A stretch of 64,000 bases of DNA from Sulfitobacter sp. D7 (GTDB lineage: Bacteria; Pseudomonadota; Alphaproteobacteria; Rhodobacterales; Rhodobacteraceae), in assembly GCF_003611275.1 (NCBI RefSeq), contig NZ_CP020694.1, positions 62,001-126,000 on the forward strand, written 5' to 3'. The notes below the pieces were generated by a model, which had not been told where the DNA came from, made no database searches, and was given only the letters and a program-made list of their open reading frames with translations. A program made the position numbers and the translations under genes. Below are positions 1 to 64,000 of the stretch, in pieces (position 1 is the first letter of the stretch; the number at the start of each line of letters is the position of its first letter).

Positions 1-1306
1 GCTCCAGCGCCCGCGCCAATTGCTGAACGTTAGAGCGCGACTGCGCGTCAAGCCGGATCGAGCCTGCCTCGAACCGGAAAGAGGTCGTCAGCCGCGCCAT
101 CGGCACCAACGTCGCCGTCATGCGCTGCAATTCTTCCAGCGGGGTTTCGATCCCCGCCGTGATAATGGCATTGGCAAAGCGGTTGCCCTGTTCCTCTACC
201 GGGATTTCTTCGGGCGTTTGATCCACGAAACCGGCCCTACGGATCACGATCTGCGCCGAGGGGCCGCGGGTGAAGGCCAGAAACTCGCGCGTGATCAGCG
301 GCAGCCGACGCGCCGGGAAATAGAGGAACATCGGCGCGGTCAGCGGGTAGTCTTCGGTCTTGATCGTGCGCCGCGCGGCATCCAGCGCAAAGCCACAGTT
401 GCCGCCAAGGGTCAGCACCTCGGTCCCGCCCTGTTCGGCATAGCTGGTGATCCCAAGGGCAAAGACATCCCGCGCGACCGCCTCTGCCAGCGCGTCGGGC
501 ATGGTGTGGCGCGTGACATCGCCGCTCAGTTCCAGCCCGGCGGGCGTTAATACCTGATCCACAATGGCTTGGCTCAAGCCGCTGTCGGCGGTGGGCAGAT
601 GCAGTTCAATGGGCGCGTCCGGCCCACCTAGGCGCTGCCAGTTCTTAATCTCACCGGAAAACACCCGGGCCAAGGTCAACGGCGAGATCTGTTTCACCGG
701 ATTGGACGGGGCAACCACAGGCACCACCGCATCAAGCGCCAGCACCCGGCTGCGATTGGCGCCGGTCAGATCGCCCAGCCCCAACTCGCGGGCATTTATC
801 CGCTCCTCGCGGCGCACTTCGCGCAGGGCCATCACCACATCGGCCTCATCCGCCAGAAGATCGGCAAAGCCTTCGTTGGTGTTGGTCGCCCGGAAATCAA
901 ATCGCGCAGCCAGTTTGCCATCATCCTGACGCGAAAGCAGAAGCGCGAAACGTCCGCCTTCCCCGTCTTCGCGGTTGACCGTATAGCCCTGCCGCGCCGC
1001 GAAGGCTTCGATCAGCGCGGGCATCAGCACCGCCCCCATGGTCGCCGAGCCCGAGAACCGCACCTCGGCCACGAAATCCTCAAGGTTGGGGCAACCCGGC
1101 CCGGCGCAGGACACGCCACTGCTGTCGACGGTCAGCTCGCCGTAGTCGGTTTCGACGCGATAGAATTCGCCGTCAAAGCCCAGCAAGGTGCCGCTGAGTT
1201 CAACGCTGCCATCGCGCGAGGTCAGCGCGATATCCTGCGCCGCGCCCGTAACCGCCGTAAAAAGCAAAAGTGCGGCGCTGATCGCCGCACGTTTCAACCC
1301 GTTCAT
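1..1306 (-). CDS. Exported phosphate-binding-like protein with OmpA-type C-terminal domain (partial)
   Basis: The reading frame is open from an ATG at 1306 down to the window edge, about 435 codons, so the C-terminus is missing. It begins with a signal peptide (two basic residues, a hydrophobic core, cleavage near Ala-Ala-Gln at 22-24). The middle resembles PstS-type phosphate-binding proteins, with an early 'RFSGSATMG' stretch and a 'SGEIKNWQRLGG' motif near residue 215. The last visible residues (SIRLDAQSRSNVQQLARAL) match the start of an OmpA-like peptidoglycan-binding domain. A periplasmic ligand sensor tethered to the cell wall is an inference. The gene follows 1326-2297 with a 19-base gap, probably in one transcript. 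Confidence 0.75.
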   Translation of the reverse strand, partial: MNGLKRAAISAALLLFTAVTGAAQDIALTSRDGSVELSGTLLGFDGEFYRVETDYGELTVDSSGVSCAGPGCPNLEDFVAEVRFSGSATMGAVLMPALIEAFAARQGYTVNREDGEGGRFALLLSRQDDGKLAARFDFRATNTNEGFADLLADEADVVMALREVRREERINARELGLGDLTGANRSRVLALDAVVPVVAPSNPVKQISPLTLARVFSGEIKNWQRLGGPDAPIELHLPTADSGLSQAIVDQVLTPAGLELSGDVTRHTMPDALAEAVARDVFALGITSYAEQGGTEVLTLGGNCGFALDAARRTIKTEDYPLTAPMFLYFPARRLPLITREFLAFTRGPSAQIVIRRAGFVDQTPEEIPVEEQGNRFANAIITAGIETPLEELQRMTATLVPMARLTTSFRFEAGSIRLDAQSRSNVQQLARALE

Positions 1307-1325
1307 CAAGACCTACCCGGTTGCG

Positions 1326-2297
1326 TCAGTTCTGCGCGACTTTCAGGTCTTGGAGCAAATTATTCAACACCAGAAAGTTGCCAACCGCATCACACTCCGG
1401 CACGGCGAGGGTCAAGTTCTGGGTTTTCACTGGATCGTCGCCACGCAATTCCAGCGCCTGGGCTTCGATCTCAAGCCCGCAGTTGGCCTCGCTCACCTCT
1501 GCCTCGACACTGAGCGCGACATCGCCCTCCTGCGCCGCTTTGGCGACCGGGAAGCTATAGACTTCGGCCATCAACGGCTCAGCGGTGTCGGTGTCGCCAT
1601 TGCGGGTCATGAAGCCGCCTTCGCCCAGAACGGCAGCGGTCATATCGCGCGGGGCGCCGGACCAGACATGGCCCGCATCGCCGTAATCCGCGCCGAACTC
1701 ACGGGCGTGAAGCTCAAACCCCGCGGTGCCTTTCCATTGCAGCACGACACGGTTGAAATCAGACAATTCGGGCACGGTGGTCTGCGCCACAGCGCCGTCA
1801 CCATTGCCAAAGGCAAGGATGAACACAGCCTCTTCCGCGAGGGCCGGGACGGAGACGGACAACCGCCCTTTGTCATCGGTGACTTCGGTAAAGATCATGC
1901 CGTTGTGGTGCACGGTCAGCCGTTCATTCGGCAGACAGGCCGCATCCAAGCTGAGCTTCACCATAGCGGCGGCCACGGCGTCTGCAGTGGCGATGATATC
2001 GCAGGTCGCGGGGATCGCGGTGCTGTGGCTCTCAGGTGCGGGCGGCAGGCTTTGAGGGGCTGCGGCTTTGACCACCCGGTCATCCAGCGTCGGCAACGCG
2101 ATGGGACTGTCCAGCGCGGCAGAGGTCAGGGTGATGCCCTCAACTTCGAGCAGCGCGCCATTGTCGGCCACCAGACGCTGCGCCTCAGCCGCGCCATAAC
2201 GCTGCTGCGCCGTGTCAGAGCTTTGCATGACATAGCCGATGCCCACGGCACAGGTGAGAGTGCCGACAGCCGTCAGAATTTCTTTAGTGCGCCACAT
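1326..2297 (-). CDS. Conserved hypothetical protein with N-terminal membrane anchor
   Basis: 323 residues. A hydrophobic segment at about residues 8-24 suggests one membrane anchor or an uncleaved signal, with the rest in the periplasm. The body is acidic, contains a proline/alanine linker around 90-100 and a few cysteines (for example in 'ATCDII', 'AACLPN' and 'EANCGL') that could form disulfides. I recognise no catalytic motif. It lies just downstream of secA and just upstream of the phosphate-binding/OmpA gene, so it may belong with the latter. Its Shine-Dalgarno sequence lies inside a hairpin (see 2301-2331). Function unknown. Confidence 0.75.
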   Translation of the reverse strand: MWRTKEILTAVGTLTCAVGIGYVMQSSDTAQQRYGAAEAQRLVADNGALLEVEGITLTSAALDSPIALPTLDDRVVKAAAPQSLPPAPESHSTAIPATCDIIATADAVAAAMVKLSLDAACLPNERLTVHHNGMIFTEVTDDKGRLSVSVPALAEEAVFILAFGNGDGAVAQTTVPELSDFNRVVLQWKGTAGFELHAREFGADYGDAGHVWSGAPRDMTAAVLGEGGFMTRNGDTDTAEPLMAEVYSFPVAKAAQEGDVALSVEAEVSEANCGLEIEAQALELRGDDPVKTQNLTLAVPECDAVGNFLVLNNLLQDLKVAQN

Positions 2298-2300
2298 GAC

Positions 2301-2331
2301 AAGTCTCCTTCAACGGATTCGTTGGAGACTT
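2301..2331 (-). promoter_or_regulatory. Hairpin overlapping the Shine-Dalgarno of the gene after secA
   Basis: AAGTCTCC (2301-2308) pairs with GGAGACTT (2324-2331), and an inner AACG/CGTT stem (2312-2315 with 2320-2323) closes a GATT loop, leaving a 3-base bulge. On the minus strand the 3' arm holds the GGAG ribosome-binding sequence of the 323-residue gene, which starts at 2297. It could limit translation initiation or act as a partial terminator between secA and this gene. There is no run of T after the stem, which favours the first reading. Confidence 0.5.
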
Positions 2332-2399
2332 TATGAGCGGGGATCAGGGCCGGGGTATGGCCCTGAAACGCCGAGTTATGGGCGAAAAGATGTCGCGGC

Positions 2400-5102
2400 T
2401 CAGGTGATCTGGCCGTGGCAGTGCTTGAACTTCTTGCCAGAACCGCAGGGGCAGAGATCGTTCCGGCCCGGGTTGCCCCATGTGGACGGATCGTTTTCGT
2501 CAAAGCCCGGTGCGGCAGCCTCGGCCTGCTCAGATGCCTCATCTGCGGCCTCGGTGGCAGCGGCCTGCATGGCGGCCTGACGGGTGGCCATTTCCTGCAT
2601 CATCTCGCGACGCTGCTCTTCGCTCATCGGTTGGATTTGCCCCAGTTTCTGGGTCACGTCCTGCCGCAGACTGTCGAGCATCGTCTCGAACAGTTGGAAG
2701 GCTTCGTTCTTATATTCGTTCAGCGGATCGCGCTGCGCGTAGCTGCGAAAGCCCACGACCGACCGCAGATGCTCCAGCGTCAGCAGGTGGTCGCGCCATT
2801 TGGTGTCGATGGCCTGCAACAACAACTGTTTCTCGATGTTGCGCATGTTCTCTTCGCCGAAAGCCTCGGCCTTTTTGGCCATCAGCTCATCCGTGGCTTG
2901 CATCAGACGGTCGCGGATCACGTCATCATCCACACCGTCTTCTTCGCACCATGCGATGATCGGCACGTCGACGTTGAGCTGTTCGATCACCGCGGCATAG
3001 AAACCTTGGGTGTCCCACTGATCGGCGTAGGTTTTGGGCGGCATATAGGTGTCGATCAGATCGTCGATCACCTGCTCGCGCATGTCGGTGACGATCTCAT
3101 TGAGGTTGTCCGCCTCCATGATCTCGCGGCGCTGGCCAAAGATCACTTTACGCTGCTCGTTCATCACGTCGTCGAACTTCAAAAGCTGCTTGCGGATGTC
3201 AAAGTTGCGGCCCTCGACCTTCGCCTGCGCGCGCTCCAGCGATTTGTTCACCCAAGGGTGCACGATGGCTTCGCCTTCTTTCAGGCCCAGCGTGGTCAGC
3301 ACCTTCTCCAGCCGTTCCGAGCCGAAGATACGCATCAAGTCATCTTCGAGCGACAGGAAGAAAGAGGTGCGGCCCGGATCGCCCTGACGGCCCGAACGGC
3401 CCCGCAACTGGTTGTCGATGCGGCGGCTCTCGTGACGCTCGGACGCCAGTACGTAAAGGCCACCGGCCTCTAGGACCTTTTGCTTTTCCTCGGCGTGCTG
3501 CGCTTCGATCTGGGCGCGGATGTTGGCCGGATCGGCCTCCGGATCGGCATCCAGCGCGTCGAGCACTTTCAGCTCGACGTTGCCGCCCAGCTGAATGTCG
3601 GTGCCGCGGCCCGCCATGTTGGTGGCGATGGTCACGGCGCCCAGCTTGCCAGCTTCGGCGATGATCTGCGCTTCTTGCTCGTGCTGGCGGGCGTTGAGCA
3701 CGTTATGCTCGATCCCGTCGGCGGTCAGCATGGCGCTGAGCTGTTCAGACTTTTCGATCGAGGTGGTGCCGACAAGGCAAGGCTGACCCTTGGCGTGGGC
3801 CTCTTTCACCTTTTCAATCATGGCCTCGTATTTTTCGCGCGCGGTGCGGTAAACGGCATCGTCTTCGTCGACACGGGCAATCGGCACGTTGGTCGGCACT
3901 TCGACAACGCCAAGGCCGTAAATCTCGGCGAATTCCTCGGCTTCGGTCAGGGCCGTGCCGGTCATGCCGCCCAGTTTGTTGTAAAGACGGAAGTAGTTCT
4001 GGAAGGTAACGCTTGCGAGGGTCACGTTCTCAGGCTGGATATCAACGCCCTCTTTGGCCTCGATCGCTTGGTGCAGACCATCCGACAAGCGGCGGCCCGG
4101 CATCATGCGACCGGTGAATTCGTCGATCAGCGTCACCGCGCCATCGCGGACGATGTAATCTTTGTCGCGCTGGAACAGCTTGTGCGCGCGCAGACCTTGG
4201 TTGACGTGGTGCACGATGGTCGTGCTTTCGGGATCATAAAGGGTCATCCCCTCTTCGATCAGATCACGGGCGCGCAGTTGCTCTTCGAGGAACTCGTTGC
4301 CCTCATCGGTGAAGGTCACATTGCGGGTTTTCTCGTCCAGCTCGTAATGCTCTTCGGTCAGCGAGGGGATCAGCGTGTCGATGATCTGATACATCTCCGA
4401 GCGGTCCTGCGAGGGGCCAGAGATAATCAGCGGCGTCCGCGCTTCGTCGATCAAGATACTGTCGACCTCGTCCACGATGGCAAAGTTATGCCCGCGCTGC
4501 AGCATGTCCGACAGGTTCGACTTCATGTTGTCGCGCAGATAGTCGAAGCCCAACTCGTTGTTGGTGGCATAGGTGACGTCGCAGGCATAGGCCGCGCGCT
4601 TTTGATCTTCGGGCATGCCGGAATAGGCGACCCCGGTGGTCAGACCCAACGCGCCAAAGACTTTGCCCATCCATTCGGCGTCACGTTTGGCGAGGTATTC
4701 GTTCACCGTCACCACATGCACGCCTTTATGCGTGAGCCCGTTGAGGTAGGCCGCGAAGGTCGCGGTCAGGGTCTTGCCCTCACCGGTCTTCTGCTCGGCG
4801 ATATTGCCTTGATGCAGGAAGATGCCGCCCAGAAGCTGGGTGTCGAAGGCGCGCAGGCCAAGGGTGCGGCGCGCAGCCTCGCGGCAGTTGGCAAAGGCTT
4901 CGGGCAGCAGATCGTCAAGGTCCTCGCCCGCATTGGCCCGTTTGGCCAACTCTTCCGTGCGCAGCTTGATCTCGTCGTCGCTTAGCTTTTCGAATTCAGG
5001 CTCCAGCGCATTGATCCGTGCCACAAGCGGACGGGTCGCCTTGATCATCCGGTCGTTTGGCGTGCCAAAGACCTTTTTGGCGATTGTTCCGATACCCAGC
5101 AT
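2400..5102 (-). CDS. secA: Protein translocase subunit SecA
   Basis: ATPase motor that drives unfolded preproteins through SecYEG at the inner membrane. 900 residues, the usual length. The Walker A sequence TGEGKT is at about 106-111 and the DEAD-type box '[15 protein letters not shown]' at about 200. The end carries the zinc-binding signature with C884, C886, C895 and H896 that contacts SecB, and secB is also in this window. The start at 5102 gives the family's '[13 protein letters not shown]' N-terminus and has a GGGAG ribosome site just upstream. A longer in-frame reading to 5225 adds 41 unconserved residues and was rejected. It is divergent from the parvulin gene. Confidence 0.97.
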
Positions 5103-5236
5103 GTAATCTCCCGCCGAAGTTATGATGTCTTGCGCCGATCTGGTTGCCGAGCGCCATGGCAGCCCATAGATAGTGGATGAGCCCGCGCCTCTCAGCGCCA
5201 TAAGGCGATGTAAGGGGCGTGCCATACACTGTCAAT

Positions 5237-5252
5237 GTAGCAGCCCTGCTAC
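5237..5252. repeat. Short palindrome in the secA / parvulin divergent promoter region
   Basis: GTAGCAG and CTGCTAC form a perfect 7-bp inverted repeat around a CC spacer, 24 bases before the parvulin start codon. The 173-base gap between secA and the parvulin gene must hold both promoters, so the palindrome could be an operator or a leader hairpin. No known regulator motif is recognised. Confidence 0.3.
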
Positions 5253-5275
5253 GAAGGAAGCGATTGGACCCAACC

Positions 5276-6124
5276 ATGCAAAAACCCCTCACTTTTCTGT
5301 CGTCTTTGGCGCTTGCCGCCGCTGTGGCGCTGCCTGTAGCCGCCCAAGACGAACCGGGTGTCGACACGGTTGTTGCCACCGTCAACGACACTGAAATCAC
5401 GCTTGGCCATATGCTCGTGGCGCGTGCCACCCTGCCCCAGCAGTATCAGCAACTGCCTGATGACGTGCTGTTCCAAGGGATCCTCGATCAGCTTGTGCAG
5501 CAGACAGCCCTTGCCGACAGCTTTACTGGCGAATTGCCGCCGCGCGTGACCCTGTCGATCGAAAACGAGACACGCTCGCTCACCGCTGGTGAGGCGATCG
5601 AAGGCGTTATGGCCGAAGATGTCAGCGACGAAGAACTGCAAGCCGCCTATGACGCGCAGTACAAAGACGCCGAGCCTGAGCAGGAATTCAATGCCTCGCA
5701 CATCCTTGTCGAAACCAAGGAAGAAGCCGACGCGATCAAGGTTGAACTCGACGGCGGTGCGGACTTTGCCGAAGTTGCCAAAGAAAAATCGACCGGCCCC
5801 TCCGGCCCCGGTGGCGGTTCCTTGGGTTGGTTTGGCCCCGGCATGATGGTCCCCGAGTTTGAAGAAGCCGTCGCCGGCATGGAAGCAGGTGGCGTGTCTG
5901 AGCCGGTGGAAACCCAGTTCGGTTGGCATGTTATCAAGCTGAACGAGACCCGCACCGGCGAAGCGCCCGCGCTTGAAGACGTGCGCGAAGAGCTTGAAAC
6001 CCAAGTGCGCCAAACCAAGGTACAGACAGCTATCGAAAGCCTGACCGAGGCCGCCGAGGTTGACCGCAGCGCCGCCGAAGGCATCGACCCAACTGTTCTT
6101 AAAAACATTGAATGGCTGAACTGA
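5276..6124 (+). CDS. Exported parvulin-type peptidyl-prolyl cis-trans isomerase
   Basis: 282 residues. A Sec signal peptide (about 1-22, ending Ala-Ala-Gln) sends it to the periplasm, where parvulins help exported proteins fold. An N-terminal SurA-like helical part is followed by a rotamase domain at about 130-235 with the family pattern 'ASHILVETKEEA', a glycine-rich 'GPGGGSLGWFGPGMMVPEFEEAV' region (given here only as the stretch following Lys-Ser-Thr) and 'FGWHVIKL'. The start at 5276 places the signal peptide at the N-terminus; an upstream in-frame start adds 19 basic residues. First gene of a likely parvulin-argJ-mutT operon, with argJ only 3 bases downstream. Confidence 0.9.
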   Translation: MQKPLTFLSSLALAAAVALPVAAQDEPGVDTVVATVNDTEITLGHMLVARATLPQQYQQLPDDVLFQGILDQLVQQTALADSFTGELPPRVTLSIENETRSLTAGEAIEGVMAEDVSDEELQAAYDAQYKDAEPEQEFNASHILVETKEEADAIKVELDGGADFAEVAKEKSTGPSGPGGGSLGWFGPGMMVPEFEEAVAGMEAGGVSEPVETQFGWHVIKLNETRTGEAPALEDVREELETQVRQTKVQTAIESLTEAAEVDRSAAEGIDPTVLKNIEWLN

Positions 6125-6127
6125 CCC

Positions 6128-7354
6128 ATGGGTAAATCACTGGCTGTCTCGCCGCTCGCCCCGGCCCGTTTTCCCGACCTTCCGGTTATTGACGGCGTGA
6201 CATTCGCCACCATCGCTGCTGGCGTCCGCTATCAAGGGCGCACCGATGTGATGTTGGCGAAGCTGGCACCGGGCAGTGCTGTGGCGGGGGCGTTCACACG
6301 CTCTGCCACCCGCGCGGCCCCGGTGCTGGACTGCCAGGCAAAAATCGGCGGTGCCTCGGATGAGGGCGCCGCCATCGTCGTGAACTCCGGCAATGCCAAC
6401 GCCTTTACCGGGCGGGGCGGCACCGACGCGGTCGAGGCGATTACCGCCGCCGCCGCCGAAGCCTGCGGCGTGCCGCAATCGCGGGTTTTCACGTCGTCCA
6501 CCGGCGTCATCGGCGAACCCCTGCCCCACGAACGGATCACCGCCGTGCTGGGCGATCTCCACGCAAAACTCGACCCTGCCGGCATCGAAGACGCCGCGCG
6601 GGCCATCATGACAACGGATACTTTCCCCAAAGGCGCCAGCGCGACCGTAGAGATCGACGGCAAAACCGTCTCTATTGCGGGGATCGCCAAAGGCTCGGGC
6701 ATGATCGCGCCCGATATGGCCACCATGCTGGTCTATATCTTTACCGATGCGGTAATCGCGACAGATGCGCTGCAACACCGCCTTTCGACCCATACCGAGA
6801 CGACATTCAACTGCATCACCGTCGACAGCGATACCTCAACCTCTGACGCGCTGATCATGGCCGCGACGGGGGCCTCCGGGGTCGAGGTCGCTGACAACGA
6901 AGCCTTCGACGCGGCGCTGCGTGACGTGATGATGGACCTTGCACATCAGGTCGTCAAAGACGGCGAAGGCGCGCAGAAATTCGTCGAAGTGGCCGTCACC
7001 GGTGCCTCCAACGATGACGAGGCCAAGGTCCACGCCATGGCCATCGCCAATTCGCCGCTGATCAAAACCGCCATTGCTGGTGAAGACCCCAACTGGGGCC
7101 GCGTCGTCATGGCCATCGGGAAATCAGGCGCTCCGGCAGACCGCGACCGCCTGTCGATCCGCTTTGGGGATATCGAAGTCGCCCGCGACGGCTGGCGCAG
7201 CCCCGACTATTCCGAAGAGGATGCCGCCGCCCATATGAAGGGCCAGAATGTCGTCATCGGCGTTGATCTGGGCCTCGGCGAAGGCCGCTGCACCGTCTGG
7301 ACCTGTGACCTTACCCACGGCTACATCGACATCAACGCCGACTACCGGTCCTGA
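6128..7354 (+). CDS. argJ: Bifunctional glutamate N-acetyltransferase / N-acetylglutamate synthase
   Basis: Recycles the acetyl group from N-acetylornithine to glutamate in cyclic arginine biosynthesis, and can also use acetyl-CoA. 408 residues, the normal length. The autocleavage site is in 'GMIAPDMATML': Thr199 is expected to become the N-terminal nucleophile of the beta chain. The 'VNSGNANAFTG' motif near 85-95 is also typical. It begins 3 bases after the parvulin gene and ends 4 bases before mutT. argG, a later step of the same pathway, is at 35.6 kb. Confidence 0.96.
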   Translation: MGKSLAVSPLAPARFPDLPVIDGVTFATIAAGVRYQGRTDVMLAKLAPGSAVAGAFTRSATRAAPVLDCQAKIGGASDEGAAIVVNSGNANAFTGRGGTDAVEAITAAAAEACGVPQSRVFTSSTGVIGEPLPHERITAVLGDLHAKLDPAGIEDAARAIMTTDTFPKGASATVEIDGKTVSIAGIAKGSGMIAPDMATMLVYIFTDAVIATDALQHRLSTHTETTFNCITVDSDTSTSDALIMAATGASGVEVADNEAFDAALRDVMMDLAHQVVKDGEGAQKFVEVAVTGASNDDEAKVHAMAIANSPLIKTAIAGEDPNWGRVVMAIGKSGAPADRDRLSIRFGDIEVARDGWRSPDYSEEDAAAHMKGQNVVIGVDLGLGEGRCTVWTCDLTHGYIDINADYRS

Positions 7355-7358
7355 CCCT

Positions 7359-7757
7359 ATGAAAACAGTGCTCGTTTCCGCGGCGGCCTTGATCGACATC
7401 GATGGCCGGGTGCTTTTGGCACAGCGGCCAGAAGGCAAGCCAATGGCGGGCCTATGGGAGTTTCCCGGCGGCAAGATCGAACCCGGTGAAACGCCAGAGG
7501 CGGCGTTGATCCGGGAGTTGCACGAAGAGTTGGGGATCGAGACATGGGCATCCTGTCTCGCGCCGCTGACCTTTGCCAGCCACAGCTACAGTGATTTTCA
7601 TCTGCTGATGCCGCTTTTTGCCTGTCGCAAATGGGGCGGCACCCCGGTTTCGCGCGAAGGGCAGACCCTGAAATGGGTACGTCCCAATGAAATGCGCGGC
7701 TATCCGATGCCCGAAGCAGACGTGCCGCTCATATCAATATTGCGTGATTGGCTCTAG
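7359..7757 (+). CDS. mutT: 8-oxo-dGTP diphosphatase, MutT family
   Basis: 132-residue Nudix hydrolase expected to remove oxidised 8-oxo-dGTP from the nucleotide pool. The Nudix box is at about 37-60 (GGKIEPGETPEAALIRELHE, then ELGI), with all metal-binding glutamates present. The N-terminal 'VLLAQRPEGKPMAGLWEFPG' pattern is the MutT form. The ATG at 7359 is 4 bases after the argJ stop, which favours it over an upstream in-frame start inside argJ. Its fidelity role is notable because dnaQ is broken in this window. Confidence 0.9.
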   Translation: MKTVLVSAAALIDIDGRVLLAQRPEGKPMAGLWEFPGGKIEPGETPEAALIRELHEELGIETWASCLAPLTFASHSYSDFHLLMPLFACRKWGGTPVSREGQTLKWVRPNEMRGYPMPEADVPLISILRDWL

Positions 7758-7779
7758 CCTAGAGTGGCAGAATTGCACT

Positions 7780-7796
7780 AGTGATCCCCAATCACT
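7780..7796 (+). terminator. Weak hairpin after mutT
   Basis: AGTGAT and ATCACT form a 6-bp stem with a CCCCA loop, 23 bases after the mutT stop. A run of six T follows 17 bases further on. It may end the parvulin-argJ-mutT transcript, but the distance from stem to T-run makes this weak. Confidence 0.3.
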
Positions 7797-7874
7797 CAGC
7801 ATGTTGCGGATTTTTTAACCCAAAGCGCATCATACTGAGGCAGAGTTGTAACATCTGTATGAAAGGGTGCCGAC

Positions 7875-7997
7875 ATGTTGAGAACCATCGCAATCGGAAG
7901 TTCCATTTACGTTCAGGGTATTTTTGTAAAAATGTTGGCGGGCGGTCGCATGGCCGTTCAAGTCGACGGTAAGATTTTCGAAGGCAAACCAGTCTGA
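7875..7997 (+). CDS. Small protein of 40 residues, function unknown
   Basis: An ATG at 7875 with an AAAGGG ribosome site about 7 bases upstream opens a 40-codon frame ending at TGA 7995-7997. The product is MLRTIAIGSSIYVQGIFVKM followed by LAGGRMAVQVDGKIFEGKPV. The alternating hydrophobic pattern and glycine turns suggest a small beta-rich domain. It has its own upstream gap and is followed 9 bases later by a strong hairpin, as expected of a stand-alone small gene. I recognise no family. Confidence 0.6.
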   Translation: MLRTIAIGSSIYVQGIFVKMLAGGRMAVQVDGKIFEGKPV

Positions 7998-8006
7998 AAA
8001 ATCTGC

Positions 8007-8044
8007 GTGGAACGCCTATTTAGGTGAACAAATAGGCGTTCCAC
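8007..8044 (+). terminator. Perfect 15-bp hairpin after the small gene
   Basis: GTGGAACGCCTATTT (8007-8021) is exactly complementary to AAATAGGCGTTCCAC (8030-8044) around an 8-base loop. It starts 9 bases after the stop of the 40-residue gene and ends 33 bases before the next start codon. There is only a short TTT after the stem, so it may be a Rho-independent terminator of modest strength or an RNA-stability element. Confidence 0.6.
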
Positions 8045-8077
8045 CGCGTTTCCCCTGAGCATTTGGCAGGGGATTTT

Positions 8078-8995
8078 ATGTCATCGAAGCGCGCTATTGT
8101 CATCCTGAACCGCGGTTCGGGCCGTCAAAACGGTGACCAAGCCGAAAGCACCATCCGATCCGCCTTTGCGCGGCACGGGATCACGGCAGAATTCATTCAC
8201 ATCGACAAACGGAATGATCCGGCCAGTGCGGCCCGTCAAGCCCTGTCTATGGCCGAGGGCATCATCGCCGTGGCCGGGGGGGATGGCACGATCTCTGGCG
8301 TGTCCTCGGCCATGAAGGACCAAGACCGCCCGCTGGGCATCATCCCGCAGGGCACCTTCAACTATTTCGCGCGGTCGATGGGCATCCCAGAAGACCTGCA
8401 AGAGGCGGTTGATGTCATCGCAGGCGGCGAAAGCCGCGCGGTCCATGTGGCGACGATCAACGGTGAGACATTCTTGAACAATGCCAGCATCGGCGCCTAC
8501 CCGGCGATCCTCAAGACACGGGAGGGCATCTATCGCCGCTGGGGCCGCAGTCGGATCGCCGCCTATTGGTCGGTGATCAAAGCCTTGATAGATTTCCGTA
8601 CGTCGCTCAAGCTGACCATTGTGGTCGACGGCAAAGAGACCGACCTCCGGACCCCGCTTGTATTTGCCGTCAACAACGCCTTTCAATTGGATCAAATGGG
8701 TCTGGCCGGGCAAGACTGTATCGCGCGCGGCGATATGGTGCTGCTGGTCGCCCCCGATACCTACCGCTTTGGCCTGCTGCGCCATGCGGTGGCGTTGGCC
8801 ACGGGCATGGCGAAACATCATACCGATTATGAAATGCTCTGCGGGTCCGAGATCGAAATACGCATGAAACAGCGCAAACGATATGTCGCGCGGGACGGAG
8901 AGATCGCAGTGATGAAGGGCCCCTATAGGCTCACCCGTGCGACCTCTCCCATCCATATTTTCGTCCCCCGCGCCTCTGGAAAGGACGTGCGATGA
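8078..8995 (+). CDS. Diacylglycerol kinase family (YegS/LCB5-like) lipid kinase
   Basis: 305 residues. The catalytic-domain nucleotide motif GGDGT is at 67-71 and is followed by 'LGIIPQGTFNYFAR' near 92-105, the usual G/PxGTxNxxA pattern. These enzymes phosphorylate lipid substrates at the membrane; the substrate here cannot be told from sequence. The ATG at 8078 follows an AGGGG ribosome site; the in-frame TTG at 8063 was rejected. The stop overlaps the metallophosphoesterase start (ATGA), so the two are translationally coupled and may act in the same phospholipid or phosphate process. Confidence 0.85.
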   Translation: MSSKRAIVILNRGSGRQNGDQAESTIRSAFARHGITAEFIHIDKRNDPASAARQALSMAEGIIAVAGGDGTISGVSSAMKDQDRPLGIIPQGTFNYFARSMGIPEDLQEAVDVIAGGESRAVHVATINGETFLNNASIGAYPAILKTREGIYRRWGRSRIAAYWSVIKALIDFRTSLKLTIVVDGKETDLRTPLVFAVNNAFQLDQMGLAGQDCIARGDMVLLVAPDTYRFGLLRHAVALATGMAKHHTDYEMLCGSEIEIRMKQRKRYVARDGEIAVMKGPYRLTRATSPIHIFVPRASGKDVR

Positions 8996-9798
8996 GCCGC
9001 TTGATCCACCTATCCGACCTGCACTTCGGCAAGGACCGGCCCGACCTTCTTATGCCCTTGTTGGAGGCCGTGAACGGTTATGACCCCGATCTGGTGATCA
9101 TCTCGGGCGATCTGACCCAGCGGGCGAGGGAAAAGGAATACCGTGCGGCGCGGGCCTTTATCGACCGGATCAATGCGCCTGTCTTGAGCGTGCCGGGCAA
9201 CCACGACATCCCCCTGCACCGGCCCTTTACCCGGTTCTTGGCCCCATGGCGTTACTACCGGCGCTGGATCCATCACGATCTGACCCCGGTGCACGAAGGC
9301 GCGGATTTCGTCGCTGTGGGGATCAACACCGTCGACCGCTTCAAATGGCAGACTGGCAAACTGGGCCTGCGCCGTTTGGGGCGGGCCTGCCGTGCCCTCT
9401 CGCGCGGCGGAAAGAACACGTTGCGCATTGCGGTATGCCACCACCCGCTGGATCACCCCAATGAAACCCACAAGCGGCCCATTCCGGGCGCGCAGCGGGC
9501 CTTGAAACGGCTTCTGGACTGCGGCGCGGACCTGATCCTGTCAGGCCATCTGCACATCTGGCACGCAGGCACCTTTGCCCACCCGGCACCGGAGCATGAC
9601 GGCCATCTAGCGATCCAGTTGCACGCGGGCACCAGCCTGTCGTCGCGACAGCGGGGGGAGCCGAATGATTTCAATTTGATCGATATCTCGCCCCTACACG
9701 TCAACCTTGCGCGGATCAGCTTTGACGACGGCAAAAAGGCCTTCACAAAAGCAGAGGCCCGGCAATTTGACCGGGCCTCTGGGGAATTTGTCTTGTAA
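8992..9798 (+). CDS. Metallophosphoesterase (calcineurin-like, CpdA/class III cyclic-nucleotide phosphodiesterase type)
   Basis: 268 residues with the metallophosphoesterase motifs in order: 'LSDLHFG' (D-x-H), 'SGDLTQRA' (GD), 'PGNHD' (GNHD), 'CHHPLDH' and 'SGHLHIWH' (GHxH). This family uses two metal ions to split phosphoesters; cAMP phosphodiesterase is possible but lipid or other phosphoesters cannot be excluded. It overlaps the preceding lipid kinase by 4 bases. Its last 15 codons contain the hairpin that probably terminates the convergent infB operon. Confidence 0.85.
   Translation: MSRLIHLSDLHFGKDRPDLLMPLLEAVNGYDPDLVIISGDLTQRAREKEYRAARAFIDRINAPVLSVPGNHDIPLHRPFTRFLAPWRYYRRWIHHDLTPVHEGADFVAVGINTVDRFKWQTGKLGLRRLGRACRALSRGGKNTLRIAVCHHPLDHPNETHKRPIPGAQRALKRLLDCGADLILSGHLHIWHAGTFAHPAPEHDGHLAIQLHAGTSLSSRQRGEPNDFNLIDISPLHVNLARISFDDGKKAFTKAEARQFDRASGEFVL
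9753..9780 (-). terminator. Terminator of the infB operon, embedded in the convergent gene
   Basis: AGAGGCCCGG (9753-9762) pairs perfectly with CCGGGCCTCT (9771-9780) around an 8-base loop. Read on the minus strand the stem is followed at once by GCTTTTG and a little later by five T, so it fits a Rho-independent terminator for infB, which stops at 9808. It lies wholly inside the coding sequence of the metallophosphoesterase, so the codons for its last residues double as the terminator. Confidence 0.7.
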
Positions 9799-9807
9799 GC
9801 GCTTGGC

Positions 9808-12276
9808 TTAGGCCAATGTGCGGGTCACTTCTTCGCGCTCGAAAATCTCGATCACATCGTCAGGACGAATGTCATCGTAGTTCTCGAATGCCATGCCGCA
9901 TTCCTGACCGGACTGAACCTCGGGCACTTCGTCTTTGAAGCGCTTGAGCGTTTTCAGCGTGCCTTCGTGGATCACGACGTTGTCGCGCAGCAGACGCACA
10001 CCGGCGCTGCGGCGGGCGACGCCTTCGGTGACCAGACAGCCTGCGACTTTGCCCACACCGGTGACCTTGAAGACTTCTTTGATGTTGGCATAGCCAATGA
10101 AGTTCTCTTTGATCTCGGCACTCAGCAGGCCGCTCGCAGCCGCTTTCACGTCATCCACAAGGTCATAGATGACCGAGTAGTAGCGGATTTCGACGCCCTT
10201 CTGGTTCGCGGTGTTCCGCGCCGATGCATTGGCACGCACGTTGAAACCCATGATCGGTGCGCCGGAAGCTTCGGCCAGACCGACATCCGTCTCGGTGATC
10301 GCGCCCACACCGGAGTGCAGAACCCGAACGCGGACTTCGTCGTTGCCGATTTTCTCCATCGCTTGAACGATCGCTTCGGCAGAACCCTGCACGTCGGCTT
10401 TGACCAAGATCGGCAGCTCGCTGACGTCTTCGTTCGCCTTGGCATTGGCCATCAGCTGCTCCAGCGTGGTGGCAGCACCGGCAGCGGCACGTTTGTCCTT
10501 GGCGGCGTTGGCGCGATACTCGGCGATTTCCCGGGCCTGCGCTTCGGTTTCGGTCACGTTCAATACGTCACCGGCCTCTGGCGTGCCGTTGATGCCAAGC
10601 ACCTCAACCGGCACCGATGGCCCGGCTTCTTTGACGCGCTCGCCTTGGTCGTTGATCAGCGCACGGACCTTACCGTATTGCTCACCCACGACAAAGATAT
10701 CGCCCTGACGCAGCGTGCCGTTCTGAACCAGCACGGTCGCCACGGGGCCGCGGCCCACGTCCAGCTGCGCTTCGATCACCGCGCCCACAGCGGCCCGGTT
10801 CGGGTTCGCCTTGAGTTCGAGGATTTCAGACTGCAGCGCGATGGCTTCGAGCAGTTCGTCCAGACCTTGGCCCGTTGCGGCCGAAACTTCGACATCCTGC
10901 ACATCACCGGACATCTTCTCGACGATGACTTCGTGCTGAAGCAGATCGGTACGGACTTTGTCGGGATTGGCGGCAGGTTTGTCGATCTTGTTGATTGCCA
11001 CGATCATCGGCACTTTGGCCGCTTTCGCGTGGGCAATCGCCTCGATCGTCTGTGGCATCACGGCGTCATCCGCCGCGACCACCAGAACCACGATATCCGT
11101 TACCTGAGCCCCGCGCGAACGCATGGAGGTAAAGGCGGCGTGGCCGGGTGTGTCGAGGAAGGACAGCACCGCACCATTGTCGGTCGTGACCTGATAGGCA
11201 CCGATGTGCTGGGTGATCCCGCCGGCTTCGCCAGCAACCACTTTCGCATTACGGATCGCGTCGAGCAGCGATGTTTTACCGTGGTCAACGTGGCCCATGA
11301 TCGTGATGACCGGGGGGCGACCTTGCAGGTCTTCGGGCTTGTCTACGATCTCTTTGATGACATCTTCGACATCAGAGTCGCTGACGCGCACAACCTTGTG
11401 GCCAAACTCTTCGATGATGAGTTCAGCGGTATCCGCGTCGATGGTTTCATTCTGCGTGACCATCATGCCGTTCTGCATCAGCGCTTTTACAACAGCGCCG
11501 GTCTTTTCGGCCATACGGTTGGCAAGCTCGGATACAACAATTGCCGGGGGCAGATTGACGTTGCGCACGATCTTTTCACGCTCGACTTGGCCGCCCATCG
11601 CTTTTTGACGGGCACGTTCCTGCTTGCGCTTCATCTGCGCCATGGAACGTTGACGGCCACCTTCGCCACCGGCGAGTGCCTGATTGACGGTCAGCTTGCC
11701 CGCGCGGCGGCTGTCGCCACCTTTGCTGCGCTTCTTGCTGTCGTCGCGGTCACGGTCCGTGGTTTTGCGCGGCGTGGCGGCGGGCGCGGGCTTGCTGCCC
11801 GGCTCGCGTGATGCGGCAGGTTCGGGCGCAGGCGCTGCGGCAGCGGCTTCGGCCTCTGCCTTGCGGCGGGCGTCTTCCTCGGCCTTGGCTTTAAGGCTTT
11901 CTTCGCGCTCACGCTCTTCGCGTTCCTTGGCTTCGATCTCGGCCCGGCGGCGCTCACGCTCTTCGGCGCGGGCCTTTTCCTCGGCCTCGCGCGCGGCGGC
12001 TTCCTCAACCTCACGAGCTTTGGCGGCCTGAACGGCCTTCAGACGACGCTCCATCTCGGCATCGGTGATGCCTGCGGGGCGCTTCTTGGGATCGCCAATC
12101 GGCCCGGCGCCCGGCCCGGTTGGTTTCTGGCCACCCGGCTTGGGCACCACAACACGCTTGCGCTTGGTTTCGACCACAACGTTTTTGGTACGCCCGTGGC
12201 TAAAGCTTTGCTTTACATTCCCCGGACGTGCGCCACCGCGCAGACCCAATGTTTTCTTGCCGTCACTATCGCTCAT
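9808..12276 (-). CDS. infB: Translation initiation factor IF-2
   Basis: GTPase that brings initiator tRNA to the 30S subunit. 822 residues. A long low-complexity N-terminal region (about 75-200) is rich in Lys, Arg, Glu and Ala. IF2-N follows at about 235-290. The G domain has G1 'GHVDHGKT' at 328-335, then DTPGHAAF and NKIDKP, and domains II, III and C2 complete the protein. Last gene of rimP-nusA-ylxR-infB; the ylxR gene ends 9 bases upstream of its start. Termination is probably at the hairpin inside the convergent metallophosphoesterase. Confidence 0.97.
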
Positions 12277-12285
12277 GAAGCTCGT

Positions 12286-12906
12286 CTATCCTTTCGGATG
12301 GCCGTTGCCACCCTCGTTTACGCGCACGCCTTTAAGTCGTCCGGCTTCCTCTACAACACGTTGCGTGAGTCCACCAGAGGCGAGCGCCCCATGTATCACA
12401 GTTTGGCGACCGAATGCCAAACCCAATTCATCGGCTGTCAACCAACCGATGTAATGGCCATAGTGTGGGGTGCTCAGCTTGGACTTACCGCGCCCTGACC
12501 CGTCTACGGCCTGTATCAATACTTCGGCCTCTTCGGTTTGCAACCAACCTTTGACCTTTTCGTAGCCGGCGACCGCCTTGCCTGCCTTGCGCTGGAGCGA
12601 GATCAAGTCCACCACCCGGCGCGCCAATTGTTGTTCGACTTCGTCGATCAACCCGTCTGGCAGCGTGACCGGCTGTTTCGCCGACCGAGCAAAGGCCTTT
12701 TTCTTTACCGCAAGCTCCAGCGCGGCACGGTCAGCCGAGACATAGATGCCCCGGCCCGGCAGTTTACCCAAAATATCTGGGTAAACCTGATTGTCCGGGC
12801 CGATCACAAAACGGATCAACCCGTGTTTTGGCTGCACGTCGCCCGTGGCGATGCACTTGCGTTCCGCACCGTCTGAACGGTCATTCGAGGCGCCACCGCG
12901 TCCCAT
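12286..12906 (-). CDS. YlxR-type RNA-binding protein fused to an L7Ae/YlxQ-like domain
   Basis: 206 residues. Residues about 10-75 carry the YlxR (DUF448) pattern 'ERKCIATGD...LIRFV' with 'LPGRGIYVS'. Residues about 95-190 look like the L7Ae-type YlxQ domain ('LISLQRKAGKAVAGYEKV'). In many bacteria these are separate neighbours in the nusA-infB operon; the fused form is usual in this group. The likely role is RNA or ribosome binding linked to translation initiation. The ATG at 12906 has GGGGG upstream and is preferred over an in-frame TTG two codons earlier. Confidence 0.85.
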   Translation of the reverse strand: MGRGGASNDRSDGAERKCIATGDVQPKHGLIRFVIGPDNQVYPDILGKLPGRGIYVSADRAALELAVKKKAFARSAKQPVTLPDGLIDEVEQQLARRVVDLISLQRKAGKAVAGYEKVKGWLQTEEAEVLIQAVDGSGRGKSKLSTPHYGHYIGWLTADELGLAFGRQTVIHGALASGGLTQRVVEEAGRLKGVRVNEGGNGHPKG

Positions 12907-12926
12907 GTGCAACCCCCGAGGCCCGC

Positions 12927-14555
12927 TTAGGCCTCGGCCTCCTCGGCGGTTTCGCCGTCTGTTTCTACGTCGTCCTCGTCCGCATCGGCTTCAAGCTCGG
13001 TCGGATCGACCCAGCCCAGCATGACACGGGCGGTCATGATCATAGCTTGGGCGTCTTCAAGGCTGACCTCAAAGGGCTCAAGCGCGCCATCGTCCTTAAC
13101 ACGCTCGCCGTTGACCGTGGTCCAACCGCCAGCCAGTTCCCAATCGGCACAGGTGGCGAAATCTTCCAAGGTCTTCACGTCGTCCTTGGCCAGCGCTTCT
13201 AACATTTGGGGGGTCAGACCCTCAAATTCAACCAGGCTGTCTTCGACACCGAGCGCACGGGCGTTATCAAGCGCCGCTTTGTTCTGCGCTTCAAGCACGT
13301 CGCGGGCGCGGGCCTGCAACTCGCCAGCGGTGTCTTCGTCCACACCGTCGATGACCAGCAGCTCGTCGACTTCGACGTAGGCCACTTCTTCGAGGTTGGT
13401 GAAGCCTTCGGAGACCAGAAGCTGGGCAAAGAATTCGTCCAGATCGAGGTTGTCCATGAACAGCTTGGTGCGCAGTTCAAACTCGGCCTGACGGCGCTGG
13501 CTTTCCTGCTCTTCGGTCATGATGTCAATATCGAGGCCGGTCAACTGGCTGGCCAGACGCACGTTCTGCCCACGACGGCCAATCGCCAGCGACAGCTGCT
13601 CTTCGGGCACGACCACTTCGATCTTTCCGGCTTCTTCGTCCAGAACCACTTTCGAGACTTCAGCAGGCTGCAGCGCGTTCACAAGGAAGGTCGGCTGGTC
13701 TTCGTTCCACGGAATGATATCGATCTTCTCGCCCTGAAGCTCGTTCACGACGGCCTGCACGCGGCTACCGCGCATACCGACGCAGGCACCGACAGGGTCG
13801 ATGGAGCCGTCATGCGAAATCACAGCGATCTTGGCGCGCGAACCGGGGTCGCGGGCGACGGCCTTGATCTCGATGATGCCATCATAGATTTCCGGCACTT
13901 CCATCTTGAACAGCTCGGCCATGAATTCAGGCGCGGTACGGCTCAGGAAAATCTGCGGGCCGCGCTGCTCGCGGCGCACGTCTTTGATGTAGACGCGGAT
14001 ACGGTCGTTCGGGCGATAGCTTTCGCGGCCAATCTTCTCGTTGCGGCGCAGGATCGCTTCGCCAGCGCCCACATCGACGATGACGTTGCCGTATTCTTCG
14101 CGCTTGACCAGACCGTTGATGATGGTACCGGCGCGGTCTTTGAATTCTTCGAACTGGCGGTCACGCTCAGCTTCGCGGACCTTCTGCAAAATCACCTGCT
14201 TGGCCGACTGCGCCGCGATGCGGCCCATCTCAACCGGGGGCACTTCTTCGACGTAGGTGTCGCCCACCTTGGGGTCGGCCATGTATTGCTTGGCCTGATC
14301 GACGGTGAACTCAGCCTGATAGTTCTCAAGCTCTTCGTCCTCGACCACGGTGCGAACGCGGGTGAAGGTCGCTTTGCCGGTCTTGCGGTCGATGTCGACC
14401 CGGATGTCCATCTCGGCGCCGTAGCGGGACTTGGCGGCACGGGCGAGGGATTCTTCCATCGCTTCGACGACCAGACCGGGGTCGATCATCTTTTCGCGCG
14501 CCACCGCCTCGGCGGTTTGCAACAGCTCAAGCTGGTTTGCAGATGTAATGGCCAT
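12927..14555 (-). CDS. nusA: Transcription termination/antitermination protein NusA
   Basis: Binds RNA polymerase and nascent RNA to modulate pausing, termination and antitermination. 542 residues: N-terminal polymerase-binding domain, S1 domain (about 135-200), two KH domains (about 230-345, including '[15 protein letters not shown]' and '[12 protein letters not shown]'), then C-terminal helix-hairpin-helix acidic repeats ending in a run of Glu and Ala. Its start codon shares one base with the rimP stop (TAATG), so the two are coupled. Confidence 0.96.
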
Positions 14556-15133
14556 TAGGTGTCTCCCTCAGCAGACTCTTCAGTCTCGATATCATCAAAT
14601 TCGTTTTCGTCGATCGCACCAGACGCTTTGCGCTGGCGGAGCATTTCTTTGATCAGGTCGTCGGTCAGCACCAGCTTGGCATCGCTGAGCCAGTCGAACT
14701 GCAAGCCAATGGTGCCTTCTTCGACGTTGATCAGCACTTCGCCACCTTCAACGCCAGCCAGCTCACCCTTAAAGCGGCGGCGGCCATCGATCAATTCGGT
14801 GGTCTCAATCTTGGCCTCATAGCCCTCAAAGGCATCGAAATCCTTGAGCCGCGTCAGCGGGCGGTCGATGCCGGGGCTGGAAACCTCAAGCGCATATTCG
14901 TCCAAAATCGGGTCTTCAACATCCAAAACCGCGCCGATGGCCTGCGAAATCTTGGCGCATTCATCCACTTCGATCCCGCCATCAGGCCGGTCGGCCATGA
15001 CTTGCAGGATGGTGGACTTGCCCGACATCAGGCGGACGCGCACCAGTTCAAAGCCCATGTCCTCGATCACCGGGGTGATGATCTCGGCCAGACGGCGGTC
15101 AATGGCAGCTTTGGCAATCAGGTCATTCGACAT
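14555..15133 (-). CDS. rimP: Ribosome maturation factor RimP
   Basis: Needed for 30S subunit maturation. 192 residues. The conserved 'GFELVRVRL' and '[12 protein letters not shown]' motifs are visible, the latter near 85-96. C-terminal beta-barrel domain with an acidic tail. First gene of the rimP-nusA-ylxR-infB operon; its promoter should lie in the 150 bases upstream, which also contain the terminator of the preceding gene. Confidence 0.95.
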
Positions 15134-15172
15134 GAGACATCCAATTTAAATCAGGCAGTTTCGTTCAGGCAT

Positions 15173-15195
15173 AAAAAAACGGGCGCGCGGCCCGT
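15173..15195 (-). terminator. Rho-independent terminator after the solute-binding gene
   Basis: On the minus strand ACGGGC (15195-15190) and GCCCGT (15184-15179) form a GC-rich stem with a 5-base loop, followed directly by seven T (15179-15173). It lies between the stop of the solute-binding gene (15286) and the rimP start (15133), separating the two transcripts. Confidence 0.75.
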
Positions 15196-15285
15196 GTTCA
15201 AGATCGGTGGAGCCTTCGGTTTGGACCCGAAAGCGCCGCTGTTGAAAGGGGATATAGGCCGGAAAGCCTGAAACTGCAACCCCTC

Positions 15286-16152
15286 TCAGCCGAACCACCA
15301 CCGCTCGGGCGCGCGCAGGTTGTCCATCGGCGCTTGGCGTCCGGGGTTCGGCGGTTGGCGCAGATCGCCCGACAATGCGCTGACCTCACCGGCGCTGTCG
15401 GTCTGAAGCGTCACATCGCCCCGATCGCGATAGCGGGGCCGCGCGGGTAAATCCGCTGCATCAACAAGCCTTTCGCTCAATGCCTGCGCGCGCACGTCCC
15501 GCGCGGGGATCGAGACAAGCTCGACCGTATCGAACCAACCGGCAGTGCCGTCCTTGTAATGGCTCTCCACCCGCTCGGCCAAAACCTGACGCCCGGCGGA
15601 AAAGCGCCGCAGACTGTAAAGCCCAGTGCCGATCCCGGCCTCGGGGGCGTGGGCGGGCCGGATCACATAGCGCGGTTCGGACAGCAACAGCGGCAGACCG
15701 GGATTCGCTTGGGGCAGGGTGATCTGCACATGCAGGGCACCCTGCGCGGAAATTTCAGTTTGAGGCAGTACTCTTTGCAGACTGGCCACAACATCGCGGG
15801 CAGTCAGCGGGCTGCCGTCGTGAAACCGCACATCGGGCCGGAGATCAAACCGCCACTGTCGCGCACCCTCGCTCGCTTGCCAGCCGGTCGCCAACTCACC
15901 CTTGAGGATGCCGTTGCCCGCCACTTCGGTCAGCGTGTCAAAGATCATGCCCTGCCGCGCGACCTGCATGAACAGCCCGTCGCCGTGGACCCAAGTATCA
16001 TCTCGGGTGGCACCGGAAAGCGCCAGCCGCAGACGGCCCCCGCGCCGGGGTGGCTCTCCGGCGCTGGCACCTGTCGCGGCCAGCAAAGCCGCAGCCGCAC
16101 CGGTGGTGAAAAGCGCCCGGCGATCCAGCAGAGAGTTGCGCCCGCGCGTCAC
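15286..16152 (-). CDS. Short family-5 extracellular solute-binding protein
   Basis: 288 residues, against about 500 for normal peptide/nickel-type (SBP_bac_5) binding proteins. The N-terminus has a twin-arginine-like signal (DRRALFTTG then a hydrophobic stretch). The core pattern 'GDGLFMQVARQGMIFDTLTE' and 'VRFHDGSPLTARDVVASLQR' is the family's. The C-terminal lobe is missing; the protein ends shortly after a 'RYRDRGDV' stretch. A proper terminator follows, so it may be a settled short form rather than recent damage. No permease or ATPase genes are adjacent. It overlaps the pip stop by 4 bases. Confidence 0.75.
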   Translation of the reverse strand: MTRGRNSLLDRRALFTTGAAAALLAATGASAGEPPRRGGRLRLALSGATRDDTWVHGDGLFMQVARQGMIFDTLTEVAGNGILKGELATGWQASEGARQWRFDLRPDVRFHDGSPLTARDVVASLQRVLPQTEISAQGALHVQITLPQANPGLPLLLSEPRYVIRPAHAPEAGIGTGLYSLRRFSAGRQVLAERVESHYKDGTAGWFDTVELVSIPARDVRAQALSERLVDAADLPARPRYRDRGDVTLQTDSAGEVSALSGDLRQPPNPGRQAPMDNLRAPERWWFG

Positions 16153-17117
16153 TGGCCAATCCTATCCATGGTCCGTACCAATTCGGCGCTGATCCCCGGC
16201 TCTGACAGGGCGTGACCCGCGTTGCGGATCATCCGCAGATCGGCATTGGGCCAGCGTTCGGCCAGCGCATAGGCGCCCGAAGGCGGGCAGATCATGTCGT
16301 AACGCCCCTGCACGATCACCCCCGGGATATGCGCGATGCGGCCCATATGTTCGAGGATCTGACCGTCGAACTCCAAAAATCCATTGTTGGTGAAATAATG
16401 GTTCTCCAACCGCGAGAACGCCCGCGCATAGGCCGAAGGACCGCCATGCGAAACGCCATCGGAATGAACCGAGGCCAGCGCATTCTCCCAAGCCGCCCAT
16501 GCGCGGCCATAGTCCTGCTCGACCCGCAGATCACCGGAAAATAGCCGCCGGTGATACGCCGCAATCAGATCGTCACGCTCGTCTTCGGGAATCAGATCGA
16601 CGAACCGCGCCCAAAGTTCGGGCCAGAACCGCCCGGCCCCGCCGCCGTAGAACCAATCAAGCTCGGCCTGCGTCATCAGGAACACGCCGCGCAGGATCAG
16701 ATGGCGCACGGCCTCTGGATGCGCTTGGGCATAGATCAGCGCCAGCGTCGCGCCCCAAGAGCCGCCAAAAACCATCCATTTGTCGATGCCGAGTGTGCTG
16801 CGAATCAGCTCGATATCCGCGACCAAATGCCATGTCGTGTTGTCCGTGACCGACGCATGCGGGGTGGAGCGCCCACAGCCGCGCTGGTCGAACAGTACCA
16901 CCCGGTAAACCTTGGGATCGAAATAACGCCGCATCGCCGGGCTACAGCCGCCGCCGGGGCCGCCATGGAACACGACAACGGGGATACCATCGGGGTTGCC
17001 GCATTGTTCGACATAGACCTGATGCCCCTGCCCCACAGACAACATCCGCTGGTCGAAAGGCTCAACCGGCGGATAAAGATGCGCTGCGTCGCGTTTTTGG
17101 TCGGGATACTTGTCCAT
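16149..17117 (-). CDS. pip: Proline iminopeptidase
   Basis: 322-residue alpha/beta-hydrolase that removes N-terminal proline from peptides. Oxyanion 'HGGPGGG' at about 51-57; nucleophile Ser120 in 'GGSWG'; catalytic Asp274 in 'GRYDMICPP' and His302 in 'NAGHALSEPG'. The length and all family blocks are normal. It is the upstream partner of the short solute-binding gene (4-base overlap), which may reflect peptide use. Divergent from ubiG. Confidence 0.94.
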   Translation of the reverse strand: MDKYPDQKRDAAHLYPPVEPFDQRMLSVGQGHQVYVEQCGNPDGIPVVVFHGGPGGGCSPAMRRYFDPKVYRVVLFDQRGCGRSTPHASVTDNTTWHLVADIELIRSTLGIDKWMVFGGSWGATLALIYAQAHPEAVRHLILRGVFLMTQAELDWFYGGGAGRFWPELWARFVDLIPEDERDDLIAAYHRRLFSGDLRVEQDYGRAWAAWENALASVHSDGVSHGGPSAYARAFSRLENHYFTNNGFLEFDGQILEHMGRIAHIPGVIVQGRYDMICPPSGAYALAERWPNADLRMIRNAGHALSEPGISAELVRTMDRIGQ

Positions 17118-17165
17118 TGCCGCCCTATATAGTCATTGAACCCAAAAGAGCACAGGGAGATCAGA

Positions 17166-17936
17166 ATGCAAGCGGATCAATCAACCATCGACCCCGCCGA
17201 GATCGCCAAATTCGAGGCGATGGCCGCCGAATGGTGGGATCTGAACGGCAAGTTCAAGCCGCTGCATATGCTGAACCCCTGCCGGTTGGATTACATCACC
17301 AGCCAGATCGCGGGCGAGTTTGACCGCGATCTGACTGCCGAGGCGCCGTTTAAGGGTCTGCGCATTCTCGACATCGGGTGCGGCGGTGGATTGCTGTCGG
17401 AACCGATGGCGCGGCTGGGGGCCGAGGTGGTCGGCGCGGATGCGGCGGCGGGCAACATCCCCGTCGCGCAAATCCACGCGCAGCAGTCGGGGCTGGAGAT
17501 TGATTATCGCCACACCACCGCCGAAGCGATGGCCGAGGCGGGTGAGAAATTCGATGTGGTGCTGAATATGGAGGTCGTCGAACACGTCGCCTCCCCCATC
17601 GACTACCTGATCGCCTGCCGCCGCCTGCTGAAACCCGGCGGGCTGCACATCTGTTCGACTCTGAACCGCAATCCTAAGTCCTTTATGATGGCGATTGTGG
17701 GCGCAGAGCATGTGATGCGCTGGCTGCCCAAGGGCACGCATGACTGGAACAAGTTCATCACGCCGGATGAACTTTTTGACCTGCTGAACCGCGCCGGATT
17801 GGAGCCTGTGGACCGCAAGGGTTTCGTCTTCAACCCCGTCGCATGGTCTTGGCGTCTGTCGGATCGGGATCTGAGCGTGAACTACGTCACCGCAAGCCTT
17901 AATCCGGGCCTCAACCCTGGCTCAACTGACGCCTGA
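17166..17936 (+). CDS. ubiG: Bifunctional demethylubiquinone / polyprenyl-dihydroxybenzoate O-methyltransferase
   Basis: Carries out both O-methylations of ubiquinone biosynthesis, at the membrane surface. 256 residues. The N-terminal '[20 protein letters not shown]' block, SAM motif I '[20 protein letters not shown]' near 67-86 and '[20 protein letters not shown]' later are characteristic. The ATG at 17166 follows a GGGA ribosome site; an in-frame TTG at 17136 is less likely. Its last 26 bases overlap the 3' end of the convergent MarR gene. Confidence 0.95.
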
Positions 17937-18351
17937 GCGCGCGCAGGATCGGCAGCGTGGCGCGGACCTGCTCTTCGCCCAGATCATCCACCACGTTGGA
18001 AATCATCGGCGTGATCGCGTTCACCGCTGCATCCCGTGCCTGCCGCCCGGCAGGGCTGATCGCGACCATCTTGCGCCGCGCGTCATCCCAATCGGGGCGG
18101 ATATGGACGTAACCGGCCCATTCCAGCTTGCTCAGCGTGTTGGTCATCGCCCCGCGGGTGACGTTGAAAGTCTCGGCCAATTGCGCGGGCGAGCGTTCGC
18201 CGCCGTGCCACGACAGAGAGTTCAGCACCGAAAAATGCGAGATCTCCATCCCGCGCGGCAGAACCCGCGTGAGGCGGCTGCGCACCTGTTGATCGGCGGC
18301 CAGCAATTCACCGAACAGCATGATCGCAAGTGTGTTTTTATCGTCGGTCAT
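17911..18351 (-). CDS. MarR-family transcriptional regulator
   Basis: 146 residues. A winged helix-turn-helix at about 50-100 includes '[20 protein letters not shown]' and the wing '[18 protein letters not shown]', flanked by helices that form the dimer interface. Target and ligand are unknown. It shares its transcription direction with the nitrilase, grxC and comF genes that precede it on the minus strand, with an 11-base gap to the nitrilase stop, so it may be cotranscribed. The 3' end overlaps ubiG by 26 bases in antisense. Confidence 0.88.
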
Positions 18352-18362
18352 CTTAGGTCCGG

Positions 18363-19193
18363 TCAGGGCGCGGCAAAGGGGCGGCGGTTGGCAAGGCTGG
18401 GCACTTTGGCGCGGGCCTTGTTACATTCTTCCATGTCCATGTCACAAAAGTAAACGCCGGGGGCCGTCCCGGCATCCAGCACAACCTCCCCCCAAGGGGC
18501 CACGACCAGCGAATGCCCATAGGTATCGCGGGTTTTGTGTCCGGCACTGGCGTGCGTGCCGGTCTGCGCCGGGGCCAACACATAGCAGCCATTCTCAATC
18601 GCCCGCGCCCGCAGCAGGCTGTGCCAATGCGCGGCCCCCGTCACCGGAGAGAAGGCCGCAGGCATCGTGAGGATACGCGCCCCCGCCTCTGCAAGCGCTT
18701 GATAAAGCGACGGAAAGCGCATGTCATAGCAAACCGACATGCCGATCTTGCCAAAAGCCGTCTCGGCCACCACGGCCTTGTCACCGGGGCGATAGCCTGC
18801 GGATTCGCGGTAGGTCTCGGTCGCGCTGATATCCACGTCGAACATATGGATCTTGTCGTAACGGGCCACGATCTCTCCCTGCGGGGAGATCAGGAAAGAC
18901 CGATTGGCAAAACGCCCATCGCCGCCCCGCGTCTTGAGCGCGAGTGAGCCAATCAGCAGCCAAATGCCCGCCTTCGCCGCCTCTTCGCGCAGGGCGGCGA
19001 GGGTGGCATCGTCTTCTTCATAGGCAAGCACGGTTTGCTGGTGGCGCCGGCTGGTGCTGACGCAATTCGTCACCTCAGGCGTCAGGACAAACGTTGCCCC
19101 GCCCGCCACCGCCTCGCGCAACAAGGCGCGGGTTTCGATCAGATTGGCGGCCGGATCGTCCGAGACGTTGAGTTGCAGCAGCGCGATTTTCAT
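18363..19193 (-). CDS. Carbon-nitrogen hydrolase (Nit1-like, deaminated glutathione amidase type)
   Basis: 276-residue nitrilase-superfamily enzyme. The catalytic triad is visible: Glu40 in 'LTPEVTNC', Lys114 in 'YDKIHMFDV' and Cys155 in 'SVCYDMRFP'. The closest recognisable group is the Nit1/YbeM amidases that repair deaminated glutathione, which would fit with the glutaredoxin gene directly upstream (ATGA overlap at 19190-19193). The exact substrate is inferred. Confidence 0.88.
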   Translation of the reverse strand: MKIALLQLNVSDDPAANLIETRALLREAVAGGATFVLTPEVTNCVSTSRRHQQTVLAYEEDDATLAALREEAAKAGIWLLIGSLALKTRGGDGRFANRSFLISPQGEIVARYDKIHMFDVDISATETYRESAGYRPGDKAVVAETAFGKIGMSVCYDMRFPSLYQALAEAGARILTMPAAFSPVTGAAHWHSLLRARAIENGCYVLAPAQTGTHASAGHKTRDTYGHSLVVAPWGEVVLDAGTAPGVYFCDMDMEECNKARAKVPSLANRRPFAAP

Positions 19194-19450
19194 CTGTCTT
19201 GCAGCAGCGCGTCGAGTTTGCCCGCACGGTCCAGCGCATAAAGTTCATCACAGCCGCCCACATGCACGTCCCCGATAAAGATCTGCGGCACGGTGCGGGC
19301 CCCGCCTGCACGCTGGATCATCTCTTGCTTGCGCTCTGGCTCTGACAGCACATCGACCTCATCAAAGGCCGCTCCCTTCTGGGTCAGCAGGCGTTTGGCG
19401 GAATGACAAAAACCGCAGAGCGGCGACGTATAGATTTCGACAGGTTGCAT
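19190..19450 (-). CDS. grxC: Glutaredoxin 3
   Basis: 86-residue thiol-disulfide oxidoreductase using glutathione. The active site is C12-G-F-C15, not the more common CPYC, with 'TVPQIFIGDVHVGGCDEL' giving the cis-proline and glutathione-binding glycines. The ATG at 19450 gives a standard-length protein; a longer in-frame reading runs back into comF and is not supported. The stop overlaps the nitrilase start. Confidence 0.92.
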   Translation of the reverse strand: MQPVEIYTSPLCGFCHSAKRLLTQKGAAFDEVDVLSEPERKQEMIQRAGGARTVPQIFIGDVHVGGCDELYALDRAGKLDALLQDR

Positions 19451-19487
19451 AGGATCACCCTTTGAACAGTTAACGTTGCACAGTGAT

Positions 19488-20219
19488 CTAGGTCTCTTTG
19501 GCCACGCGCGCCAGTGCCAGCACGAAAACGGGGCCGGAACCGGCGGCAAGACATGCCTCTGTGCAGGCGGTCAGTGTAGCGCCAGAGGTGAACACATCGT
19601 CCACCAAAATCACCGGTCGCATGATGATACGGTGTCGCCGCCGCGGATGAACTGCGATCGCTTCCTGCAGGACGCTGTACCGTTCCGCCCGACCCAACCC
19701 ATCCAGCGACGGCGTGTGCCGGACGCGCTGCAACAGATCGGGACACCAACTGCGGCCGGTTTCAGCCGACAGGGCTTTGGCCAGCAAGGCGGATTGGTTG
19801 TAGCGCCGTTTCAGCAAACGCCGCCAATGCAGCGGAACCGGCGCGATCAGAGCCGTATCAGGCAAGAGGCCCTGCGCCGCCTGCGCCATCCACCGCGCGC
19901 CCGGGCGCGCGATCTCTTGGCGGTCACCGTGTTTCAGCGCCAAGACCAGCCTGCGCCCCATATCGCGATAGAGCAGCGCCGTGCGGCCCTGTGCCCAAGG
20001 CCGCGGCGTGGCAAGACAAGCATCACAATGCGGTGAAGCCACATCACCGCCGCCCGGCAGCGGCACGCCGCAGGCGTCGCAGACCGTGCCACCGATAAAG
20101 CCCGTGTCGCGCCAACAGGTGCCGCAAAGCCCAAAATCTGCATCGACCAAACCGCCGCAGCCCAAACAGCGGGGCGGATAGATCAGTGATACTGCTGTTT
20201 GAAGTCCCCGTGGCGGCAT
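19488..20219 (-). CDS. comF: ComF-family phosphoribosyltransferase-like protein
   Basis: 243 residues. The N-terminus holds a zinc-ribbon-like set of cysteines ('PPRCLGCGG', 'GLCGTCW', 'VCDACG', 'HCDACL') and the C-terminus a PRPP-binding loop 'VILVDDVFTSGATLTAC' near 205-221. ComF proteins assist natural transformation by handling single-stranded DNA; whether this strain is competent cannot be told. It heads the minus-strand group comF-grxC-nitrilase-MarR and is divergent from the methyltransferase gene. Confidence 0.9.
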   Translation of the reverse strand: MPPRGLQTAVSLIYPPRCLGCGGLVDADFGLCGTCWRDTGFIGGTVCDACGVPLPGGGDVASPHCDACLATPRPWAQGRTALLYRDMGRRLVLALKHGDRQEIARPGARWMAQAAQGLLPDTALIAPVPLHWRRLLKRRYNQSALLAKALSAETGRSWCPDLLQRVRHTPSLDGLGRAERYSVLQEAIAVHPRRRHRIIMRPVILVDDVFTSGATLTACTEACLAAGSGPVFVLALARVAKET

Positions 20220-20233
20220 TCTATGTGTTCCTC

Positions 20234-21052
20234 ATGACAGCACAGCCCACACTGACCGACCCCAAGGCCCTCGCCCACCGCCGCGCCCGCGCGACGGTGC
20301 GGGGCATGTTCTTGCAACAGGCAGCCGCCGATGAGGTTCAGGATCGGGTGGGATTGGTTAAGAAAGCGTTTACCGCTCCAGCCATCGTGACCGCTTTCCC
20401 GCAGGTCTGGGCAGCCGCCTTCCCCGAGGCCCAGATTATCCCCGAGGCCGAAGTGCTGGCGCTGGAACCGCAGGCCCATGATCTGGTGATCCACGCCATG
20501 GGGCTGCATTGGGCGAATGACCCGATCGGCCAGCTGATCCAATGCCGCCGTGCGCTGCGGCCCGATGGGCTGTTGCACGCCGTGGCGCTTGGCGGGCAAA
20601 CCCTGCATGAACTGCGCGCCTGCCTTGGCCAAGCTGAAGCCGAAGTGACCGGCGGCCTGTCGCCGCGCATCGCCCCGATGGGGGAACTGCGCGACCTTGG
20701 CGCGCTGTTGCAACGCGCCGGACTGGCGCTGCCGGTGGCCGATAGCCAACCGCTGACCGTGGAGTACGAAAACGCTTGGGCCCTGATGCGCGACCTGCGC
20801 GAGATGGGTGAGACCAACGCCCTGCAAGCCCGCCTGCGCCGCCCCACGGGCCGCGCGGTTCTGACCCGCGCGGCAGAGCTTTACGCCACCCACTTCACCG
20901 CCGCATCAGGCCGGGTTACCGCGACCTTCGATATGATCTTCCTCGCCGGGTGGGCACCGGATGAAAGCCAGCAGAAACCCCTGCGCCCCGGATCGGCCCA
21001 ACAGCGGCTTGCAGATGCGCTGAATAGTCGCGAGGAGCCGCTCCCCGATTGA
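20234..21052 (+). CDS. Methyltransferase-fold protein with degenerate SAM motif (NDUFAF5/BioC-like)
   Basis: 272 residues. The later half of a class I methyltransferase is clear: 'HDLVIHAMGLHWANDPIGQL' (motif II/post-II region), 'RRALRPDGLLHAVALGG' (motif III) and a C-terminal 'GRVTATFDMIFLAGWAP' typical of the NDUFAF5 group. However, the glycine-rich motif I expected near residue 45-60 is absent; that stretch reads 'FTAPAIVTAFPQVWAAAFPE'. It may not bind SAM normally. The ATG at 20234 is preferred over an upstream start at 20186 that overlaps comF. Confidence 0.78.
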   Translation: MTAQPTLTDPKALAHRRARATVRGMFLQQAAADEVQDRVGLVKKAFTAPAIVTAFPQVWAAAFPEAQIIPEAEVLALEPQAHDLVIHAMGLHWANDPIGQLIQCRRALRPDGLLHAVALGGQTLHELRACLGQAEAEVTGGLSPRIAPMGELRDLGALLQRAGLALPVADSQPLTVEYENAWALMRDLREMGETNALQARLRRPTGRAVLTRAAELYATHFTAASGRVTATFDMIFLAGWAPDESQQKPLRPGSAQQRLADALNSREEPLPD

Positions 21053-21103
21053 CCCAATCTGCAAAGCGGCTATCTCTGCGCGGATCATATGCGAGGAAAC
21101 CCC

Positions 21104-22177
21104 ATGCAGGCAGCCCAGCCCCAATCCGCCCAACCAGACTCCGGCCAACCGGAACACGGCCCCAACGACCACCCCAAAGTCCCGCGTCCCAAGGTTGGCG
21201 TCCTGCTCGCCAACCTCGGCACGCCGGACGGCTATGACTATTGGTCGATGCGCCGCTACCTAAGCGAGTTCCTCTCGGACCGCCGGGTGATCGACTACAG
21301 CCCGTGGAAATGGCAGCCACTGTTGCAGACGGTGATCCTTTCCAAACGCCCCTTCACCAGCGGCGCGGCCTATAAATCCATCTGGAACGAGGCCGAGAAC
21401 GAGAGCCCGCTGGCGACGATCACCAAGTCGCAGACTGCCAAGATCAAGGCGGCGCTGCAGGCGCGTTACGGTGACGATGTGATGGTCGATTACGCCATGC
21501 GCTACGGCAACCCATCGACCCGGTCCAAGGTCGAAGCGATGACCGCCGCAGGGTGCCAGAAGATCCTGTTTTTCCCGCTGTATCCGCAATATGCCGGGGC
21601 CACGACCGCAACGGCGAATGACGCTTTCTTTGCCGCGCTGGCCAAAGAGAAATGGCAGCCTGCGTCGCGCACCGTTGCCCCCTATTTCGACCGCCCCGAC
21701 TATATCGAAGCGCTGGCCCAATCGGTTGAGCGTGCCTATGCCGCGAAGGACAAAAAGCCCAACCTGCTGGTCTGCTCCTACCACGGTCTGCCGCAGCGCT
21801 ATCTGATGGAGGGCGACCCCTATCATTGCCAATGTCAGAAAACGACGCGCCTGCTGAAAGAGCGTCTGGGCTGGGGCGACAGCGAGATCATGACGACTTT
21901 CCAGTCGCAGTTCGGCCCCGAGGAATGGCTGCAACCCTATACGGTCGAAGAGGTCGCCCGACAGGCCAAGGCTGGCAAGAAAAGCATCGCCGTCTGCGCG
22001 CCTGCCTTCTCGGCCGACTGCATCGAAACGCTCGAAGAGATCAACGAAGAGATCAAGGAAAGCTTTGAAGAGGCCGGCGGCGAGGATTTCACCTATATCC
22101 CCTGCCTGAACGATGATGCCGCGCATATCGAGGCACTGACCACGATCATCAGTGAAAATCTGGCTGGCTGGGTCTAA
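21104..22177 (+). CDS. hemH: Ferrochelatase
   Basis: Inserts ferrous iron into protoporphyrin IX, the last step of heme synthesis. 357 residues from the ATG at 21104, which has a GAGGAA ribosome site; an in-frame ATG five codons earlier is possible. The N-terminus has an extra Gln/Pro-rich stretch (about 1-30). The core shows 'VGVLLANLGTPDG', 'FPLYPQYAGATTA' and the catalytic 'CSYHGLPQRYL' His block, and 'CAPAFSADCIETLEEI' with the conserved Glu. Two other heme genes, hemW and hemJ, lie elsewhere in the window. Confidence 0.95.
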   Translation: MQAAQPQSAQPDSGQPEHGPNDHPKVPRPKVGVLLANLGTPDGYDYWSMRRYLSEFLSDRRVIDYSPWKWQPLLQTVILSKRPFTSGAAYKSIWNEAENESPLATITKSQTAKIKAALQARYGDDVMVDYAMRYGNPSTRSKVEAMTAAGCQKILFFPLYPQYAGATTATANDAFFAALAKEKWQPASRTVAPYFDRPDYIEALAQSVERAYAAKDKKPNLLVCSYHGLPQRYLMEGDPYHCQCQKTTRLLKERLGWGDSEIMTTFQSQFGPEEWLQPYTVEEVARQAKAGKKSIAVCAPAFSADCIETLEEINEEIKESFEEAGGEDFTYIPCLNDDAAHIEALTTIISENLAGWV

Positions 22178-22233
22178 GCCCGCCTTGGGGTCGCTGCGGC
22201 GGCCCCTTTTTCAAAGCCATACGCAGAATACAA

Positions 22234-22260
22234 AAAAGGCGGTGCATTGCACCGCCTTTT
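22234..22260. terminator. Bidirectional terminator between hemH and the 60-residue gene
   Basis: AAAAGGCGGTGCA and TGCACCGCCTTTT form a 13-bp perfect stem with a single unpaired base at the centre. The A-run on one arm becomes a T-run on the other strand, so it can stop transcription from hemH (plus) and from the small exported-protein gene (minus). Confidence 0.85.
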
Positions 22261-22281
22261 CCGTTTGATCGTCAGTTCCGA

Positions 22282-22464
22282 TTAGTCGGAAGCAACAGCT
22301 GCGGCAACCAGTGCCAGCAGGATCAGGGGAACCAGGATGCCCGAGGACGAACCTGTTGTTTCTTCCACGATGACCGGTGCTTCGACGATCGGCTCGGCCA
22401 GCGAACCAGCAAAAGCAGTCGATGCAGCAGCGGACAGAGCAGCGGCGAGAACGAGTTTCTTCAT
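22282..22464 (-). CDS. Small exported or membrane protein of 60 residues
   Basis: An ATG at 22464 with a strong GGAGG site upstream gives a 60-residue product. It has a signal peptide (MKKLVLAAALSAAASTAFA), a short acidic linker rich in Glu, Pro and Val, and a C-terminal transmembrane helix (about 40-57) ending in Ala-Ser-Asp. I recall similar small proteins beside hemH in related genomes, but not a function. A longer in-frame start at 22515 is unsupported. Confidence 0.7.
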   Translation of the reverse strand: MKKLVLAAALSAAASTAFAGSLAEPIVEAPVIVEETTGSSSGILVPLILLALVAAAVASD

Positions 22465-22605
22465 AACATAACCTCCAGAATAGGCGTGCTGTATCATATA
22501 CATACACGCACCCAAGACTTACCTCGTAATCTCGTTCTAAACAGTATCGGCAAAAGTTTGCAAACCCGGAATCAGCTATTGCATCAAGGAATCAGGGGGA
22601 TGTCG

Positions 22606-23217
22606 TCAAATAAGCAACACCTGCGTGCCGACCTTTGTCATGGCAAAAAGTTCGGCGATATGTTCGTTATAGAGCCCAATGCAACCATTGGAAGACTTGC
22701 GGCCAATTTTTCTTGTGTCATGGGTTCCGTGGATACGGTAATACGTCCAGCTGAGGTACAGCGCATGGGTGCCCAGCGGGTTATCCGGGCCGGGCCCGAC
22801 ATAGGGCGGCCACTCGGGATTGCGCTTGAGCATGGAAGGCGTGGGACGCCAACTTGGCCCCTCGACCTTTTTGATGACACGGGTGCGGCCCCGGCGCGTG
22901 AGATCTTCGGTCAGCGGCACCGACGAGGGGTAGAGTTTGTAAACACTCTGGTCCTCGGACCAGTAATGCACCGCCCGGCTGTCGATATCGACCAGCACCG
23001 CGCCGTTGCGCGTGTTGCTGAAATAGGGGCGCCAATCCAACATCCGGAAGCTCGAGACATTGCGCTGGACCGATTCAGTCAGATCGCGCTCTGTCTCGGT
23101 CGTCGCGGAGGAGTTGAAAGAAGAGGTGCTTTGCGCCAGCGCCGGTGTGGCAAGCATCGCGGCGCTGCCAGCCAGAAAGCCACGGCGGCTCTTAATCGAA
23201 AAACGGTGAGCGGACAT
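22606..23217 (-). CDS. L,D-transpeptidase (YkuD domain), twin-arginine-type signal
   Basis: 203 residues. The N-terminus SRRGFLAGSAAML resembles a Tat signal. The YkuD catalytic signature 'HGTHDTRKIGRKSSNGCIGL' places the nucleophile at Cys179 and the conserved His about 17 residues earlier. These enzymes make 3-3 peptidoglycan crosslinks or attach proteins to the cell wall in the periplasm. The ATG at 23217 starts the signal directly; a longer in-frame version is unlikely. A second L,D-transpeptidase lies at 23950. Confidence 0.9.
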   Translation of the reverse strand: MSAHRFSIKSRRGFLAGSAAMLATPALAQSTSSFNSSATTETERDLTESVQRNVSSFRMLDWRPYFSNTRNGAVLVDIDSRAVHYWSEDQSVYKLYPSSVPLTEDLTRRGRTRVIKKVEGPSWRPTPSMLKRNPEWPPYVGPGPDNPLGTHALYLSWTYYRIHGTHDTRKIGRKSSNGCIGLYNEHIAELFAMTKVGTQVLLI

Positions 23218-23384
23218 GGAGCGTCTCCAAACTGAAATTATGCTAATTAACGCCATATATATGGCTCGAAAGACGCAGTTTCAATTGAAACCGGCCCCAT
23301 ACGGCAGAGTCACGCCTATGTGCGTTTGAACTGCAACGCGCCCCGATGTAAGGCAGAAAAAATCTCATTGCGTGGAGCGCTCAT

Positions 23385-23882
23385 ATGATCCGTATCCTGT
23401 CCATCCTGCTGGCGCTGACGGTTGCGCTGTCTGCCTGTGCCCCGTCCAGCACGAGTGGCGGCAAAGCCGGCGGTTCCTACCGCATCAGCCGTTCCGACGC
23501 GGGTACAATCCAATTCCGTATGCTCGACTCGGTGAATGCGCTGCGCAGCTCGGCTGGGGTCACGCCTTTGGCGCTGGATGCCAAACTGAACGCCGCCGCC
23601 GCGACCCACTCGCGCGATATGTCGGTGCAAAACCGTCCATGGCACTTCGGCTCTGACGGGTCGTCGCCGATCGACCGTATCCAGCGCGTTGGCTATACCG
23701 GCGGTCTGGTCGGCGAAGTCATCTCGGAAACCTATGAGACCGAGCTTGAGACCCTCGCCGCCTGGATGGAGCAGCCAGACACCCGCCGCATCTTGATGGC
23801 ACCCGATGGCCGTCAGATGGGTTTCTCTTGGTATCAGGAAAACGGCGGCAAGATCTGGTGGACGCTGGTCGTCGGCAACTGA
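23385..23882 (+). CDS. CAP/SCP-domain lipoprotein
   Basis: 165 residues. A lipoprotein signal ends in the lipobox Leu-Ser-Ala-Cys (cysteine at about 18). The CAP domain follows from about residue 40: 'LDSVNALRSSAGVTPLALDAKL', 'AAATHSRDMSVQNRPWHFGSDGSSP' (the metal-binding His pair region) and 'VGEVISETYETELETLAAWM'. Bacterial CAP proteins are exported and of mostly unknown function, some cell-wall linked. It is flanked on both sides by L,D-transpeptidases. Confidence 0.87.
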   Translation: MIRILSILLALTVALSACAPSSTSGGKAGGSYRISRSDAGTIQFRMLDSVNALRSSAGVTPLALDAKLNAAAATHSRDMSVQNRPWHFGSDGSSPIDRIQRVGYTGGLVGEVISETYETELETLAAWMEQPDTRRILMAPDGRQMGFSWYQENGGKIWWTLVVGN

Positions 23883-23906
23883 TCTTTCGCTGAACAAGCG
23901 GTTTAT

Positions 23907-23935
23907 CCGGCCCCTGCGGGGGCCGGTTTCGTTTT
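23907..23935 (+). terminator. Rho-independent terminator of the CAP-domain gene
   Basis: CCGGCCCC (23907-23914) pairs with GGGGCCGG (23919-23926) around a TGCG tetraloop, followed by TTTCGTTTT. It begins 24 bases after the stop and sits before the convergent L,D-transpeptidase gene. Confidence 0.8.
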
Positions 23936-23949
23936 AACCGACCCGGTGA

Positions 23950-24447
23950 TCAGGGTGTGATCAGGATCGGCGTGCCATCGCGCACCATCGCATAGACATC
24001 TTCGATCTCTTTGTTGGTGACCGCGATACAGCCCCAAGTCCAATCGGTCTTTTCTTTCTGCCGCGGGTCTTTTTGCCCGTGAATAAAGATATCGCCGCCG
24101 GGGCTTTTGCCCATGGCGCGGGCGGTCTCGATATCCCGTGCGTTGGGGTAATCGATCCCGACGGAAAGATGAAAGCGGCTGTTCGGATTGCGACGGTCGA
24201 TTCGGTACAGCCCTTCGGGCGTGCGCCCATCCCCCTCAAAGGTCTTGTGACCCACAGGAGCGAAGCCCAGCTTGATCGGATAGTCTTCCAACACGCGGTT
24301 ATGATGCAACAGCATCATGCGACGTTGGCTTTTGTTCACAACCACATAGGTCACTTCGGGACCATTGTATCGTTTGAATTTACTGTTGCTGCACGCCCCA
24401 AGCGCCACCATAGCGGTGCCGCCAAGTATCATTGTCCTGCGCTTCAT
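23950..24447 (-). CDS. L,D-transpeptidase (YkuD domain) lipoprotein
   Basis: 165 residues. The signal peptide ends in a lipobox (Leu-Gly-Ala-Cys, cysteine at about 19). The YkuD domain covers the rest: 'VVNKSQRRMMLLHHNRVLEDY', 'TPEGLYRIDRRNP', 'IFIHGQKD' (catalytic His about 123) and 'DWTWGCIAVTN' (nucleophile Cys140). Expected to act on periplasmic peptidoglycan. The ATG at 24447 gives the lipoprotein signal; a start at 24519 adds 24 residues before it and is rejected. It is convergent with the CAP lipoprotein gene. Confidence 0.9.
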   Translation of the reverse strand: MKRRTMILGGTAMVALGACSNSKFKRYNGPEVTYVVVNKSQRRMMLLHHNRVLEDYPIKLGFAPVGHKTFEGDGRTPEGLYRIDRRNPNSRFHLSVGIDYPNARDIETARAMGKSPGGDIFIHGQKDPRQKEKTDWTWGCIAVTNKEIEDVYAMVRDGTPILITP

Positions 24448-24561
24448 CACTGTGCCCTCAAAGCCCCGGCCATTCCGGCCCTTTTTACCTGAGCTACCAC
24501 AATGAGGGATTAATTTCATTCAAAAAGAGGTGATGAGCCGAGCCAAATGCAGCCCTTTTGC

Positions 24562-25785
24562 CTAACCTTCCGGCAGTGTCAGGCAAGCAGAAAGCTCCAC
24601 ATGCGACGACCAGCGAAACTGGTCCACGACCTGCACCCAGTCCAGCCGATACCCTGCCGCCACCATATTTTGCACATCACGGGCAAAGCTGACCGGGTTG
24701 CAAGAAACATAGGCCACGCGCGGCACCCCGGCGCGGATGATCTCGGCCACCTGCGCCTCGGCCCCGGCGCGGGGCGGGTCCAGTACGACGGCGTCGATCT
24801 TGGCCAATTCATCCGGCAAGAGCGGACGGCGGAACAGATCGCGTGTCTCAACGGTGAGCGGTTTGGCCCCCTTGGCCCGTCGCCAGCCGCCCTCAAGCGC
24901 GGCGATCATCTCGGCATCGCCCTCAACCGCATGAACCCGCGCCTTTTGCGCCAGTGGCAAAGCGAAGGTCCCGCAGCCTGCGAACAGGTCCGCCACGGTC
25001 TCGGCCTCCCCCACGGCATCCACGACGGCGGCGCGCAGGGCCGCTTCGCCATGGCGGGTGGCTTGCAAAAACGCGCCCGGCGGGGGCGTGACCGCTGCGT
25101 TGCCAAAGCGCTGCGCGGGCGGCGCACGCATCGCGATCACCTCGCCATTCCAAGTCAGCCGTGCTAGCGCCAAAGCCTCACAGGTCTGCGCCAACTGTTG
25201 CCTCAGCGGCCCATCGAGCGGTTTGCCATTGGCAACCGACACGTCCAGCCCCTCTTCCGACAGCGTCACGGTCACGGCCAATTCGGCCTTGCGGCTGGTG
25301 CCGATCAGCGCCAGTTCCTCTGCAACCTTCAACCCCGGCAAAAGCGCGGGGTCGACCAACTGACAGCCCGGCACCTCGATCAACACGTCGGAAGCGCGGC
25401 CATGGAACCCCGCCATGGCGCCCTTTTTCGTGCGGCGCGCAGCAAAGGTGGCCCGGCGGCGCGATTGCGCGGGTGAGGTTTGGATGGGGCGAAATTCTGT
25501 CTCTAACCCATGCGCCGACAGCGCATTGCGCACCACATCAACCTTCCACGCAGCCACGAAATCATCTGCGGCATGCTGCAACTGGCAGCCCCCGCAGGAT
25601 TTGAAATGGCGGCACGGCGGCGCGACCCGCTGTCCTGACGGCGTAACGATCCGCACGTCGCGCAGCTGTTGGCCCTCGACCTCACCGCTGACGGTTTCCC
25701 CCGGCAGGGTCATCGGAGCAAAGATCGGACCTTCGGCGATGCCGTCGCCGTGGTGGCCAAGGCGCAAGATGTGATGTTCTGTCAT
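24562..25785 (-). CDS. Class I SAM-dependent uridine-5-methyltransferase of RNA (RlmD/TrmA family)
   Basis: 407 residues. An N-terminal TRAM-like part (1-50), an iron-sulfur cluster motif with C58, C64, C67 and C141, SAM motif 'VADLFAGCGTFALPLA', 'LDPPRAGAE' and the catalytic nucleophile Cys362 in 'YVSCNPVSFARD' are all visible. The family methylates C5 of uridine in 23S rRNA or tRNA; which one cannot be decided here. The start at 25785 agrees with the family's N-terminus. Confidence 0.9.
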   Translation of the reverse strand: MTEHHILRLGHHGDGIAEGPIFAPMTLPGETVSGEVEGQQLRDVRIVTPSGQRVAPPCRHFKSCGGCQLQHAADDFVAAWKVDVVRNALSAHGLETEFRPIQTSPAQSRRRATFAARRTKKGAMAGFHGRASDVLIEVPGCQLVDPALLPGLKVAEELALIGTSRKAELAVTVTLSEEGLDVSVANGKPLDGPLRQQLAQTCEALALARLTWNGEVIAMRAPPAQRFGNAAVTPPPGAFLQATRHGEAALRAAVVDAVGEAETVADLFAGCGTFALPLAQKARVHAVEGDAEMIAALEGGWRRAKGAKPLTVETRDLFRRPLLPDELAKIDAVVLDPPRAGAEAQVAEIIRAGVPRVAYVSCNPVSFARDVQNMVAAGYRLDWVQVVDQFRWSSHVELSACLTLPEG

Positions 25786-25822
25786 AGCCTGCCCATAGCG
25801 CGGCAAAGGCCACAGCGAAAGC

Positions 25823-27655
25823 CTATTCCGCCGCCCTCACATCCAGAAACCCGCCTGACTGACGATGCCAATAGCGTGCATAAAGCCCATCTTGGGCAAG
25901 CAGATCAGCATGGCTGCCGATCTCTGCGATGCGGCCTGCGTCCAACACCATGATGCGGTCCATCTCTGTCAGGGTCGATAGGCGGTGGGCGATGGCCAGC
26001 ACGGTTTTGCCTTCCATCACGCGGTCTAGGGTCTGCTGGATGGCCGCCTCAACTTCGCTATCCAGCGCGCTTGTCGCCTCGTCCAGCACCAGTATGGGCG
26101 CGTCTTTCAGGATCGCTCGGGCCAAGGCGATGCGCTGACGCTGCCCACCCGAAAGCTTCACCCCACGCTCCCCCAGATGCGCGTCATAGCCGCGGCGGCC
26201 TTTGTGATCCTCGAGTTCCTGAATGAATTCATGCGCTTCGGCACGTTCGGCCGCCGCGATAACCTCGGCCTCGGTCGCATCGGGCCGCCCGTAAAGGATG
26301 TTGTCCCGTGCCGAACGGTTGAACATCGCGGTTTCTTGCGTGACCATGCCGATATTGCGCCGCAAGCTCTCTTGCGTGACTTCCGATGTATCCATTCCGT
26401 CAATCACGATCTTGCCCTGTTCCGGTTCATAGAGCCGTAAAAGCAGCGCAACGAGGGTCGATTTCCCTGCCCCCGAGGCACCAACGATCCCCAGCTTCTC
26501 GCCCGGTTTGATGGTCAGTGAAATTTGGTCGATCCCACCCGTCTGGCGGCCATAGGCAAAGCCGAGGTCGCGCAGTTCGATCTGCCCGGCCTCCACGACC
26601 AATTCCTGCGCATCAGGCCCATCATCCAACCGCACGCGCGGCGTCAGGGTGCGCATCCCGTCTTCGACCTCACCAATGTTGGAATAGATCGCCATCAGCG
26701 TGAAAGACACCCAGCCGGTCATCTGCGCGATACGGATCGCGATGGCACCCGAGGCCACGATATCCCCCTCGCTCGCCATGCCGCGCTGCCACAGCAGGAT
26801 CGTGCCGCCCAACAGCAGAACCGGCAGAAGCCCGGCAAGGCTCATCAGCGCCAAACGGAACCCTGCGGCGAGATAGCCAAACTCCAGCGCCCGGGCCCGA
26901 AAGCTTTGCATCGCGGAAAGCGCTGCGCGGTCCTCGTGATCGGCATGGGCAAAGAGTTTCACCGTTTTGATATTGGTGATCGTATCCACCACCTGCCCCG
27001 ACACCAACGCCCGCGCCCCGGCACGGCCCGCCGCCCGCTTGCGCACGCGCGGCAAGAACCAGTTGATCAGCGCCAGATACATGACCAGCCAGACCGAAAA
27101 CCCAACCGCCACGCGCCAATCGATCGCCAGAAGCAGCGCCACCGACCCCACGAGGGAGGCGAGCGCAAAGGCCACCACGTTGATCACCTCAGCCGCCACG
27201 TCCGTCACCGCCCGCGCCGCCTGCATCTGCTTTTGCGCGATACGCCCGGCGAAGTCTTCGTCAAAGAAATTTACGTTCTGCCCCAGCGTCCAACGGTGCA
27301 AACGCGACAGCACCAGCGGGTTGACATTGGGCTGCACCATGATCGCGTTCGAGGCCGAGGACAGGCCGAACAGCACAGGCCGCGCCACCAGAAAGAACGC
27401 CACCGCGCCCAGTACTAACACCAGACTGCTGCCTTCGAAAAACCGCTCTGGGCCCGTGCTGACCGTGGCATCGATGACCTTGCCCAAAATCCACGCCGTG
27501 CCCGCCTCCATCGCGCCGGCGGCTGCCGACAGAAAGGCCGCGAGCCAGAGCACCGGCCAAGCGCCCGACAGGCACCAGCGCATGAAAGCCCCCAGCGTTT
27601 GCGGCGGCGGGCCATCGGCGGGGTGAAACGGATTGATCCAGTTCGAAATGCTCAC
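25823..27655 (-). CDS. ABC exporter, fused membrane and ATPase domains (second of a pair)
   Basis: 610 residues. Six predicted membrane helices fill about 30-320. The nucleotide-binding domain has Walker A 'GASGAGKST' near 390, Q-loop 'GMVTQE', the signature 'LSGGQRQR' and Walker B 'ILVLDEATSALD', then 'AHRLST' with the H-switch. Both ATP sites look intact. It overlaps the neighbouring exporter gene by 4 bases (ATGA), so the two probably form a heterodimer. The substrate cannot be told. Confidence 0.9.
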   Translation of the reverse strand: MSISNWINPFHPADGPPPQTLGAFMRWCLSGAWPVLWLAAFLSAAAGAMEAGTAWILGKVIDATVSTGPERFFEGSSLVLVLGAVAFFLVARPVLFGLSSASNAIMVQPNVNPLVLSRLHRWTLGQNVNFFDEDFAGRIAQKQMQAARAVTDVAAEVINVVAFALASLVGSVALLLAIDWRVAVGFSVWLVMYLALINWFLPRVRKRAAGRAGARALVSGQVVDTITNIKTVKLFAHADHEDRAALSAMQSFRARALEFGYLAAGFRLALMSLAGLLPVLLLGGTILLWQRGMASEGDIVASGAIAIRIAQMTGWVSFTLMAIYSNIGEVEDGMRTLTPRVRLDDGPDAQELVVEAGQIELRDLGFAYGRQTGGIDQISLTIKPGEKLGIVGASGAGKSTLVALLLRLYEPEQGKIVIDGMDTSEVTQESLRRNIGMVTQETAMFNRSARDNILYGRPDATEAEVIAAAERAEAHEFIQELEDHKGRRGYDAHLGERGVKLSGGQRQRIALARAILKDAPILVLDEATSALDSEVEAAIQQTLDRVMEGKTVLAIAHRLSTLTEMDRIMVLDAGRIAEIGSHADLLAQDGLYARYWHRQSGGFLDVRAAE

Positions 27656-29490
27656 GACTTGTCATCCAATGCGAGAAAACCGCCCGACTGACGGTGCCAG
27701 AAGGCTGCATATAGGCCAGCTTTCTGCAAAAGCGCGTCATGGGTGCCTTCTTCGACAATACGGCCCTGATCCAAAACCAGAATTCGGTCCATCTCGGCAA
27801 TCGTGGACAGGCGGTGCGCGATGGCGATGACCGTCTTGCCCGCCATCATGTCATAGAGCGTTTCTTGAATGACCGCCTCCACCTCACTGTCGAGCGCGCT
27901 TGTCGCCTCATCCAGCAGCAAGATCGGCGCGTTCTTCAGGATGACCCGCGCCAGCGTGATACGCTGACGCTGCCCGCCGGAAAGCTTCACACCCCGTTCA
28001 CCGACACGTGCCTCATAGCCCGCCCGCCCCTCCGGGTCAGTCAGATCAAGGATGAACTCATGCGCCTGCGCCTGTTTCGCAGCCGCGATCATCTCAGCCT
28101 CGGTTGCATCAGGGCGGCCATAAAGGATGTTTTCCCGCACCGAGCGGTGCAGCAGCGATGAATCCTGCTGCACGACACCGATATGCCGCCGCAGACTGTC
28201 TTGCCGCACCTGTGCGATGTCCTGCCCGTCGATCCGGATCTGACCTGTTTCGGCATCGTAGAACCGCAGCATCAGTTTCACGAGGGTCGATTTCCCTGCG
28301 CCAGAGCGGCCAACAAGGCCAATCTTCTCCCCCGGCTGCACGGTGATATCGATACCTTGGATCCCGCCGCTTTCGCGCCCGTAATGATGGCTTAGCCCTG
28401 CCATCTCGATCCGGCCTTCGGTCAGCTTCAAGGGGGGCGCATCGTGTCGGTCGGTCAGGGCGAGGGGCTGGGCAATGGTCTCCATCCCCTCGGCCACGAC
28501 ACCCAGTTCGCGGAAGAAACTCGACAGCGCCCACATGATCCAACTGGTCATTGAGTTAAGCCGCAGCGCCAGCGCGGCGGCAGCGGCCACGACGCCGACG
28601 CTCGCTTCGCCCGCCATCCAAAGCACCAGCGCCCAACCGACGATACCCACGATCAACATGCCGTTAAGAAGGGTCAGCACCACGTCCATGATGCTGAAAA
28701 TCCGCATCTCGCCCTGAAAGGTACGCCGCGCCTCTTCGATGGCCTCTCCGGCAAAGTCGACCTCTAAATCATGATGCGCGAACATCTTGACCGAATGGAT
28801 ATTCGTATAGGCATCCACCACGCGCCCCGTCACCTGAGACCGCGCGTCCGACGCCGCCTTGGACGCAGGCCCGACCCGTTTGATCGTCCATGCCACCAAG
28901 CCAGCGTAGAGGATAAACCACCCCAAAAGCGGCACTAACAAGCGGATATCAGAGGTGGACAACAGGATCGCCGCGCCGATCATATAGGCCAGCGAATAAG
29001 AGATCGCGTCAAAAACCTGAAAGATCACCTCCCCCGCTGCCGGGGGTGTCTGCATGATCCGGTTGGCGATACGCCCGGCGAAATCATTCTCGAACCAGCC
29101 GACGGATTGCCGCAACACATGCCGATGCGCCCGCCAGCGGATCAGGGTGCCAAAGTTCGGCAGGATCGCATTGTTGAGAAGCATCACGTCGACCGCCTGC
29201 ACCAAGGGCCGCAGGAACAGCACGGCAAGGGCCACGAGGGTCAGTTCGGTGCCATAGTCCTCCCACATCTGCGCGGGGTCGCTGCCGAGCAGGTCAACGA
29301 TACGGCCCATATAGTAGATCAAACCGATCTCGATCGCTGCGACAAGGATCGCCATCACCCCGGCGAGGACAAAGACCATTTTAAACGGCTGCGCGTAGTC
29401 CCGCAAAAAGGGCCAAAGACCCTGCGGCGGATGATCCTTTTCCCGATAGGCAACATAGGGATCAACGAGGTTTTCGAAAAAGCGAAACAT
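27652..29490 (-). CDS. ABC exporter, fused membrane and ATPase domains (first of a pair)
   Basis: 612 residues from the ATG at 29490. The N-terminus 'MFRFFENLVDPYVAYREKDHP' precedes six membrane helices (about 40-320). The ATPase domain has Walker A 'GRSGAGKST', 'GVVQQDSSLLHRSV', 'LSGGQRQR', Walker B 'ILLLDEATSALD' and the H-switch 'AHRLST'. It is closely related to the downstream gene, suggesting an old duplication. A longer in-frame start at 29550 lacks support. Confidence 0.9.
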   Translation of the reverse strand: MFRFFENLVDPYVAYREKDHPPQGLWPFLRDYAQPFKMVFVLAGVMAILVAAIEIGLIYYMGRIVDLLGSDPAQMWEDYGTELTLVALAVLFLRPLVQAVDVMLLNNAILPNFGTLIRWRAHRHVLRQSVGWFENDFAGRIANRIMQTPPAAGEVIFQVFDAISYSLAYMIGAAILLSTSDIRLLVPLLGWFILYAGLVAWTIKRVGPASKAASDARSQVTGRVVDAYTNIHSVKMFAHHDLEVDFAGEAIEEARRTFQGEMRIFSIMDVVLTLLNGMLIVGIVGWALVLWMAGEASVGVVAAAAALALRLNSMTSWIMWALSSFFRELGVVAEGMETIAQPLALTDRHDAPPLKLTEGRIEMAGLSHHYGRESGGIQGIDITVQPGEKIGLVGRSGAGKSTLVKLMLRFYDAETGQIRIDGQDIAQVRQDSLRRHIGVVQQDSSLLHRSVRENILYGRPDATEAEMIAAAKQAQAHEFILDLTDPEGRAGYEARVGERGVKLSGGQRQRITLARVILKNAPILLLDEATSALDSEVEAVIQETLYDMMAGKTVIAIAHRLSTIAEMDRILVLDQGRIVEEGTHDALLQKAGLYAAFWHRQSGGFLALDDKS

Positions 29491-29655
29491 GGGGAGACCT
29501 TGGAAATAGACGTGCAAAATACGCGGCAATGCCCAATAGCAAAGCCGCAAAGGGGCAATGGTTATGCCAGCTTAGCTAAACCAGATCCCGCGGTACATCT
29601 CGCCCATCTCCCTTGTAATGCGGTTTGGATAGCCGAATTTCCGCGCGATGTCGAC

Positions 29656-30816
29656 CTAGCTGGACTTTCGCAGCAACTCCGCGCGGGTCTGGGTGAAGCC
29701 GGAGTTGATCCAGATTTGCTCCAGCCGGGCAAGCTCTTGCCCTAAGGCCGGGCCTTTGAACGCTGGCATCAGGTCTTTGGCCATTACCGGAAAACGGGCA
29801 GTGGCGGCGTTCGAAATCGTCTCTAACACGGTGGTTTCGGGCATCTGTTCTGCCATAGCGCCGCGTAGCATTGCAGCGCCACGGGCGATCCCTGCCCCAT
29901 GACGATAGGCAAGTTCGGCCAGCGGTGGCCCGGCAAAGCCTTGCTCTTGCAGCAACGTCAGGCGCTTGGCCTCTGCCTTGCTCAACCGCAGACGATCCGC
30001 CAAGGCTTCCCCGCCCAGCGCGGCCAGCCGAACCAGCCAGTCAGGCTCAAGCCCCAACATTTGTTCAAAATGAACCAGCATGGATAGCCAGCGGTCATCA
30101 CTCCCCGGCAAAAGCACCGGCAAGGCACCGGTTTGCCGCATCAACGCCAAGGCGGGGGCGGGATCCGGCGCGCGGAGCAGCTTTTTGAACTCCTGCCCGA
30201 CACGCTCTGCCGAAAGCGTTTCTAACCCATCCAAATTCGACGCGATGGCATCCAGCGCCTCCGGCTCCGGCCCCGCCTCCGGGTCGCCATACCACGCCAT
30301 GAAGCGAAAATAGCGCAGGGTGCGCAGGTAATCCTCGCGGATACGCTGACCTGCATCCTCGATAAAACGCAGCCGTCGCGCGTACAGGTCAGGCAGGCCG
30401 CCCAACGGGTCAATCACACGGCCCTCGGGCGTGGCATAGAGCGCGTTCATCGTGAAATCACGGCGGCGGGCATCTTCGGCGATATCGGTGGAAAAGGCCA
30501 CGACAGCCCGGCGGCCATCGGTTTCCACATCGCGCCGAAAGGTGGTGATCTCAAACGGTTTGCCGCCCGACACAAGCGTTACCGTGCCATGGTCGATCCC
30601 TGTCGGCACGGCCTTGACCCCGGCGGCCTTGGCCAGCGCCATCACCGCTTCAGGTGTCGCATCGGTGGAGAGGTCCACATCGCTGTCCGGCAGACCCAAC
30701 AGCGCGTCGCGCACGCAACCGCCGACGAAATAGATACGGTGCCCACCATCCTGCACCACGCGGCAAACCCGCTGTGCGTCTGCGTCATGTAACCATCGCG
30801 TCGTGGTTGGAATCAT
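29656..30816 (-). CDS. cca: CCA tRNA nucleotidyltransferase
   Basis: Adds or repairs the 3' CCA end of tRNAs without a template. 386 residues. The class II nucleotidyltransferase signature 'VGGCVRDALLG' is at about 31-41, catalytic Asp46 and Asp48 in 'DSDVDLST', then 'RRDFTMNALY' and 'EDYLRTLRYFRF'. The ATG at 30816 overlaps the stop of the CoA-type Nudix gene (ATGA). An in-frame open stretch of 24 codons follows the TAG stop (see findings). The 165-base gap to the next gene has no feature I can name. Confidence 0.94.
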   Translation of the reverse strand: MIPTTTRWLHDADAQRVCRVVQDGGHRIYFVGGCVRDALLGLPDSDVDLSTDATPEAVMALAKAAGVKAVPTGIDHGTVTLVSGGKPFEITTFRRDVETDGRRAVVAFSTDIAEDARRRDFTMNALYATPEGRVIDPLGGLPDLYARRLRFIEDAGQRIREDYLRTLRYFRFMAWYGDPEAGPEPEALDAIASNLDGLETLSAERVGQEFKKLLRAPDPAPALALMRQTGALPVLLPGSDDRWLSMLVHFEQMLGLEPDWLVRLAALGGEALADRLRLSKAEAKRLTLLQEQGFAGPPLAELAYRHGAGIARGAAMLRGAMAEQMPETTVLETISNAATARFPVMAKDLMPAFKGPALGQELARLEQIWINSGFTQTRAELLRKSS

Positions 30817-31409
30817 GTGTTCATGCGGGTCGCCCATGCCCGCAACATACGCGCGGTCGCGCCCCAGATGTAATAGGGGCCATAGGGAACAGCGTAATAA
30901 TACCGCCGCTGGCCCCGCCAACGCCGGGAATGCACAAGGTAGTTGCTGGGGTTCAGCACATGGTCGAGCGGTACGCGAAACACCTCTTCGACCTCGCCGG
31001 GTTCTGGCACCACGGTGAAATCGCGCGTCACATAGCCGATCACGGGGGTGACGCTAAAGCCGGTGACCGTCTCATGGGCCGGAAGAACACCCAAGACATC
31101 TACGATGTCGCTCGGCAGGCCGATCTCTTCGCGCGCTTCGCGCAGGGCGGCGGCGATGACATCCGCATCGCCGCCGTCTTGTTTACCCCCCGGAAAGGCA
31201 ATCTGCCCGGGGTGATGTTTCAGCGCCGAAGACCGCTTGGTCAGGATCAGTTCCAGCCGCGTTCCGGTATCCACCACCGGGGCGAGCACACCCGCAGGCC
31301 GCAGACTGCGCCCCTCGGGCAGGGTGACCTCCGGGTTCAGATCGAAATCGGAGGATTCCACCCCAGTCTGGGCAAGCGCCTCGCGAAAGGATTGGAACCG
31401 GTCGCTCAC
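30813..31409 (-). CDS. CoA pyrophosphatase-type Nudix hydrolase
   Basis: 198 residues from a GTG at 31409. The CoA/UPF0035 pattern before the box, 'LILTKRSSALKHHPGQIAFPGG', and the Nudix box 'GGKQDGGDADVIAAALREAR' then 'EEIGL' mark the NudL group, which splits CoA to 3',5'-ADP and phosphopantetheine. The GTG start comes one base before the hslO stop with AAGGCC upstream; an ATG at 31454 would put 44 bases inside hslO and is less likely. The stop overlaps the cca start. Confidence 0.85.
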   Translation of the reverse strand: MSDRFQSFREALAQTGVESSDFDLNPEVTLPEGRSLRPAGVLAPVVDTGTRLELILTKRSSALKHHPGQIAFPGGKQDGGDADVIAAALREAREEIGLPSDIVDVLGVLPAHETVTGFSVTPVIGYVTRDFTVVPEPGEVEEVFRVPLDHVLNPSNYLVHSRRWRGQRRYYYAVPYGPYYIWGATARMLRAWATRMNT

Positions 31410-31410
31410 C

Positions 31411-32385
31411 CTAGGCCTTGGCGTCGAAACCGACCGTGGCCGGATCAAGGTCATAATGCGCGCCGCAGAACTGGCAGTCGGCGGTCACTCGGCCATCATC
31501 GGTCGTCATCTTTTCGATGTCGCGGGCCGAGTAGATCGACAGGCTTTGACGCACGCGGTCTTCGGAACAGGTACAGCCGAAACGGACCGGTTGGGCATCA
31601 TATACCCGCGGTTGTTCCTCGTGAAACAATCGCAACAGAAGATCGGTCGGCGGTACGCTGGGGCCGATCAGCTCCAGATCCTCAACCGTGCCGAGCAGGA
31701 TGTTCACGCGGTTCCAATTCTCGGCCTCGTCGCCTTCGACCAAATCATCGGCCTTGAGGACCTCACCCGTCCCTTCGCCCGACGCCGATAGTGGCGAGGC
31801 TTTGGGCATATGTTGCAACATGATGCCACCAGCACGCCAATGCTCTGGCTCGCCCGGACCCGACGATTTGCCAAAGCTTAGCGAAAAGCGGGTCGGCAAC
31901 TGCTCGGACTGGGCGAAATAGGCTTCCGCACAGGCAGCCAAAGACCCGCCAGCCAGTGGCGTGATGCCCTGATAGGGGGTCATGCCTTTGCCTTGGTCGA
32001 TCATGATCGCGAAATAGCCTTCGCCGATCTGTTCAAACGGGGCGTCATCGGTCAGCCGATCCGCATCATAGCTGGCATAGGCGCGGATGCGCGCAGGCTC
32101 GCCTTCCTTTTCGGGGCCGTAGTAATCGGTCGCGATCATCCGAACGGCACCTTTGGATTGCACCTGTAGCGACAGTTTCCAACGCAGTTTGATCGTCTGA
32201 CCGATCAATGCGGTCAACAACGCCATCTCGGCCACCAAGGCTTCGACCTGCGGCGGATAGTCGTGCTGCTTCAGGATGCCCTCCAACACGCCATCAAGCC
32301 GCGCCACGCGGCCGCGCATGTCGACATCATCAAGCTGAAAGGGCAGAACGGTATCGTCCCACGCGATTTTAGTTCCTTGGGTCAT
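31411..32385 (-). CDS. hslO: Redox-regulated chaperone Hsp33
   Basis: Holdase chaperone in the cytoplasm, switched on by oxidation. 324 residues. The zinc-binding redox switch is intact: C271 and C273 in 'GCTCSED', C304 and C307 in 'DCQFCGAH'. The N-terminal domain has the usual 'VARLDGVLEGILKQHDYPPQV' start. It is first in a minus-strand series hslO - Nudix - cca with touching or overlapping ends, and is divergent from a Nudix gene at 32462. Confidence 0.95.
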   Translation of the reverse strand: MTQGTKIAWDDTVLPFQLDDVDMRGRVARLDGVLEGILKQHDYPPQVEALVAEMALLTALIGQTIKLRWKLSLQVQSKGAVRMIATDYYGPEKEGEPARIRAYASYDADRLTDDAPFEQIGEGYFAIMIDQGKGMTPYQGITPLAGGSLAACAEAYFAQSEQLPTRFSLSFGKSSGPGEPEHWRAGGIMLQHMPKASPLSASGEGTGEVLKADDLVEGDEAENWNRVNILLGTVEDLELIGPSVPPTDLLLRLFHEEQPRVYDAQPVRFGCTCSEDRVRQSLSIYSARDIEKMTTDDGRVTADCQFCGAHYDLDPATVGFDAKA

Positions 32386-32461
32386 CGGGTTTCCTTATCG
32401 GGGGCCGCTTGGCATACCGCGTCTATATAGGCGCAGCAACCCATGGAAAAAGGGGCAGCAG

Positions 32462-32899
32462 ATGATCCGACGTACAGGTGAGACACCACAGCCCGGCCAA
32501 AGCTACACACCGCGGCCCGGGGTCTATGCCATTCTCCCGCTGCAACGCCGTTTTCTGATGACGCTGGAAATGGCCCAAGACACCGAGGTGCAATTGCCCG
32601 GCGGCGGTATCGAAGTGGGAGAATCCCCGCTCCAAGCACTCCACCGCGAAGTGCTGGAGGAAACCGGCTGGCGCATTGCCCGCCCGCGCCGATTGGGCGC
32701 GTTCCGTCGCTTTACCTATATGAAGGATTACGACCTCTGGGCGCAAAAGTTCTGCCATATCTACGTCGCGCATCCCGTGCGCCAGATCGCCGCGCCGACA
32801 GAGCCGCATCACGCCACCTTGGTGCTATCGGCCAGCGAAGCATTGGCGACCCTCGCAAACGAAGGCGACCGCCTGTTTCTGCAACGCCACCTGCGCTAA
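32462..32899 (+). CDS. Nudix hydrolase
   Basis: 145 residues. The Nudix box is at about 46-68 ('GGGIEVGESPLQALHREVLE' then 'ETGW'). The surrounding pattern 'GVYAILPLQRRFLMTLE' and 'FRRFTYMKDYDLWAQKFCHIY' is not clearly MutT or ADP-ribose type, so the substrate is unknown. It is divergent from hslO, with 76 bases between starts, and its stop overlaps that of the convergent response-regulator phosphatase by 4 bases. Confidence 0.85.
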   Translation: MIRRTGETPQPGQSYTPRPGVYAILPLQRRFLMTLEMAQDTEVQLPGGGIEVGESPLQALHREVLEETGWRIARPRRLGAFRRFTYMKDYDLWAQKFCHIYVAHPVRQIAAPTEPHHATLVLSASEALATLANEGDRLFLQRHLR

Positions 32900-34164
32900 A
32901 CGTTGCCCTGATACTCCAGCAATATCCCTGAAACATCATCGGGGAAATCACGGCTGCCCGCGAATTCGGAAAGCTTCCAGACCAGCGCGCTGAGAAGCGC
33001 CGGACCGCTGAACCGGCGCAATTCACCCAGCATCCGCGCCAAACCCTCTTCGCCCAACATCTCTCCGCCCGGATCGGGGCATTCCGTCACCCCATCCGAT
33101 AGGATCAATAACCTGTCCCCCGGCGCCATCTGAAGCTTATATTCCTCAAATCCCACCCCGGCGAGCAAGCCAACAGGAAAGCCCCCGGTGCCCGGCTGTT
33201 CGACCTGCCCATCGCCGCGCAGCAAAGCGGGATGCGGGTGCCCTGCCTGCGCAACTGTGACCTCCCCGGTGGTGAGGTCGGCAATCGCCAGCATCAGCGT
33301 AAAATAATGCTCCGTCTCCATCTCATGAAGAACAAGATCGTTAAGCTCTTCGATCACCTCCCCCGGGGGGCGCGCCGCATAGCTGCCCCCGGGCAATAGC
33401 GTGAGCGCAAGGTTCTGGTCCGGCGTCGACGCCGACAGATATCCGGCCAGCCGCGCCGTCATCAGGGCCGAGCTGATGCCATGGCCCGACACATCCAAAC
33501 CGAAAAGCCCCACGACCCCCGGCCGCACAGGGAAATACCCCACCAAATCGCCGCCAACATGCCCGGCGGAGCGCAGCATCATCGACAGATTGCCCCCCTC
33601 CATGGCGCGATAGCGTTCGCGGAGCAGCGATTGCTGGAATTTCTTGGCCTCAATCAAATCCTTGTCGATCAGCGCATGCACCTGCCGAAGAACATCCAAT
33701 GTTTCGGTGATCAGCTTGTTTTTCTGCGTCAACTCACGCTGCATGACCAGAAAACGCTCCCCTGCCATGACCCGTGCGCGCAGGTCCGGCGGACCGATTG
33801 GCCGGATCAACACATCATCCGCCCCCGCATCAAGGGCGCGGGTCACCACGCCACCTTCAGGCCTGTCGGTGAGCAAAATGAAATAGCCACGACGCTCTTC
33901 CGACAGGCTTCGGAAAGCCCGGCAGACGTCGAGCCCCGACAGCCCCGTCATCGCCCAACTGCAGAGCACAATATCAGGCAAACGGCGCTCGCAAAGGGTC
34001 AGAGCCACAGCACCCGACGCGGCAGAGATCACCTCATACCCCCATGCCCTCAGAGACGCCGAGAGAAAACCCCGATGGGTTTCATCCCCCTCAACCACCA
34101 AAATCAATGGCGACACAGCAGGCGTCGCCACCGCTTCAGAGAGGCTGGGGATATCCAATTTCAT
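32896..34164 (-). CDS. Receiver-like domain plus PP2C/SpoIIE-type serine phosphatase
   Basis: 422 residues. A CheY-like fold at about 18-135 is followed by a helical linker (about 140-190) and a SpoIIE/PP2C phosphatase domain (190-420) with 'GGDLVGYFPV', 'GLDVSGHGISSALMT' and 'LILSDGVTEC...DDVSGILLEY', keeping the metal-binding Asp and Gly residues. In the receiver domain the usual phosphoacceptor Asp is replaced by Ser69 ('DIVLCSWAMTG'), and the conserved Lys by Arg ('LIRPI'). Phosphatases of this kind often control anti-sigma-factor antagonists; no partner is nearby. Confidence 0.87.
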   Translation of the reverse strand: MKLDIPSLSEAVATPAVSPLILVVEGDETHRGFLSASLRAWGYEVISAASGAVALTLCERRLPDIVLCSWAMTGLSGLDVCRAFRSLSEERRGYFILLTDRPEGGVVTRALDAGADDVLIRPIGPPDLRARVMAGERFLVMQRELTQKNKLITETLDVLRQVHALIDKDLIEAKKFQQSLLRERYRAMEGGNLSMMLRSAGHVGGDLVGYFPVRPGVVGLFGLDVSGHGISSALMTARLAGYLSASTPDQNLALTLLPGGSYAARPPGEVIEELNDLVLHEMETEHYFTLMLAIADLTTGEVTVAQAGHPHPALLRGDGQVEQPGTGGFPVGLLAGVGFEEYKLQMAPGDRLLILSDGVTECPDPGGEMLGEEGLARMLGELRRFSGPALLSALVWKLSEFAGSRDFPDDVSGILLEYQGNV

Positions 34165-34253
34165 GCGACACGATCCTGACAGGCCTGCTGATCTAAACAG
34201 CGATGGCTTACCGAAACGTGAATTCTTCTGTAAATCCGCCGCGTCGGGCGCGC

Positions 34254-35486
34254 CTACAGCACGAACTGCGCCAAGGTCTCGTCGTTGGTGATATCCGTAT
34301 AGGTAAAGCCGGATTGCCCCAGCTGTTCAAGGAAGGGCTTAAAATTCTCAGGTCGCCGCGTCTCGATCCCAATGAGGACAGAGCCGAAATTTCGCGCCGA
34401 CTTCTTCAAATACTCAAACCGGCAGATGTCATCCTCCGGACCAAGCAGCATCAGAAACTCCTTCAACGCCCCCGGCCGCTGCGGCATGCGCAGAATAAAA
34501 TATTTCTTCACGCCCGAATAGCGCTGCGCCCGCTCTTTGACCTCTGGCAAACGCTCGAAATCGAAATTGCCGCCCGAAGCCACACAGACCACCGTCTTGC
34601 CGACAATCTGATCGGCCACCTCGCCCAGCGCATCTATCGACAGCGCGCCTGCTGGCTCTAAAACGATGCCTTCGACATTCAACATCTCGTTGATCGTCAC
34701 GCAAATCCGGTCCTCCGGCAGATGCACCACATCCGCCGGGTTCACCCCGCGCAAACGCTCAAAGGTCCGCGCGCCGATCTTGGCCACCGCAGCGCCATCC
34801 ACAAAGTTATCAATCGGAGAGACATCAACCGGCGCCCCGGCCTCCAACGCCCGCGCAAGGCTCGGAGCCCCTGCGGGTTCGACGAATGTATAGTCGCAGG
34901 CGTCCCCAAAATAACTGACCACCCCCGAAGACAGCCCGCCGCCGCCTACGGGCAAGATCACCCGATCCGGCACCCGGCCCAATTGCGCGGCAATCTCCAC
35001 AGCAACAGAAGCCTGCCCCTCAATCACGTCATCATCGTCAAAAGGCGACAGGAAATGCGCGCCCTCGTCCCGGCAAAAACTCTGTGCTGCCGCCAAGGTG
35101 GCATCGAAATAATCCCCCACCAGCCGGATCTCGACATTCTCACCCCCGAACATCCGGGTCTTTTGAACCTTCTGCTGCGGCGTGGTCACCGGCATGAAAA
35201 TCACGCCGCGCACCCCGAAATGGCTGCAGGCAAAAGCCACCCCCTGCGCATGGTTCCCCGCCGAGGCACAGACAAACAGCCCCTGCCCCGGGATCACTTT
35301 GCGCATCGCATTGAACGCTCCGCGCAGCTTGTAAGAGCGCACCGGGCTTAAATCCTCGCGCTTCAGCCAGATATCCGCGCCAAAGCGGTCCGACAGATGC
35401 TCATTGCGGAGCAGCGGTGTCGCCGGGAACAATGCCCGCAGCGCCTCTGCCGCCGCCTGTGCTTTCTGTGCAAATTCATCCGCCAT
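34254..35486 (-). CDS. ilvA: Threonine ammonia-lyase (threonine dehydratase)
   Basis: PLP enzyme giving 2-oxobutanoate, the entry to isoleucine synthesis. 410 residues. The PLP lysine is K53 in 'SYKLRGAFN'; the glycine-rich 'PVGGGGLSSG' phosphate loop and 'CVASGGNFDFERL' are present. The C-terminal 80 residues ('YFILRMPQRPGALKEFLMLL') form an ACT-like regulatory domain, so feedback control by isoleucine is plausible. The ATG at 35486 is chosen; an upstream in-frame start at 35612 adds 42 residues without family support. Divergent from argG. Confidence 0.92.
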   Translation of the reverse strand: MADEFAQKAQAAAEALRALFPATPLLRNEHLSDRFGADIWLKREDLSPVRSYKLRGAFNAMRKVIPGQGLFVCASAGNHAQGVAFACSHFGVRGVIFMPVTTPQQKVQKTRMFGGENVEIRLVGDYFDATLAAAQSFCRDEGAHFLSPFDDDDVIEGQASVAVEIAAQLGRVPDRVILPVGGGGLSSGVVSYFGDACDYTFVEPAGAPSLARALEAGAPVDVSPIDNFVDGAAVAKIGARTFERLRGVNPADVVHLPEDRICVTINEMLNVEGIVLEPAGALSIDALGEVADQIVGKTVVCVASGGNFDFERLPEVKERAQRYSGVKKYFILRMPQRPGALKEFLMLLGPEDDICRFEYLKKSARNFGSVLIGIETRRPENFKPFLEQLGQSGFTYTDITNDETLAQFVL

Positions 35487-35610
35487 CTGTGCTCTCCTTG
35501 CTGCCATTCGTCGATAGGCGCGCAGCCTGCATAGGTCAACGCAGGCTTCAATCTTGCCCGCGCCCACGAAAACCGCTACCTCGCAGGGCGAACTTGAAAG
35601 GAACCCCGTC

Positions 35611-36837
35611 ATGTCCGCGCCTAAGAAAGTCGTGCTTGCCTATTCCGGCGGCCTCGATACCTCGATCATCCTGAAATGGCTGCAAACCGAATATGGCTGC
35701 GAAGTGGTGACCTTCACCGCCGACCTCGGCCAAGGCGAAGAGCTGGAACCGGCCCGCAAAAAAGCCGAGATGATGGGCATCGCACCCGAGAACATCTACA
35801 TCGAAGACGTGCGCGAAGAATTCGTTCGCGATTTCGTCTTCCCAATGTTCCGCGCCAATGCGGTTTATGAAGGCCTCTACCTACTGGGCACCTCCATCGC
35901 CCGCCCGCTGATCTCCAAACGCCTCGTGGAAATCGCCGAAGAAACCGGTGCCGATGCCGTGGCCCACGGTGCAACCGGCAAAGGCAACGATCAGGTCCGC
36001 TTTGAACTGGCCGCCTACGCGCTCAACCCCGACATCAAAGTCATCGCCCCTTGGCGCGAATGGGATCTGTCGAGCCGCACCAAACTCTTGGAATTCGCCG
36101 AAGCGCACCAAATTCCCGTCGCAAAAGACAAACGCGGCGAAGCCCCCTTCTCCGTCGATGCCAATCTGCTGCACACCTCTTCCGAAGGCAAAGTCCTCGA
36201 AGACCCCGCAATCGACGCGCCCGACTATGTCTACCAGCGCACGGTAAACCCCGAAGACGCGCCGAACACGCCCGAATATGTCGAAATCGGTTTTGAGCGC
36301 GGCGACGCCGTCAGCATCAATGGCGAAGCAATGTCTCCCGCCACGATCCTCACCAAACTCAATGAGCTTGGCGGCAAACACGGCTGCGGCCGTCTCGATC
36401 TGGTCGAAGGCCGCTTCGTCGGCATGAAATCCCGCGGCATCTATGAGACCCCCGGTGGCACCCTGCTGCTCGAAGCCCACCGCGGCATCGAATCTATCAC
36501 CCTCGACCGCGGCGCCATGCACCTCAAAGACGAGCTGATGCCGAAATACGCCGAACTGATCTACAACGGCTTCTGGTACAGCCCCGAGCGCACCATGCTG
36601 CAAGCCGCCATCGACGCAAGCCAAGCCCATGTCACCGGCACCGTGCGTCTGAAACTCTACAAAGGCCACGTCCGCACCGTGGGTCGCTGGTCCGATCACA
36701 GCCTCTACTCCGAAGCCCATGTGACCTTCGAAGACGACGCCGGCGCCTACGATCAAAAAGACGCCGCAGGCTTTATCCAACTCAACGCCCTGCGGCTCAA
36801 ACTCCTCGCCGCCCGCGACAAACGCACCAAAGGCTGA
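35611..36837 (+). CDS. argG: Argininosuccinate synthase
   Basis: Joins citrulline and aspartate with ATP in arginine biosynthesis. 408 residues. The N-terminal PP-loop '[18 protein letters not shown]' at about 7-24, '[13 protein letters not shown]' near 118 and '[19 protein letters not shown]' near the end are diagnostic. The ATG at 35611 follows GAAAGG; 19 extra upstream residues are possible but unlikely. It stands alone with its own hairpins downstream. Confidence 0.96.
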
Positions 36838-36842
36838 AACAC

Positions 36843-36868
36843 GGGGGACCTAGACCCCCTTCATTCTT
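36843..36868 (+). terminator. Probable argG terminator
   Basis: GGGGG (36843-36847) and CCCCC (36855-36859) form a short GC stem with loop ACCTAGA, followed by the T-rich stretch TTCATTCTTTCTT. It begins 5 bases after the argG stop. Confidence 0.55.
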
Positions 36869-36882
36869 TCTTAAATACCCGC

Positions 36883-36910
36883 GGGGGTCCGGGGGCAGCG
36901 CCCCCCGGCG
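36883..36910. repeat. GC-rich extragenic element after argG
   Basis: Between the two hairpins lies GGGGGTCCGGGGGCAGCGCC continuing into a C-run. GGGGGC (36891-36896) pairs with GCCCCC (36900-36905). I recall very similar 'GGGGGTCCGGGGGCAGCGCC' blocks, often beside TTTCTTAAATACCC, scattered between genes in Rhodobacteraceae, so this looks like one copy of a repetitive extragenic palindrome. Only one copy is seen in this window. Confidence 0.45.
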
Positions 36911-36932
36911 GCTGGCCCCAAACAAAAACGCA

Positions 36933-36962
36933 AAAGGCCCGGACGCTTCCGCCCGGGCCTTT
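36933..36962. terminator. Bidirectional terminator between argG and the exported-protein gene
   Basis: AAAGGCCCGG (36933-36942) pairs perfectly with CCGGGCCTTT (36953-36962) around a 10-base loop. The A-rich and T-rich ends serve both strands, so it fits the convergent pair argG and the gene ending at 36983. Confidence 0.8.
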
Positions 36963-36982
36963 CTACATCTATCAATGCCAAA

Positions 36983-37396
36983 TCAATCGGCAGTGACGAC
37001 TTTCATCACCAATTCGCCGTTTGGCTTGATCGGCCCATCTTCCTTGGCGCCCAGCGTGTATTCGAACACACCGGTCTTCATGCCGCCATCTTCGGAATGC
37101 ACCATCAGCATCAGCATATCACCCGAAGCCACGTCCTCTTGCAGGATCGCGACCACGTCGGTGTTCTCCCCCGCACGCAGCGGCGCATAGCCCACAACAG
37201 GGCCGGGCTTCATGTCGGCATCGGTGCGGTGCACGACCAGCCAGCCATTCTCTCCTGCCATCACTTTATCGGCGCTAACGACGCCATTCGAAACATCTTG
37301 GCCCGACGCTTCGACCATTGCCATGGCATGAGCATCAGCCCATGCGCCACCGGCGATCATGGACAGGGCGACTACGGTGCTTGCAAATTTTTTCAT
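36983..37396 (-). CDS. Exported protein with DUF7282-like domain
   Basis: 137 residues. A Sec signal peptide (about 1-21, ending Ala-Asp-Ala) sends it to the periplasm. The mature part, 'DVSNGVVSADKVMAGENGWL' followed by 'VVGYAPLRAGENTDVVAIL', resembles the small beta-rich DUF7282 domain. It is acidic and rich in Met and Asp. Function unknown. It appears to be a single-gene unit. Confidence 0.75.
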   Translation of the reverse strand: MKKFASTVVALSMIAGGAWADAHAMAMVEASGQDVSNGVVSADKVMAGENGWLVVHRTDADMKPGPVVGYAPLRAGENTDVVAILQEDVASGDMLMLMVHSEDGGMKTGVFEYTLGAKEDGPIKPNGELVMKVVTAD

Positions 37397-37463
37397 CTGG
37401 TTTTCCCTCCGTTTGAAATAACGCCGTAGTCACGACAGCGACCCAAAATAAGTTTCGCAGATT

Positions 37464-38162
37464 TCAGAATTTTTTAAGACGTTCCGCAAATAGCTGCTCA
37501 TAATAGGGTAAGGCGGCGGCCAGAACCTCAGCATTCGCCCCGTTCAGCAGGGGCAAATCCCCCTCGGGTCCGGCAAATCCGGTGCTTTGATGAATCGCCC
37601 CATACCAATGCGGGGCCCAAACCCCATCCTCGGGGCGTGGTCCGGCAGGCCAGCGCAGCATCGCAGGGTCGAAAGGCAGATCGATCGCGGCGCAGAGTTT
37701 GCGCAGCATCCCCTCCGGGTCCGCACGGATATCGCCACTGTCGATGACCAGCCCGCCCAAACGCTCAAACAGCATAAGCTGCCGGTCAAATCCAATGTCC
37801 GCCAAACGGGGCGCTTCACGTTTCGCGGCGTAGCTCGCGATCACCCGTGCGGGATGGCGGATCAGATGGATGTTCACACAATCCTCCGCCCAGTCCAGCG
37901 GAAACCCGTCAATCATATGCTGCGCCATATGTTTCATATAAAGATGCCGCGCACCGTCCTGCACAAACCCTAAGGGCACCCGCGCAGGGTCTTGGTCCTG
38001 TGCTGCCAGAACCGCGTCGCGCATCGGATGTTCCAACCCGGTCGCCTTCAGATAGGCCGCGTAGAAAGGCTCATCCATCGCGGTAAAGTCCTGCCGCGCC
38101 CCGAAACTATACATCATCGCGGTGCTTAGATTGCGTGGCCCTGACCACATCGCAATTCGCAT
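37464..38162 (-). CDS. Sulfotransferase-like P-loop protein
   Basis: 232 residues. The N-terminal 'MWSGPRNLSTAMMYSFGAR' matches the 5'-phosphosulfate-binding loop of sulfotransferase-like proteins, and 'VNIHLIRHPARVIASYAAKR' the 3'-phosphate motif. The PAPS-binding residues Arg and Ser are present, but the substrate is unknown. It is an independent gene divergent from msrA. Confidence 0.78.
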   Translation of the reverse strand: MRIAMWSGPRNLSTAMMYSFGARQDFTAMDEPFYAAYLKATGLEHPMRDAVLAAQDQDPARVPLGFVQDGARHLYMKHMAQHMIDGFPLDWAEDCVNIHLIRHPARVIASYAAKREAPRLADIGFDRQLMLFERLGGLVIDSGDIRADPEGMLRKLCAAIDLPFDPAMLRWPAGPRPEDGVWAPHWYGAIHQSTGFAGPEGDLPLLNGANAEVLAAALPYYEQLFAERLKKF

Positions 38163-38317
38163 GAAAGGTTTCCCCCATTGCCGTTGAACCCGGAACGCTA
38201 GAAAGAACGGGCCATCTCGCCAAGTGGTAAATTGCCTTCACCAGCGCGTGACTTCCCCTGCCCCGGCCTTGCGCTATCTCAGCCCCAGCGGCAACCCTAC
38301 GCCAGAGGAGGACCATC

Positions 38318-38983
38318 ATGTTCCGAAAATCAATGTTCAAACCCGCCATTCTGACCCTCGCCATCACCTTGGGCCTCGCGACGCAGAACCGTCCTGCCGC
38401 AGCAGCGCAAACCGAGGTGCTGACCGTCGCGGGCGGCTGTTTCTGGTGCGTCGAGGCGGATTTCGAATCCGTCAAAGGCGTGAAAGAAGCCGTCTCGGGC
38501 TTTGCCGGGGGGCGCACCCAGAACCCCACCTACAAACAGGTCACCGGCGGCAACACTGGCCACTATGAGGCCGTGCAAATCCAGTTCGACCCAGACGTGG
38601 TCAGCCGCAAAACGCTGCTGGATCTCTTTTTCCGCTCAATCGACCCGACGGATGCGGGCGGCCAATTCTGTGACCGAGGGGAAAGCTACCGCACCGCGAT
38701 CTTTGCGGGCAGCCCCGCCCAGAAAAGCGCTGCAGAGGCGGCAAAGGCCGAGGCGCAGACCGCCCTCGGCGCCAAAGTCGTGACCCCAATCCTTGGCGAT
38801 GCGCCGTTTTATCCGGCTGAGGATTACCACCAAGACTACTACAAAAGCAGCGAGCGGCTGGCCTTCAGCAGTGTCGGCGTGGCGGTCAAAAAATCAGTCG
38901 CCTACAAACGCTACCGCAACGGCTGTGGCCGGGATGCCCGTGTGAAACAGCTTTGGGGCAGCGCGGCACCCTTTGTGAAGTAA
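38318..38983 (+). CDS. msrA: Peptide methionine-S-sulfoxide reductase with signal peptide
   Basis: Reduces the S-form of methionine sulfoxide. 221 residues. A cleavable signal (about 1-30, ending in a run of Ala) suggests the periplasm. The catalytic 'GGCFWCVEADFE' gives Cys41 and Cys44; recycling cysteines occur in 'GQFCDRG' and 'RNGCGRD'. 'EDYHQDYY' completes the family signature. The start at 38318 has a strong GAGGAGG site. It is convergent with the PfkB kinase gene. Confidence 0.93.
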   Translation: MFRKSMFKPAILTLAITLGLATQNRPAAAAQTEVLTVAGGCFWCVEADFESVKGVKEAVSGFAGGRTQNPTYKQVTGGNTGHYEAVQIQFDPDVVSRKTLLDLFFRSIDPTDAGGQFCDRGESYRTAIFAGSPAQKSAAEAAKAEAQTALGAKVVTPILGDAPFYPAEDYHQDYYKSSERLAFSSVGVAVKKSVAYKRYRNGCGRDARVKQLWGSAAPFVK

Positions 38984-38999
38984 CCGCGACACCGATCGC

Positions 39000-39875
39000 T
39001 TAGGTACGAAAATCGTGATCCCGGATCTCTTTCAGGTCGGGGATCACATCCGCGGTGCCATGGCGCATGACCATCAGCGCCCCGGCGCGCATCGCCAGAT
39101 CAATCGCCTGCGGCATGGTCATCCCCCGGTCCAACCCCGCGACCAGATAGCCGGTAAAGGTATCCCCCGCCCCGGTCGTATCCACCGCCTCAACCCGATA
39201 GGCGGGGTAGCTTTCCACCAGATGCGCCTTGTTAGAGACCCATTCGCAGCCCCCGGCGCCCAGCGTCACCACGATGTCATCGACAGGTAGTTGCCGCAGC
39301 TCGCCCCCCGTCGCGGCCCGAAGCTGCGCCGCTTCGACCTCGTTCAATACCAACAGATCGATCTGGTCTAGGATCGCCGTCACCGCGGCTGCATCGAAAG
39401 GCGCGGCGGCATAGGCCAGCCGCAGGCCCAATGTTTTTGCGGTCCGAGCCGCGAACCGCTGGCCGTTGGTCTCATTCTGCATCAACAGCCAATCGCCAGA
39501 GGAGGCCTCACTCAGCGCCGCGCCGATCATCTCATCGGTGATTTCGTGGTTGGTGCCGGGGAAAATGACGATGTTGTTCTCGCCCTCAAGATCAACGGCG
39601 ATATTGGCGTGGCCGGTGACCCCCTCCATCAAGGTGATATGCGCCGTCTCGACCCCGTATTCCAACAGCCGTTCCAGCGCCCAACCGCCATCGGCCCCAA
39701 GCGCGCCGACATGCATCACCCGCGTCCCGGCGCGGGCGGCGGCGACCGACATATTGGCCCCCTTACCGCCCAGCCCTTGCCGAAAATTGCGGGCCGAAAT
39801 CGTCTCCCCCGGCCCCGGCAGATGGGGCAACAGATAGAAGTTATCCGCGTTGATAGAGCCGAGGTTCCAGATCAT
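39000..39875 (-). CDS. PfkB-family sugar kinase (ribokinase-like)
   Basis: 291 residues. The N-terminal 'GPGETISARNFRQGLGGKGA' (GG motif) and the C-terminal 'VDTTGAGDTFTGYLVAGL' with the catalytic Asp are the two PfkB signatures. It resembles ribokinase most, so phosphorylation of ribose or a related sugar is likely but not proved. Its start codon shares a base with the maeB stop, so they may be cotranscribed. Confidence 0.87.
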   Translation of the reverse strand: MIWNLGSINADNFYLLPHLPGPGETISARNFRQGLGGKGANMSVAAARAGTRVMHVGALGADGGWALERLLEYGVETAHITLMEGVTGHANIAVDLEGENNIVIFPGTNHEITDEMIGAALSEASSGDWLLMQNETNGQRFAARTAKTLGLRLAYAAAPFDAAAVTAILDQIDLLVLNEVEAAQLRAATGGELRQLPVDDIVVTLGAGGCEWVSNKAHLVESYPAYRVEAVDTTGAGDTFTGYLVAGLDRGMTMPQAIDLAMRAGALMVMRHGTADVIPDLKEIRDHDFRT

Positions 39876-42133
39876 CAGCCCACCTTGCAGGCCGCGAGAA
39901 TGGCCATGTTAAGAATGTCATTCGCCGTGGAGGTGGAGGAGCAGATCTGGATCGATTTGTCCAAGCCGGTGAGGATCGGCCCGATCACCGTGGCCCCCGC
40001 CATCTCTTGCATCAGCTTGACCGAGATGCTGGCCGAGTGCCGCGCTGGCACCACGAGGATATTGGCAGGCCCCGTCAGCCGCGAGAACGGGTAGTTCGCC
40101 TGACTGGCCGCGTTCAGAGCCACGTCGACGGTCATCTCGCCTTCGTATTCGAAATCGACGCCGCGCCGATCGAGCACTTCGGGCGCGAGGTGCATCTTTT
40201 CGGCGCGTTCCGAGACGGGGTAGCCAAAGGTCGAGAAGCTGACGAAGGCAACCCGCGGCTCCAGCCCCAGATGCCGCGCCACACGCGCGCCGCTTTCGGC
40301 GATATTGGCCAGATCGTTCTCATTGGGCCATTCATGAACCAACGTGTCCGCGATAAAGACGATGCGCCCCTTGTGCAGCAACGCCGTGATGCCTGCGGCT
40401 CCGGCTTCGGCATTTGCATCAAAGACGTGATTCAACCGTTCCAACACATGCGCCGACTTGCGGGTGGCCCCGGTCACCAGACCGTCGCCGTGCCCATGTG
40501 CCAGCATCAGGGCCGCAAAGACATGCCGGTCGCGAGAGGCAAGGCGGTGGATATCCTTGCGGTCGAAACCCTTGCGCTGCAGCCGACCATAAAGGAAATC
40601 TTTGTATGTTTCCAAATGCTGTGTATTGGCGGCGTTCACCACCTCCAACTCGCGCACCGCGTCGGCCATGCCCGCTTCTTCGAGCTTGGCACGCACGTCA
40701 TCCTCGCGGCCCACGACCAGCGACTTGCCGAGACCCGCACGCTGGTACATCACTGCCGCGCGCAGCACCTTGGGATCATCACCCTCAGCAAAGATCATCC
40801 GCGCCTGATTGGCCCGAGCGCGGGCGTTGATGCCGCGCAGGATGCTCGCCGTCGGGTCCATCCGCGACTTCAGACCCAGTTCATAGGCATCCATATCGAT
40901 GATCGGTCGTCGGGCGGCCCCTGTGTCCATCCCCGCTTTGGCCACGGCAGGCGGAATGCGGTGGATCAAACGCGGATCAAAGGGCGTGGGGATGATATAG
41001 TCGCGACCAAAGCTCAGCGTGCGGCCATAGGCCAGCGCCACTTCATCGGGCACATCCTCACGCGCCAGTTGCGCCAACGCATGGGCGCAGGCGATCTTCA
41101 TCTCATCGTTGATGGCGCGTGCGTGAATATCCAGCGCACCGCGAAAGAGATAGGGAAAGCCCAGCACGTTGTTAACTTGGTTCGGATAATCCGACCGCCC
41201 GGTGGCGACGATGGCGTCCATACGGACCTCATGCGCCTCTTCGGGGGTGATCTCTGGATCCGGGTTCGCCATGGCGAAGATCACCGGGTTATCGGCCATG
41301 GAGGCGACCATTGTAGGCGTCACCGCGCCCTTGACCGAAACCCCAAGGAACACATCCGCCCCCTTCATCGCCTCTTCAAGCGTGCGCAGCTCGGTATTGG
41401 CGGCATGGGCCGATTTCCACTGGTTCATGCCCTCGGTACGACCCTGATAGATCACACCCTTGGTGTCGCACATGATGCAATTGTCATGCCGCGCGCCCAT
41501 CGATTTGAGCAGTTCCAGACAGGCGATGCCCGCCGCCCCCGCACCGTTGAGCACGATGCGCACGTCTTCGATCTTTTTGCTCGACAGATGCAGCGCGTTG
41601 ATCAGGCCCGCGGCACAGATCACCGCCGTGCCGTGCTGGTCGTCATGGAAGACGGGGATGTCCATCTCTTCCTTCAGACGCTGTTCGATGATGAAACACT
41701 CAGGCGCCTTGATGTCTTCGAGGTTGATGCCGCCAAAAGTTGGGCCCATCAGCTTGCAGGCGTTGATGAAAGCCTCGGTATCCTCTGTATCAAGCTCGAT
41801 ATCGATCGAGTTCACATCGGCAAAGCGTTTGAACAGAACCGCCTTGCCCTCCATCACTGGCTTGGACGCCAGCGCGCCGAGGTTCCCCAAGCCCAGCACC
41901 GCCGTCCCGTTTGAGATCACCGCCACCAGATTGCCCTTGTTGGTGTAGTCATAGGCCGTCTCGGGGTTTTCCGCGATCGCCTCGCAGGGCACCGCCACGC
42001 CGGGGGAATAGGCGAGGCTGAGGTCCCGCTGGGTGGTCATCGGCACCGTGGCCGAGATCTCGAATTTGCCGGGCGTCGGCTCAAGGTGAAAGGCAAGCGC
42101 CTCTTCAGAGGTGATACGGTTCTTTCTGGTCAC
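39875..42133 (-). CDS. maeB: NADP-dependent malic enzyme with phosphotransacetylase-like domain
   Basis: Oxidatively decarboxylates malate to pyruvate. 752 residues. Residues about 15-425 form the malic enzyme ('SLAYSPGVAVPC', 'FHDDQHGTAVI', NADP loop 'VLNGAGAAGIACLELL'). Residues 430-752 are the phosphotransacetylase-like regulatory half ('RMIFAEGDDPKVLRAA', 'HGHGDGLVTGATR'). The GTG at 42133 has GGAAGGG upstream; a longer start at 42190 is less likely. The gene is divergent from mutS; the 170-base gap has no feature I can name. Confidence 0.94.
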   Translation of the reverse strand: MTRKNRITSEEALAFHLEPTPGKFEISATVPMTTQRDLSLAYSPGVAVPCEAIAENPETAYDYTNKGNLVAVISNGTAVLGLGNLGALASKPVMEGKAVLFKRFADVNSIDIELDTEDTEAFINACKLMGPTFGGINLEDIKAPECFIIEQRLKEEMDIPVFHDDQHGTAVICAAGLINALHLSSKKIEDVRIVLNGAGAAGIACLELLKSMGARHDNCIMCDTKGVIYQGRTEGMNQWKSAHAANTELRTLEEAMKGADVFLGVSVKGAVTPTMVASMADNPVIFAMANPDPEITPEEAHEVRMDAIVATGRSDYPNQVNNVLGFPYLFRGALDIHARAINDEMKIACAHALAQLAREDVPDEVALAYGRTLSFGRDYIIPTPFDPRLIHRIPPAVAKAGMDTGAARRPIIDMDAYELGLKSRMDPTASILRGINARARANQARMIFAEGDDPKVLRAAVMYQRAGLGKSLVVGREDDVRAKLEEAGMADAVRELEVVNAANTQHLETYKDFLYGRLQRKGFDRKDIHRLASRDRHVFAALMLAHGHGDGLVTGATRKSAHVLERLNHVFDANAEAGAAGITALLHKGRIVFIADTLVHEWPNENDLANIAESGARVARHLGLEPRVAFVSFSTFGYPVSERAEKMHLAPEVLDRRGVDFEYEGEMTVDVALNAASQANYPFSRLTGPANILVVPARHSASISVKLMQEMAGATVIGPILTGLDKSIQICSSTSTANDILNMAILAACKVG

Positions 42134-42303
42134 GATATGGCCCTTCCCTTGCTTTGGAATCTTCTTAGCCACGATCGGACGCCTGCACAACGCAAGCGCC
42201 GCGTCAGAGCAAAATTGCCCGATAAAGGCCGCCCATCACGCCTGCACCCCCTTTCCCTGCTTCGGGGGGTTTTGTAGGGTCCGCGCTGCAATAGGGGGCC
42301 GCC

Positions 42304-44949
42304 GTGCAGACAGAAAAAGTAACGCCAATGATGGCGCAATATCTTGAGCTTAAAGCGGACCACGCGGATGCGCTGCTGTTCTACCGCATGGGCGATTTTT
42401 ACGAGATGTTTTTCGACGATGCCGTGGCCGCTGCCGAAGCGCTGGACATCGCGCTGACCAAACGCGGCAAGCATCAGGGCAAGGACATCGCCATGTGTGG
42501 CGTGCCGGTCCATGCTGCCGAAGGCTATCTGTTGACGCTGATCCGCAAGGGCTTTCGCGTGGCGGTCTGCGAGCAGATGGAAAGCCCCGCCGAGGCCAAG
42601 AAACGCGGCTATAAGTCAGTCGTGAAACGCGATGTGGTGCGGCTGGTGACACCCGGCACCCTGACCGAAGAGAGCCTGCTGGAAGCCCGCCGTCACAACT
42701 ACCTCGCGGCCTTTGCCGAGGTCCGTGACGCCTGCGCGATGGCATGGGTCGATATATCGACCGGCGCATTCCACGTGATGCCCTTGGCGCAGGTTCGTCT
42801 GGGGCCGGAACTGGCCCGCCTCTCGCCGTCTGAATTGATCGTCTCTGAGGCGAAAGAGAGTGAATTGCACGAAGTCGTCTCTGATTTCGGGATCGCGTTG
42901 ACGGGCTTGGCCCGCTCGGCCTTTGACAGCACCAGCGCGGAAAAGCGGGTCTGCGACCTGTTTGATATCGCGACGCTTGAGGCATTCGGCAGCTTCACAC
43001 GCGCGGAAGTGTCGGCCATGGGAGCGGTAATAGAATACCTAACAATCACGCAACGCGGCAAGCTGCCCCTGCTCCGCCCCCCGCAGAAAGAGGCCGAAGC
43101 GCGTACCGTACAGATCGACGCGGCAACCCGGCGCAATCTGGAACTGACGCATTCTCTGAATGGCGGACGCGGCGGGTCTTTGCTGTCGATCATGGACAAT
43201 ACCGTCACTGCCGGGGGCGCGCGCCTGCTGGAACGGCGGATCTCAAGCCCCTCGCGGGTCGTTGACGTGGTGTCCGCCCGCGCCGATGCGGTCAGCTTTG
43301 CCCATGAGAATGCCCGTCTTGCCGAAGACATGCGCCGTCGGCTGCGCAATGTTCCGGACCTCGACCGCGCATTGTCGCGACTTTCGCTTGACCGGGGCGG
43401 CCCGCGTGAACTTGCCGCGATCCGCAACGGGTTGATCGAAGCCGAGGCTTTACACCAGAGCCTAACACAACAGGAACTGCCAGATCTGCTGCGCGAGGCC
43501 GCCGAAGGTTTGCAGGGTCATGGCGACCTCATCGACCTGCTGGATCAAGCCTTAGTCGCCGAACCGCCGCTGATGGTGCGGGATGGCGGCTTCATCGCGC
43601 CCGGTCACGATGGAGACCTCGACGCCGCGCGCGAGTTGCGCGACGAAGGGCGCGGCGTAATCGCGGGCATGCAGCAGCAATTTGTTTCTGACACGGGGAT
43701 TTCCTCGCTCAAGATCAAGCATAACAATGTCTTGGGCTATTTCGTCGAATGCACCGCGACCCATGCGGAAAAAATGCTCTCTCCGCCGCTGTCAGAGACC
43801 TTTATCCACCGTCAGACAACGGCGAACCAAGTGCGGTTCACCACCGTCGAACTGTCTGAGTTGGAGACGAAAATCCTCAACGCTGGCAACCATGCGCAGG
43901 AGATCGAAAAACGGCTCTACGAAAGCCTTCGGAGTGCCATTTTGGAACATGCAGCAGAGATTGGCCAAACCTCTGCCGGGCTGGCCGAGGTCGACCTTGC
44001 GACAGGTCTGGCCGATCTTGCGCGGAGCGAGAATTGGACCCGCCCGCGCGTTGATATGTCTCGGGCATTCGACATCAAAGGCGGGCGGCATCCGGTGGTT
44101 GAGCGCGCTTTGACCCAACAATCGGGCGAGCCTTTCATCGCCAATGACTGCGACCTTAGTGCCGAGGGCGAAGCCGCGAACATCTGGCTGCTGACCGGCC
44201 CGAACATGGCCGGTAAATCGACCTTCCTGCGGCAGAACGCCCTGATTGCGCTGATGGCGCAAATGGGCAGTTTCGTGCCCGCAAGCTCGGCCCATATCGG
44301 CGTTATCAGCCAGCTTTTCAGCCGCGTCGGCGCGTCGGACGATCTGGCGCGCGGGCGCTCGACCTTCATGGTGGAGATGGTCGAAACCGCCGCGATCCTG
44401 AACCAAGCGGATGACCGCGCCTTGGTCATCCTTGATGAAATTGGCCGCGGCACGGCCACTTATGATGGCCTCTCTATCGCTTGGGCGACGCTGGAACATC
44501 TGCACGACGTTAACCGGACACGGGCGCTGTTTGCCACGCACTATCATGAAATGACGGCGCTGGCGGGCAAGCTGCCGGGTGTCGACAATGCCACGGTAGC
44601 GGTCAAGGAATGGGAGGGCGAGGTCGTCTTTCTCCATGAGGTGCGCAAAGGCGCGGCAGACCGGTCTTACGGGGTGCAGGTCGCGCAACTGGCGGGCCTG
44701 CCTGCGCCGGTGATCGCACGCGCCCGCGTGGTGCTGGAGGCGCTGGAAAAAGGCGAGCGCGAAGGCGGCGCGACGCAAAAGACCCTGATCGACGATCTGC
44801 CGCTGTTCGCCGTCAGCCCGACTCCTCAGCCGAAGCCCGCGACGACATCGGCTGTCGAGGAAAGGCTGAAAGAGATCATCCCCGATGAACTCTCCCCCCG
44901 TGAAGCGCTTGAGCTGATCTACAAACTGAAAGAGGCGGCCAAATCCTGA
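42304..44949 (+). CDS. mutS: DNA mismatch repair protein MutS
   Basis: Recognises mismatches and starts repair. 881 residues, full length. The N-terminal mismatch-binding 'LFYRMGDFYEMFFDDA' (Phe-x-Glu) is at about 26-41; the ATPase has Walker A 'GPNMAGKST', 'SRVGASDDLARGRSTF' and Walker B 'ALVILDEIGRGT'. The C-terminal short helix region is present. A GTG start at 42304 is used; no better ATG precedes the conserved 'TPMMAQYL'. Intact mismatch repair matters because dnaQ is broken in this window. Confidence 0.95.
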   Translation: MQTEKVTPMMAQYLELKADHADALLFYRMGDFYEMFFDDAVAAAEALDIALTKRGKHQGKDIAMCGVPVHAAEGYLLTLIRKGFRVAVCEQMESPAEAKKRGYKSVVKRDVVRLVTPGTLTEESLLEARRHNYLAAFAEVRDACAMAWVDISTGAFHVMPLAQVRLGPELARLSPSELIVSEAKESELHEVVSDFGIALTGLARSAFDSTSAEKRVCDLFDIATLEAFGSFTRAEVSAMGAVIEYLTITQRGKLPLLRPPQKEAEARTVQIDAATRRNLELTHSLNGGRGGSLLSIMDNTVTAGGARLLERRISSPSRVVDVVSARADAVSFAHENARLAEDMRRRLRNVPDLDRALSRLSLDRGGPRELAAIRNGLIEAEALHQSLTQQELPDLLREAAEGLQGHGDLIDLLDQALVAEPPLMVRDGGFIAPGHDGDLDAARELRDEGRGVIAGMQQQFVSDTGISSLKIKHNNVLGYFVECTATHAEKMLSPPLSETFIHRQTTANQVRFTTVELSELETKILNAGNHAQEIEKRLYESLRSAILEHAAEIGQTSAGLAEVDLATGLADLARSENWTRPRVDMSRAFDIKGGRHPVVERALTQQSGEPFIANDCDLSAEGEAANIWLLTGPNMAGKSTFLRQNALIALMAQMGSFVPASSAHIGVISQLFSRVGASDDLARGRSTFMVEMVETAAILNQADDRALVILDEIGRGTATYDGLSIAWATLEHLHDVNRTRALFATHYHEMTALAGKLPGVDNATVAVKEWEGEVVFLHEVRKGAADRSYGVQVAQLAGLPAPVIARARVVLEALEKGEREGGATQKTLIDDLPLFAVSPTPQPKPATTSAVEERLKEIIPDELSPREALELIYKLKEAAKS

Positions 44950-44960
44950 CCGCCTCTTTC
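44928..44960. terminator. Terminator overlapping the mutS stop codon
   Basis: GAAAGAGGCGG (44928-44938) pairs perfectly with CCGCCTCTTTC (44950-44960) around an 11-base loop that contains the start of the TGA stop (44947-44949). It serves the convergent pair mutS and grpE (grpE stops at 44979). The T content after the stem is modest in either direction. Confidence 0.65.
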
Positions 44961-44978
44961 AAAGATATCTGACTGGGC

Positions 44979-45542
44979 TTAGCTCGCCGGGGTCGAAGAC
45001 ACCCCAACCTGTGCGGGGCGCAGCAGACGGTCGTGCAGCATGAAGCCTTCGGCGGCGACCTGAATGATCTCGCCCGCGACGGTGCCGGGCACCGGGGCTT
45101 CGAACATCGCTTCGTGATGCTTGGGGTCGAACTTGTCGCCCACTTCGGGTGCGATCACTTCGATGCCGTGCTTTTTAAAGACGTTCAGCAACTCGCGCAT
45201 CGTCAGCTCCACACCTTCCAGCAGCGGGCCAAAAGCCTCTTTCTGCTCTTCGGTGGTGGTTTCCAGCGCACGCTTCATGTTGTCGTAGACCGGCAGCATG
45301 TCACGGGCGAGCTTGGAGCCACCGTAGTTCTCGGCCTCGCGCCGATCCTTGTCGGAGCGTTTGCGCGCGTTCTCGGCATCGGCCAGCGCGCGCATGAAAC
45401 GGTCGCGGTATTGGTCACGCTCGGCGCGCAACTCTTCCACCGCAAGGGCTTCTTCGTCGATCTCGGCCATGTCTTCGGCGTATTCTTCAGCTTCGGCGCT
45501 GTCGATCTCGTCCAAAAAGTCGTTTTCTTTCGGCTCTGCCAT
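44979..45542 (-). CDS. grpE: Nucleotide exchange factor GrpE
   Basis: Releases ADP from DnaK. 187 residues. An acidic disordered N-terminus (about 1-35), a long coiled coil ('VEELRAERDQYRDRFMRALADAE' region, 35-75) and the C-terminal beta domain ('FDPKHHEAMFEAPVPG...GEIIQVAAEGFMLHDRLLRPA') are in the usual order. It follows hrcA with 9 bases between, the standard heat-shock pair. Confidence 0.95.
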   Translation of the reverse strand: MAEPKENDFLDEIDSAEAEEYAEDMAEIDEEALAVEELRAERDQYRDRFMRALADAENARKRSDKDRREAENYGGSKLARDMLPVYDNMKRALETTTEEQKEAFGPLLEGVELTMRELLNVFKKHGIEVIAPEVGDKFDPKHHEAMFEAPVPGTVAGEIIQVAAEGFMLHDRLLRPAQVGVSSTPAS

Positions 45543-45551
45543 GTTCCACCT

Positions 45552-46616
45552 CTAGTTCCGGTCGGAAATCAGCTTTCCCACCAGTTGTGCCGTGTAGTTC
45601 ACAATCGGCACGATACGTCCATAATTTAAGCGTGTCGGGCCAATGACACCCACGGCGCCGATCACCTTACGATCAGCGTTCATATAAGGGGAAACGACCA
45701 GAGAGGAACCCGAAAGTGAGAAAAGTTTGTTTTCGGAGCCGATAAAAATGCGTACACCGTCCCCGTCTTCGGCCAGTTCGAGGAATTCGGCGATGTCTCG
45801 CTTGCGCTCAAGGTCATCAAAGAGGCTGCGGATACGGTCGAGGTCTTCGGCTTCCCCCTCTCCGCTCAGCAGATTCGACCGGCCCCGGACAATCAAGCGT
45901 TCGGAATGCTCCCCTTCTGCGTCCCAGAGCACGGCACCGCTCTCGACCAGTTGCTGGGCCAAGACGTCAATCTCCTGACGGCGTTTGGCGATCTCTTGTT
46001 TGATGCTGCGTTGCAATTCGCTGAGGGTCTTGCCCTCAACGAAAGCATTCAGAAAATTCGCCGCCTCGCGCATCGAACTGGGCGTTTGCCCCGGCGGAGG
46101 CGTGAAAAGCCGGTTTTCCACATGGCCATCGGAAAAGACGAGCACAACCAAGGCCCTATCAGGTGACAGAGAGACGAATTCGATATGCTTTATCGGCGCT
46201 TCGTGCTTCGGCGTCAGCACAAGGGAGGCGCCATGCGTTACCCCCGACAAGGCAGAGCCAATCCGGTCCAAAAGCCCGCCCACATCGGACGAGTTATTGC
46301 CCAGCGTCGCGTCGATCTTTTCGCGGTCCAACTCTGTCGGGTCGCCGATCTCAATCATGCCATCGACGAACATCCGCAGCCCCAATTGGGTTGGAATCCG
46401 CCCGGCCGAGACATGCGGGCTGTCGAGCAGCCCCATGTATTCGAGATCCTGCATCACATTGCGGATCGTCGCTGCCGAAACCTTTTCACTGAAGTCGCGC
46501 GTCAGCGTGCGCGACCCGACGGGATCGCCACTTTCCAGATAGCCTTCGACCACCCGGCGAAACACTTCGCGGGACCGGTCGTTCATGTCTTTCAGCAATT
46601 CAGGCGTGTTTTTCAT
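45552..46616 (-). CDS. hrcA: Heat-inducible transcription repressor HrcA
   Basis: Repressor that binds CIRCE operators of chaperone genes. 354 residues. An N-terminal winged helix ('[20 protein letters not shown]') and the '[22 protein letters not shown]' block are characteristic, followed by GAF-like and dimerisation regions. The ATG at 46616 is used; longer in-frame starts are unsupported. I see no CIRCE inverted repeat upstream of hrcA here, so its targets are elsewhere. Confidence 0.93.
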
Positions 46617-46726
46617 CGGTGCTCGCTCTCTTCCCCAATAAAGGTACAAGCCGGGCAAACGTCAATCGGGGTTGCATCAAAGCCTTGTGGGGCGGTATCC
46701 CCGGGCAACATCAAAAAGGATATGTC

Positions 46727-47440
46727 ATGCGTCCCTCTGGCCGGAAACTCGATGAAATGCGCGCCGTCTCGATCGAGACAGGTTTCACCAAACACGCCGA
46801 AGGGTCGGCCCTGATCAAGATGGGCGACACCCATGTGCTGTGCACCGCCACGATCGAAGACCGCGTGCCGCCGTTTATCAAAGGCTCCGGTCTGGGTTGG
46901 GTCACCGCCGAATACGGCATGCTGCCCCGCGCTACCAATACACGAATGCGCCGTGAGGCCGCGTCGGGCAAGCAAGGGGGCCGCACGGTCGAGATCCAGC
47001 GCCTGATCGGTCGTGCCCTGCGCGCCGGTGTCGACCGCTCCGCTCTGGGAGAGCGTCAGATCACTGTCGATTGTGACGTGCTTCAGGCCGATGGCGGCAC
47101 CCGCTGCGCGTCGATCACCGGCGGTTGGATTGCCCTGCGGTTGGCCGTGAACAAACTGATGAAAGCGGGCGATGTCGTCTCTGATCCGCTGGTTGATCCG
47201 GTCGCCGCGGTAAGCTGTGGCATCTATGCAGGACAGCCGGTGCTTGACCTCGACTATCCCGAAGACTCTGAGGCCGGCGTTGACGGTAACTTCATCATGA
47301 CCGGGTCCGGCAAGCTGATCGAAGTCCAGATGAGCGCCGAAGGCTCTACCTATACGCGCGACCAGATGAACCAGCTGATGGATCTGGCCGAAAAAGGCGT
47401 CGGCGAACTGGCCGCGATTCAGAAATCGGTCACCGCATGA
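46727..47440 (+). CDS. rph: Ribonuclease PH
   Basis: Phosphate-dependent 3' exoribonuclease that trims tRNA 3' ends. 237 residues. The N-terminal '[19 protein letters not shown]', the '[18 protein letters not shown]' block and the phosphate-binding '[19 protein letters not shown]' with '[18 protein letters not shown]' are all present. The ATG at 46727 follows AAAAAGGA. Divergent from hrcA; its stop overlaps the rdgB start (ATGA). Confidence 0.96.
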
Positions 47441-48048
47441 CACGCAAGTTCACCGAAAGCCGGATCCTGATCGCCACCCATAACGCGGGCAAACTGGACG
47501 AAATGCGCCAGCTTTTCGCGCCCCACGGGGTAGAGGTCGTCGGCGCGGCAGAGATGAGCCTGCCCGAGCCCGCGGAGACCGAGACCACATTCGTTGGCAA
47601 CGCCCGGATCAAGGCACATGCGGCGGCTAAGGCCACCGGCATGCCCGCCTTGGCCGACGATTCCGGCATTGAGGTCGAAGCGCTGGCCAACGCCCCCGGT
47701 GTCTATACTGCCGACTGGGCAGAGACCGAGAATGGCCGCGATTTCATCATGGCCATGACCAAAACGCGCGACCTGCTGGAGGAAAAAAACGCCCCCTACC
47801 CGCGCCGCGCCCGCTTTTGCGCGACGCTGGTGCTGGCTTGGCCCGATGGCCACGACGAAGTCTTTGCGGGTAAGGTAAATGGCTCGCTGGTTTGGCCCAT
47901 GCGGGGTGAACAAGGGCATGGCTATGACCCGATGTTCCAACCCGATGGGCATGACATCACATTCGCCGAGATGGACGCGGAACAGAAAAACAGCATCAGC
48001 CACCGCGCCGATGCTTTTGCGAAATTGATTGCGGGCTGTTTTGGCTGA
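47437..48048 (+). CDS. rdgB: XTP/dITP diphosphatase (RdgB/HAM1)
   Basis: Removes non-canonical purine triphosphates (XTP, ITP) from the nucleotide pool. 203 residues. '[18 protein letters not shown]' at about 10-27, '[20 protein letters not shown]' and '[20 protein letters not shown]' with the catalytic Asp pair, and '[12 protein letters not shown]' are the family blocks. It sits in the rph-rdgB-hemW series, with 4-base overlap upstream and overlap with hemW downstream. Confidence 0.96.
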
Positions 48049-49195
48049 AGATTGGCAACAGGGCGGCTTCGGCCTCTATATCCACTGGCCATTTTGCGAG
48101 GCAAAGTGCCCCTATTGTGACTTCAACAGCCATGTCAGCCGCCGGATCGACCAAACCGCCTGGCGTGATGCCTATCTGGCAGAGCTCCAGAGAGCGGCGG
48201 ATGAGACACCGGGCCGCGTCCTCAACGCAGTCTTTTTCGGGGGCGGCACACCCAGCCTGATGGACCCGGATGTCGTGGCCGATATCATTGCCGCGATCCG
48301 GCGGCACTGGCCCACCGCAAATGATCTGGAGATCACGCTCGAAGCCAACCCCGGTTCTGTCGAAGCAGGCCGTTTCGCCGCCTACCGACAAGCCGGCGTT
48401 TCACGTGTCTCTATGGGAATTCAGGCGCTCAACGATTCAGATCTCAAGCGTTTGGGCCGCCTGCACTCTACTAAAGAGGCGTTGACGGCTTTCGACATCG
48501 CCCGCAATACGTTCGAACGGGTCAGTTTCGATCTTATCTATGGCCGTCAGGATCAGACCGCGGCCCAATGGGAAGCCGAGCTAAAGCAGGCTCTATCGCT
48601 TGCGATAGACCATATTTCGCTCTACCAACTGACCATCGAACAAGGCACCGCTTTCGATGACCGCTACGCCCGTGGCAAGCTGCGCGGCCTGCCCGACGAA
48701 GACTTGGGCGCGGATATGTTCACTCTGACACACGACATTTGCAACGATATGGGCATGCCCGCCTATGAGGTCTCAAATCACGCACGCGATGGCGCCCAAT
48801 CGCGTCACAACCTGATCTACTGGCGCTATGGCGATTACATCGGTATCGGCCCCGGCGCGCACGGACGGCTGACGCTTGGCGGACAAAAACTAGCAACCGT
48901 CGCCTACAGCAATCCGCAACGGTGGCTTGATGGGGTCGCAAAAGGCGAAGCGGAGAAACCCCGCGCCGCCATCAGCCGAAGCGAACAGGCGACCGAGTTT
49001 CTCCTTATGGGTCTACGCCTGAAAGAAGGCGTCGATCTGGTTCGCTACGCCGATATCGCCGGGCATGAAATCGACGAAAAGGCGGTCGATCACCTGCAAG
49101 ATATTGGCATGGCAAAGCGCGAAGGAGGCAGATTAACCGTGTCCGATCAAGGCGTTATAGTTCTAAACGCCGTGATCGAAACGCTTTTGCCCTAA
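48041..49195 (+). CDS. hemW: Heme chaperone HemW (radical SAM, CPO-like)
   Basis: Radical SAM protein that delivers heme; long annotated as an oxygen-independent coproporphyrinogen oxidase. 384 residues from a TTG at 48041. The cluster motif C19-x3-C23-x2-C26 is in 'HWPFCEAKCPYCDFNSH'; 'FFGGGTPSLM' and 'GIQALNDSDLKRLGR' follow. The start is uncertain: 48041 matches the usual 'AEDW' N-terminus, while a TTG at 48029 adds four residues. Either way it overlaps the rdgB stop. The stop overlaps that of convergent parB. Confidence 0.92.
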   Translation: MAEDWQQGGFGLYIHWPFCEAKCPYCDFNSHVSRRIDQTAWRDAYLAELQRAADETPGRVLNAVFFGGGTPSLMDPDVVADIIAAIRRHWPTANDLEITLEANPGSVEAGRFAAYRQAGVSRVSMGIQALNDSDLKRLGRLHSTKEALTAFDIARNTFERVSFDLIYGRQDQTAAQWEAELKQALSLAIDHISLYQLTIEQGTAFDDRYARGKLRGLPDEDLGADMFTLTHDICNDMGMPAYEVSNHARDGAQSRHNLIYWRYGDYIGIGPGAHGRLTLGGQKLATVAYSNPQRWLDGVAKGEAEKPRAAISRSEQATEFLLMGLRLKEGVDLVRYADIAGHEIDEKAVDHLQDIGMAKREGGRLTVSDQGVIVLNAVIETLLP

Positions 49196-50091
49196 GACCC
49201 GCCCAGCAGGCGGCAGATCTCGTCCAACTGGTCAAGCGTGGTATAGTGCAACGTCACCTTACCCGCTTCTTGGCCCGGTTTATGGTCCAAACTAACCTTC
49301 ATACCAAGGTTAGCTGACAGGTCGCCTTCAAGCGCCTGAGTATCGGCGTCTTTCTCTGAGCGCTGCGAGAGGCGCTCTTTATTTACCATATTACCGCGCT
49401 CGCCAGCCTGATCTCTCTTGACCAACGCTTCGGTTGCGCGCACGGAAAGGCCACCCTTGATGACCTGCTGGGCCAATTTCATCGGGTCCTTTGCCGGGAT
49501 CAGCGCCCGCGCGTGCCCCGCGCTCAATTCATTCTGACGCACCATTTCCTGCACCGGATCTGGCAGGTTCAACAGACGCAAAAGGTTCGCAATATGGCTC
49601 CGGCTCTTGCCAAGCGCCTCTGCCATCTTCTCCTGCGTGTGCCCGAATTTATCCATCAGCTGACGATAACCCGCCGCTTCCTCGACCGAGTTCAGGTCGG
49701 CCCGCTGGATGTTTTCGATGATCGCAACTTCGAGCACTTCAACATCGGTGAACTCGCGCACAATAACCGGAAGGCTATGTATCTTCGCGATTTGCGAAGC
49801 CCGCCAGCGCCGCTCACCAGCGACGATCTCGAAGTTGCCATTGTCCAGCGCACGCACGATTAGGGGCTGAATGACCCCCTTTTCCTTGATAGATGCGGCG
49901 AGATCGTCCAGATGCTCTTGCTCAAACCGTTTACGCGGCTGATCTGGGTTCGGCTTGATCCGCTCAATCGGAACGAACTGCTCCGCCGCCGCGGCCCCCT
50001 TGGCGGCCACGCTCTCTGTCTCAGCTACATCCGCCATCAGTGCCGAAAGCCCCCGGCCAAGGCCCCGTTTACGCTCTTGTTTATCTGCCAT
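49192..50091 (-). CDS. parB: Chromosome partitioning protein ParB
   Basis: CTP-dependent clamp that loads at parS and spreads along the chromosome. 299 residues. The N-terminal ParA-contact region 'KRGLGRGLSALMAD', the CTP-binding 'VAGERRWRASQIAK' with 'VAIIENIQRADLN', the helix-turn-helix 'EKMAEALGKSRSHIANLLRL' and the C-terminal dimerisation domain are in order. Two perfect parS sites lie 1.4 and 3.3 kb upstream. Separated from parA by 12 bases. Confidence 0.96.
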   Translation of the reverse strand: MADKQERKRGLGRGLSALMADVAETESVAAKGAAAAEQFVPIERIKPNPDQPRKRFEQEHLDDLAASIKEKGVIQPLIVRALDNGNFEIVAGERRWRASQIAKIHSLPVIVREFTDVEVLEVAIIENIQRADLNSVEEAAGYRQLMDKFGHTQEKMAEALGKSRSHIANLLRLLNLPDPVQEMVRQNELSAGHARALIPAKDPMKLAQQVIKGGLSVRATEALVKRDQAGERGNMVNKERLSQRSEKDADTQALEGDLSANLGMKVSLDHKPGQEAGKVTLHYTTLDQLDEICRLLGGS

Positions 50092-50103
50092 ACTGCCACC
50101 TTA

Positions 50104-50901
50104 TTAACCATTGTTTCTCGTTAGCTCTGCCGCCAAATCGCGGTAGGCTTGGGCCCCTTTCGAAGTAGGATCGTAACTCAAAACGGGCATCGCAAAACTT
50201 GGCGCTTCGCTTACCCGAACATTCCGCGGGATGACGGTCTGGAACACGAGATCTCCAAGGTTTGAACGCGCATCACTTTCAACCTGCTGCGACAGGTTAT
50301 TCCGCCTATCATACATCGTAAGAAGCACGCCCTCGATCCTCAGATCTTTATTCCCGCTCTGCCGCACTTCGCGGATCGTAAGCATAAGCTGGGAAAGACC
50401 CTCCAGCGCAAAAAACTCGCTCTGAAGCGGCACGAGAACAGAATGCGCCGCGATCATTGCGTTTACTGTCAGTAGGTTGAGAGATGGCGGGCAGTCGATC
50501 AGAATATAGTCGAACTCAAACTGATCCATTGCCGGTTGCCGCAGCGCATCGTGAAGTAGGAAGCTCCTTTTCTCATTCGAGAAAAGCTCAATATCCGCAG
50601 AACTGAGGTCCACCGTCGCGGGAACGATAAGTAATCCGTCCGTTTCAGTGCGCTGGATGACATCCTGCGGCAAGCTGTCGTCAAGCAAAAGATCATAGGT
50701 CGTGAACTCTCGATCCTCTACTTCGATCCCAAGCCCGGTAGAGGCGTTCCCCTGCGGGTCAAGATCGACAACGAGGATTCGCTTGCCCGCCTCTGCAAGC
50801 GCTGCCGCGAGGTTGATCGTGGTTGTGGTCTTGCCAACGCCGCCCTTTTGGTTCGCAATAGCAACAATTTTCGGTCCAGCCGGACGAGATAGGTCAGACA
50901 C
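50104..50901 (-). CDS. parA: Chromosome partitioning ATPase ParA
   Basis: Deviant Walker ATPase that moves the ParB-parS complex over the nucleoid. 265 residues. 'IANQKGGVGKTTTTINLA' at about 15-32 holds the signature lysine; 'VVDLDPQGNASTGLG' and 'FDYILIDCPPSLNLL' follow. The start overlaps the rsmG end by 8 bases, so rsmG-parA-parB is one unit, as in many alphaproteobacteria. Confidence 0.97.
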   Translation of the reverse strand: MSDLSRPAGPKIVAIANQKGGVGKTTTTINLAAALAEAGKRILVVDLDPQGNASTGLGIEVEDREFTTYDLLLDDSLPQDVIQRTETDGLLIVPATVDLSSADIELFSNEKRSFLLHDALRQPAMDQFEFDYILIDCPPSLNLLTVNAMIAAHSVLVPLQSEFFALEGLSQLMLTIREVRQSGNKDLRIEGVLLTMYDRRNNLSQQVESDARSNLGDLVFQTVIPRNVRVSEAPSFAMPVLSYDPTSKGAQAYRDLAAELTRNNG

Positions 50902-51499
50902 GAGTGATATCCTTAATCTTCAAAATAGCGGCAGTCGGATTGGTTTTGCTCTCTACGGCTTCGAGCGCGTAGGCCCAGACTTGCTTAGCATCACTGTCTT
51001 CACTTCGCCAATTCTGTCCCTTGGGAAAGAGCGCGGTACCGTCAGAATTCAGATGAAGTTCAGTGAAGTCCAGAAGCTGCGTCAAATCAGCAAGAGCCCG
51101 TGCCGACAATATATCGGCTCCAAGGCCATCCAACTGTTCGATTCTCTCGGTTTTGACTAAAGCGGTCAGGCCAAGTTCCCGTATTGCGGTACGGAGAAAC
51201 GCGCATTTTCGTTGATCACTCTCGACCATGGTCACTTGAAAATTCTGCGCTTCTTGATTGAGAATCGCAACCACGATTCCCGGAAACCCTCCGCCGCTGC
51301 CAAGATCAACCCAATGGCCCTCGCCCTCAGCAAGTTCGAAAACCTGTACGGAATCGAGGATATGACGTTGCCAGAGATCATCCAAGCTGTTTTTGGAAAC
51401 CAAATTGATCTTCGGATTCCATTTTCGCACTAGCTCAGCGAAAGCTGCCAGCTTGTCAAATGTTTCACGTGAAACATTCAGGGCGTTCTCTATCGTCAT
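50894..51499 (-). CDS. rsmG: 16S rRNA guanine-527 N7-methyltransferase
   Basis: Methylates G527 in 16S rRNA. 201 residues. The SAM motif '[18 protein letters not shown]' is at about 63-80, preceded by '[19 protein letters not shown]'. Residues 8-15 (NVSRETFD) are encoded by one of the two parS sites. The ATG overlaps the mnmG stop by 4 bases. Loss of this enzyme gives low-level streptomycin resistance in other bacteria; here it looks intact. Confidence 0.95.
51461..51476. other. parS centromere site inside rsmG
   Basis: TGTTTCACGTGAAACA, the exact palindromic ParB-binding consensus, lies in the coding sequence near the start of rsmG. An identical site is at 53351. With parA and parB adjacent this should be a ParB loading site. 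Confidence 0.93.
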
Positions 51500-53367
51500 G
51501 CAGACCTCTTACCCGTTCCTCTTTTCACCCGCGCGAGTATTAAGGTTAGGGCAGCTGGCGTCATCCCGTCGATACGGGCCGCCTGTGCCATCGTCTCCGG
51601 CCGGGCCGCCGCGATCTTCGACTTCAATTCATTGGAGAGCCCAGCAAGCTCGTCGAACATGAAATCAGGCGGGATCCGAAGGCCCTCGTCCTTTTTGAGA
51701 AGATCGATCTCTTTCTGCTGACGGGAAATATAAGTCGCGTAAAGCGCATCGCGCTCGATCTGGCGTCGTACCTCTTTTGGGGCTATCTCTAAGCTACTAT
51801 CGAGCGACAGAAGATCCTCGAACTTAACGTCAGGAAACGCGAGGACCTGAAAACCATTCCGTTTAGTACCGTCTTGATTGACGGCAATACCACCTGCCAG
51901 GAGTTCCTTCGGGGTCCAATCTTTTGCCTGCAATTGCTCCTTAAAGGCCTCCAAAGAAGCCAGCTTACGCTGAAAGAGCTTACCGCGAGCTTCCGATACG
52001 CAGCCGAGCTCGATTGCCAGGGGCGTCAGGCGCTGGTCAGCGTTGTCTGCGCGTAGGGACAGCCGGAACTCCGCCCGGGACGTAAACATGCGATATGGCT
52101 CACTCACACCTCGGGTCGTCAGGTCATCAATCATGACGCCGATATAGCTCTCAGCACGTCCAAATGCCACAGCGTCCCTACCCTGCGACATCAAAGCAGC
52201 ATTTAGTCCTGCGACGAGACCCTGAGCAGCGGCTTCCTCATAACCCGTGGTGCCATTGATTTGACCCGCCAAATAGAGGCCCGGCACGGTACGCACGTCG
52301 AGGGTCGAAGACAGAGCACGGGGGTCTATGTAATCATACTCAATGGCATAGCCGGGCTGGAGGATTATTGCATTTTCGAGCCCGACCATACTCCGTACGT
52401 AGGCCTCTTGCACGTCTTCCGGCAGGGACGTTGAAATTCCGTTCGGGTATACAGTGTGGTCGTCTACGCCCTCAGGCTCCAAGAAAACCTGATGCGAGTC
52501 TTTATCCGCAAATCGAACCACCTTGTCTTCAATAGATGGGCAGTACCGCGGGCCCACACCATCGATATGCCCTCCGTACATGGCGGACCTATCTAGGTTC
52601 TCGCGAATGATCTGATGAGTTTTCCGGTTGGTGTGCGTTATCCCGCAGGCAACCTGCGGTGCAGATACTTCTCTGGAGAGGAATGAAAATACGACAGGCT
52701 CCTCGTCGCCTGGCTGTTTTTCTAAAATATCCCAGTTAATGGTCCGGCCATCCAAGCGCGGCGGCGTCCCTGTCTTCAACCGTCCCATAGGAAGGCCAAA
52801 GGAACCGATCCGTTCAGCGAGCCGAACGGAGGCTTTGTCGCCCATTCGTCCACCCTGGTGCGATACGTCGCCGATGTGAATGACGCCCCGCAAAAAGGTT
52901 CCAGTGGTCAGCACCACAGAGGTCGCTCGGATAGTAGCGCCGTCGGCCAGTACCACCCCGGCCACCGTGTCGCCATCCATCGCGAAATCCACGACTTCGC
53001 CTTCGACAATATCGAGGTTTTCTTGGCCTTCAATCTCTTTGAGCATCTCGGTACGGTAGATTTTGCGGTCTGCCTGGGCTCGCGGGCCTTGCACCGCGGG
53101 GCCTTTGCGACGGTTCAGCAGACGGAACTGAATGCCAGCTTTATCTGCCACCCGACCCATAACGCCGTCCATCGCATCAATCTCGCGGACGAGGTGACCT
53201 TTACCCAATCCACCAATCGCAGGATTGCACGACATCACACCGATGCCGCTCCGGTCCATCGTCACAAGAGCGGTATGAGCTCCGAGGCGCGCCGAAGCGT
53301 GAGCCGCTTCCGCGCCCGCATGGCCGCCGCCGATCACGATCACATCAAAATGTTTCACGTGAAACAC
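51496..53367 (-). CDS. mnmG: tRNA uridine-34 5-carboxymethylaminomethyl synthesis enzyme MnmG (GidA)
   Basis: FAD enzyme that works with MnmE to modify U34 of tRNAs. 623 residues, normal length. The FAD-binding '[22 protein letters not shown]' is at about 9-30; '[20 protein letters not shown]' and 'EKQPGD...GTPPRL' regions follow. The first residues, MFHVKH, are encoded by the second parS site. It starts 4 bases after the mnmE stop; mnmE and mnmG act as one complex. Confidence 0.96.
53351..53366. other. parS centromere site at the start of mnmG
   Basis: TGTTTCACGTGAAACA again, identical to the copy at 51461 and 1.9 kb from it. It covers almost the first six codons of mnmG (start codon at 53367) and lies directly after the mnmE stop. 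Confidence 0.93.
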
Positions 53368-53371
53368 TCCA

Positions 53372-54658
53372 TCATTTACCTACGCAAAAGCTGGTGAAGA
53401 TTTCATCCAGCAGGTTTTCGACATCTATCCGGCCTACTAAAGCTTCGAGCGCGCGTATAGCGAATCGCAATTCCGCCGCGGCTAAATCATAAAAGTCGGG
53501 TCCTCGCTGGAGGATAACATCTACCTCAGCCAAACACGAGACGGCTTGCTCCAGAGCGACACGATGTCGCTCATGCGTCGCTAGTCCGATGCGGGCGCTC
53601 TTCGTCGAAAGGGTCGTTTGGACCCGGGCAATAAGCTCAGAGATGCCCTGCCCGGTTTTTCCAGATATCCCGCTTTCCCCGATACCTGTGAGATCCGCCT
53701 TTGGTCGGACCACAATATCATCAGGCTCCGGAGCGATCATCAAAGTCTCATCCGGGGCGGCAAGGAAGACCCGCAAGTCGGCGGCTTTCGCGCGTTCGAT
53801 AGCCCGCTCGATTCCGATGGCCTCAATCTTATCATCGCTATCGCGCAGACCCGCCGTATCCAACAGCGTCACTGGCAGACCGCCGAGGTCCATCCTTACC
53901 TCGATAACGTCGCGAGTCGTGCCAGCGATTTCGGATGTAATCGCTGCGTCACGGCCTGCGAGAGCATTTAGCAGGGTCGATTTACCGGCGTTCGGTGCGC
54001 CGATGATGGCAACTTCAAAGCCATTGCGGACGCGCTCTGCAACATAGGTGCCCCGCGCTTCGGCCTGCAACTCTTTCCCGACTTTGGTTAGCAGCGCGTC
54101 GACCTCTGGGGTGACATCAACGGGCACCTCTTCGTCTGCGAAGTCGATCGTCGCTTCAAGCAAGGCCGCAGCCCGGATCAGGTCTTTCCGCCAGTCTTCG
54201 ACCCGCGCGCCAAGGTGCCCGGAGAGAACGCGGAGAGCTTGCTTTCTTTGTGCCTCGGTTTCGGCTTCGATGAGATCTGCCAGACCTTCGACCTGTGCGA
54301 GGTCCAGCTTTTCATTTTCTAGGGCGCGACGGGTGAATTCACCTGCCTCAGCCATTCGTGTTTCCGGGAATGTCGAGAGCAGTGAGAGCATAGCGCGCAC
54401 GACAGCGATCGAACCGTGAACTTGCAGCTCGACAACATCTTCGCCGGTGAAGGAATTCGGCCCGGGAAAGCTGAGGAGCAAGGCTTGGTCGATGACCTCC
54501 CCCTCGGCGCCCCGAAGATTGCGCAGCACGCTTTCGCGCCCCTCAGGGCGTTGGCCGGTGATCTTCTCTGCGATCGCAAAGGCCTGCGGGCCGGAAATGC
54601 GGATCACCGCAACTCCGGCACGGCCCGGCGCTGACGCTTGGGCGAATATCGTGTCCAT
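53372..54658 (-). CDS. mnmE: tRNA modification GTPase MnmE (TrmE)
   Basis: G protein partner of MnmG in U34 modification. 428 residues, slightly short of the 450 usual. An N-terminal tetrahydrofolate-binding domain ('[20 protein letters not shown]'), helical domain, G domain with P-loop '[12 protein letters not shown]' near 221 and 'AGTTRD', and the C-terminal catalytic 'CVGK' (Cys425; the family form is usually C-I/L/V-G-K). The ATG at 54658 agrees with the family start. Confidence 0.95.
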
Positions 54659-54690
54659 ATTTCACTAACCTATTGTTATTAATCAATAAC

Positions 54691-55962
54691 TCAGGTGTTC
54701 ATGGAGTCGAAGAAGTCAGAATTCGACTTGGTCTGCTTGAGCTTGCCGAGCAGGAACTCGATGGCGTCAGTGGTGCCCATCGGGTTGAGAATGCGGCGCA
54801 GGACAAAGGTCTTTTGCAGGTCCACTTTATCGACCAGCAGATCCTCTTTCCGGGTGCCGGACTTGAGGATGTCGATCGCCGGGAAGACGCGCTTGTCGGC
54901 GATCTTGCGGTCCAGCACGATTTCAGAGTTGCCGGTGCCTTTGAACTCTTCAAAGATCACCTCATCCATGCGGCTGCCGGTGTCGATCAGCGCTGTGGCG
55001 ATGATGGTGAGCGATCCGCCCTCTTCGATGTTCCGCGCAGCGCCGAAGAAACGTTTGGGGCGTTGCAGGGCGTTTGCGTCGACACCACCGGTCAGAACCT
55101 TACCCGAAGATGGCACCACGGTGTTGAACGCGCGGCCCAGACGGGTGATCGAATCGAGCAAGATCACAACGTCGCGCTTGTGTTCAACAAGACGCTTGGC
55201 TTTCTCGATCACCATCTCGGACACGGCCACGTGGCGCGTTGCAGGTTCATCGAAAGTGGAGGATACGACCTCCCCCTTCACCGAACGCTGCATGTCGGTG
55301 ACTTCCTCGGGCCGTTCGTCGATCAGCAAGACGATCAGATAGCACTCTGGGTGGTTTTTTTCGATGCTATTGGCGATGTTCTGCAGCAGCACGGTCTTAC
55401 CGGTGCGCGGCGGGGCGACGATCAGCGAACGCTGGCCCTTGCCGATGGGCGAAACCAGATCGATGATCCGTGCGGAGCGGTCCTTGATGGTGGGGTCATC
55501 GACCTCCATCGTCAGACGCTCGTCAGGGTAGAGCGGCGTCAGGTTCTCAAAAGCAACCTTGTGGCGGGCCTTCTCGGGCGCCTCGAAGTTGATCTTGGTC
55601 ACTTCGGTCAGCGCGAAATAGCGTTCGGTGTCGTCAGGCGCTTTGATCAGCCCTTCAATGGTGTCCCCGGTGCGCAGCGACCATTTGCGGATCATGTCGG
55701 GCGAGACATAGATGTCATCGGGGCCCGGCAGGTAGTTCGCTTCGGGCGAGCGCAGGAAACCGAATCCGTCTTGCAACACTTCCAGCACGCCGTCGCCTGA
55801 GATCTCCCAGCCCTCATCCGCGCGTTCGCGGAGAATTTGGAACATCATCTCGCCTTTACGCATGGTCGAGGCGTTTTCGATCTCCAGCTCTTCGGCCATG
55901 GCGAGCAGGTTTTTCGGCGTCTGCGCCTTGAGATCAGCGAGGTTCAGCGTTTCGGTTGTCAT
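54691..55962 (-). CDS. rho: Transcription termination factor Rho
   Basis: Hexameric RNA helicase that ends transcription. 423 residues. The N-terminal helical and cold-shock-like RNA-binding domain holds '[19 protein letters not shown]'; the ATPase holds the P-loop '[18 protein letters not shown]', Walker B '[17 protein letters not shown]' and the R-loop 'SGTRKEDLL'. It is between mnmE and hemJ on the same strand, with 32 bases to mnmE, the normal order in this group. Confidence 0.97.
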
Positions 55963-56086
55963 GGAGCATCCTGTTCAGCCGCAGCAGAATGCGGGCTGGT
56001 CGATCATTTGAATGTGGCAAGCAGAAACCGCCCCGGACGGGACAGTGGCGCAGATATAGGCAACGGGGCTGCTTGAGTCAATTGCT

Positions 56087-56536
56087 TCAGAATTTCACAA
56101 CGACCGAGAAGACGATCACGATCATCAAAAGCGTCGGCACCTCGTTCAAAAGGCGGAACTGACGGCCTGTCACTGTGCTGTCGCCGCTTTCGACGGATTT
56201 GACCTGTTTTTTTAGCCAAACGTGGAAAATCGTCATGGCGACGACGCTAGCACCCTTGGTCCAAGGCCAGATCATCGTCCAATCCACGATTCCGGGCGTC
56301 AGAACGAGGGCGAGGCCGAAACCCCATGTCGCCATCATCGCGGGGCGCATGATGAACTGAGCGAGCTTAAATTCCATCATCGAGAAGGTCTCATGCATCC
56401 GACCTGCCGAGCCTGCCTGTTCGACATGATGCACGAAGAGCCGCGGCAGATAGAACAGCGCGGCCATCCAACTGATGACGGACACGATATGGAGCGCTTT
56501 GATCCACGGATAAGCGAGGCTGAGAAGATCGAACAT
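56087..56536 (-). CDS. hemJ: Protoporphyrinogen oxidase HemJ
   Basis: 149-residue membrane protein with four hydrophobic helices. 'WIKALHIVSVISWMAALFYLPRLFVHH' carries the conserved His (about 16) and the HxxxV pattern; 'FKLAQFIMRPAM' and 'FHVWLKKQ' follow. It oxidises protoporphyrinogen IX before ferrochelatase (hemH at 21.1 kb). Its start at 56536 borders the putative origin, so its promoter must lie in the AT-rich tract. Confidence 0.9.
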   Translation of the reverse strand: MFDLLSLAYPWIKALHIVSVISWMAALFYLPRLFVHHVEQAGSAGRMHETFSMMEFKLAQFIMRPAMMATWGFGLALVLTPGIVDWTMIWPWTKGASVVAMTIFHVWLKKQVKSVESGDSTVTGRQFRLLNEVPTLLMIVIVFSVVVKF

Positions 56537-56677
56537 GGGGACGGCTCCGGTGTGCGTGCTTCTTTCTTAATAAATAAGAAAAGAGAAAAGATGTAGTTGA
56601 TTGTAGGGAACCGGATTCCTGTGGATTAATGATTTATACCGCCGCTTATCAACAGGTGAATAAACTTCACGGCCACC

Positions 56678-56686
56678 TGTGGATAA
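56678..56686 (-). promoter_or_regulatory. DnaA box, perfect match
   Basis: TGTGGATAA, the exact complement of the consensus TTATCCACA, in the middle of the putative origin. Near matches TGTGGATTA (56620-56628, minus) and TTATCAACA (56646-56654, plus) sit 24-58 bases to its left. Confidence 0.75.
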
Positions 56687-56934
56687 ACCCGCCCCGATTC
56701 GCGAATGTTGAACTTTCTCAGGATCTTGCCAGCGTATTTTCCGGGGGACAAAATGTATCAAAGCGGGGATAACCGGTGAAGTGCCGTGGTTATACGCACA
56801 AGCGGCTTATCCCTATCCATCGGGGTGGGAATCGGCGACAAAAACCGCGACTCGGGGCGAGATCTGCGGGCTTGTGCTGTCAACTTTTATCTCGCAGAAC
56901 AAATCCTCAAGATTTGCGCCAGATCATCACAGGG

Positions 56935-56943
56935 TTATCCACA
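56935..56943 (+). promoter_or_regulatory. DnaA box, perfect match, touching the maf start codon
   Basis: TTATCCACA whose last base is the A of the maf ATG (56943-56945). DnaA bound here would cover the ribosome-binding and start region of the maf gene, or its promoter end. Confidence 0.75.
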
Positions 56944-57542
56944 TGCCGCAGAAAATCGTCCTCGCCTCCGGCTCGGAGATCCGCGCGAAACTCTTGGCGC
57001 AGGCTGCGATCCCGCATGAGGTGATCCCGGCGCGGGTCGACGAAGAGATGATCACCGCTGCCCTGTGTGCAGAGGCGGCGAAACCGCGCGACATTGCCGA
57101 TACATTGGCCGAGATGAAGGCCCGCAAGGTGAGCGAAAAACACCCCGGCGCGCTGGTATTGGGCTGCGATCAGGTCTTGGAGCATCGCGGAGAGATGTTG
57201 CACAAGCCGCGTAATCGGGATGAGGCCATCGCGCAGCTTCACCAATTGCGCGGGGATCGGCATTCGCTGCTCTCTGCCGCCGTGCTCTACGAAGATGGTG
57301 AACCGCTGTGGCGGCATGTCGGCCAAGTGCGGCTGCGGATGCGTGACGCCAGTGACACCTATATTAAGGACTACGTCGAACGGAACTGGGACAGCATCCG
57401 CCACGCGGTGGGCTGCTATAAGCTGGAAGAAGAAGGTGTGCGGCTATTCAGCCAGATTGAGGGGGATTACTTTCACGTCCTCGGTATGCCATTTCTTGAA
57501 CTGCTGAATTACCTGACGCTGCGCGGAGACCTCACGACATGA
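56943..57542 (+). CDS. maf: Maf-family nucleoside triphosphate pyrophosphatase
   Basis: 199 residues. The N-terminal 'IVLASGSEIRAKLLAQAAI' and 'VLGCDQVLEHRGEMLHKP' with the catalytic Asp, then 'HSLLSAAVLYEDGEPLWRH', fit the Maf/HAM1 fold. These enzymes act on modified pyrimidine or purine triphosphates. The first block reads ASGSEIR rather than the more common ASxSPRR. The ATG at 56943 removes 54 unconserved upstream residues of the longer frame. First gene right of the origin; overlaps aroE by 4 bases. Confidence 0.92.
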   Translation: MPQKIVLASGSEIRAKLLAQAAIPHEVIPARVDEEMITAALCAEAAKPRDIADTLAEMKARKVSEKHPGALVLGCDQVLEHRGEMLHKPRNRDEAIAQLHQLRGDRHSLLSAAVLYEDGEPLWRHVGQVRLRMRDASDTYIKDYVERNWDSIRHAVGCYKLEEEGVRLFSQIEGDYFHVLGMPFLELLNYLTLRGDLTT

Positions 57543-58372
57543 GCCTGTCCAAAATCCCCCTTGCCGGTGTGATCGGATCGCCCATCGCGCATTCCAAATC
57601 CCCGCAACTGCACCGCCATTGGCTAGAGACCTACGGCATCGCGGGTCATTATGTACCGCTTGATGTGGCGCCCGATGATCTGGAGCAGGTTTTGCGGACA
57701 CTGCCCAAGATGGGTTTCGTCGGGGTAAACCTGACGATCCCCCATAAGGAGGCGGTGATGAAGATCGCGGATCTCATCACCGACCGCGCCACATTGATTG
57801 GTGCTGCCAATACGCTGATTTTTCGTCCCGATGGCAAAATTCATGCGGATAATACGGATGGCTATGGGTTCATCGAAAACCTCAAAGCCGGTGCGCCCGA
57901 TTGGGATCCAAAATCCGGACCAGCGGCGATCTTGGGTGCAGGCGGCGCGGCGCGCGCTGTGGTCTCGTCGCTTTTGGACGCTGGGGTGCCTGAGATCTGC
58001 CTGTCGAACCGCACCAGCGTGCGGGCAGAGCAGTTGCAGCGCGATTTTGGCAGCAGGGTCAAAGTCGTCGATTGGATGCAGGCAGGCAATATGATTGATC
58101 ATGCCGCCTTGGTGGTGAACACCACATCGCTTGGTATGATTGGCAAGGGTGCTTTGCGTGTGCCGCTTGATGGGCTGCGCCCCGGCACCGTGGTGACGGA
58201 CCTCGTTTATGCGCCGCTGCGGACACATCTGCTGGAAACGGCCGAGGAAATGGGCTGTGTCACGGTCGACGGCCTTGGCATGTTATTGCATCAGGCGGTG
58301 CCCGCGTTTGAGCGTTGGTTCGGCCAGCGGCCAGAGGTTGACCGCGCCACGCGCACGGCGGTGCTGCGCTGA
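57539..58372 (+). CDS. aroE: Shikimate dehydrogenase
   Basis: NADP-dependent step of aromatic amino acid synthesis. 277 residues. 'GVIGSPIAHSKSPQLHRHW' holds the shikimate-binding Ser pair; 'NLTIPHKEAVMKIAD' the catalytic Lys; 'GAGGAARAVVSSLLDAG' the NADP loop; 'GLGMLLHQ' the C-terminal block. The overlap with maf (ATGA) and the shared base with coaE (TGATG) point to one tightly coupled operon. Confidence 0.96.
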   Translation: MSLSKIPLAGVIGSPIAHSKSPQLHRHWLETYGIAGHYVPLDVAPDDLEQVLRTLPKMGFVGVNLTIPHKEAVMKIADLITDRATLIGAANTLIFRPDGKIHADNTDGYGFIENLKAGAPDWDPKSGPAAILGAGGAARAVVSSLLDAGVPEICLSNRTSVRAEQLQRDFGSRVKVVDWMQAGNMIDHAALVVNTTSLGMIGKGALRVPLDGLRPGTVVTDLVYAPLRTHLLETAEEMGCVTVDGLGMLLHQAVPAFERWFGQRPEVDRATRTAVLR

Positions 58373-58962
58373 TGTTTCACCTCGGGCTGACCGGGTCGAT
58401 CGGCATGGGCAAATCGACTACGGCAAAGATGTTTGCCGAGGAAGGCTGCGCCGTGTGGGATGCCGATGCAGCGGTGCACCGGCTTTATGCAAAGGGGGGC
58501 GCGGCGGTCGCGCCCATGCAGGCGGCGTTTCCGACGGCGATAGAGGCTGGCGCGGTTTCTCGCGCCGCATTGAAAGAGATCATCGCCGCTGATCCCACCG
58601 CCCTGCCCCGGATCGAGTCCATCGTACATCCGCTGGTGGCCCAAGACCGGGCGACATTTCTGGCCGAAGCTCATAGCGACATTGCCGTGCTCGACATTCC
58701 GTTGCTGTTTGAAACCGGCGGCGACGCTGCGATGGACGCGGTGGTCTGCGTCACTATCCCCGACGCCGTCCAACGCGACCGCGTGCTTGCCCGTGGCACC
58801 ATGACCGAAGCGCAATTCGATGCCATCCGCGCCAAGCAGATGCCCGCCAAAGAGAAGTGCGCCCGTTCAGACTATGTGATAGTGACCGACACGCCCGACC
58901 ATGCCCGCGCGCAGGTGCGGGATGTGATCCGAGACATTAGGGAAAAGCTGCGTCATGCGTGA
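58372..58962 (+). CDS. coaE: Dephospho-CoA kinase
   Basis: Last step of coenzyme A synthesis. 196 residues. The P-loop 'GLTGSIGMGKSTTAKMF' at about 4-20, 'WDADAAVHRLYAKGGAAV' and 'VLDIPLLFETGGD' (the LLFE motif) are typical. Its end overlaps the dnaQ start by 8 bases, so dnaQ was translated from the same message before the insertion. Confidence 0.95.
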   Translation: MFHLGLTGSIGMGKSTTAKMFAEEGCAVWDADAAVHRLYAKGGAAVAPMQAAFPTAIEAGAVSRAALKEIIAADPTALPRIESIVHPLVAQDRATFLAEAHSDIAVLDIPLLFETGGDAAMDAVVCVTIPDAVQRDRVLARGTMTEAQFDAIRAKQMPAKEKCARSDYVIVTDTPDHARAQVRDVIRDIREKLRHA

Positions 58963-59169
58963 AATCGTGCTCGATACCGAAACCACCGGCTTTGACCCCG
59001 AAAGCGGCGACCGTATCGTCGAAATCGGTGCGGTCGAGCTGATGAACCATATGGCCACGGGCGAGACCTACCACCAATATATCAATCCTGAACGCGGAAT
59101 GCCGGAAGAAGCCTTTCAGGTGCACGGGCTGGGAGATGATTTCCTGCGCGACAAACCTAAGTTTGCCCA

Positions 59170-59177
59170 GATCGGCA
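59170..59177. repeat. 8-bp target-site duplication, left copy
   Basis: GATCGGCA directly precedes the left inverted repeat; the same 8 bases follow the right inverted repeat at 62183-62190. Eight bases is the usual duplication length for IS66-family elements, and identity of the two copies indicates a recent or undisturbed insertion. Confidence 0.97.
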
Positions 59178-59201
59178 GTAAGCATCAAGGGAACCCCCTC
59201 T
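59178..59201 (+). repeat. Left terminal inverted repeat of the IS66 element
   Basis: Starts GTAAGCATCAAGGGAACC and runs to CCCCTCT. Against the right end it differs at positions 10 and 17 only. Confidence 0.95.
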
Positions 59202-59274
59202 ATTTTGGGCTGATTTGAGGTGCGATTATTGCGCGAGGCTGGCGATTTGACTGGCGCAATATGAGGGTTTTGAG

Positions 59275-59640
59275 ATGAGTAAACGGCGGGTTGGGCGGGG
59301 TTCCAAATACTCGGATGAGTTCAAGCGGCGGTTGGTGGCAGAGAGCCAAGCCGATGGTGTCAGTGTGCCGATGGTTTCTCGCCGTCATGGCGTGCCGACA
59401 AGCCGGATTTATTCGTGGCGCAGCGATGACAGGTTTCAACCCGATGGGTCTGATGATGCCGGGTTCATGCCTGTTGAGATTTCAGGCGGCGATCACGATG
59501 CAGTACCGATGCTGCCGGAAGCGCGGCCTACAGCCAGCTCCCGGATAGAGATCACGCTGGAGAATGGGCGCAAGCTGAGCGTTAGCGACGGGGTTGATGC
59601 TGGCTTTGTGCTGGAACTGGCGCGGGGGCTGGCGGCATGA
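59275..59640 (+). CDS. tnpA: IS66 TnpA (Orf1), helix-turn-helix transposition protein
   Basis: 121 residues. The N-terminal half has a transposase_8-type helix-turn-helix ('[20 protein letters not shown]' and '[17 protein letters not shown]'); the rest is less conserved. IS66 elements use this protein with TnpB and TnpC for full transposition activity. The stop overlaps the tnpB start (ATGA), so translation is coupled. Confidence 0.92.
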
Positions 59641-59984
59641 TCCCTGTTCTGGCGGATGCGAAGATCTGGCTGGCGGCGGGTGTGACGGACATGCGGCGTG
59701 GGTTCAACGGTCTGGCGGCACAGACCGCGCAGGTTCTGGCGGGCGATCCCTATTCCGGCCATCTGTTTTTGTTCCGGGGACGGCGAGGTGATCAGATCAA
59801 GATGATCTGGTGGGACGGTCAGGGTGCATGCTTGTTCACCAAGCGCTTGGAGCGGGGTCGGTTTGTCTGGCCCACGGCCAGCGAGGGTAAAATCAACCTG
59901 AGCCGCGCGCAGTTGGCCATGCTGATGGAAGGCATAGACTGGCGCATGCCGCAGAAGACATGGCGGCCCGCGATGGTGGGCTGA
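59637..59984 (+). CDS. tnpB: IS66 TnpB (Orf2) accessory protein
   Basis: 115 residues matching the IS66 Orf2 family from end to end: '[14 protein letters not shown]', '[20 protein letters not shown]' and '[20 protein letters not shown]' with '[15 protein letters not shown]'-like ending. Role in transposition is required but not enzymatically defined. Translationally coupled to tnpA; 69 bases separate it from tnpC. Confidence 0.93.
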
Positions 59985-60053
59985 GGCAATGTTTTATGGG
60001 CTTTCTTGCTGTTTTGGGATTCCCCCTGATGTCCGATTTTGCTATGGAATGGC

Positions 60054-61757
60054 ATGCGTAAGACCCCTCCAAATCTGGCTGATCTGCCACCTGACGTGCA
60101 GGCCTTTGTAGCCGCACAAGCGGCGGAACTGGCCCGTAAGGATGCGGAGTTGTTGGGCCAATCGTTGAGCCATGCCTCCGCCCAAAAACGCCTCAAGGAT
60201 GAGATGGAAGCCGCCCTTGCTGCCGAGCGCACCGCCCATGCGCGGGCCATCCAGAGCCGAGATACCCTCATTGCTGATCTGCGCTTGCAATTGCATGGTC
60301 ACAAAAAGCACCGCTTTGGGTCAAAGTCGGAAAGCAGCGCGCAACTGGCGCTGGAACTGATCCTCGAAGAGTTGGAGATCGAGCAAGCCGCAGAGACTGA
60401 AGGTGATGGTGAGGGCCAGACGTCTTCCGAGGCAGACGTCCCAAAGCCGCCGCGCACCCCGCGCAAACGCAAGCCTTTCCCAAAGGGGCTTAAGCGGGTC
60501 AAGAAGACCATCACCCCCGGTGAGACCTGTGAAGACTGTGGTGGCCGCTTCAGGGAGCTGGGAACAGATGTTCTGGAAGAGTTGGAATATGTTCCAGGCC
60601 ATTACATCGTCAATCAGATCAACCGCCCGCGTTTGGCCTGTAGCTGCTGTGACAAGGTGGTTCAGGCGGAGATGCCAAGCCGCCCCATCCCCAAGAGCTT
60701 TGTGGGTCCCGCGCTGATGGCGCATATCCTGTGCTGCAAATACGGCTATCACCTGCCGCTCTATCGCCAAAGCCAGATGTTTGAGAACGAAGGCATCGAC
60801 CTGAGCGGATCGCTCATGGCCCTCTGGGTGGGCAAATGCACCAAGCTGCTTGAACGCGTGGCAGATGCCATCCGTGACCATGTGTTTGAGGCACAAGCCA
60901 TCTTCATGGATGATACCACGGTCAAGCTGCTCCAGAAGGGCAAAGGGCGTGGCAAAAACAAGAGCAAAACCGCACGGCTATGGGTCTATGCCCGAGATGA
61001 GAGCGCCTGGTCCGGGGCCGCGCCACCCGCCGTGTGGTATCAGTTCTCCACCAACCGAGGTGCGGAACACCCGAGCGAACATCTCAAATCCTACACGGGC
61101 TACGCCCATGCGGACGCCTATGCAGGCTATAACGATGCCTACCGCACGGGGCGCATCAAGGAGATGGCCTGTATGGCCCATGTGCGACGGGAGTTTTATG
61201 CCCTGTATGAAAGCCTGAAGCTGCCTGTGGCGGGCGAAGCGGTCTTGCGCATTCGAAAGCTCTATGACGTTGAAACACAGGCACGGTTCCTACCACCCCA
61301 TGAGCGCGTGGCCCTGCGTCAGGAACTCGCCAAGCCCATCTTTGATGATCTGGAGATCTGGCTCAAGGAGCAGTTGGGTAAAATCTCCGGCAAGACGCCA
61401 CTGGCTAAGGCCATCCGATATGCCCTCGCGCGCCTGCCAAAGGCACGGCCTTATCTCGACAACGGCTTCTTGGAAATCGACAATAACACAGCCGAGCGGG
61501 CAGTGCGTCCTGTGGCCGTTGGAAGAAAGAACTACCTCTTCATGGGGTCAGAGGCAGGCGGCAAATCCGCAGCAATCGCCTATACTCTCATCGAGACCGC
61601 AAAGATGAACAACGTCAATCCCGAAGCCTGGCTCGCTTGGGTGCTCGAACGCATCCAGGATCATCCCGTCAATCGCATCCCCCTGTTGCTACCTTGGGCA
61701 TCTCAGGGCATGATCAACGCGCAGAATGCTGAGGTCGGGGATCAACACGCCGCCTGA
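60054..61757 (+). CDS. tnpC: IS66 TnpC, DDE transposase
   Basis: 567 residues from the ATG at 60054; a TTG at 60039 would add five. The N-terminal coiled coil with many charged residues is followed by a zinc-finger-like part ('CEDCGGRF', 'CSCCDKVVQ') and the DDE domain: '[15 protein letters not shown]', '[15 protein letters not shown]' and '[20 protein letters not shown]', which supply the acidic triad. The end has the IS66 C-terminal '[17 protein letters not shown]' block. It is full length and looks active. Confidence 0.94.
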
Positions 61758-61789
61758 TCAAACTTTTCATTGACGCCTATGGAGGTAAA

Positions 61790-62119
61790 ATGGCTTGGGT
61801 TTACTTGTTCTTTGCGGGTCTTCTTGAATGTGGGTGGGTAATTGGTCTGAAATACACTCAAGGCTTCACGAAACTTCAGCCATCTGTCCTGACCGTGCTC
61901 GCAATGATCGCAAGCTTCTGGCTCTTGGCTGAAGCAATGAAAGACATTCCCGTAGGTACTGCATATGCCGTTTGGGCAGGTATTGGGGCTGTGGGCGTTG
62001 CTATTATTGGAATGACCATCTTGGGAGAGCAAAAAGACTTGGCTCGTGTCGCCTGTCTTCTCTTGATTGTTGCTGGGATTGTTGGGCTGAAACTGGTCGG
62101 AACCACGGCCAATCATTAG
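61790..62119 (+). CDS. Small multidrug resistance family exporter (Gdx/SugE-type), IS passenger
   Basis: 109-residue membrane protein with four hydrophobic helices. Essential Glu13 lies in '[19 protein letters not shown]' and the proline-rich '[20 protein letters not shown]' and '[12 protein letters not shown]' follow, closest to SugE/Gdx, which export guanidinium by proton antiport. Some relatives instead expel quaternary ammonium compounds. The gene has a GGAGGT site and begins 32 bases after tnpC, inside the inverted repeats, so it moves with the element. By eye its base composition is less GC-rich than that of its host neighbours. Confidence 0.9.
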
Positions 62120-62158
62120 CGCCGAATGACAATCAACGAGCTGCTATGATCACAGTGC

Positions 62159-62182
62159 AGAGGGGCTTCCCTGGATGCTTAC
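62159..62182 (-). repeat. Right terminal inverted repeat of the IS66 element
   Basis: Complement begins GTAAGCATCCAGGGAAGC and ends CCCCTCT. Its outer end contains an ATG (62175-62177) that opens the frame of the 3' dnaQ fragment. Confidence 0.95.
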
Positions 62183-62657
62183 GATCGGCAAGTCATTCCT
62201 CGACTTTATTGGCACGTCCAAGCTGATCATTCACAACGCTGCCTTCGACATTAAATTCCTGAACGCCGAGCTGCGCTGGATGGGTCTGCCTCAAATCCCA
62301 TGGGAGCAGGCGCTTGATACGTTGGAAATTGCGCGCAAACGCTTCCCCGGCTCGCCCGCGTCGCTTGATGCGCTCTGCCGTCGCTTCGGGATCGACAATA
62401 CCTCGCGGACGCTGCACGGCGCCCTGCTCGACAGTGAGATTCTGGCCGAAGTCTATCTGGAATTGATCGGGGGGCGGCAGCCCGACTTTGCGCTGTCATC
62501 GGCGCCCGAACGGAAATCCGGTGAGCCTGACACGCGCTGGACCCCGAAACCGCGGCCCAATCCTCTGCCCTCGCGTCTGACAGAGGCCGAAGCCGCCGCC
62601 CATGCCGAATTTGTCGGCAAGCTGGGCGACGACGCGCTGTGGAAACAGCTTGGCTGA
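62175..62657 (+). pseudogene. dnaQ: dnaQ, 3' fragment (ExoII and ExoIII motifs)
   Basis: The authentic DnaQ part resumes at 62191 with KSFLDFIGTSKL. ExoII is 'IHNAAFDIKFLN' (Asp94 in restored numbering) and ExoIII 'HGALLDSEILAEVY' (His150, Asp155). An ATG supplied by the right inverted repeat (62175) plus the duplication gives a 160-codon frame beginning M-L-T-I-G, so a truncated protein could still be made. It contains no ExoI motif. The C-terminal tail (about 190-229) that contacts the polymerase alpha subunit is intact. Confidence 0.95.
62183..62190. repeat. 8-bp target-site duplication, right copy
   Basis: GATCGGCA, identical to 59170-59177, directly after the right inverted repeat. It marks the exact insertion point in dnaQ. 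Confidence 0.97.
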
Positions 62658-62676
62658 CGCTTAGGCGTCGGCTTTT
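62653..62676. terminator. Hairpin shared by the dnaQ and secB stop codons
   Basis: GCTGACGC (62653-62660) pairs with GCGTCGGC (62665-62672), one G-T pair, around a TTAG loop, followed by TTTT. The dnaQ TGA (62655-62657) is in the left arm and the secB stop (TTA on this strand, 62661-62663) is in the loop. Confidence 0.65.
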
Positions 62677-63143
62677 GGCGGGGTCTCGGCCTGACGGCGG
62701 GCAACTTCGTTGCGGTAGAGCGACAGGAAGTCGATGTTCTCAAGGTTCAGCGGCGGGAAGCCACCATCGCGGGTCACGTCGCTGACGATGCGGCGCAGGA
62801 AGGGGAAGATCATCCGCGGGCATTCGATCAGCAGATAGGGGTGCATCTGCTCTTCAGGCACGCTTTCGACTTGGAAAATGCCGACATAGTCGATTTCCAG
62901 CACGAAGAGCGTCGCGTCGCCGTTTTTCGCTTTCGAGGTGATGTTCAGCTTGATCGCGGTCTCATACTGGTTTTCCCCACCACGCTTTTTCGCGTCGAGG
63001 TTGACCTGAACCTGCACATCGGGCTGCACATCTGCAGGGGCGCCCTTTTGCGCCATGATGTTCTCAAACGACATGTCGCGGATGAACTGGCCCAGCACGC
63101 GCATCTGCGGCTGTTTCGGTTGCGCTGTTTCGTTTTCTGCCAT
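62661..63143 (-). CDS. secB: Protein-export chaperone SecB
   Basis: Tetrameric chaperone that holds preproteins unfolded and hands them to SecA. 160 residues, normal length. 'LGQFIRDMSFENIMAQKG' at about 17-34, the strand pair 'QVQVNLDAKK' and 'VLEIDYVGIFQVE', and 'LLIECPRMIFPFLRRIVSDV' are the family blocks. secA is in the same window at 2.4-5.1 kb. Convergent with dnaQ. Confidence 0.96.
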   Translation of the reverse strand: MAENETAQPKQPQMRVLGQFIRDMSFENIMAQKGAPADVQPDVQVQVNLDAKKRGGENQYETAIKLNITSKAKNGDATLFVLEIDYVGIFQVESVPEEQMHPYLLIECPRMIFPFLRRIVSDVTRDGGFPPLNLENIDFLSLYRNEVARRQAETPPKADA

Positions 63144-63208
63144 TTTCTGTGTCCTGTTGTGGTGAATTTCTTAAATCTATCCGGACTTAGCAGGTCGGCA
63201 CGGGCCGC

Positions 63209-63712
63209 TCAATCCTTAGTCCAGCCCGAGGGGCCCTTGGTCTGGCGCGGCTGTTCGGAGATCTCATGGAAATCGCCATCGATCACGTCACCGCGACCGC
63301 GCGGGTCGCGTCTGCCCTGCGGGCCGGGGCGCGGGCCCATGCCGCCCGGGGTGCCAAAGCTCTGGACCTTCACCCGGTCGCGGATCGCGCTGTAGGCCGC
63401 TTGCCGGAAGCGCGGGATCAGGAAAGCAAAGCCGACAGCATCGGTGAAAAAACCCGGCGTCAGCAGCAGCGCGCCGGAAAACAGGATCATCGCGCCATGC
63501 ACCAAAGGCTCTGTCGGGTCGCGCAGGTCATTGAAGGAACTGCGCAATTGACCAAGCGCCAGCGCCCCTTGAGAGCGCACCAACCATGTGCCCAGAACGG
63601 CGGTCAGCACCACCACGGTCAGCGTCCAGCCAAGGCCGATGGCGCCACCGACTTGGATGAAAAGCGTGATCTCGATCAGAGGCACGGCGATAAATGCGAT
63701 CAATAGCCACAT
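63209..63712 (-). CDS. fxsA: FxsA family membrane protein
   Basis: 167 residues. An N-terminal hydrophobic block 'MWLLIAFIAVPLIEITLFI' and 'GWTLTVVVLTAVLGTWLVRS' give two to three membrane helices, the second joined by 'LVHGAMILFSGALLLTPGFFTDAVG', matching FxsA, which in E. coli prevents exclusion of phage T7 by the F plasmid. The C-terminal third is a Gly/Arg/Pro-rich tail. The start at 63712 fits the family; a longer frame adds 17 residues. Between secB and this gene lie 65 bases without a feature. Confidence 0.9.
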   Translation of the reverse strand: MWLLIAFIAVPLIEITLFIQVGGAIGLGWTLTVVVLTAVLGTWLVRSQGALALGQLRSSFNDLRDPTEPLVHGAMILFSGALLLTPGFFTDAVGFAFLIPRFRQAAYSAIRDRVKVQSFGTPGGMGPRPGPQGRRDPRGRGDVIDGDFHEISEQPRQTKGPSGWTKD

Positions 63713-63816
63713 GTGGCGGGGTCCTTTCGCTGGGGGCAGAGTGGACTTGCCCCGGTCGAACACCTACATAAGAGCTTAACTCGCATGTTTCCATGCCACC
63801 CCTGAATGAGGTTTCG

Positions 63817-64000
63817 ATGAATTCTCCCCTGATACAGCTTCTGGTGCTTGCCGGTATCGCCGTATTCCTGATCCTGCGGCTGAAAAACGTGCTTGGCACC
63901 CGCGAGGGTTTTGAAAAGCCCCCGGTAACCGATCAAACGCCAAGCGCCCGCAGTGGCCCCGCGTTTGAGGTGATCGAAGGCGGCCCCGATCTCGATATCA
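63817..64000 (+). CDS. Tim44/TimA domain protein, N-terminal fragment
   Basis: The gene is cut by the window edge after 61 codons. The N-terminus MNSPLIQLLVLAGIAVFLIL is one membrane helix, followed by 'RLKNVLGTREGFEKPP', which is typical of the bacterial Tim44-like proteins that stand beside fxsA and secB near alphaproteobacterial origins. A GAGG site precedes the ATG at 63817; an in-frame ATG eight codons earlier (63793) is possible. Confidence 0.82.
   Translation, partial: MNSPLIQLLVLAGIAVFLILRLKNVLGTREGFEKPPVTDQTPSARSGPAFEVIEGGPDLDI

Follow-up and report, generated by a model that had tools for sequence, protein, structure and literature searches.

In Sulfitobacter sp. D7, dnaQ, which encodes the proofreading subunit (epsilon) of DNA polymerase III, is cut after codon 74 by a 3,005-bp IS66-family element. 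Coordinates are those of the window, the whole 64,000-nucleotide stretch analysed, in which the locus has the following features.

58955–59218, forward strand: dnaQ 5′ part, 74 native codons (Exo I, Asp7/Glu9), 13 element codons and a stop; TIGR01406 positions 1–74
59170–59177: left copy of the target duplication, GATCGGCA, perfect over 8 bp
59178–62182, forward strand: the 3,005-bp tIS66, an IS66-family element that carries a passenger gene; 22 of 24 bases match between its inverted repeats
59275–59640, forward strand: tnpA, IS66 accessory protein; NF047595, 74.6 bits (cut-off 74); PF01527
59637–59984, forward strand: tnpB, IS66 accessory protein; NF033819; PF05717
60039–61757, forward strand: tnpC, DDE transposase; NF033517, 429 bits; PF03050
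61790–62119, forward strand: passenger gene, SugE-type SMR exporter; NF008512, 133.9 bits (cut-off 126); PF00893
62159–62182, strand not applicable: right inverted repeat; its ATG at 62175 is in the frame of the rest of dnaQ, and an AGAGGGG run precedes this ATG by 9 nt
62183–62190: right copy of the target duplication
62175–62657, forward strand: dnaQ 3′ part, a frame of 160 aa that includes Exo II (Asp94), Exo III (His150, Asp155) and the C-terminal tail; TIGR01406 positions 71–230

The split is confirmed to the base. A first-pass annotation had placed a 3,005-bp IS66-family element between codons 74 and 75 within a perfect 8-bp duplication; the boundaries, the tnpA, tnpB and transposase profiles and the two copies of the duplication, a match with a chance probability of about 1.5e-5, bear this out. 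Removal of the element and one copy joins 223 bases (58955–59177) to 467 (62191–62657), restoring the 690-base dnaQ that the annotation had predicted; the uninterrupted gene is equally long in the relatives G026, G025 and G046, where the site is empty. By this jump the DEDDh active site is divided between two reading frames, with Asp7 and Glu9 in the first and Asp94, His150 and Asp155 in the second, as also proposed; none of these five columns varies in the 13 relatives compared. Against TIGR01406 the two halves reach 112.2 and 152.5 bits, both below its cut-off of 222.7.

The IS66-type tnpA, tnpB and DDE transposase, terminal repeats that start GTAAGC, and the duplication at dnaQ assign the element to the IS66 family, in which an 8-bp target duplication is the rule. 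In the public annotation of an identical element, the tnpC start corresponds to 60054 (ATG). The position of the SugE-like gene, between the transposase and the right repeat, makes this a tIS66; the passenger gene is absent from the first-pass annotation. Repeats quoted in the accessible part of PMC12888890 also start with GTAAGC, and tIS66 elements described there, such as ISPa75 with fosZ, share the tnpA–tnpB–transposase set, a passenger downstream of the transposase and a size of about 3.0 kb. By contrast, the D7 element carries a SugE-type SMR exporter, resides in a marine roseobacter and has a different inverted-repeat sequence.

Element copies and plasmid C4

Four copies of the element, 100% identical across 3,005 bp, are present in the D7 genome: three on the chromosome, including the one in dnaQ, and one on plasmid C4. 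A perfect duplication directly flanks the copy at C1:738608, the duplication of the copy at C1:261364 lies 764 bp past the right end, and the C4 copy is without a target duplication. Plasmid C4 has near-identical counterparts among the plasmids of a different species, Sulfitobacter faviae; two of these plasmids carry the identical element at a left flank matching that of C4. G026 has only partial and diverged matches to the element. The element probably arrived by plasmid, and we infer that movement was from plasmid to chromosome. We propose that a Sulfitobacter-like strain acquired C4 carrying the tIS66, which would then have transposed to three chromosomal sites, one within dnaQ. The element looks active, as its three chromosomal copies are all identical.

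Four identical copies are also a classic setting for misassembly, in which a misjoin at the repeated element could leave the cellular dnaQ intact. Nevertheless, this explanation is exceedingly improbable: the duplication at the dnaQ site is perfect, G026 is collinear on both sides of the insertion (41884–121177 and 124183–171959, contig numbering), and an unbroken dnaQ was not found elsewhere in the assembly.

Probable loss of proofreading

Within the genome searched (6 contigs, completeness 100%), we found no other DnaQ-type (DEDDh) exonuclease; PF00929 matches the two dnaQ halves and nothing else, and the same two halves are the only DnaQ profile matches up to E 10. A full-length PF00929 match is present in 60 of the 61 other genomes of the genus, and one open dnaQ frame occurs in each of 80 named relatives (the best 80 of at least 569). 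These searches leave the second epsilon gene that the first-pass annotation had offered as an alternative without a candidate, and support its claim that DnaQ function is lost in this assembly. It had also pointed to a polC or dnaE with a PHP exonuclease. At three positions where 4jom has His, D7 DnaE1 has Arg11, Thr45 and Tyr213, and its Glu20 aligns with an Asp of E. coli alpha; we take all of these to be ligand positions. The PHP proofreader motif HHDHEH[C/H]DH, as given in the accessible part of PMC12926913, is not matched by D7 DnaE1. We therefore rejected a PHP-domain backup in this protein, where the site appears degenerate and proofreading, judged from sequence, is unlikely. With no further DnaQ-type exonuclease in evidence and an apparently dead PHP site, polymerase III of this clone should lack proofreading.

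DnaE1 could carry a suppressor. In a comparison of 30 genomes, drawn from the 61 that gave a match, D7 has no private change at any position where the 29 relatives are all alike; among the variable positions, Ile73 and Asn1141 are seen only in D7, and either may be a suppressor. The absence of change at otherwise invariant DnaE1 sites is also consistent with D7 being no strong mutator, its dnaQ fragments keeping enough function either through a 160-aa C-terminal part that bridges polymerase and clamp or through reassembly of the two parts. Synthesis of the C-terminal part could start at the ATG in the right end of the element, read through from sugE. This ATG is in frame and preceded by the AGAGGGG run, no terminator-like site was found at 61600–62400, and both halves remain open frames, with no frame-breaking lesion in either when compared with the empty-site relatives. 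Nevertheless, Exo I sits on the other chain, and the predicted fold, which is nothing out of the ordinary (z 0.46), pairs part of the AGAGGGG run. The element end also serves transposition, so that the ATG may be chance, and no example of complementation by a split epsilon is known to us. On balance we consider retained fragment function unlikely, although the right-end ATG may still allow synthesis of an epsilon fragment that does not proofread. A more far-reaching version, to which we give little credence, is that a free-living alphaproteobacterium is stable without the epsilon exonuclease, a PHP proofreader or evident DnaE1 compensation, the start codon supplied by the element yielding a structural, non-proofreading epsilon and a natural separation of epsilon's two roles.

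Tests for a mutational footprint and age of the insertion

The first-pass annotation suggested a strong mutator, and as an extrapolation from E. coli and Caulobacter this is sound. According to the accessible parts of the sources, Caulobacter dnaQ(G13E) raises the mutation rate about 479-fold (PMC8034640), and E. coli dnaQ L145P about 1,000-fold in a mouse-gut experiment (PMC7064181). These mutants and E. coli mutD5 resemble D7 in having lost epsilon proofreading in a proteobacterium; they are point mutants with measured rates, whereas the D7 gene is halved by a mobile element. Both mutS and mutL are intact in D7, and with them the expected rate would be hundreds to thousands of times normal, making the sequenced clone a strong-mutator candidate. 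Tests for a footprint in C4, chromosome windows, broken genes and DnaE1 gave nothing clear.

Among 80,566 sites compared, 3 substitutions are private to plasmid C4, and its two sister plasmids have 6 and 3. On the chromosome, the raw relative-rate test gave 2,491 sites on the D7 branch versus 2,169 on the G026 branch, a 15% excess. This excess stems mainly from import-like windows and vanishes without them: of 71 two-kb windows, 11 are import-like (8 with an excess in D7, 3 in G026), by a cut chosen after the windows were seen, and the remaining 60 give 1,752 versus 1,738. Medians across all 71 windows are 14.47 (D7) and 14.53 (G026) per kb, with 34 windows favouring the D7 branch and 36 the other. 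With G025 as outgroup, the D7 and G026 counts were 1,007 versus 489, and the comparison of D7 against G025 gave 853 versus 1,304. A four-way count, which left out 1,475 of 54,633 sites with ambiguous bases, places G026 and G025 closer to each other than to D7; therefore G025 is not an outgroup. It assigns 544 sites privately to D7, against 288 private to G026 plus 301 common to G026 and G025; adding the 142 sites common to D7 and G025, a conflicting pattern, gives 686 versus 589, again a raw excess.

The broken-gene load was similarly indistinct. Excluding stops near frame ends (6 and 4 frames), 9 of 121 G026 frames seem broken in D7, against 5 of 120 in the opposite direction; a cruder first pass had put the numbers at 15 of 121 and 9 of 120. 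One of the nine is dnaQ, six have antisense-frame substitution patterns, a seventh overlies a frame on the other strand with a less clear antisense pattern, and C1:157534–158430, where a stop falls 87% of the way along, is ambiguous. These tests found no imprint of accelerated mutation in the D7 genome, although the raw count alone would give the 15% excess. A long-standing mutator was rejected, as the excess is gone without the import-like windows and private substitutions on C4 are not above those of its sisters.

Because the footprint tests gave nothing clear, a strong mutator, if true, would be very recent. With the 13,625 substitutions in 3,481 generations reported in the accessible part of PMC6606806 as rate source, the bound is about 100 generations at E. 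coli mutD5 strength (about 8e-7 per base per generation) and longer for a weaker mutator; if mutation is raised to the extent found in E. coli or Caulobacter, the insertion would date back no more than about 100 to 1,500 generations. It would be either a natural mutant of very recent date or a variant that emerged or became enriched during culture. We think it fairly probable that the whole account holds, with arrival of C4, the jump of the tIS66 into dnaQ, loss of proofreading and a very young event. Counting against it are the private-substitution, broken-gene and DnaE1 tests, which do not show a mutator, the frames kept open in both fragments, and an intact allele that the assembly may hide.

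It is also a real possibility, though somewhat short of an even one, that the isolate was wild type and that the assembly retained the insertion allele of a sub-population or of a variant arising in culture. A bound of about 100 generations is on the scale of culture, no footprint is clear in C4 or the chromosome windows, and the element seems active, with three identical chromosomal copies; nevertheless, a weaker mutator would permit a greater age, of up to about 1,400 generations. This explanation overlaps the account preferred here, which leaves the place of origin undecided, and if true it would call for caution about the D7 genome.

More broadly, dnaQ mutators are familiar from the laboratory, and in the accessible part of PMC7064181 (2020) its authors knew of none in natural populations. 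Beyond that paper we found no literature on dnaQ in natural hypermutator isolates, and nothing relevant on dnaQ in Roseobacter, both weak negatives given thin coverage of subscription papers. A cultured marine strain whose sole dnaQ found is split by a fresh element would allow direct study of the survival of a replicase that lacks proofreading in a host other than E. coli. The D7 case would also bear on how the arrival of a plasmid can switch a lineage into a mutator state.

Interruption of dnaQ and the fragment left behind

The window covers positions 62001-126000 of contig C1. In Sulfitobacter sp. D7 (3,963,108 bases in six contigs, 100% completeness), dnaQ, which encodes the proofreading subunit epsilon of DNA polymerase III, is interrupted after codon 74 by a 3,005-bp IS66-family element. 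The position, the length and the perfect 8-bp target duplication, GATCGGCA on each side of the element, are all as the first-pass annotation had them. The locus reads as follows:

58372-58962, coaE, overlapping the dnaQ start (58955)
59178-62182, the element, whose two ends are alike at 22 of 24 bases
62175-62657, 3' dnaQ frame, starting at an ATG within the element's right end
after dnaQ, opposite strand, secB

The 5' frame consists of 74 native codons followed by 13 derived from the element. On the other side, the right repeat supplies ATG-Leu-Thr in frame with DnaQ residues 73-229, with an AGAGGGG run 9 nt upstream of the ATG. This run is partly paired in a predicted fold that is no stronger than those of shuffled sequences, and a search of 61600-62400 turned up no terminator-like site. 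The C-terminal part of E. coli epsilon binds alpha and the clamp; given the in-frame ATG, it is possible that an epsilon fragment holds the replicase together without proofreading. Both repeats (59178-59201 and 62159-62182) carry the outward-facing AGAGGGG followed 9 nt on by ATG, so a gene on either side of an insertion can gain a start codon. Unlike these repeats, the inverted repeat quoted in PMC12888890 has no such ATG, so on that example the arrangement is not general in the IS66 family.

Proofreading genes in this genome and its relatives

The first-pass annotation had allowed for a second epsilon gene elsewhere, and none was found: over the genome, PF00929 matches only the two halves of dnaQ, and a profile built from 13 relatives finds nothing beyond them at E up to 10. 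It had also suggested looking for a DnaE with a PHP exonuclease. In DnaE1, Arg11, Thr45 and Tyr213 stand where 4jom has His, and Glu20 aligns with an Asp of E. coli alpha; we take these four positions to belong to the PHP active-site motif. An active PHP site is defined in PMC12926913 by the motif HHDHEH[C/H]DH. The mismatch-repair genes mutS (C1:104322-106931, window 42322-44931) and mutL are intact.

Loss of dnaQ is unusual, because nearly all sampled relatives retain the gene. What remains of dnaQ has its closest named relatives in Sulfitobacter, the best at 87% amino-acid identity in a set that may lack the entries most similar to this genome. Among the best 80 of at least 569 named relatives found with the C-terminal half, all 80 have a single open dnaQ frame and 79 carry all three scanned motif patterns, the locus L075 being without the third. 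Full-length PF00929 matches occur in 60 of 61 other genomes of the genus, the exception (G049) being an 87%-complete draft of about 850 contigs. Across an even sample of 395 family genomes, each at least 95% complete, TIGR01406 matched in 391, with 388 passing the cut-off; those without a match (G239, G310, G384 and G407) have about 140 to 560 contigs. A DnaQ protein query also gave no match in these four or in G049, so dnaQ is absent or unassembled there. Two low scorers were picked by E-value. In one, G086, the match begins at residue 24; in the other, G069 (3 contigs), dnaQ (C3:2914871-2915556) is split over two frames next to an A6 run, which makes it either another candidate for a damaged dnaQ or the product of a sequencing error.

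A plasmid as the likely carrier

By profile matches, the element encodes IS66 tnpA, tnpB and a DDE transposase and, after the transposase gene and ahead of the right repeat, a SugE-type SMR exporter; passenger-carrying IS66 elements are already known as tIS66 (PMC12888890). Four copies, 100% identical across 3,005 bp, lie in dnaQ, at C1:261364 and C1:738608 on the chromosome, and at C4:8995 on a 105-kb plasmid. Perfect 8-bp duplications flank the copies in dnaQ and at C1:738608, and the C4 copy has no target duplication at its ends. A 100% identical element occurs in plasmids of Sulfitobacter faviae SCSIO W_1865 and OXR-9 (PLSDB), where its left flank is the one seen in C4. The aligned parts of these plasmids are nearly identical to C4, but contig C2 shares no more than about 89% identity with S. 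faviae, as against 98.5% with Sulfitobacter sp. W074 (20 kb compared), so C4 has recently crossed between species. The S. faviae hosts come from a coral in the South China Sea and a vent plume in the Atlantic, and the plasmids have thus spread recently across species and oceans. In the closest chromosome, G026 (96.2% identity over 139.9 kb), the element finds nothing but partial, diverged matches. In the simplest reading, C4 would have brought the element into the strain and the chromosomal copies would be later jumps, a plasmid-to-chromosome direction that we infer; the plasmid is most likely the carrier.

A stretch of about 1.4 kb in C4 (54258-55657), perhaps another mobile element, is missing at the same place in the two S. 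faviae plasmids. An identical element lies in a further genome of the genus (G005:C33:2027-5031); on its right it shares 200 bp of flank with C4, but the left flank differs. The copy at C1:261364-264368 and 764 bp of C4 right flank moved together, with a perfect 8-bp duplication, TTTGGTAG (element's strand), beyond the extra 764 bp. The outer end used there matches an inverted repeat at 14 of 24 bases, more than any other of the 4,977 positions within 5 kb; only five of its last 10 bases match (353 positions do as well or better), and over a wider stretch 37 of 59,976 positions reach at least 14. IS66 may have moved adjacent plasmid DNA via a cryptic end. This insertion interrupts a reverse-transcriptase-like frame (weak PADLOC matches). 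The copy at C1:738608-741612, with the perfect duplication GTAGTCTC, interrupts a frame some 123 codons long, close to a gene for an nSTAND3 NTPase (PADLOC PDC-S73).

Mutational footprint and age of the insertion

Mutants of this gene set the expectation: dnaQ(G13E) raises mutation about 479-fold in the alphaproteobacterium Caulobacter (PMC8034640), L145P raises it about 1,000-fold in E. coli at a growth cost relieved by a dnaE change (PMC7064181), and E. coli mutD5 gained 13,625 substitutions in 3,481 generations (PMC6606806). By parting Exo I from Exo II and Exo III, the insertion should cause a proofreading defect at least as severe.

Plasmid, chromosome, broken-gene and DnaE1 comparisons gave no clear footprint of raised mutation. 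First, C4 was compared with both S. faviae plasmids, each over its first 100,000 bases; at the 80,566 sites shared by all three, private substitutions number 3 in C4 (two G-to-A and one T-to-A), 6 in SCSIO W_1865 (three of these clustered together with gaps) and 3 in OXR-9. Second, with G046 as outgroup, this branch has 2,491 raw chromosomal changes against 2,169 for G026, a 15% excess; once the 11 of 71 windows that look imported are set aside, the counts are 1,752 and 1,738, and the two branches have equal medians across the full set of windows. Since G025 lies closer to G026 than this genome does, the uneven counts obtained with G025 do not serve to compare rates. Third, dnaQ is the sole clearly broken gene here among 121 G026 frames, with one further case ambiguous. 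Finally, in DnaE1 (30 of 61 genomes used), no private change falls at positions that 29 relatives keep unchanged; Ile73 and Asn1141 are unique to this genome but lie at variable sites. Clear signs of a long history as a mutator are lacking in this genome; the strain may be a mutator, as the first-pass annotation proposed.

If the insertion followed the arrival of C4, the plasmid's later mutations are among its 3 private changes, for which the one-sided 95% upper limit is 7.75. With the genome size of E. coli entering the calculation, the insertion is computed to be at most 114 generations old if mutation runs as in mutD5; the maximum rises to 971 for a rate 479 times that of wild-type E. coli, and to 1,435 for 479 × 1.4e-10, where we take 1.4e-10 to be a roseobacter-like rate. 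The four identical copies give weaker limits of 295 to 3,717 generations. The loss of proofreading exonuclease, of which no other was found in the genome, is thus real and, by the evidence, recent. Because private C4 changes are few and the copies identical, either the insertion is very recent, perhaps having occurred in culture, or DnaQ loss raises mutation less in this bacterium than expected.
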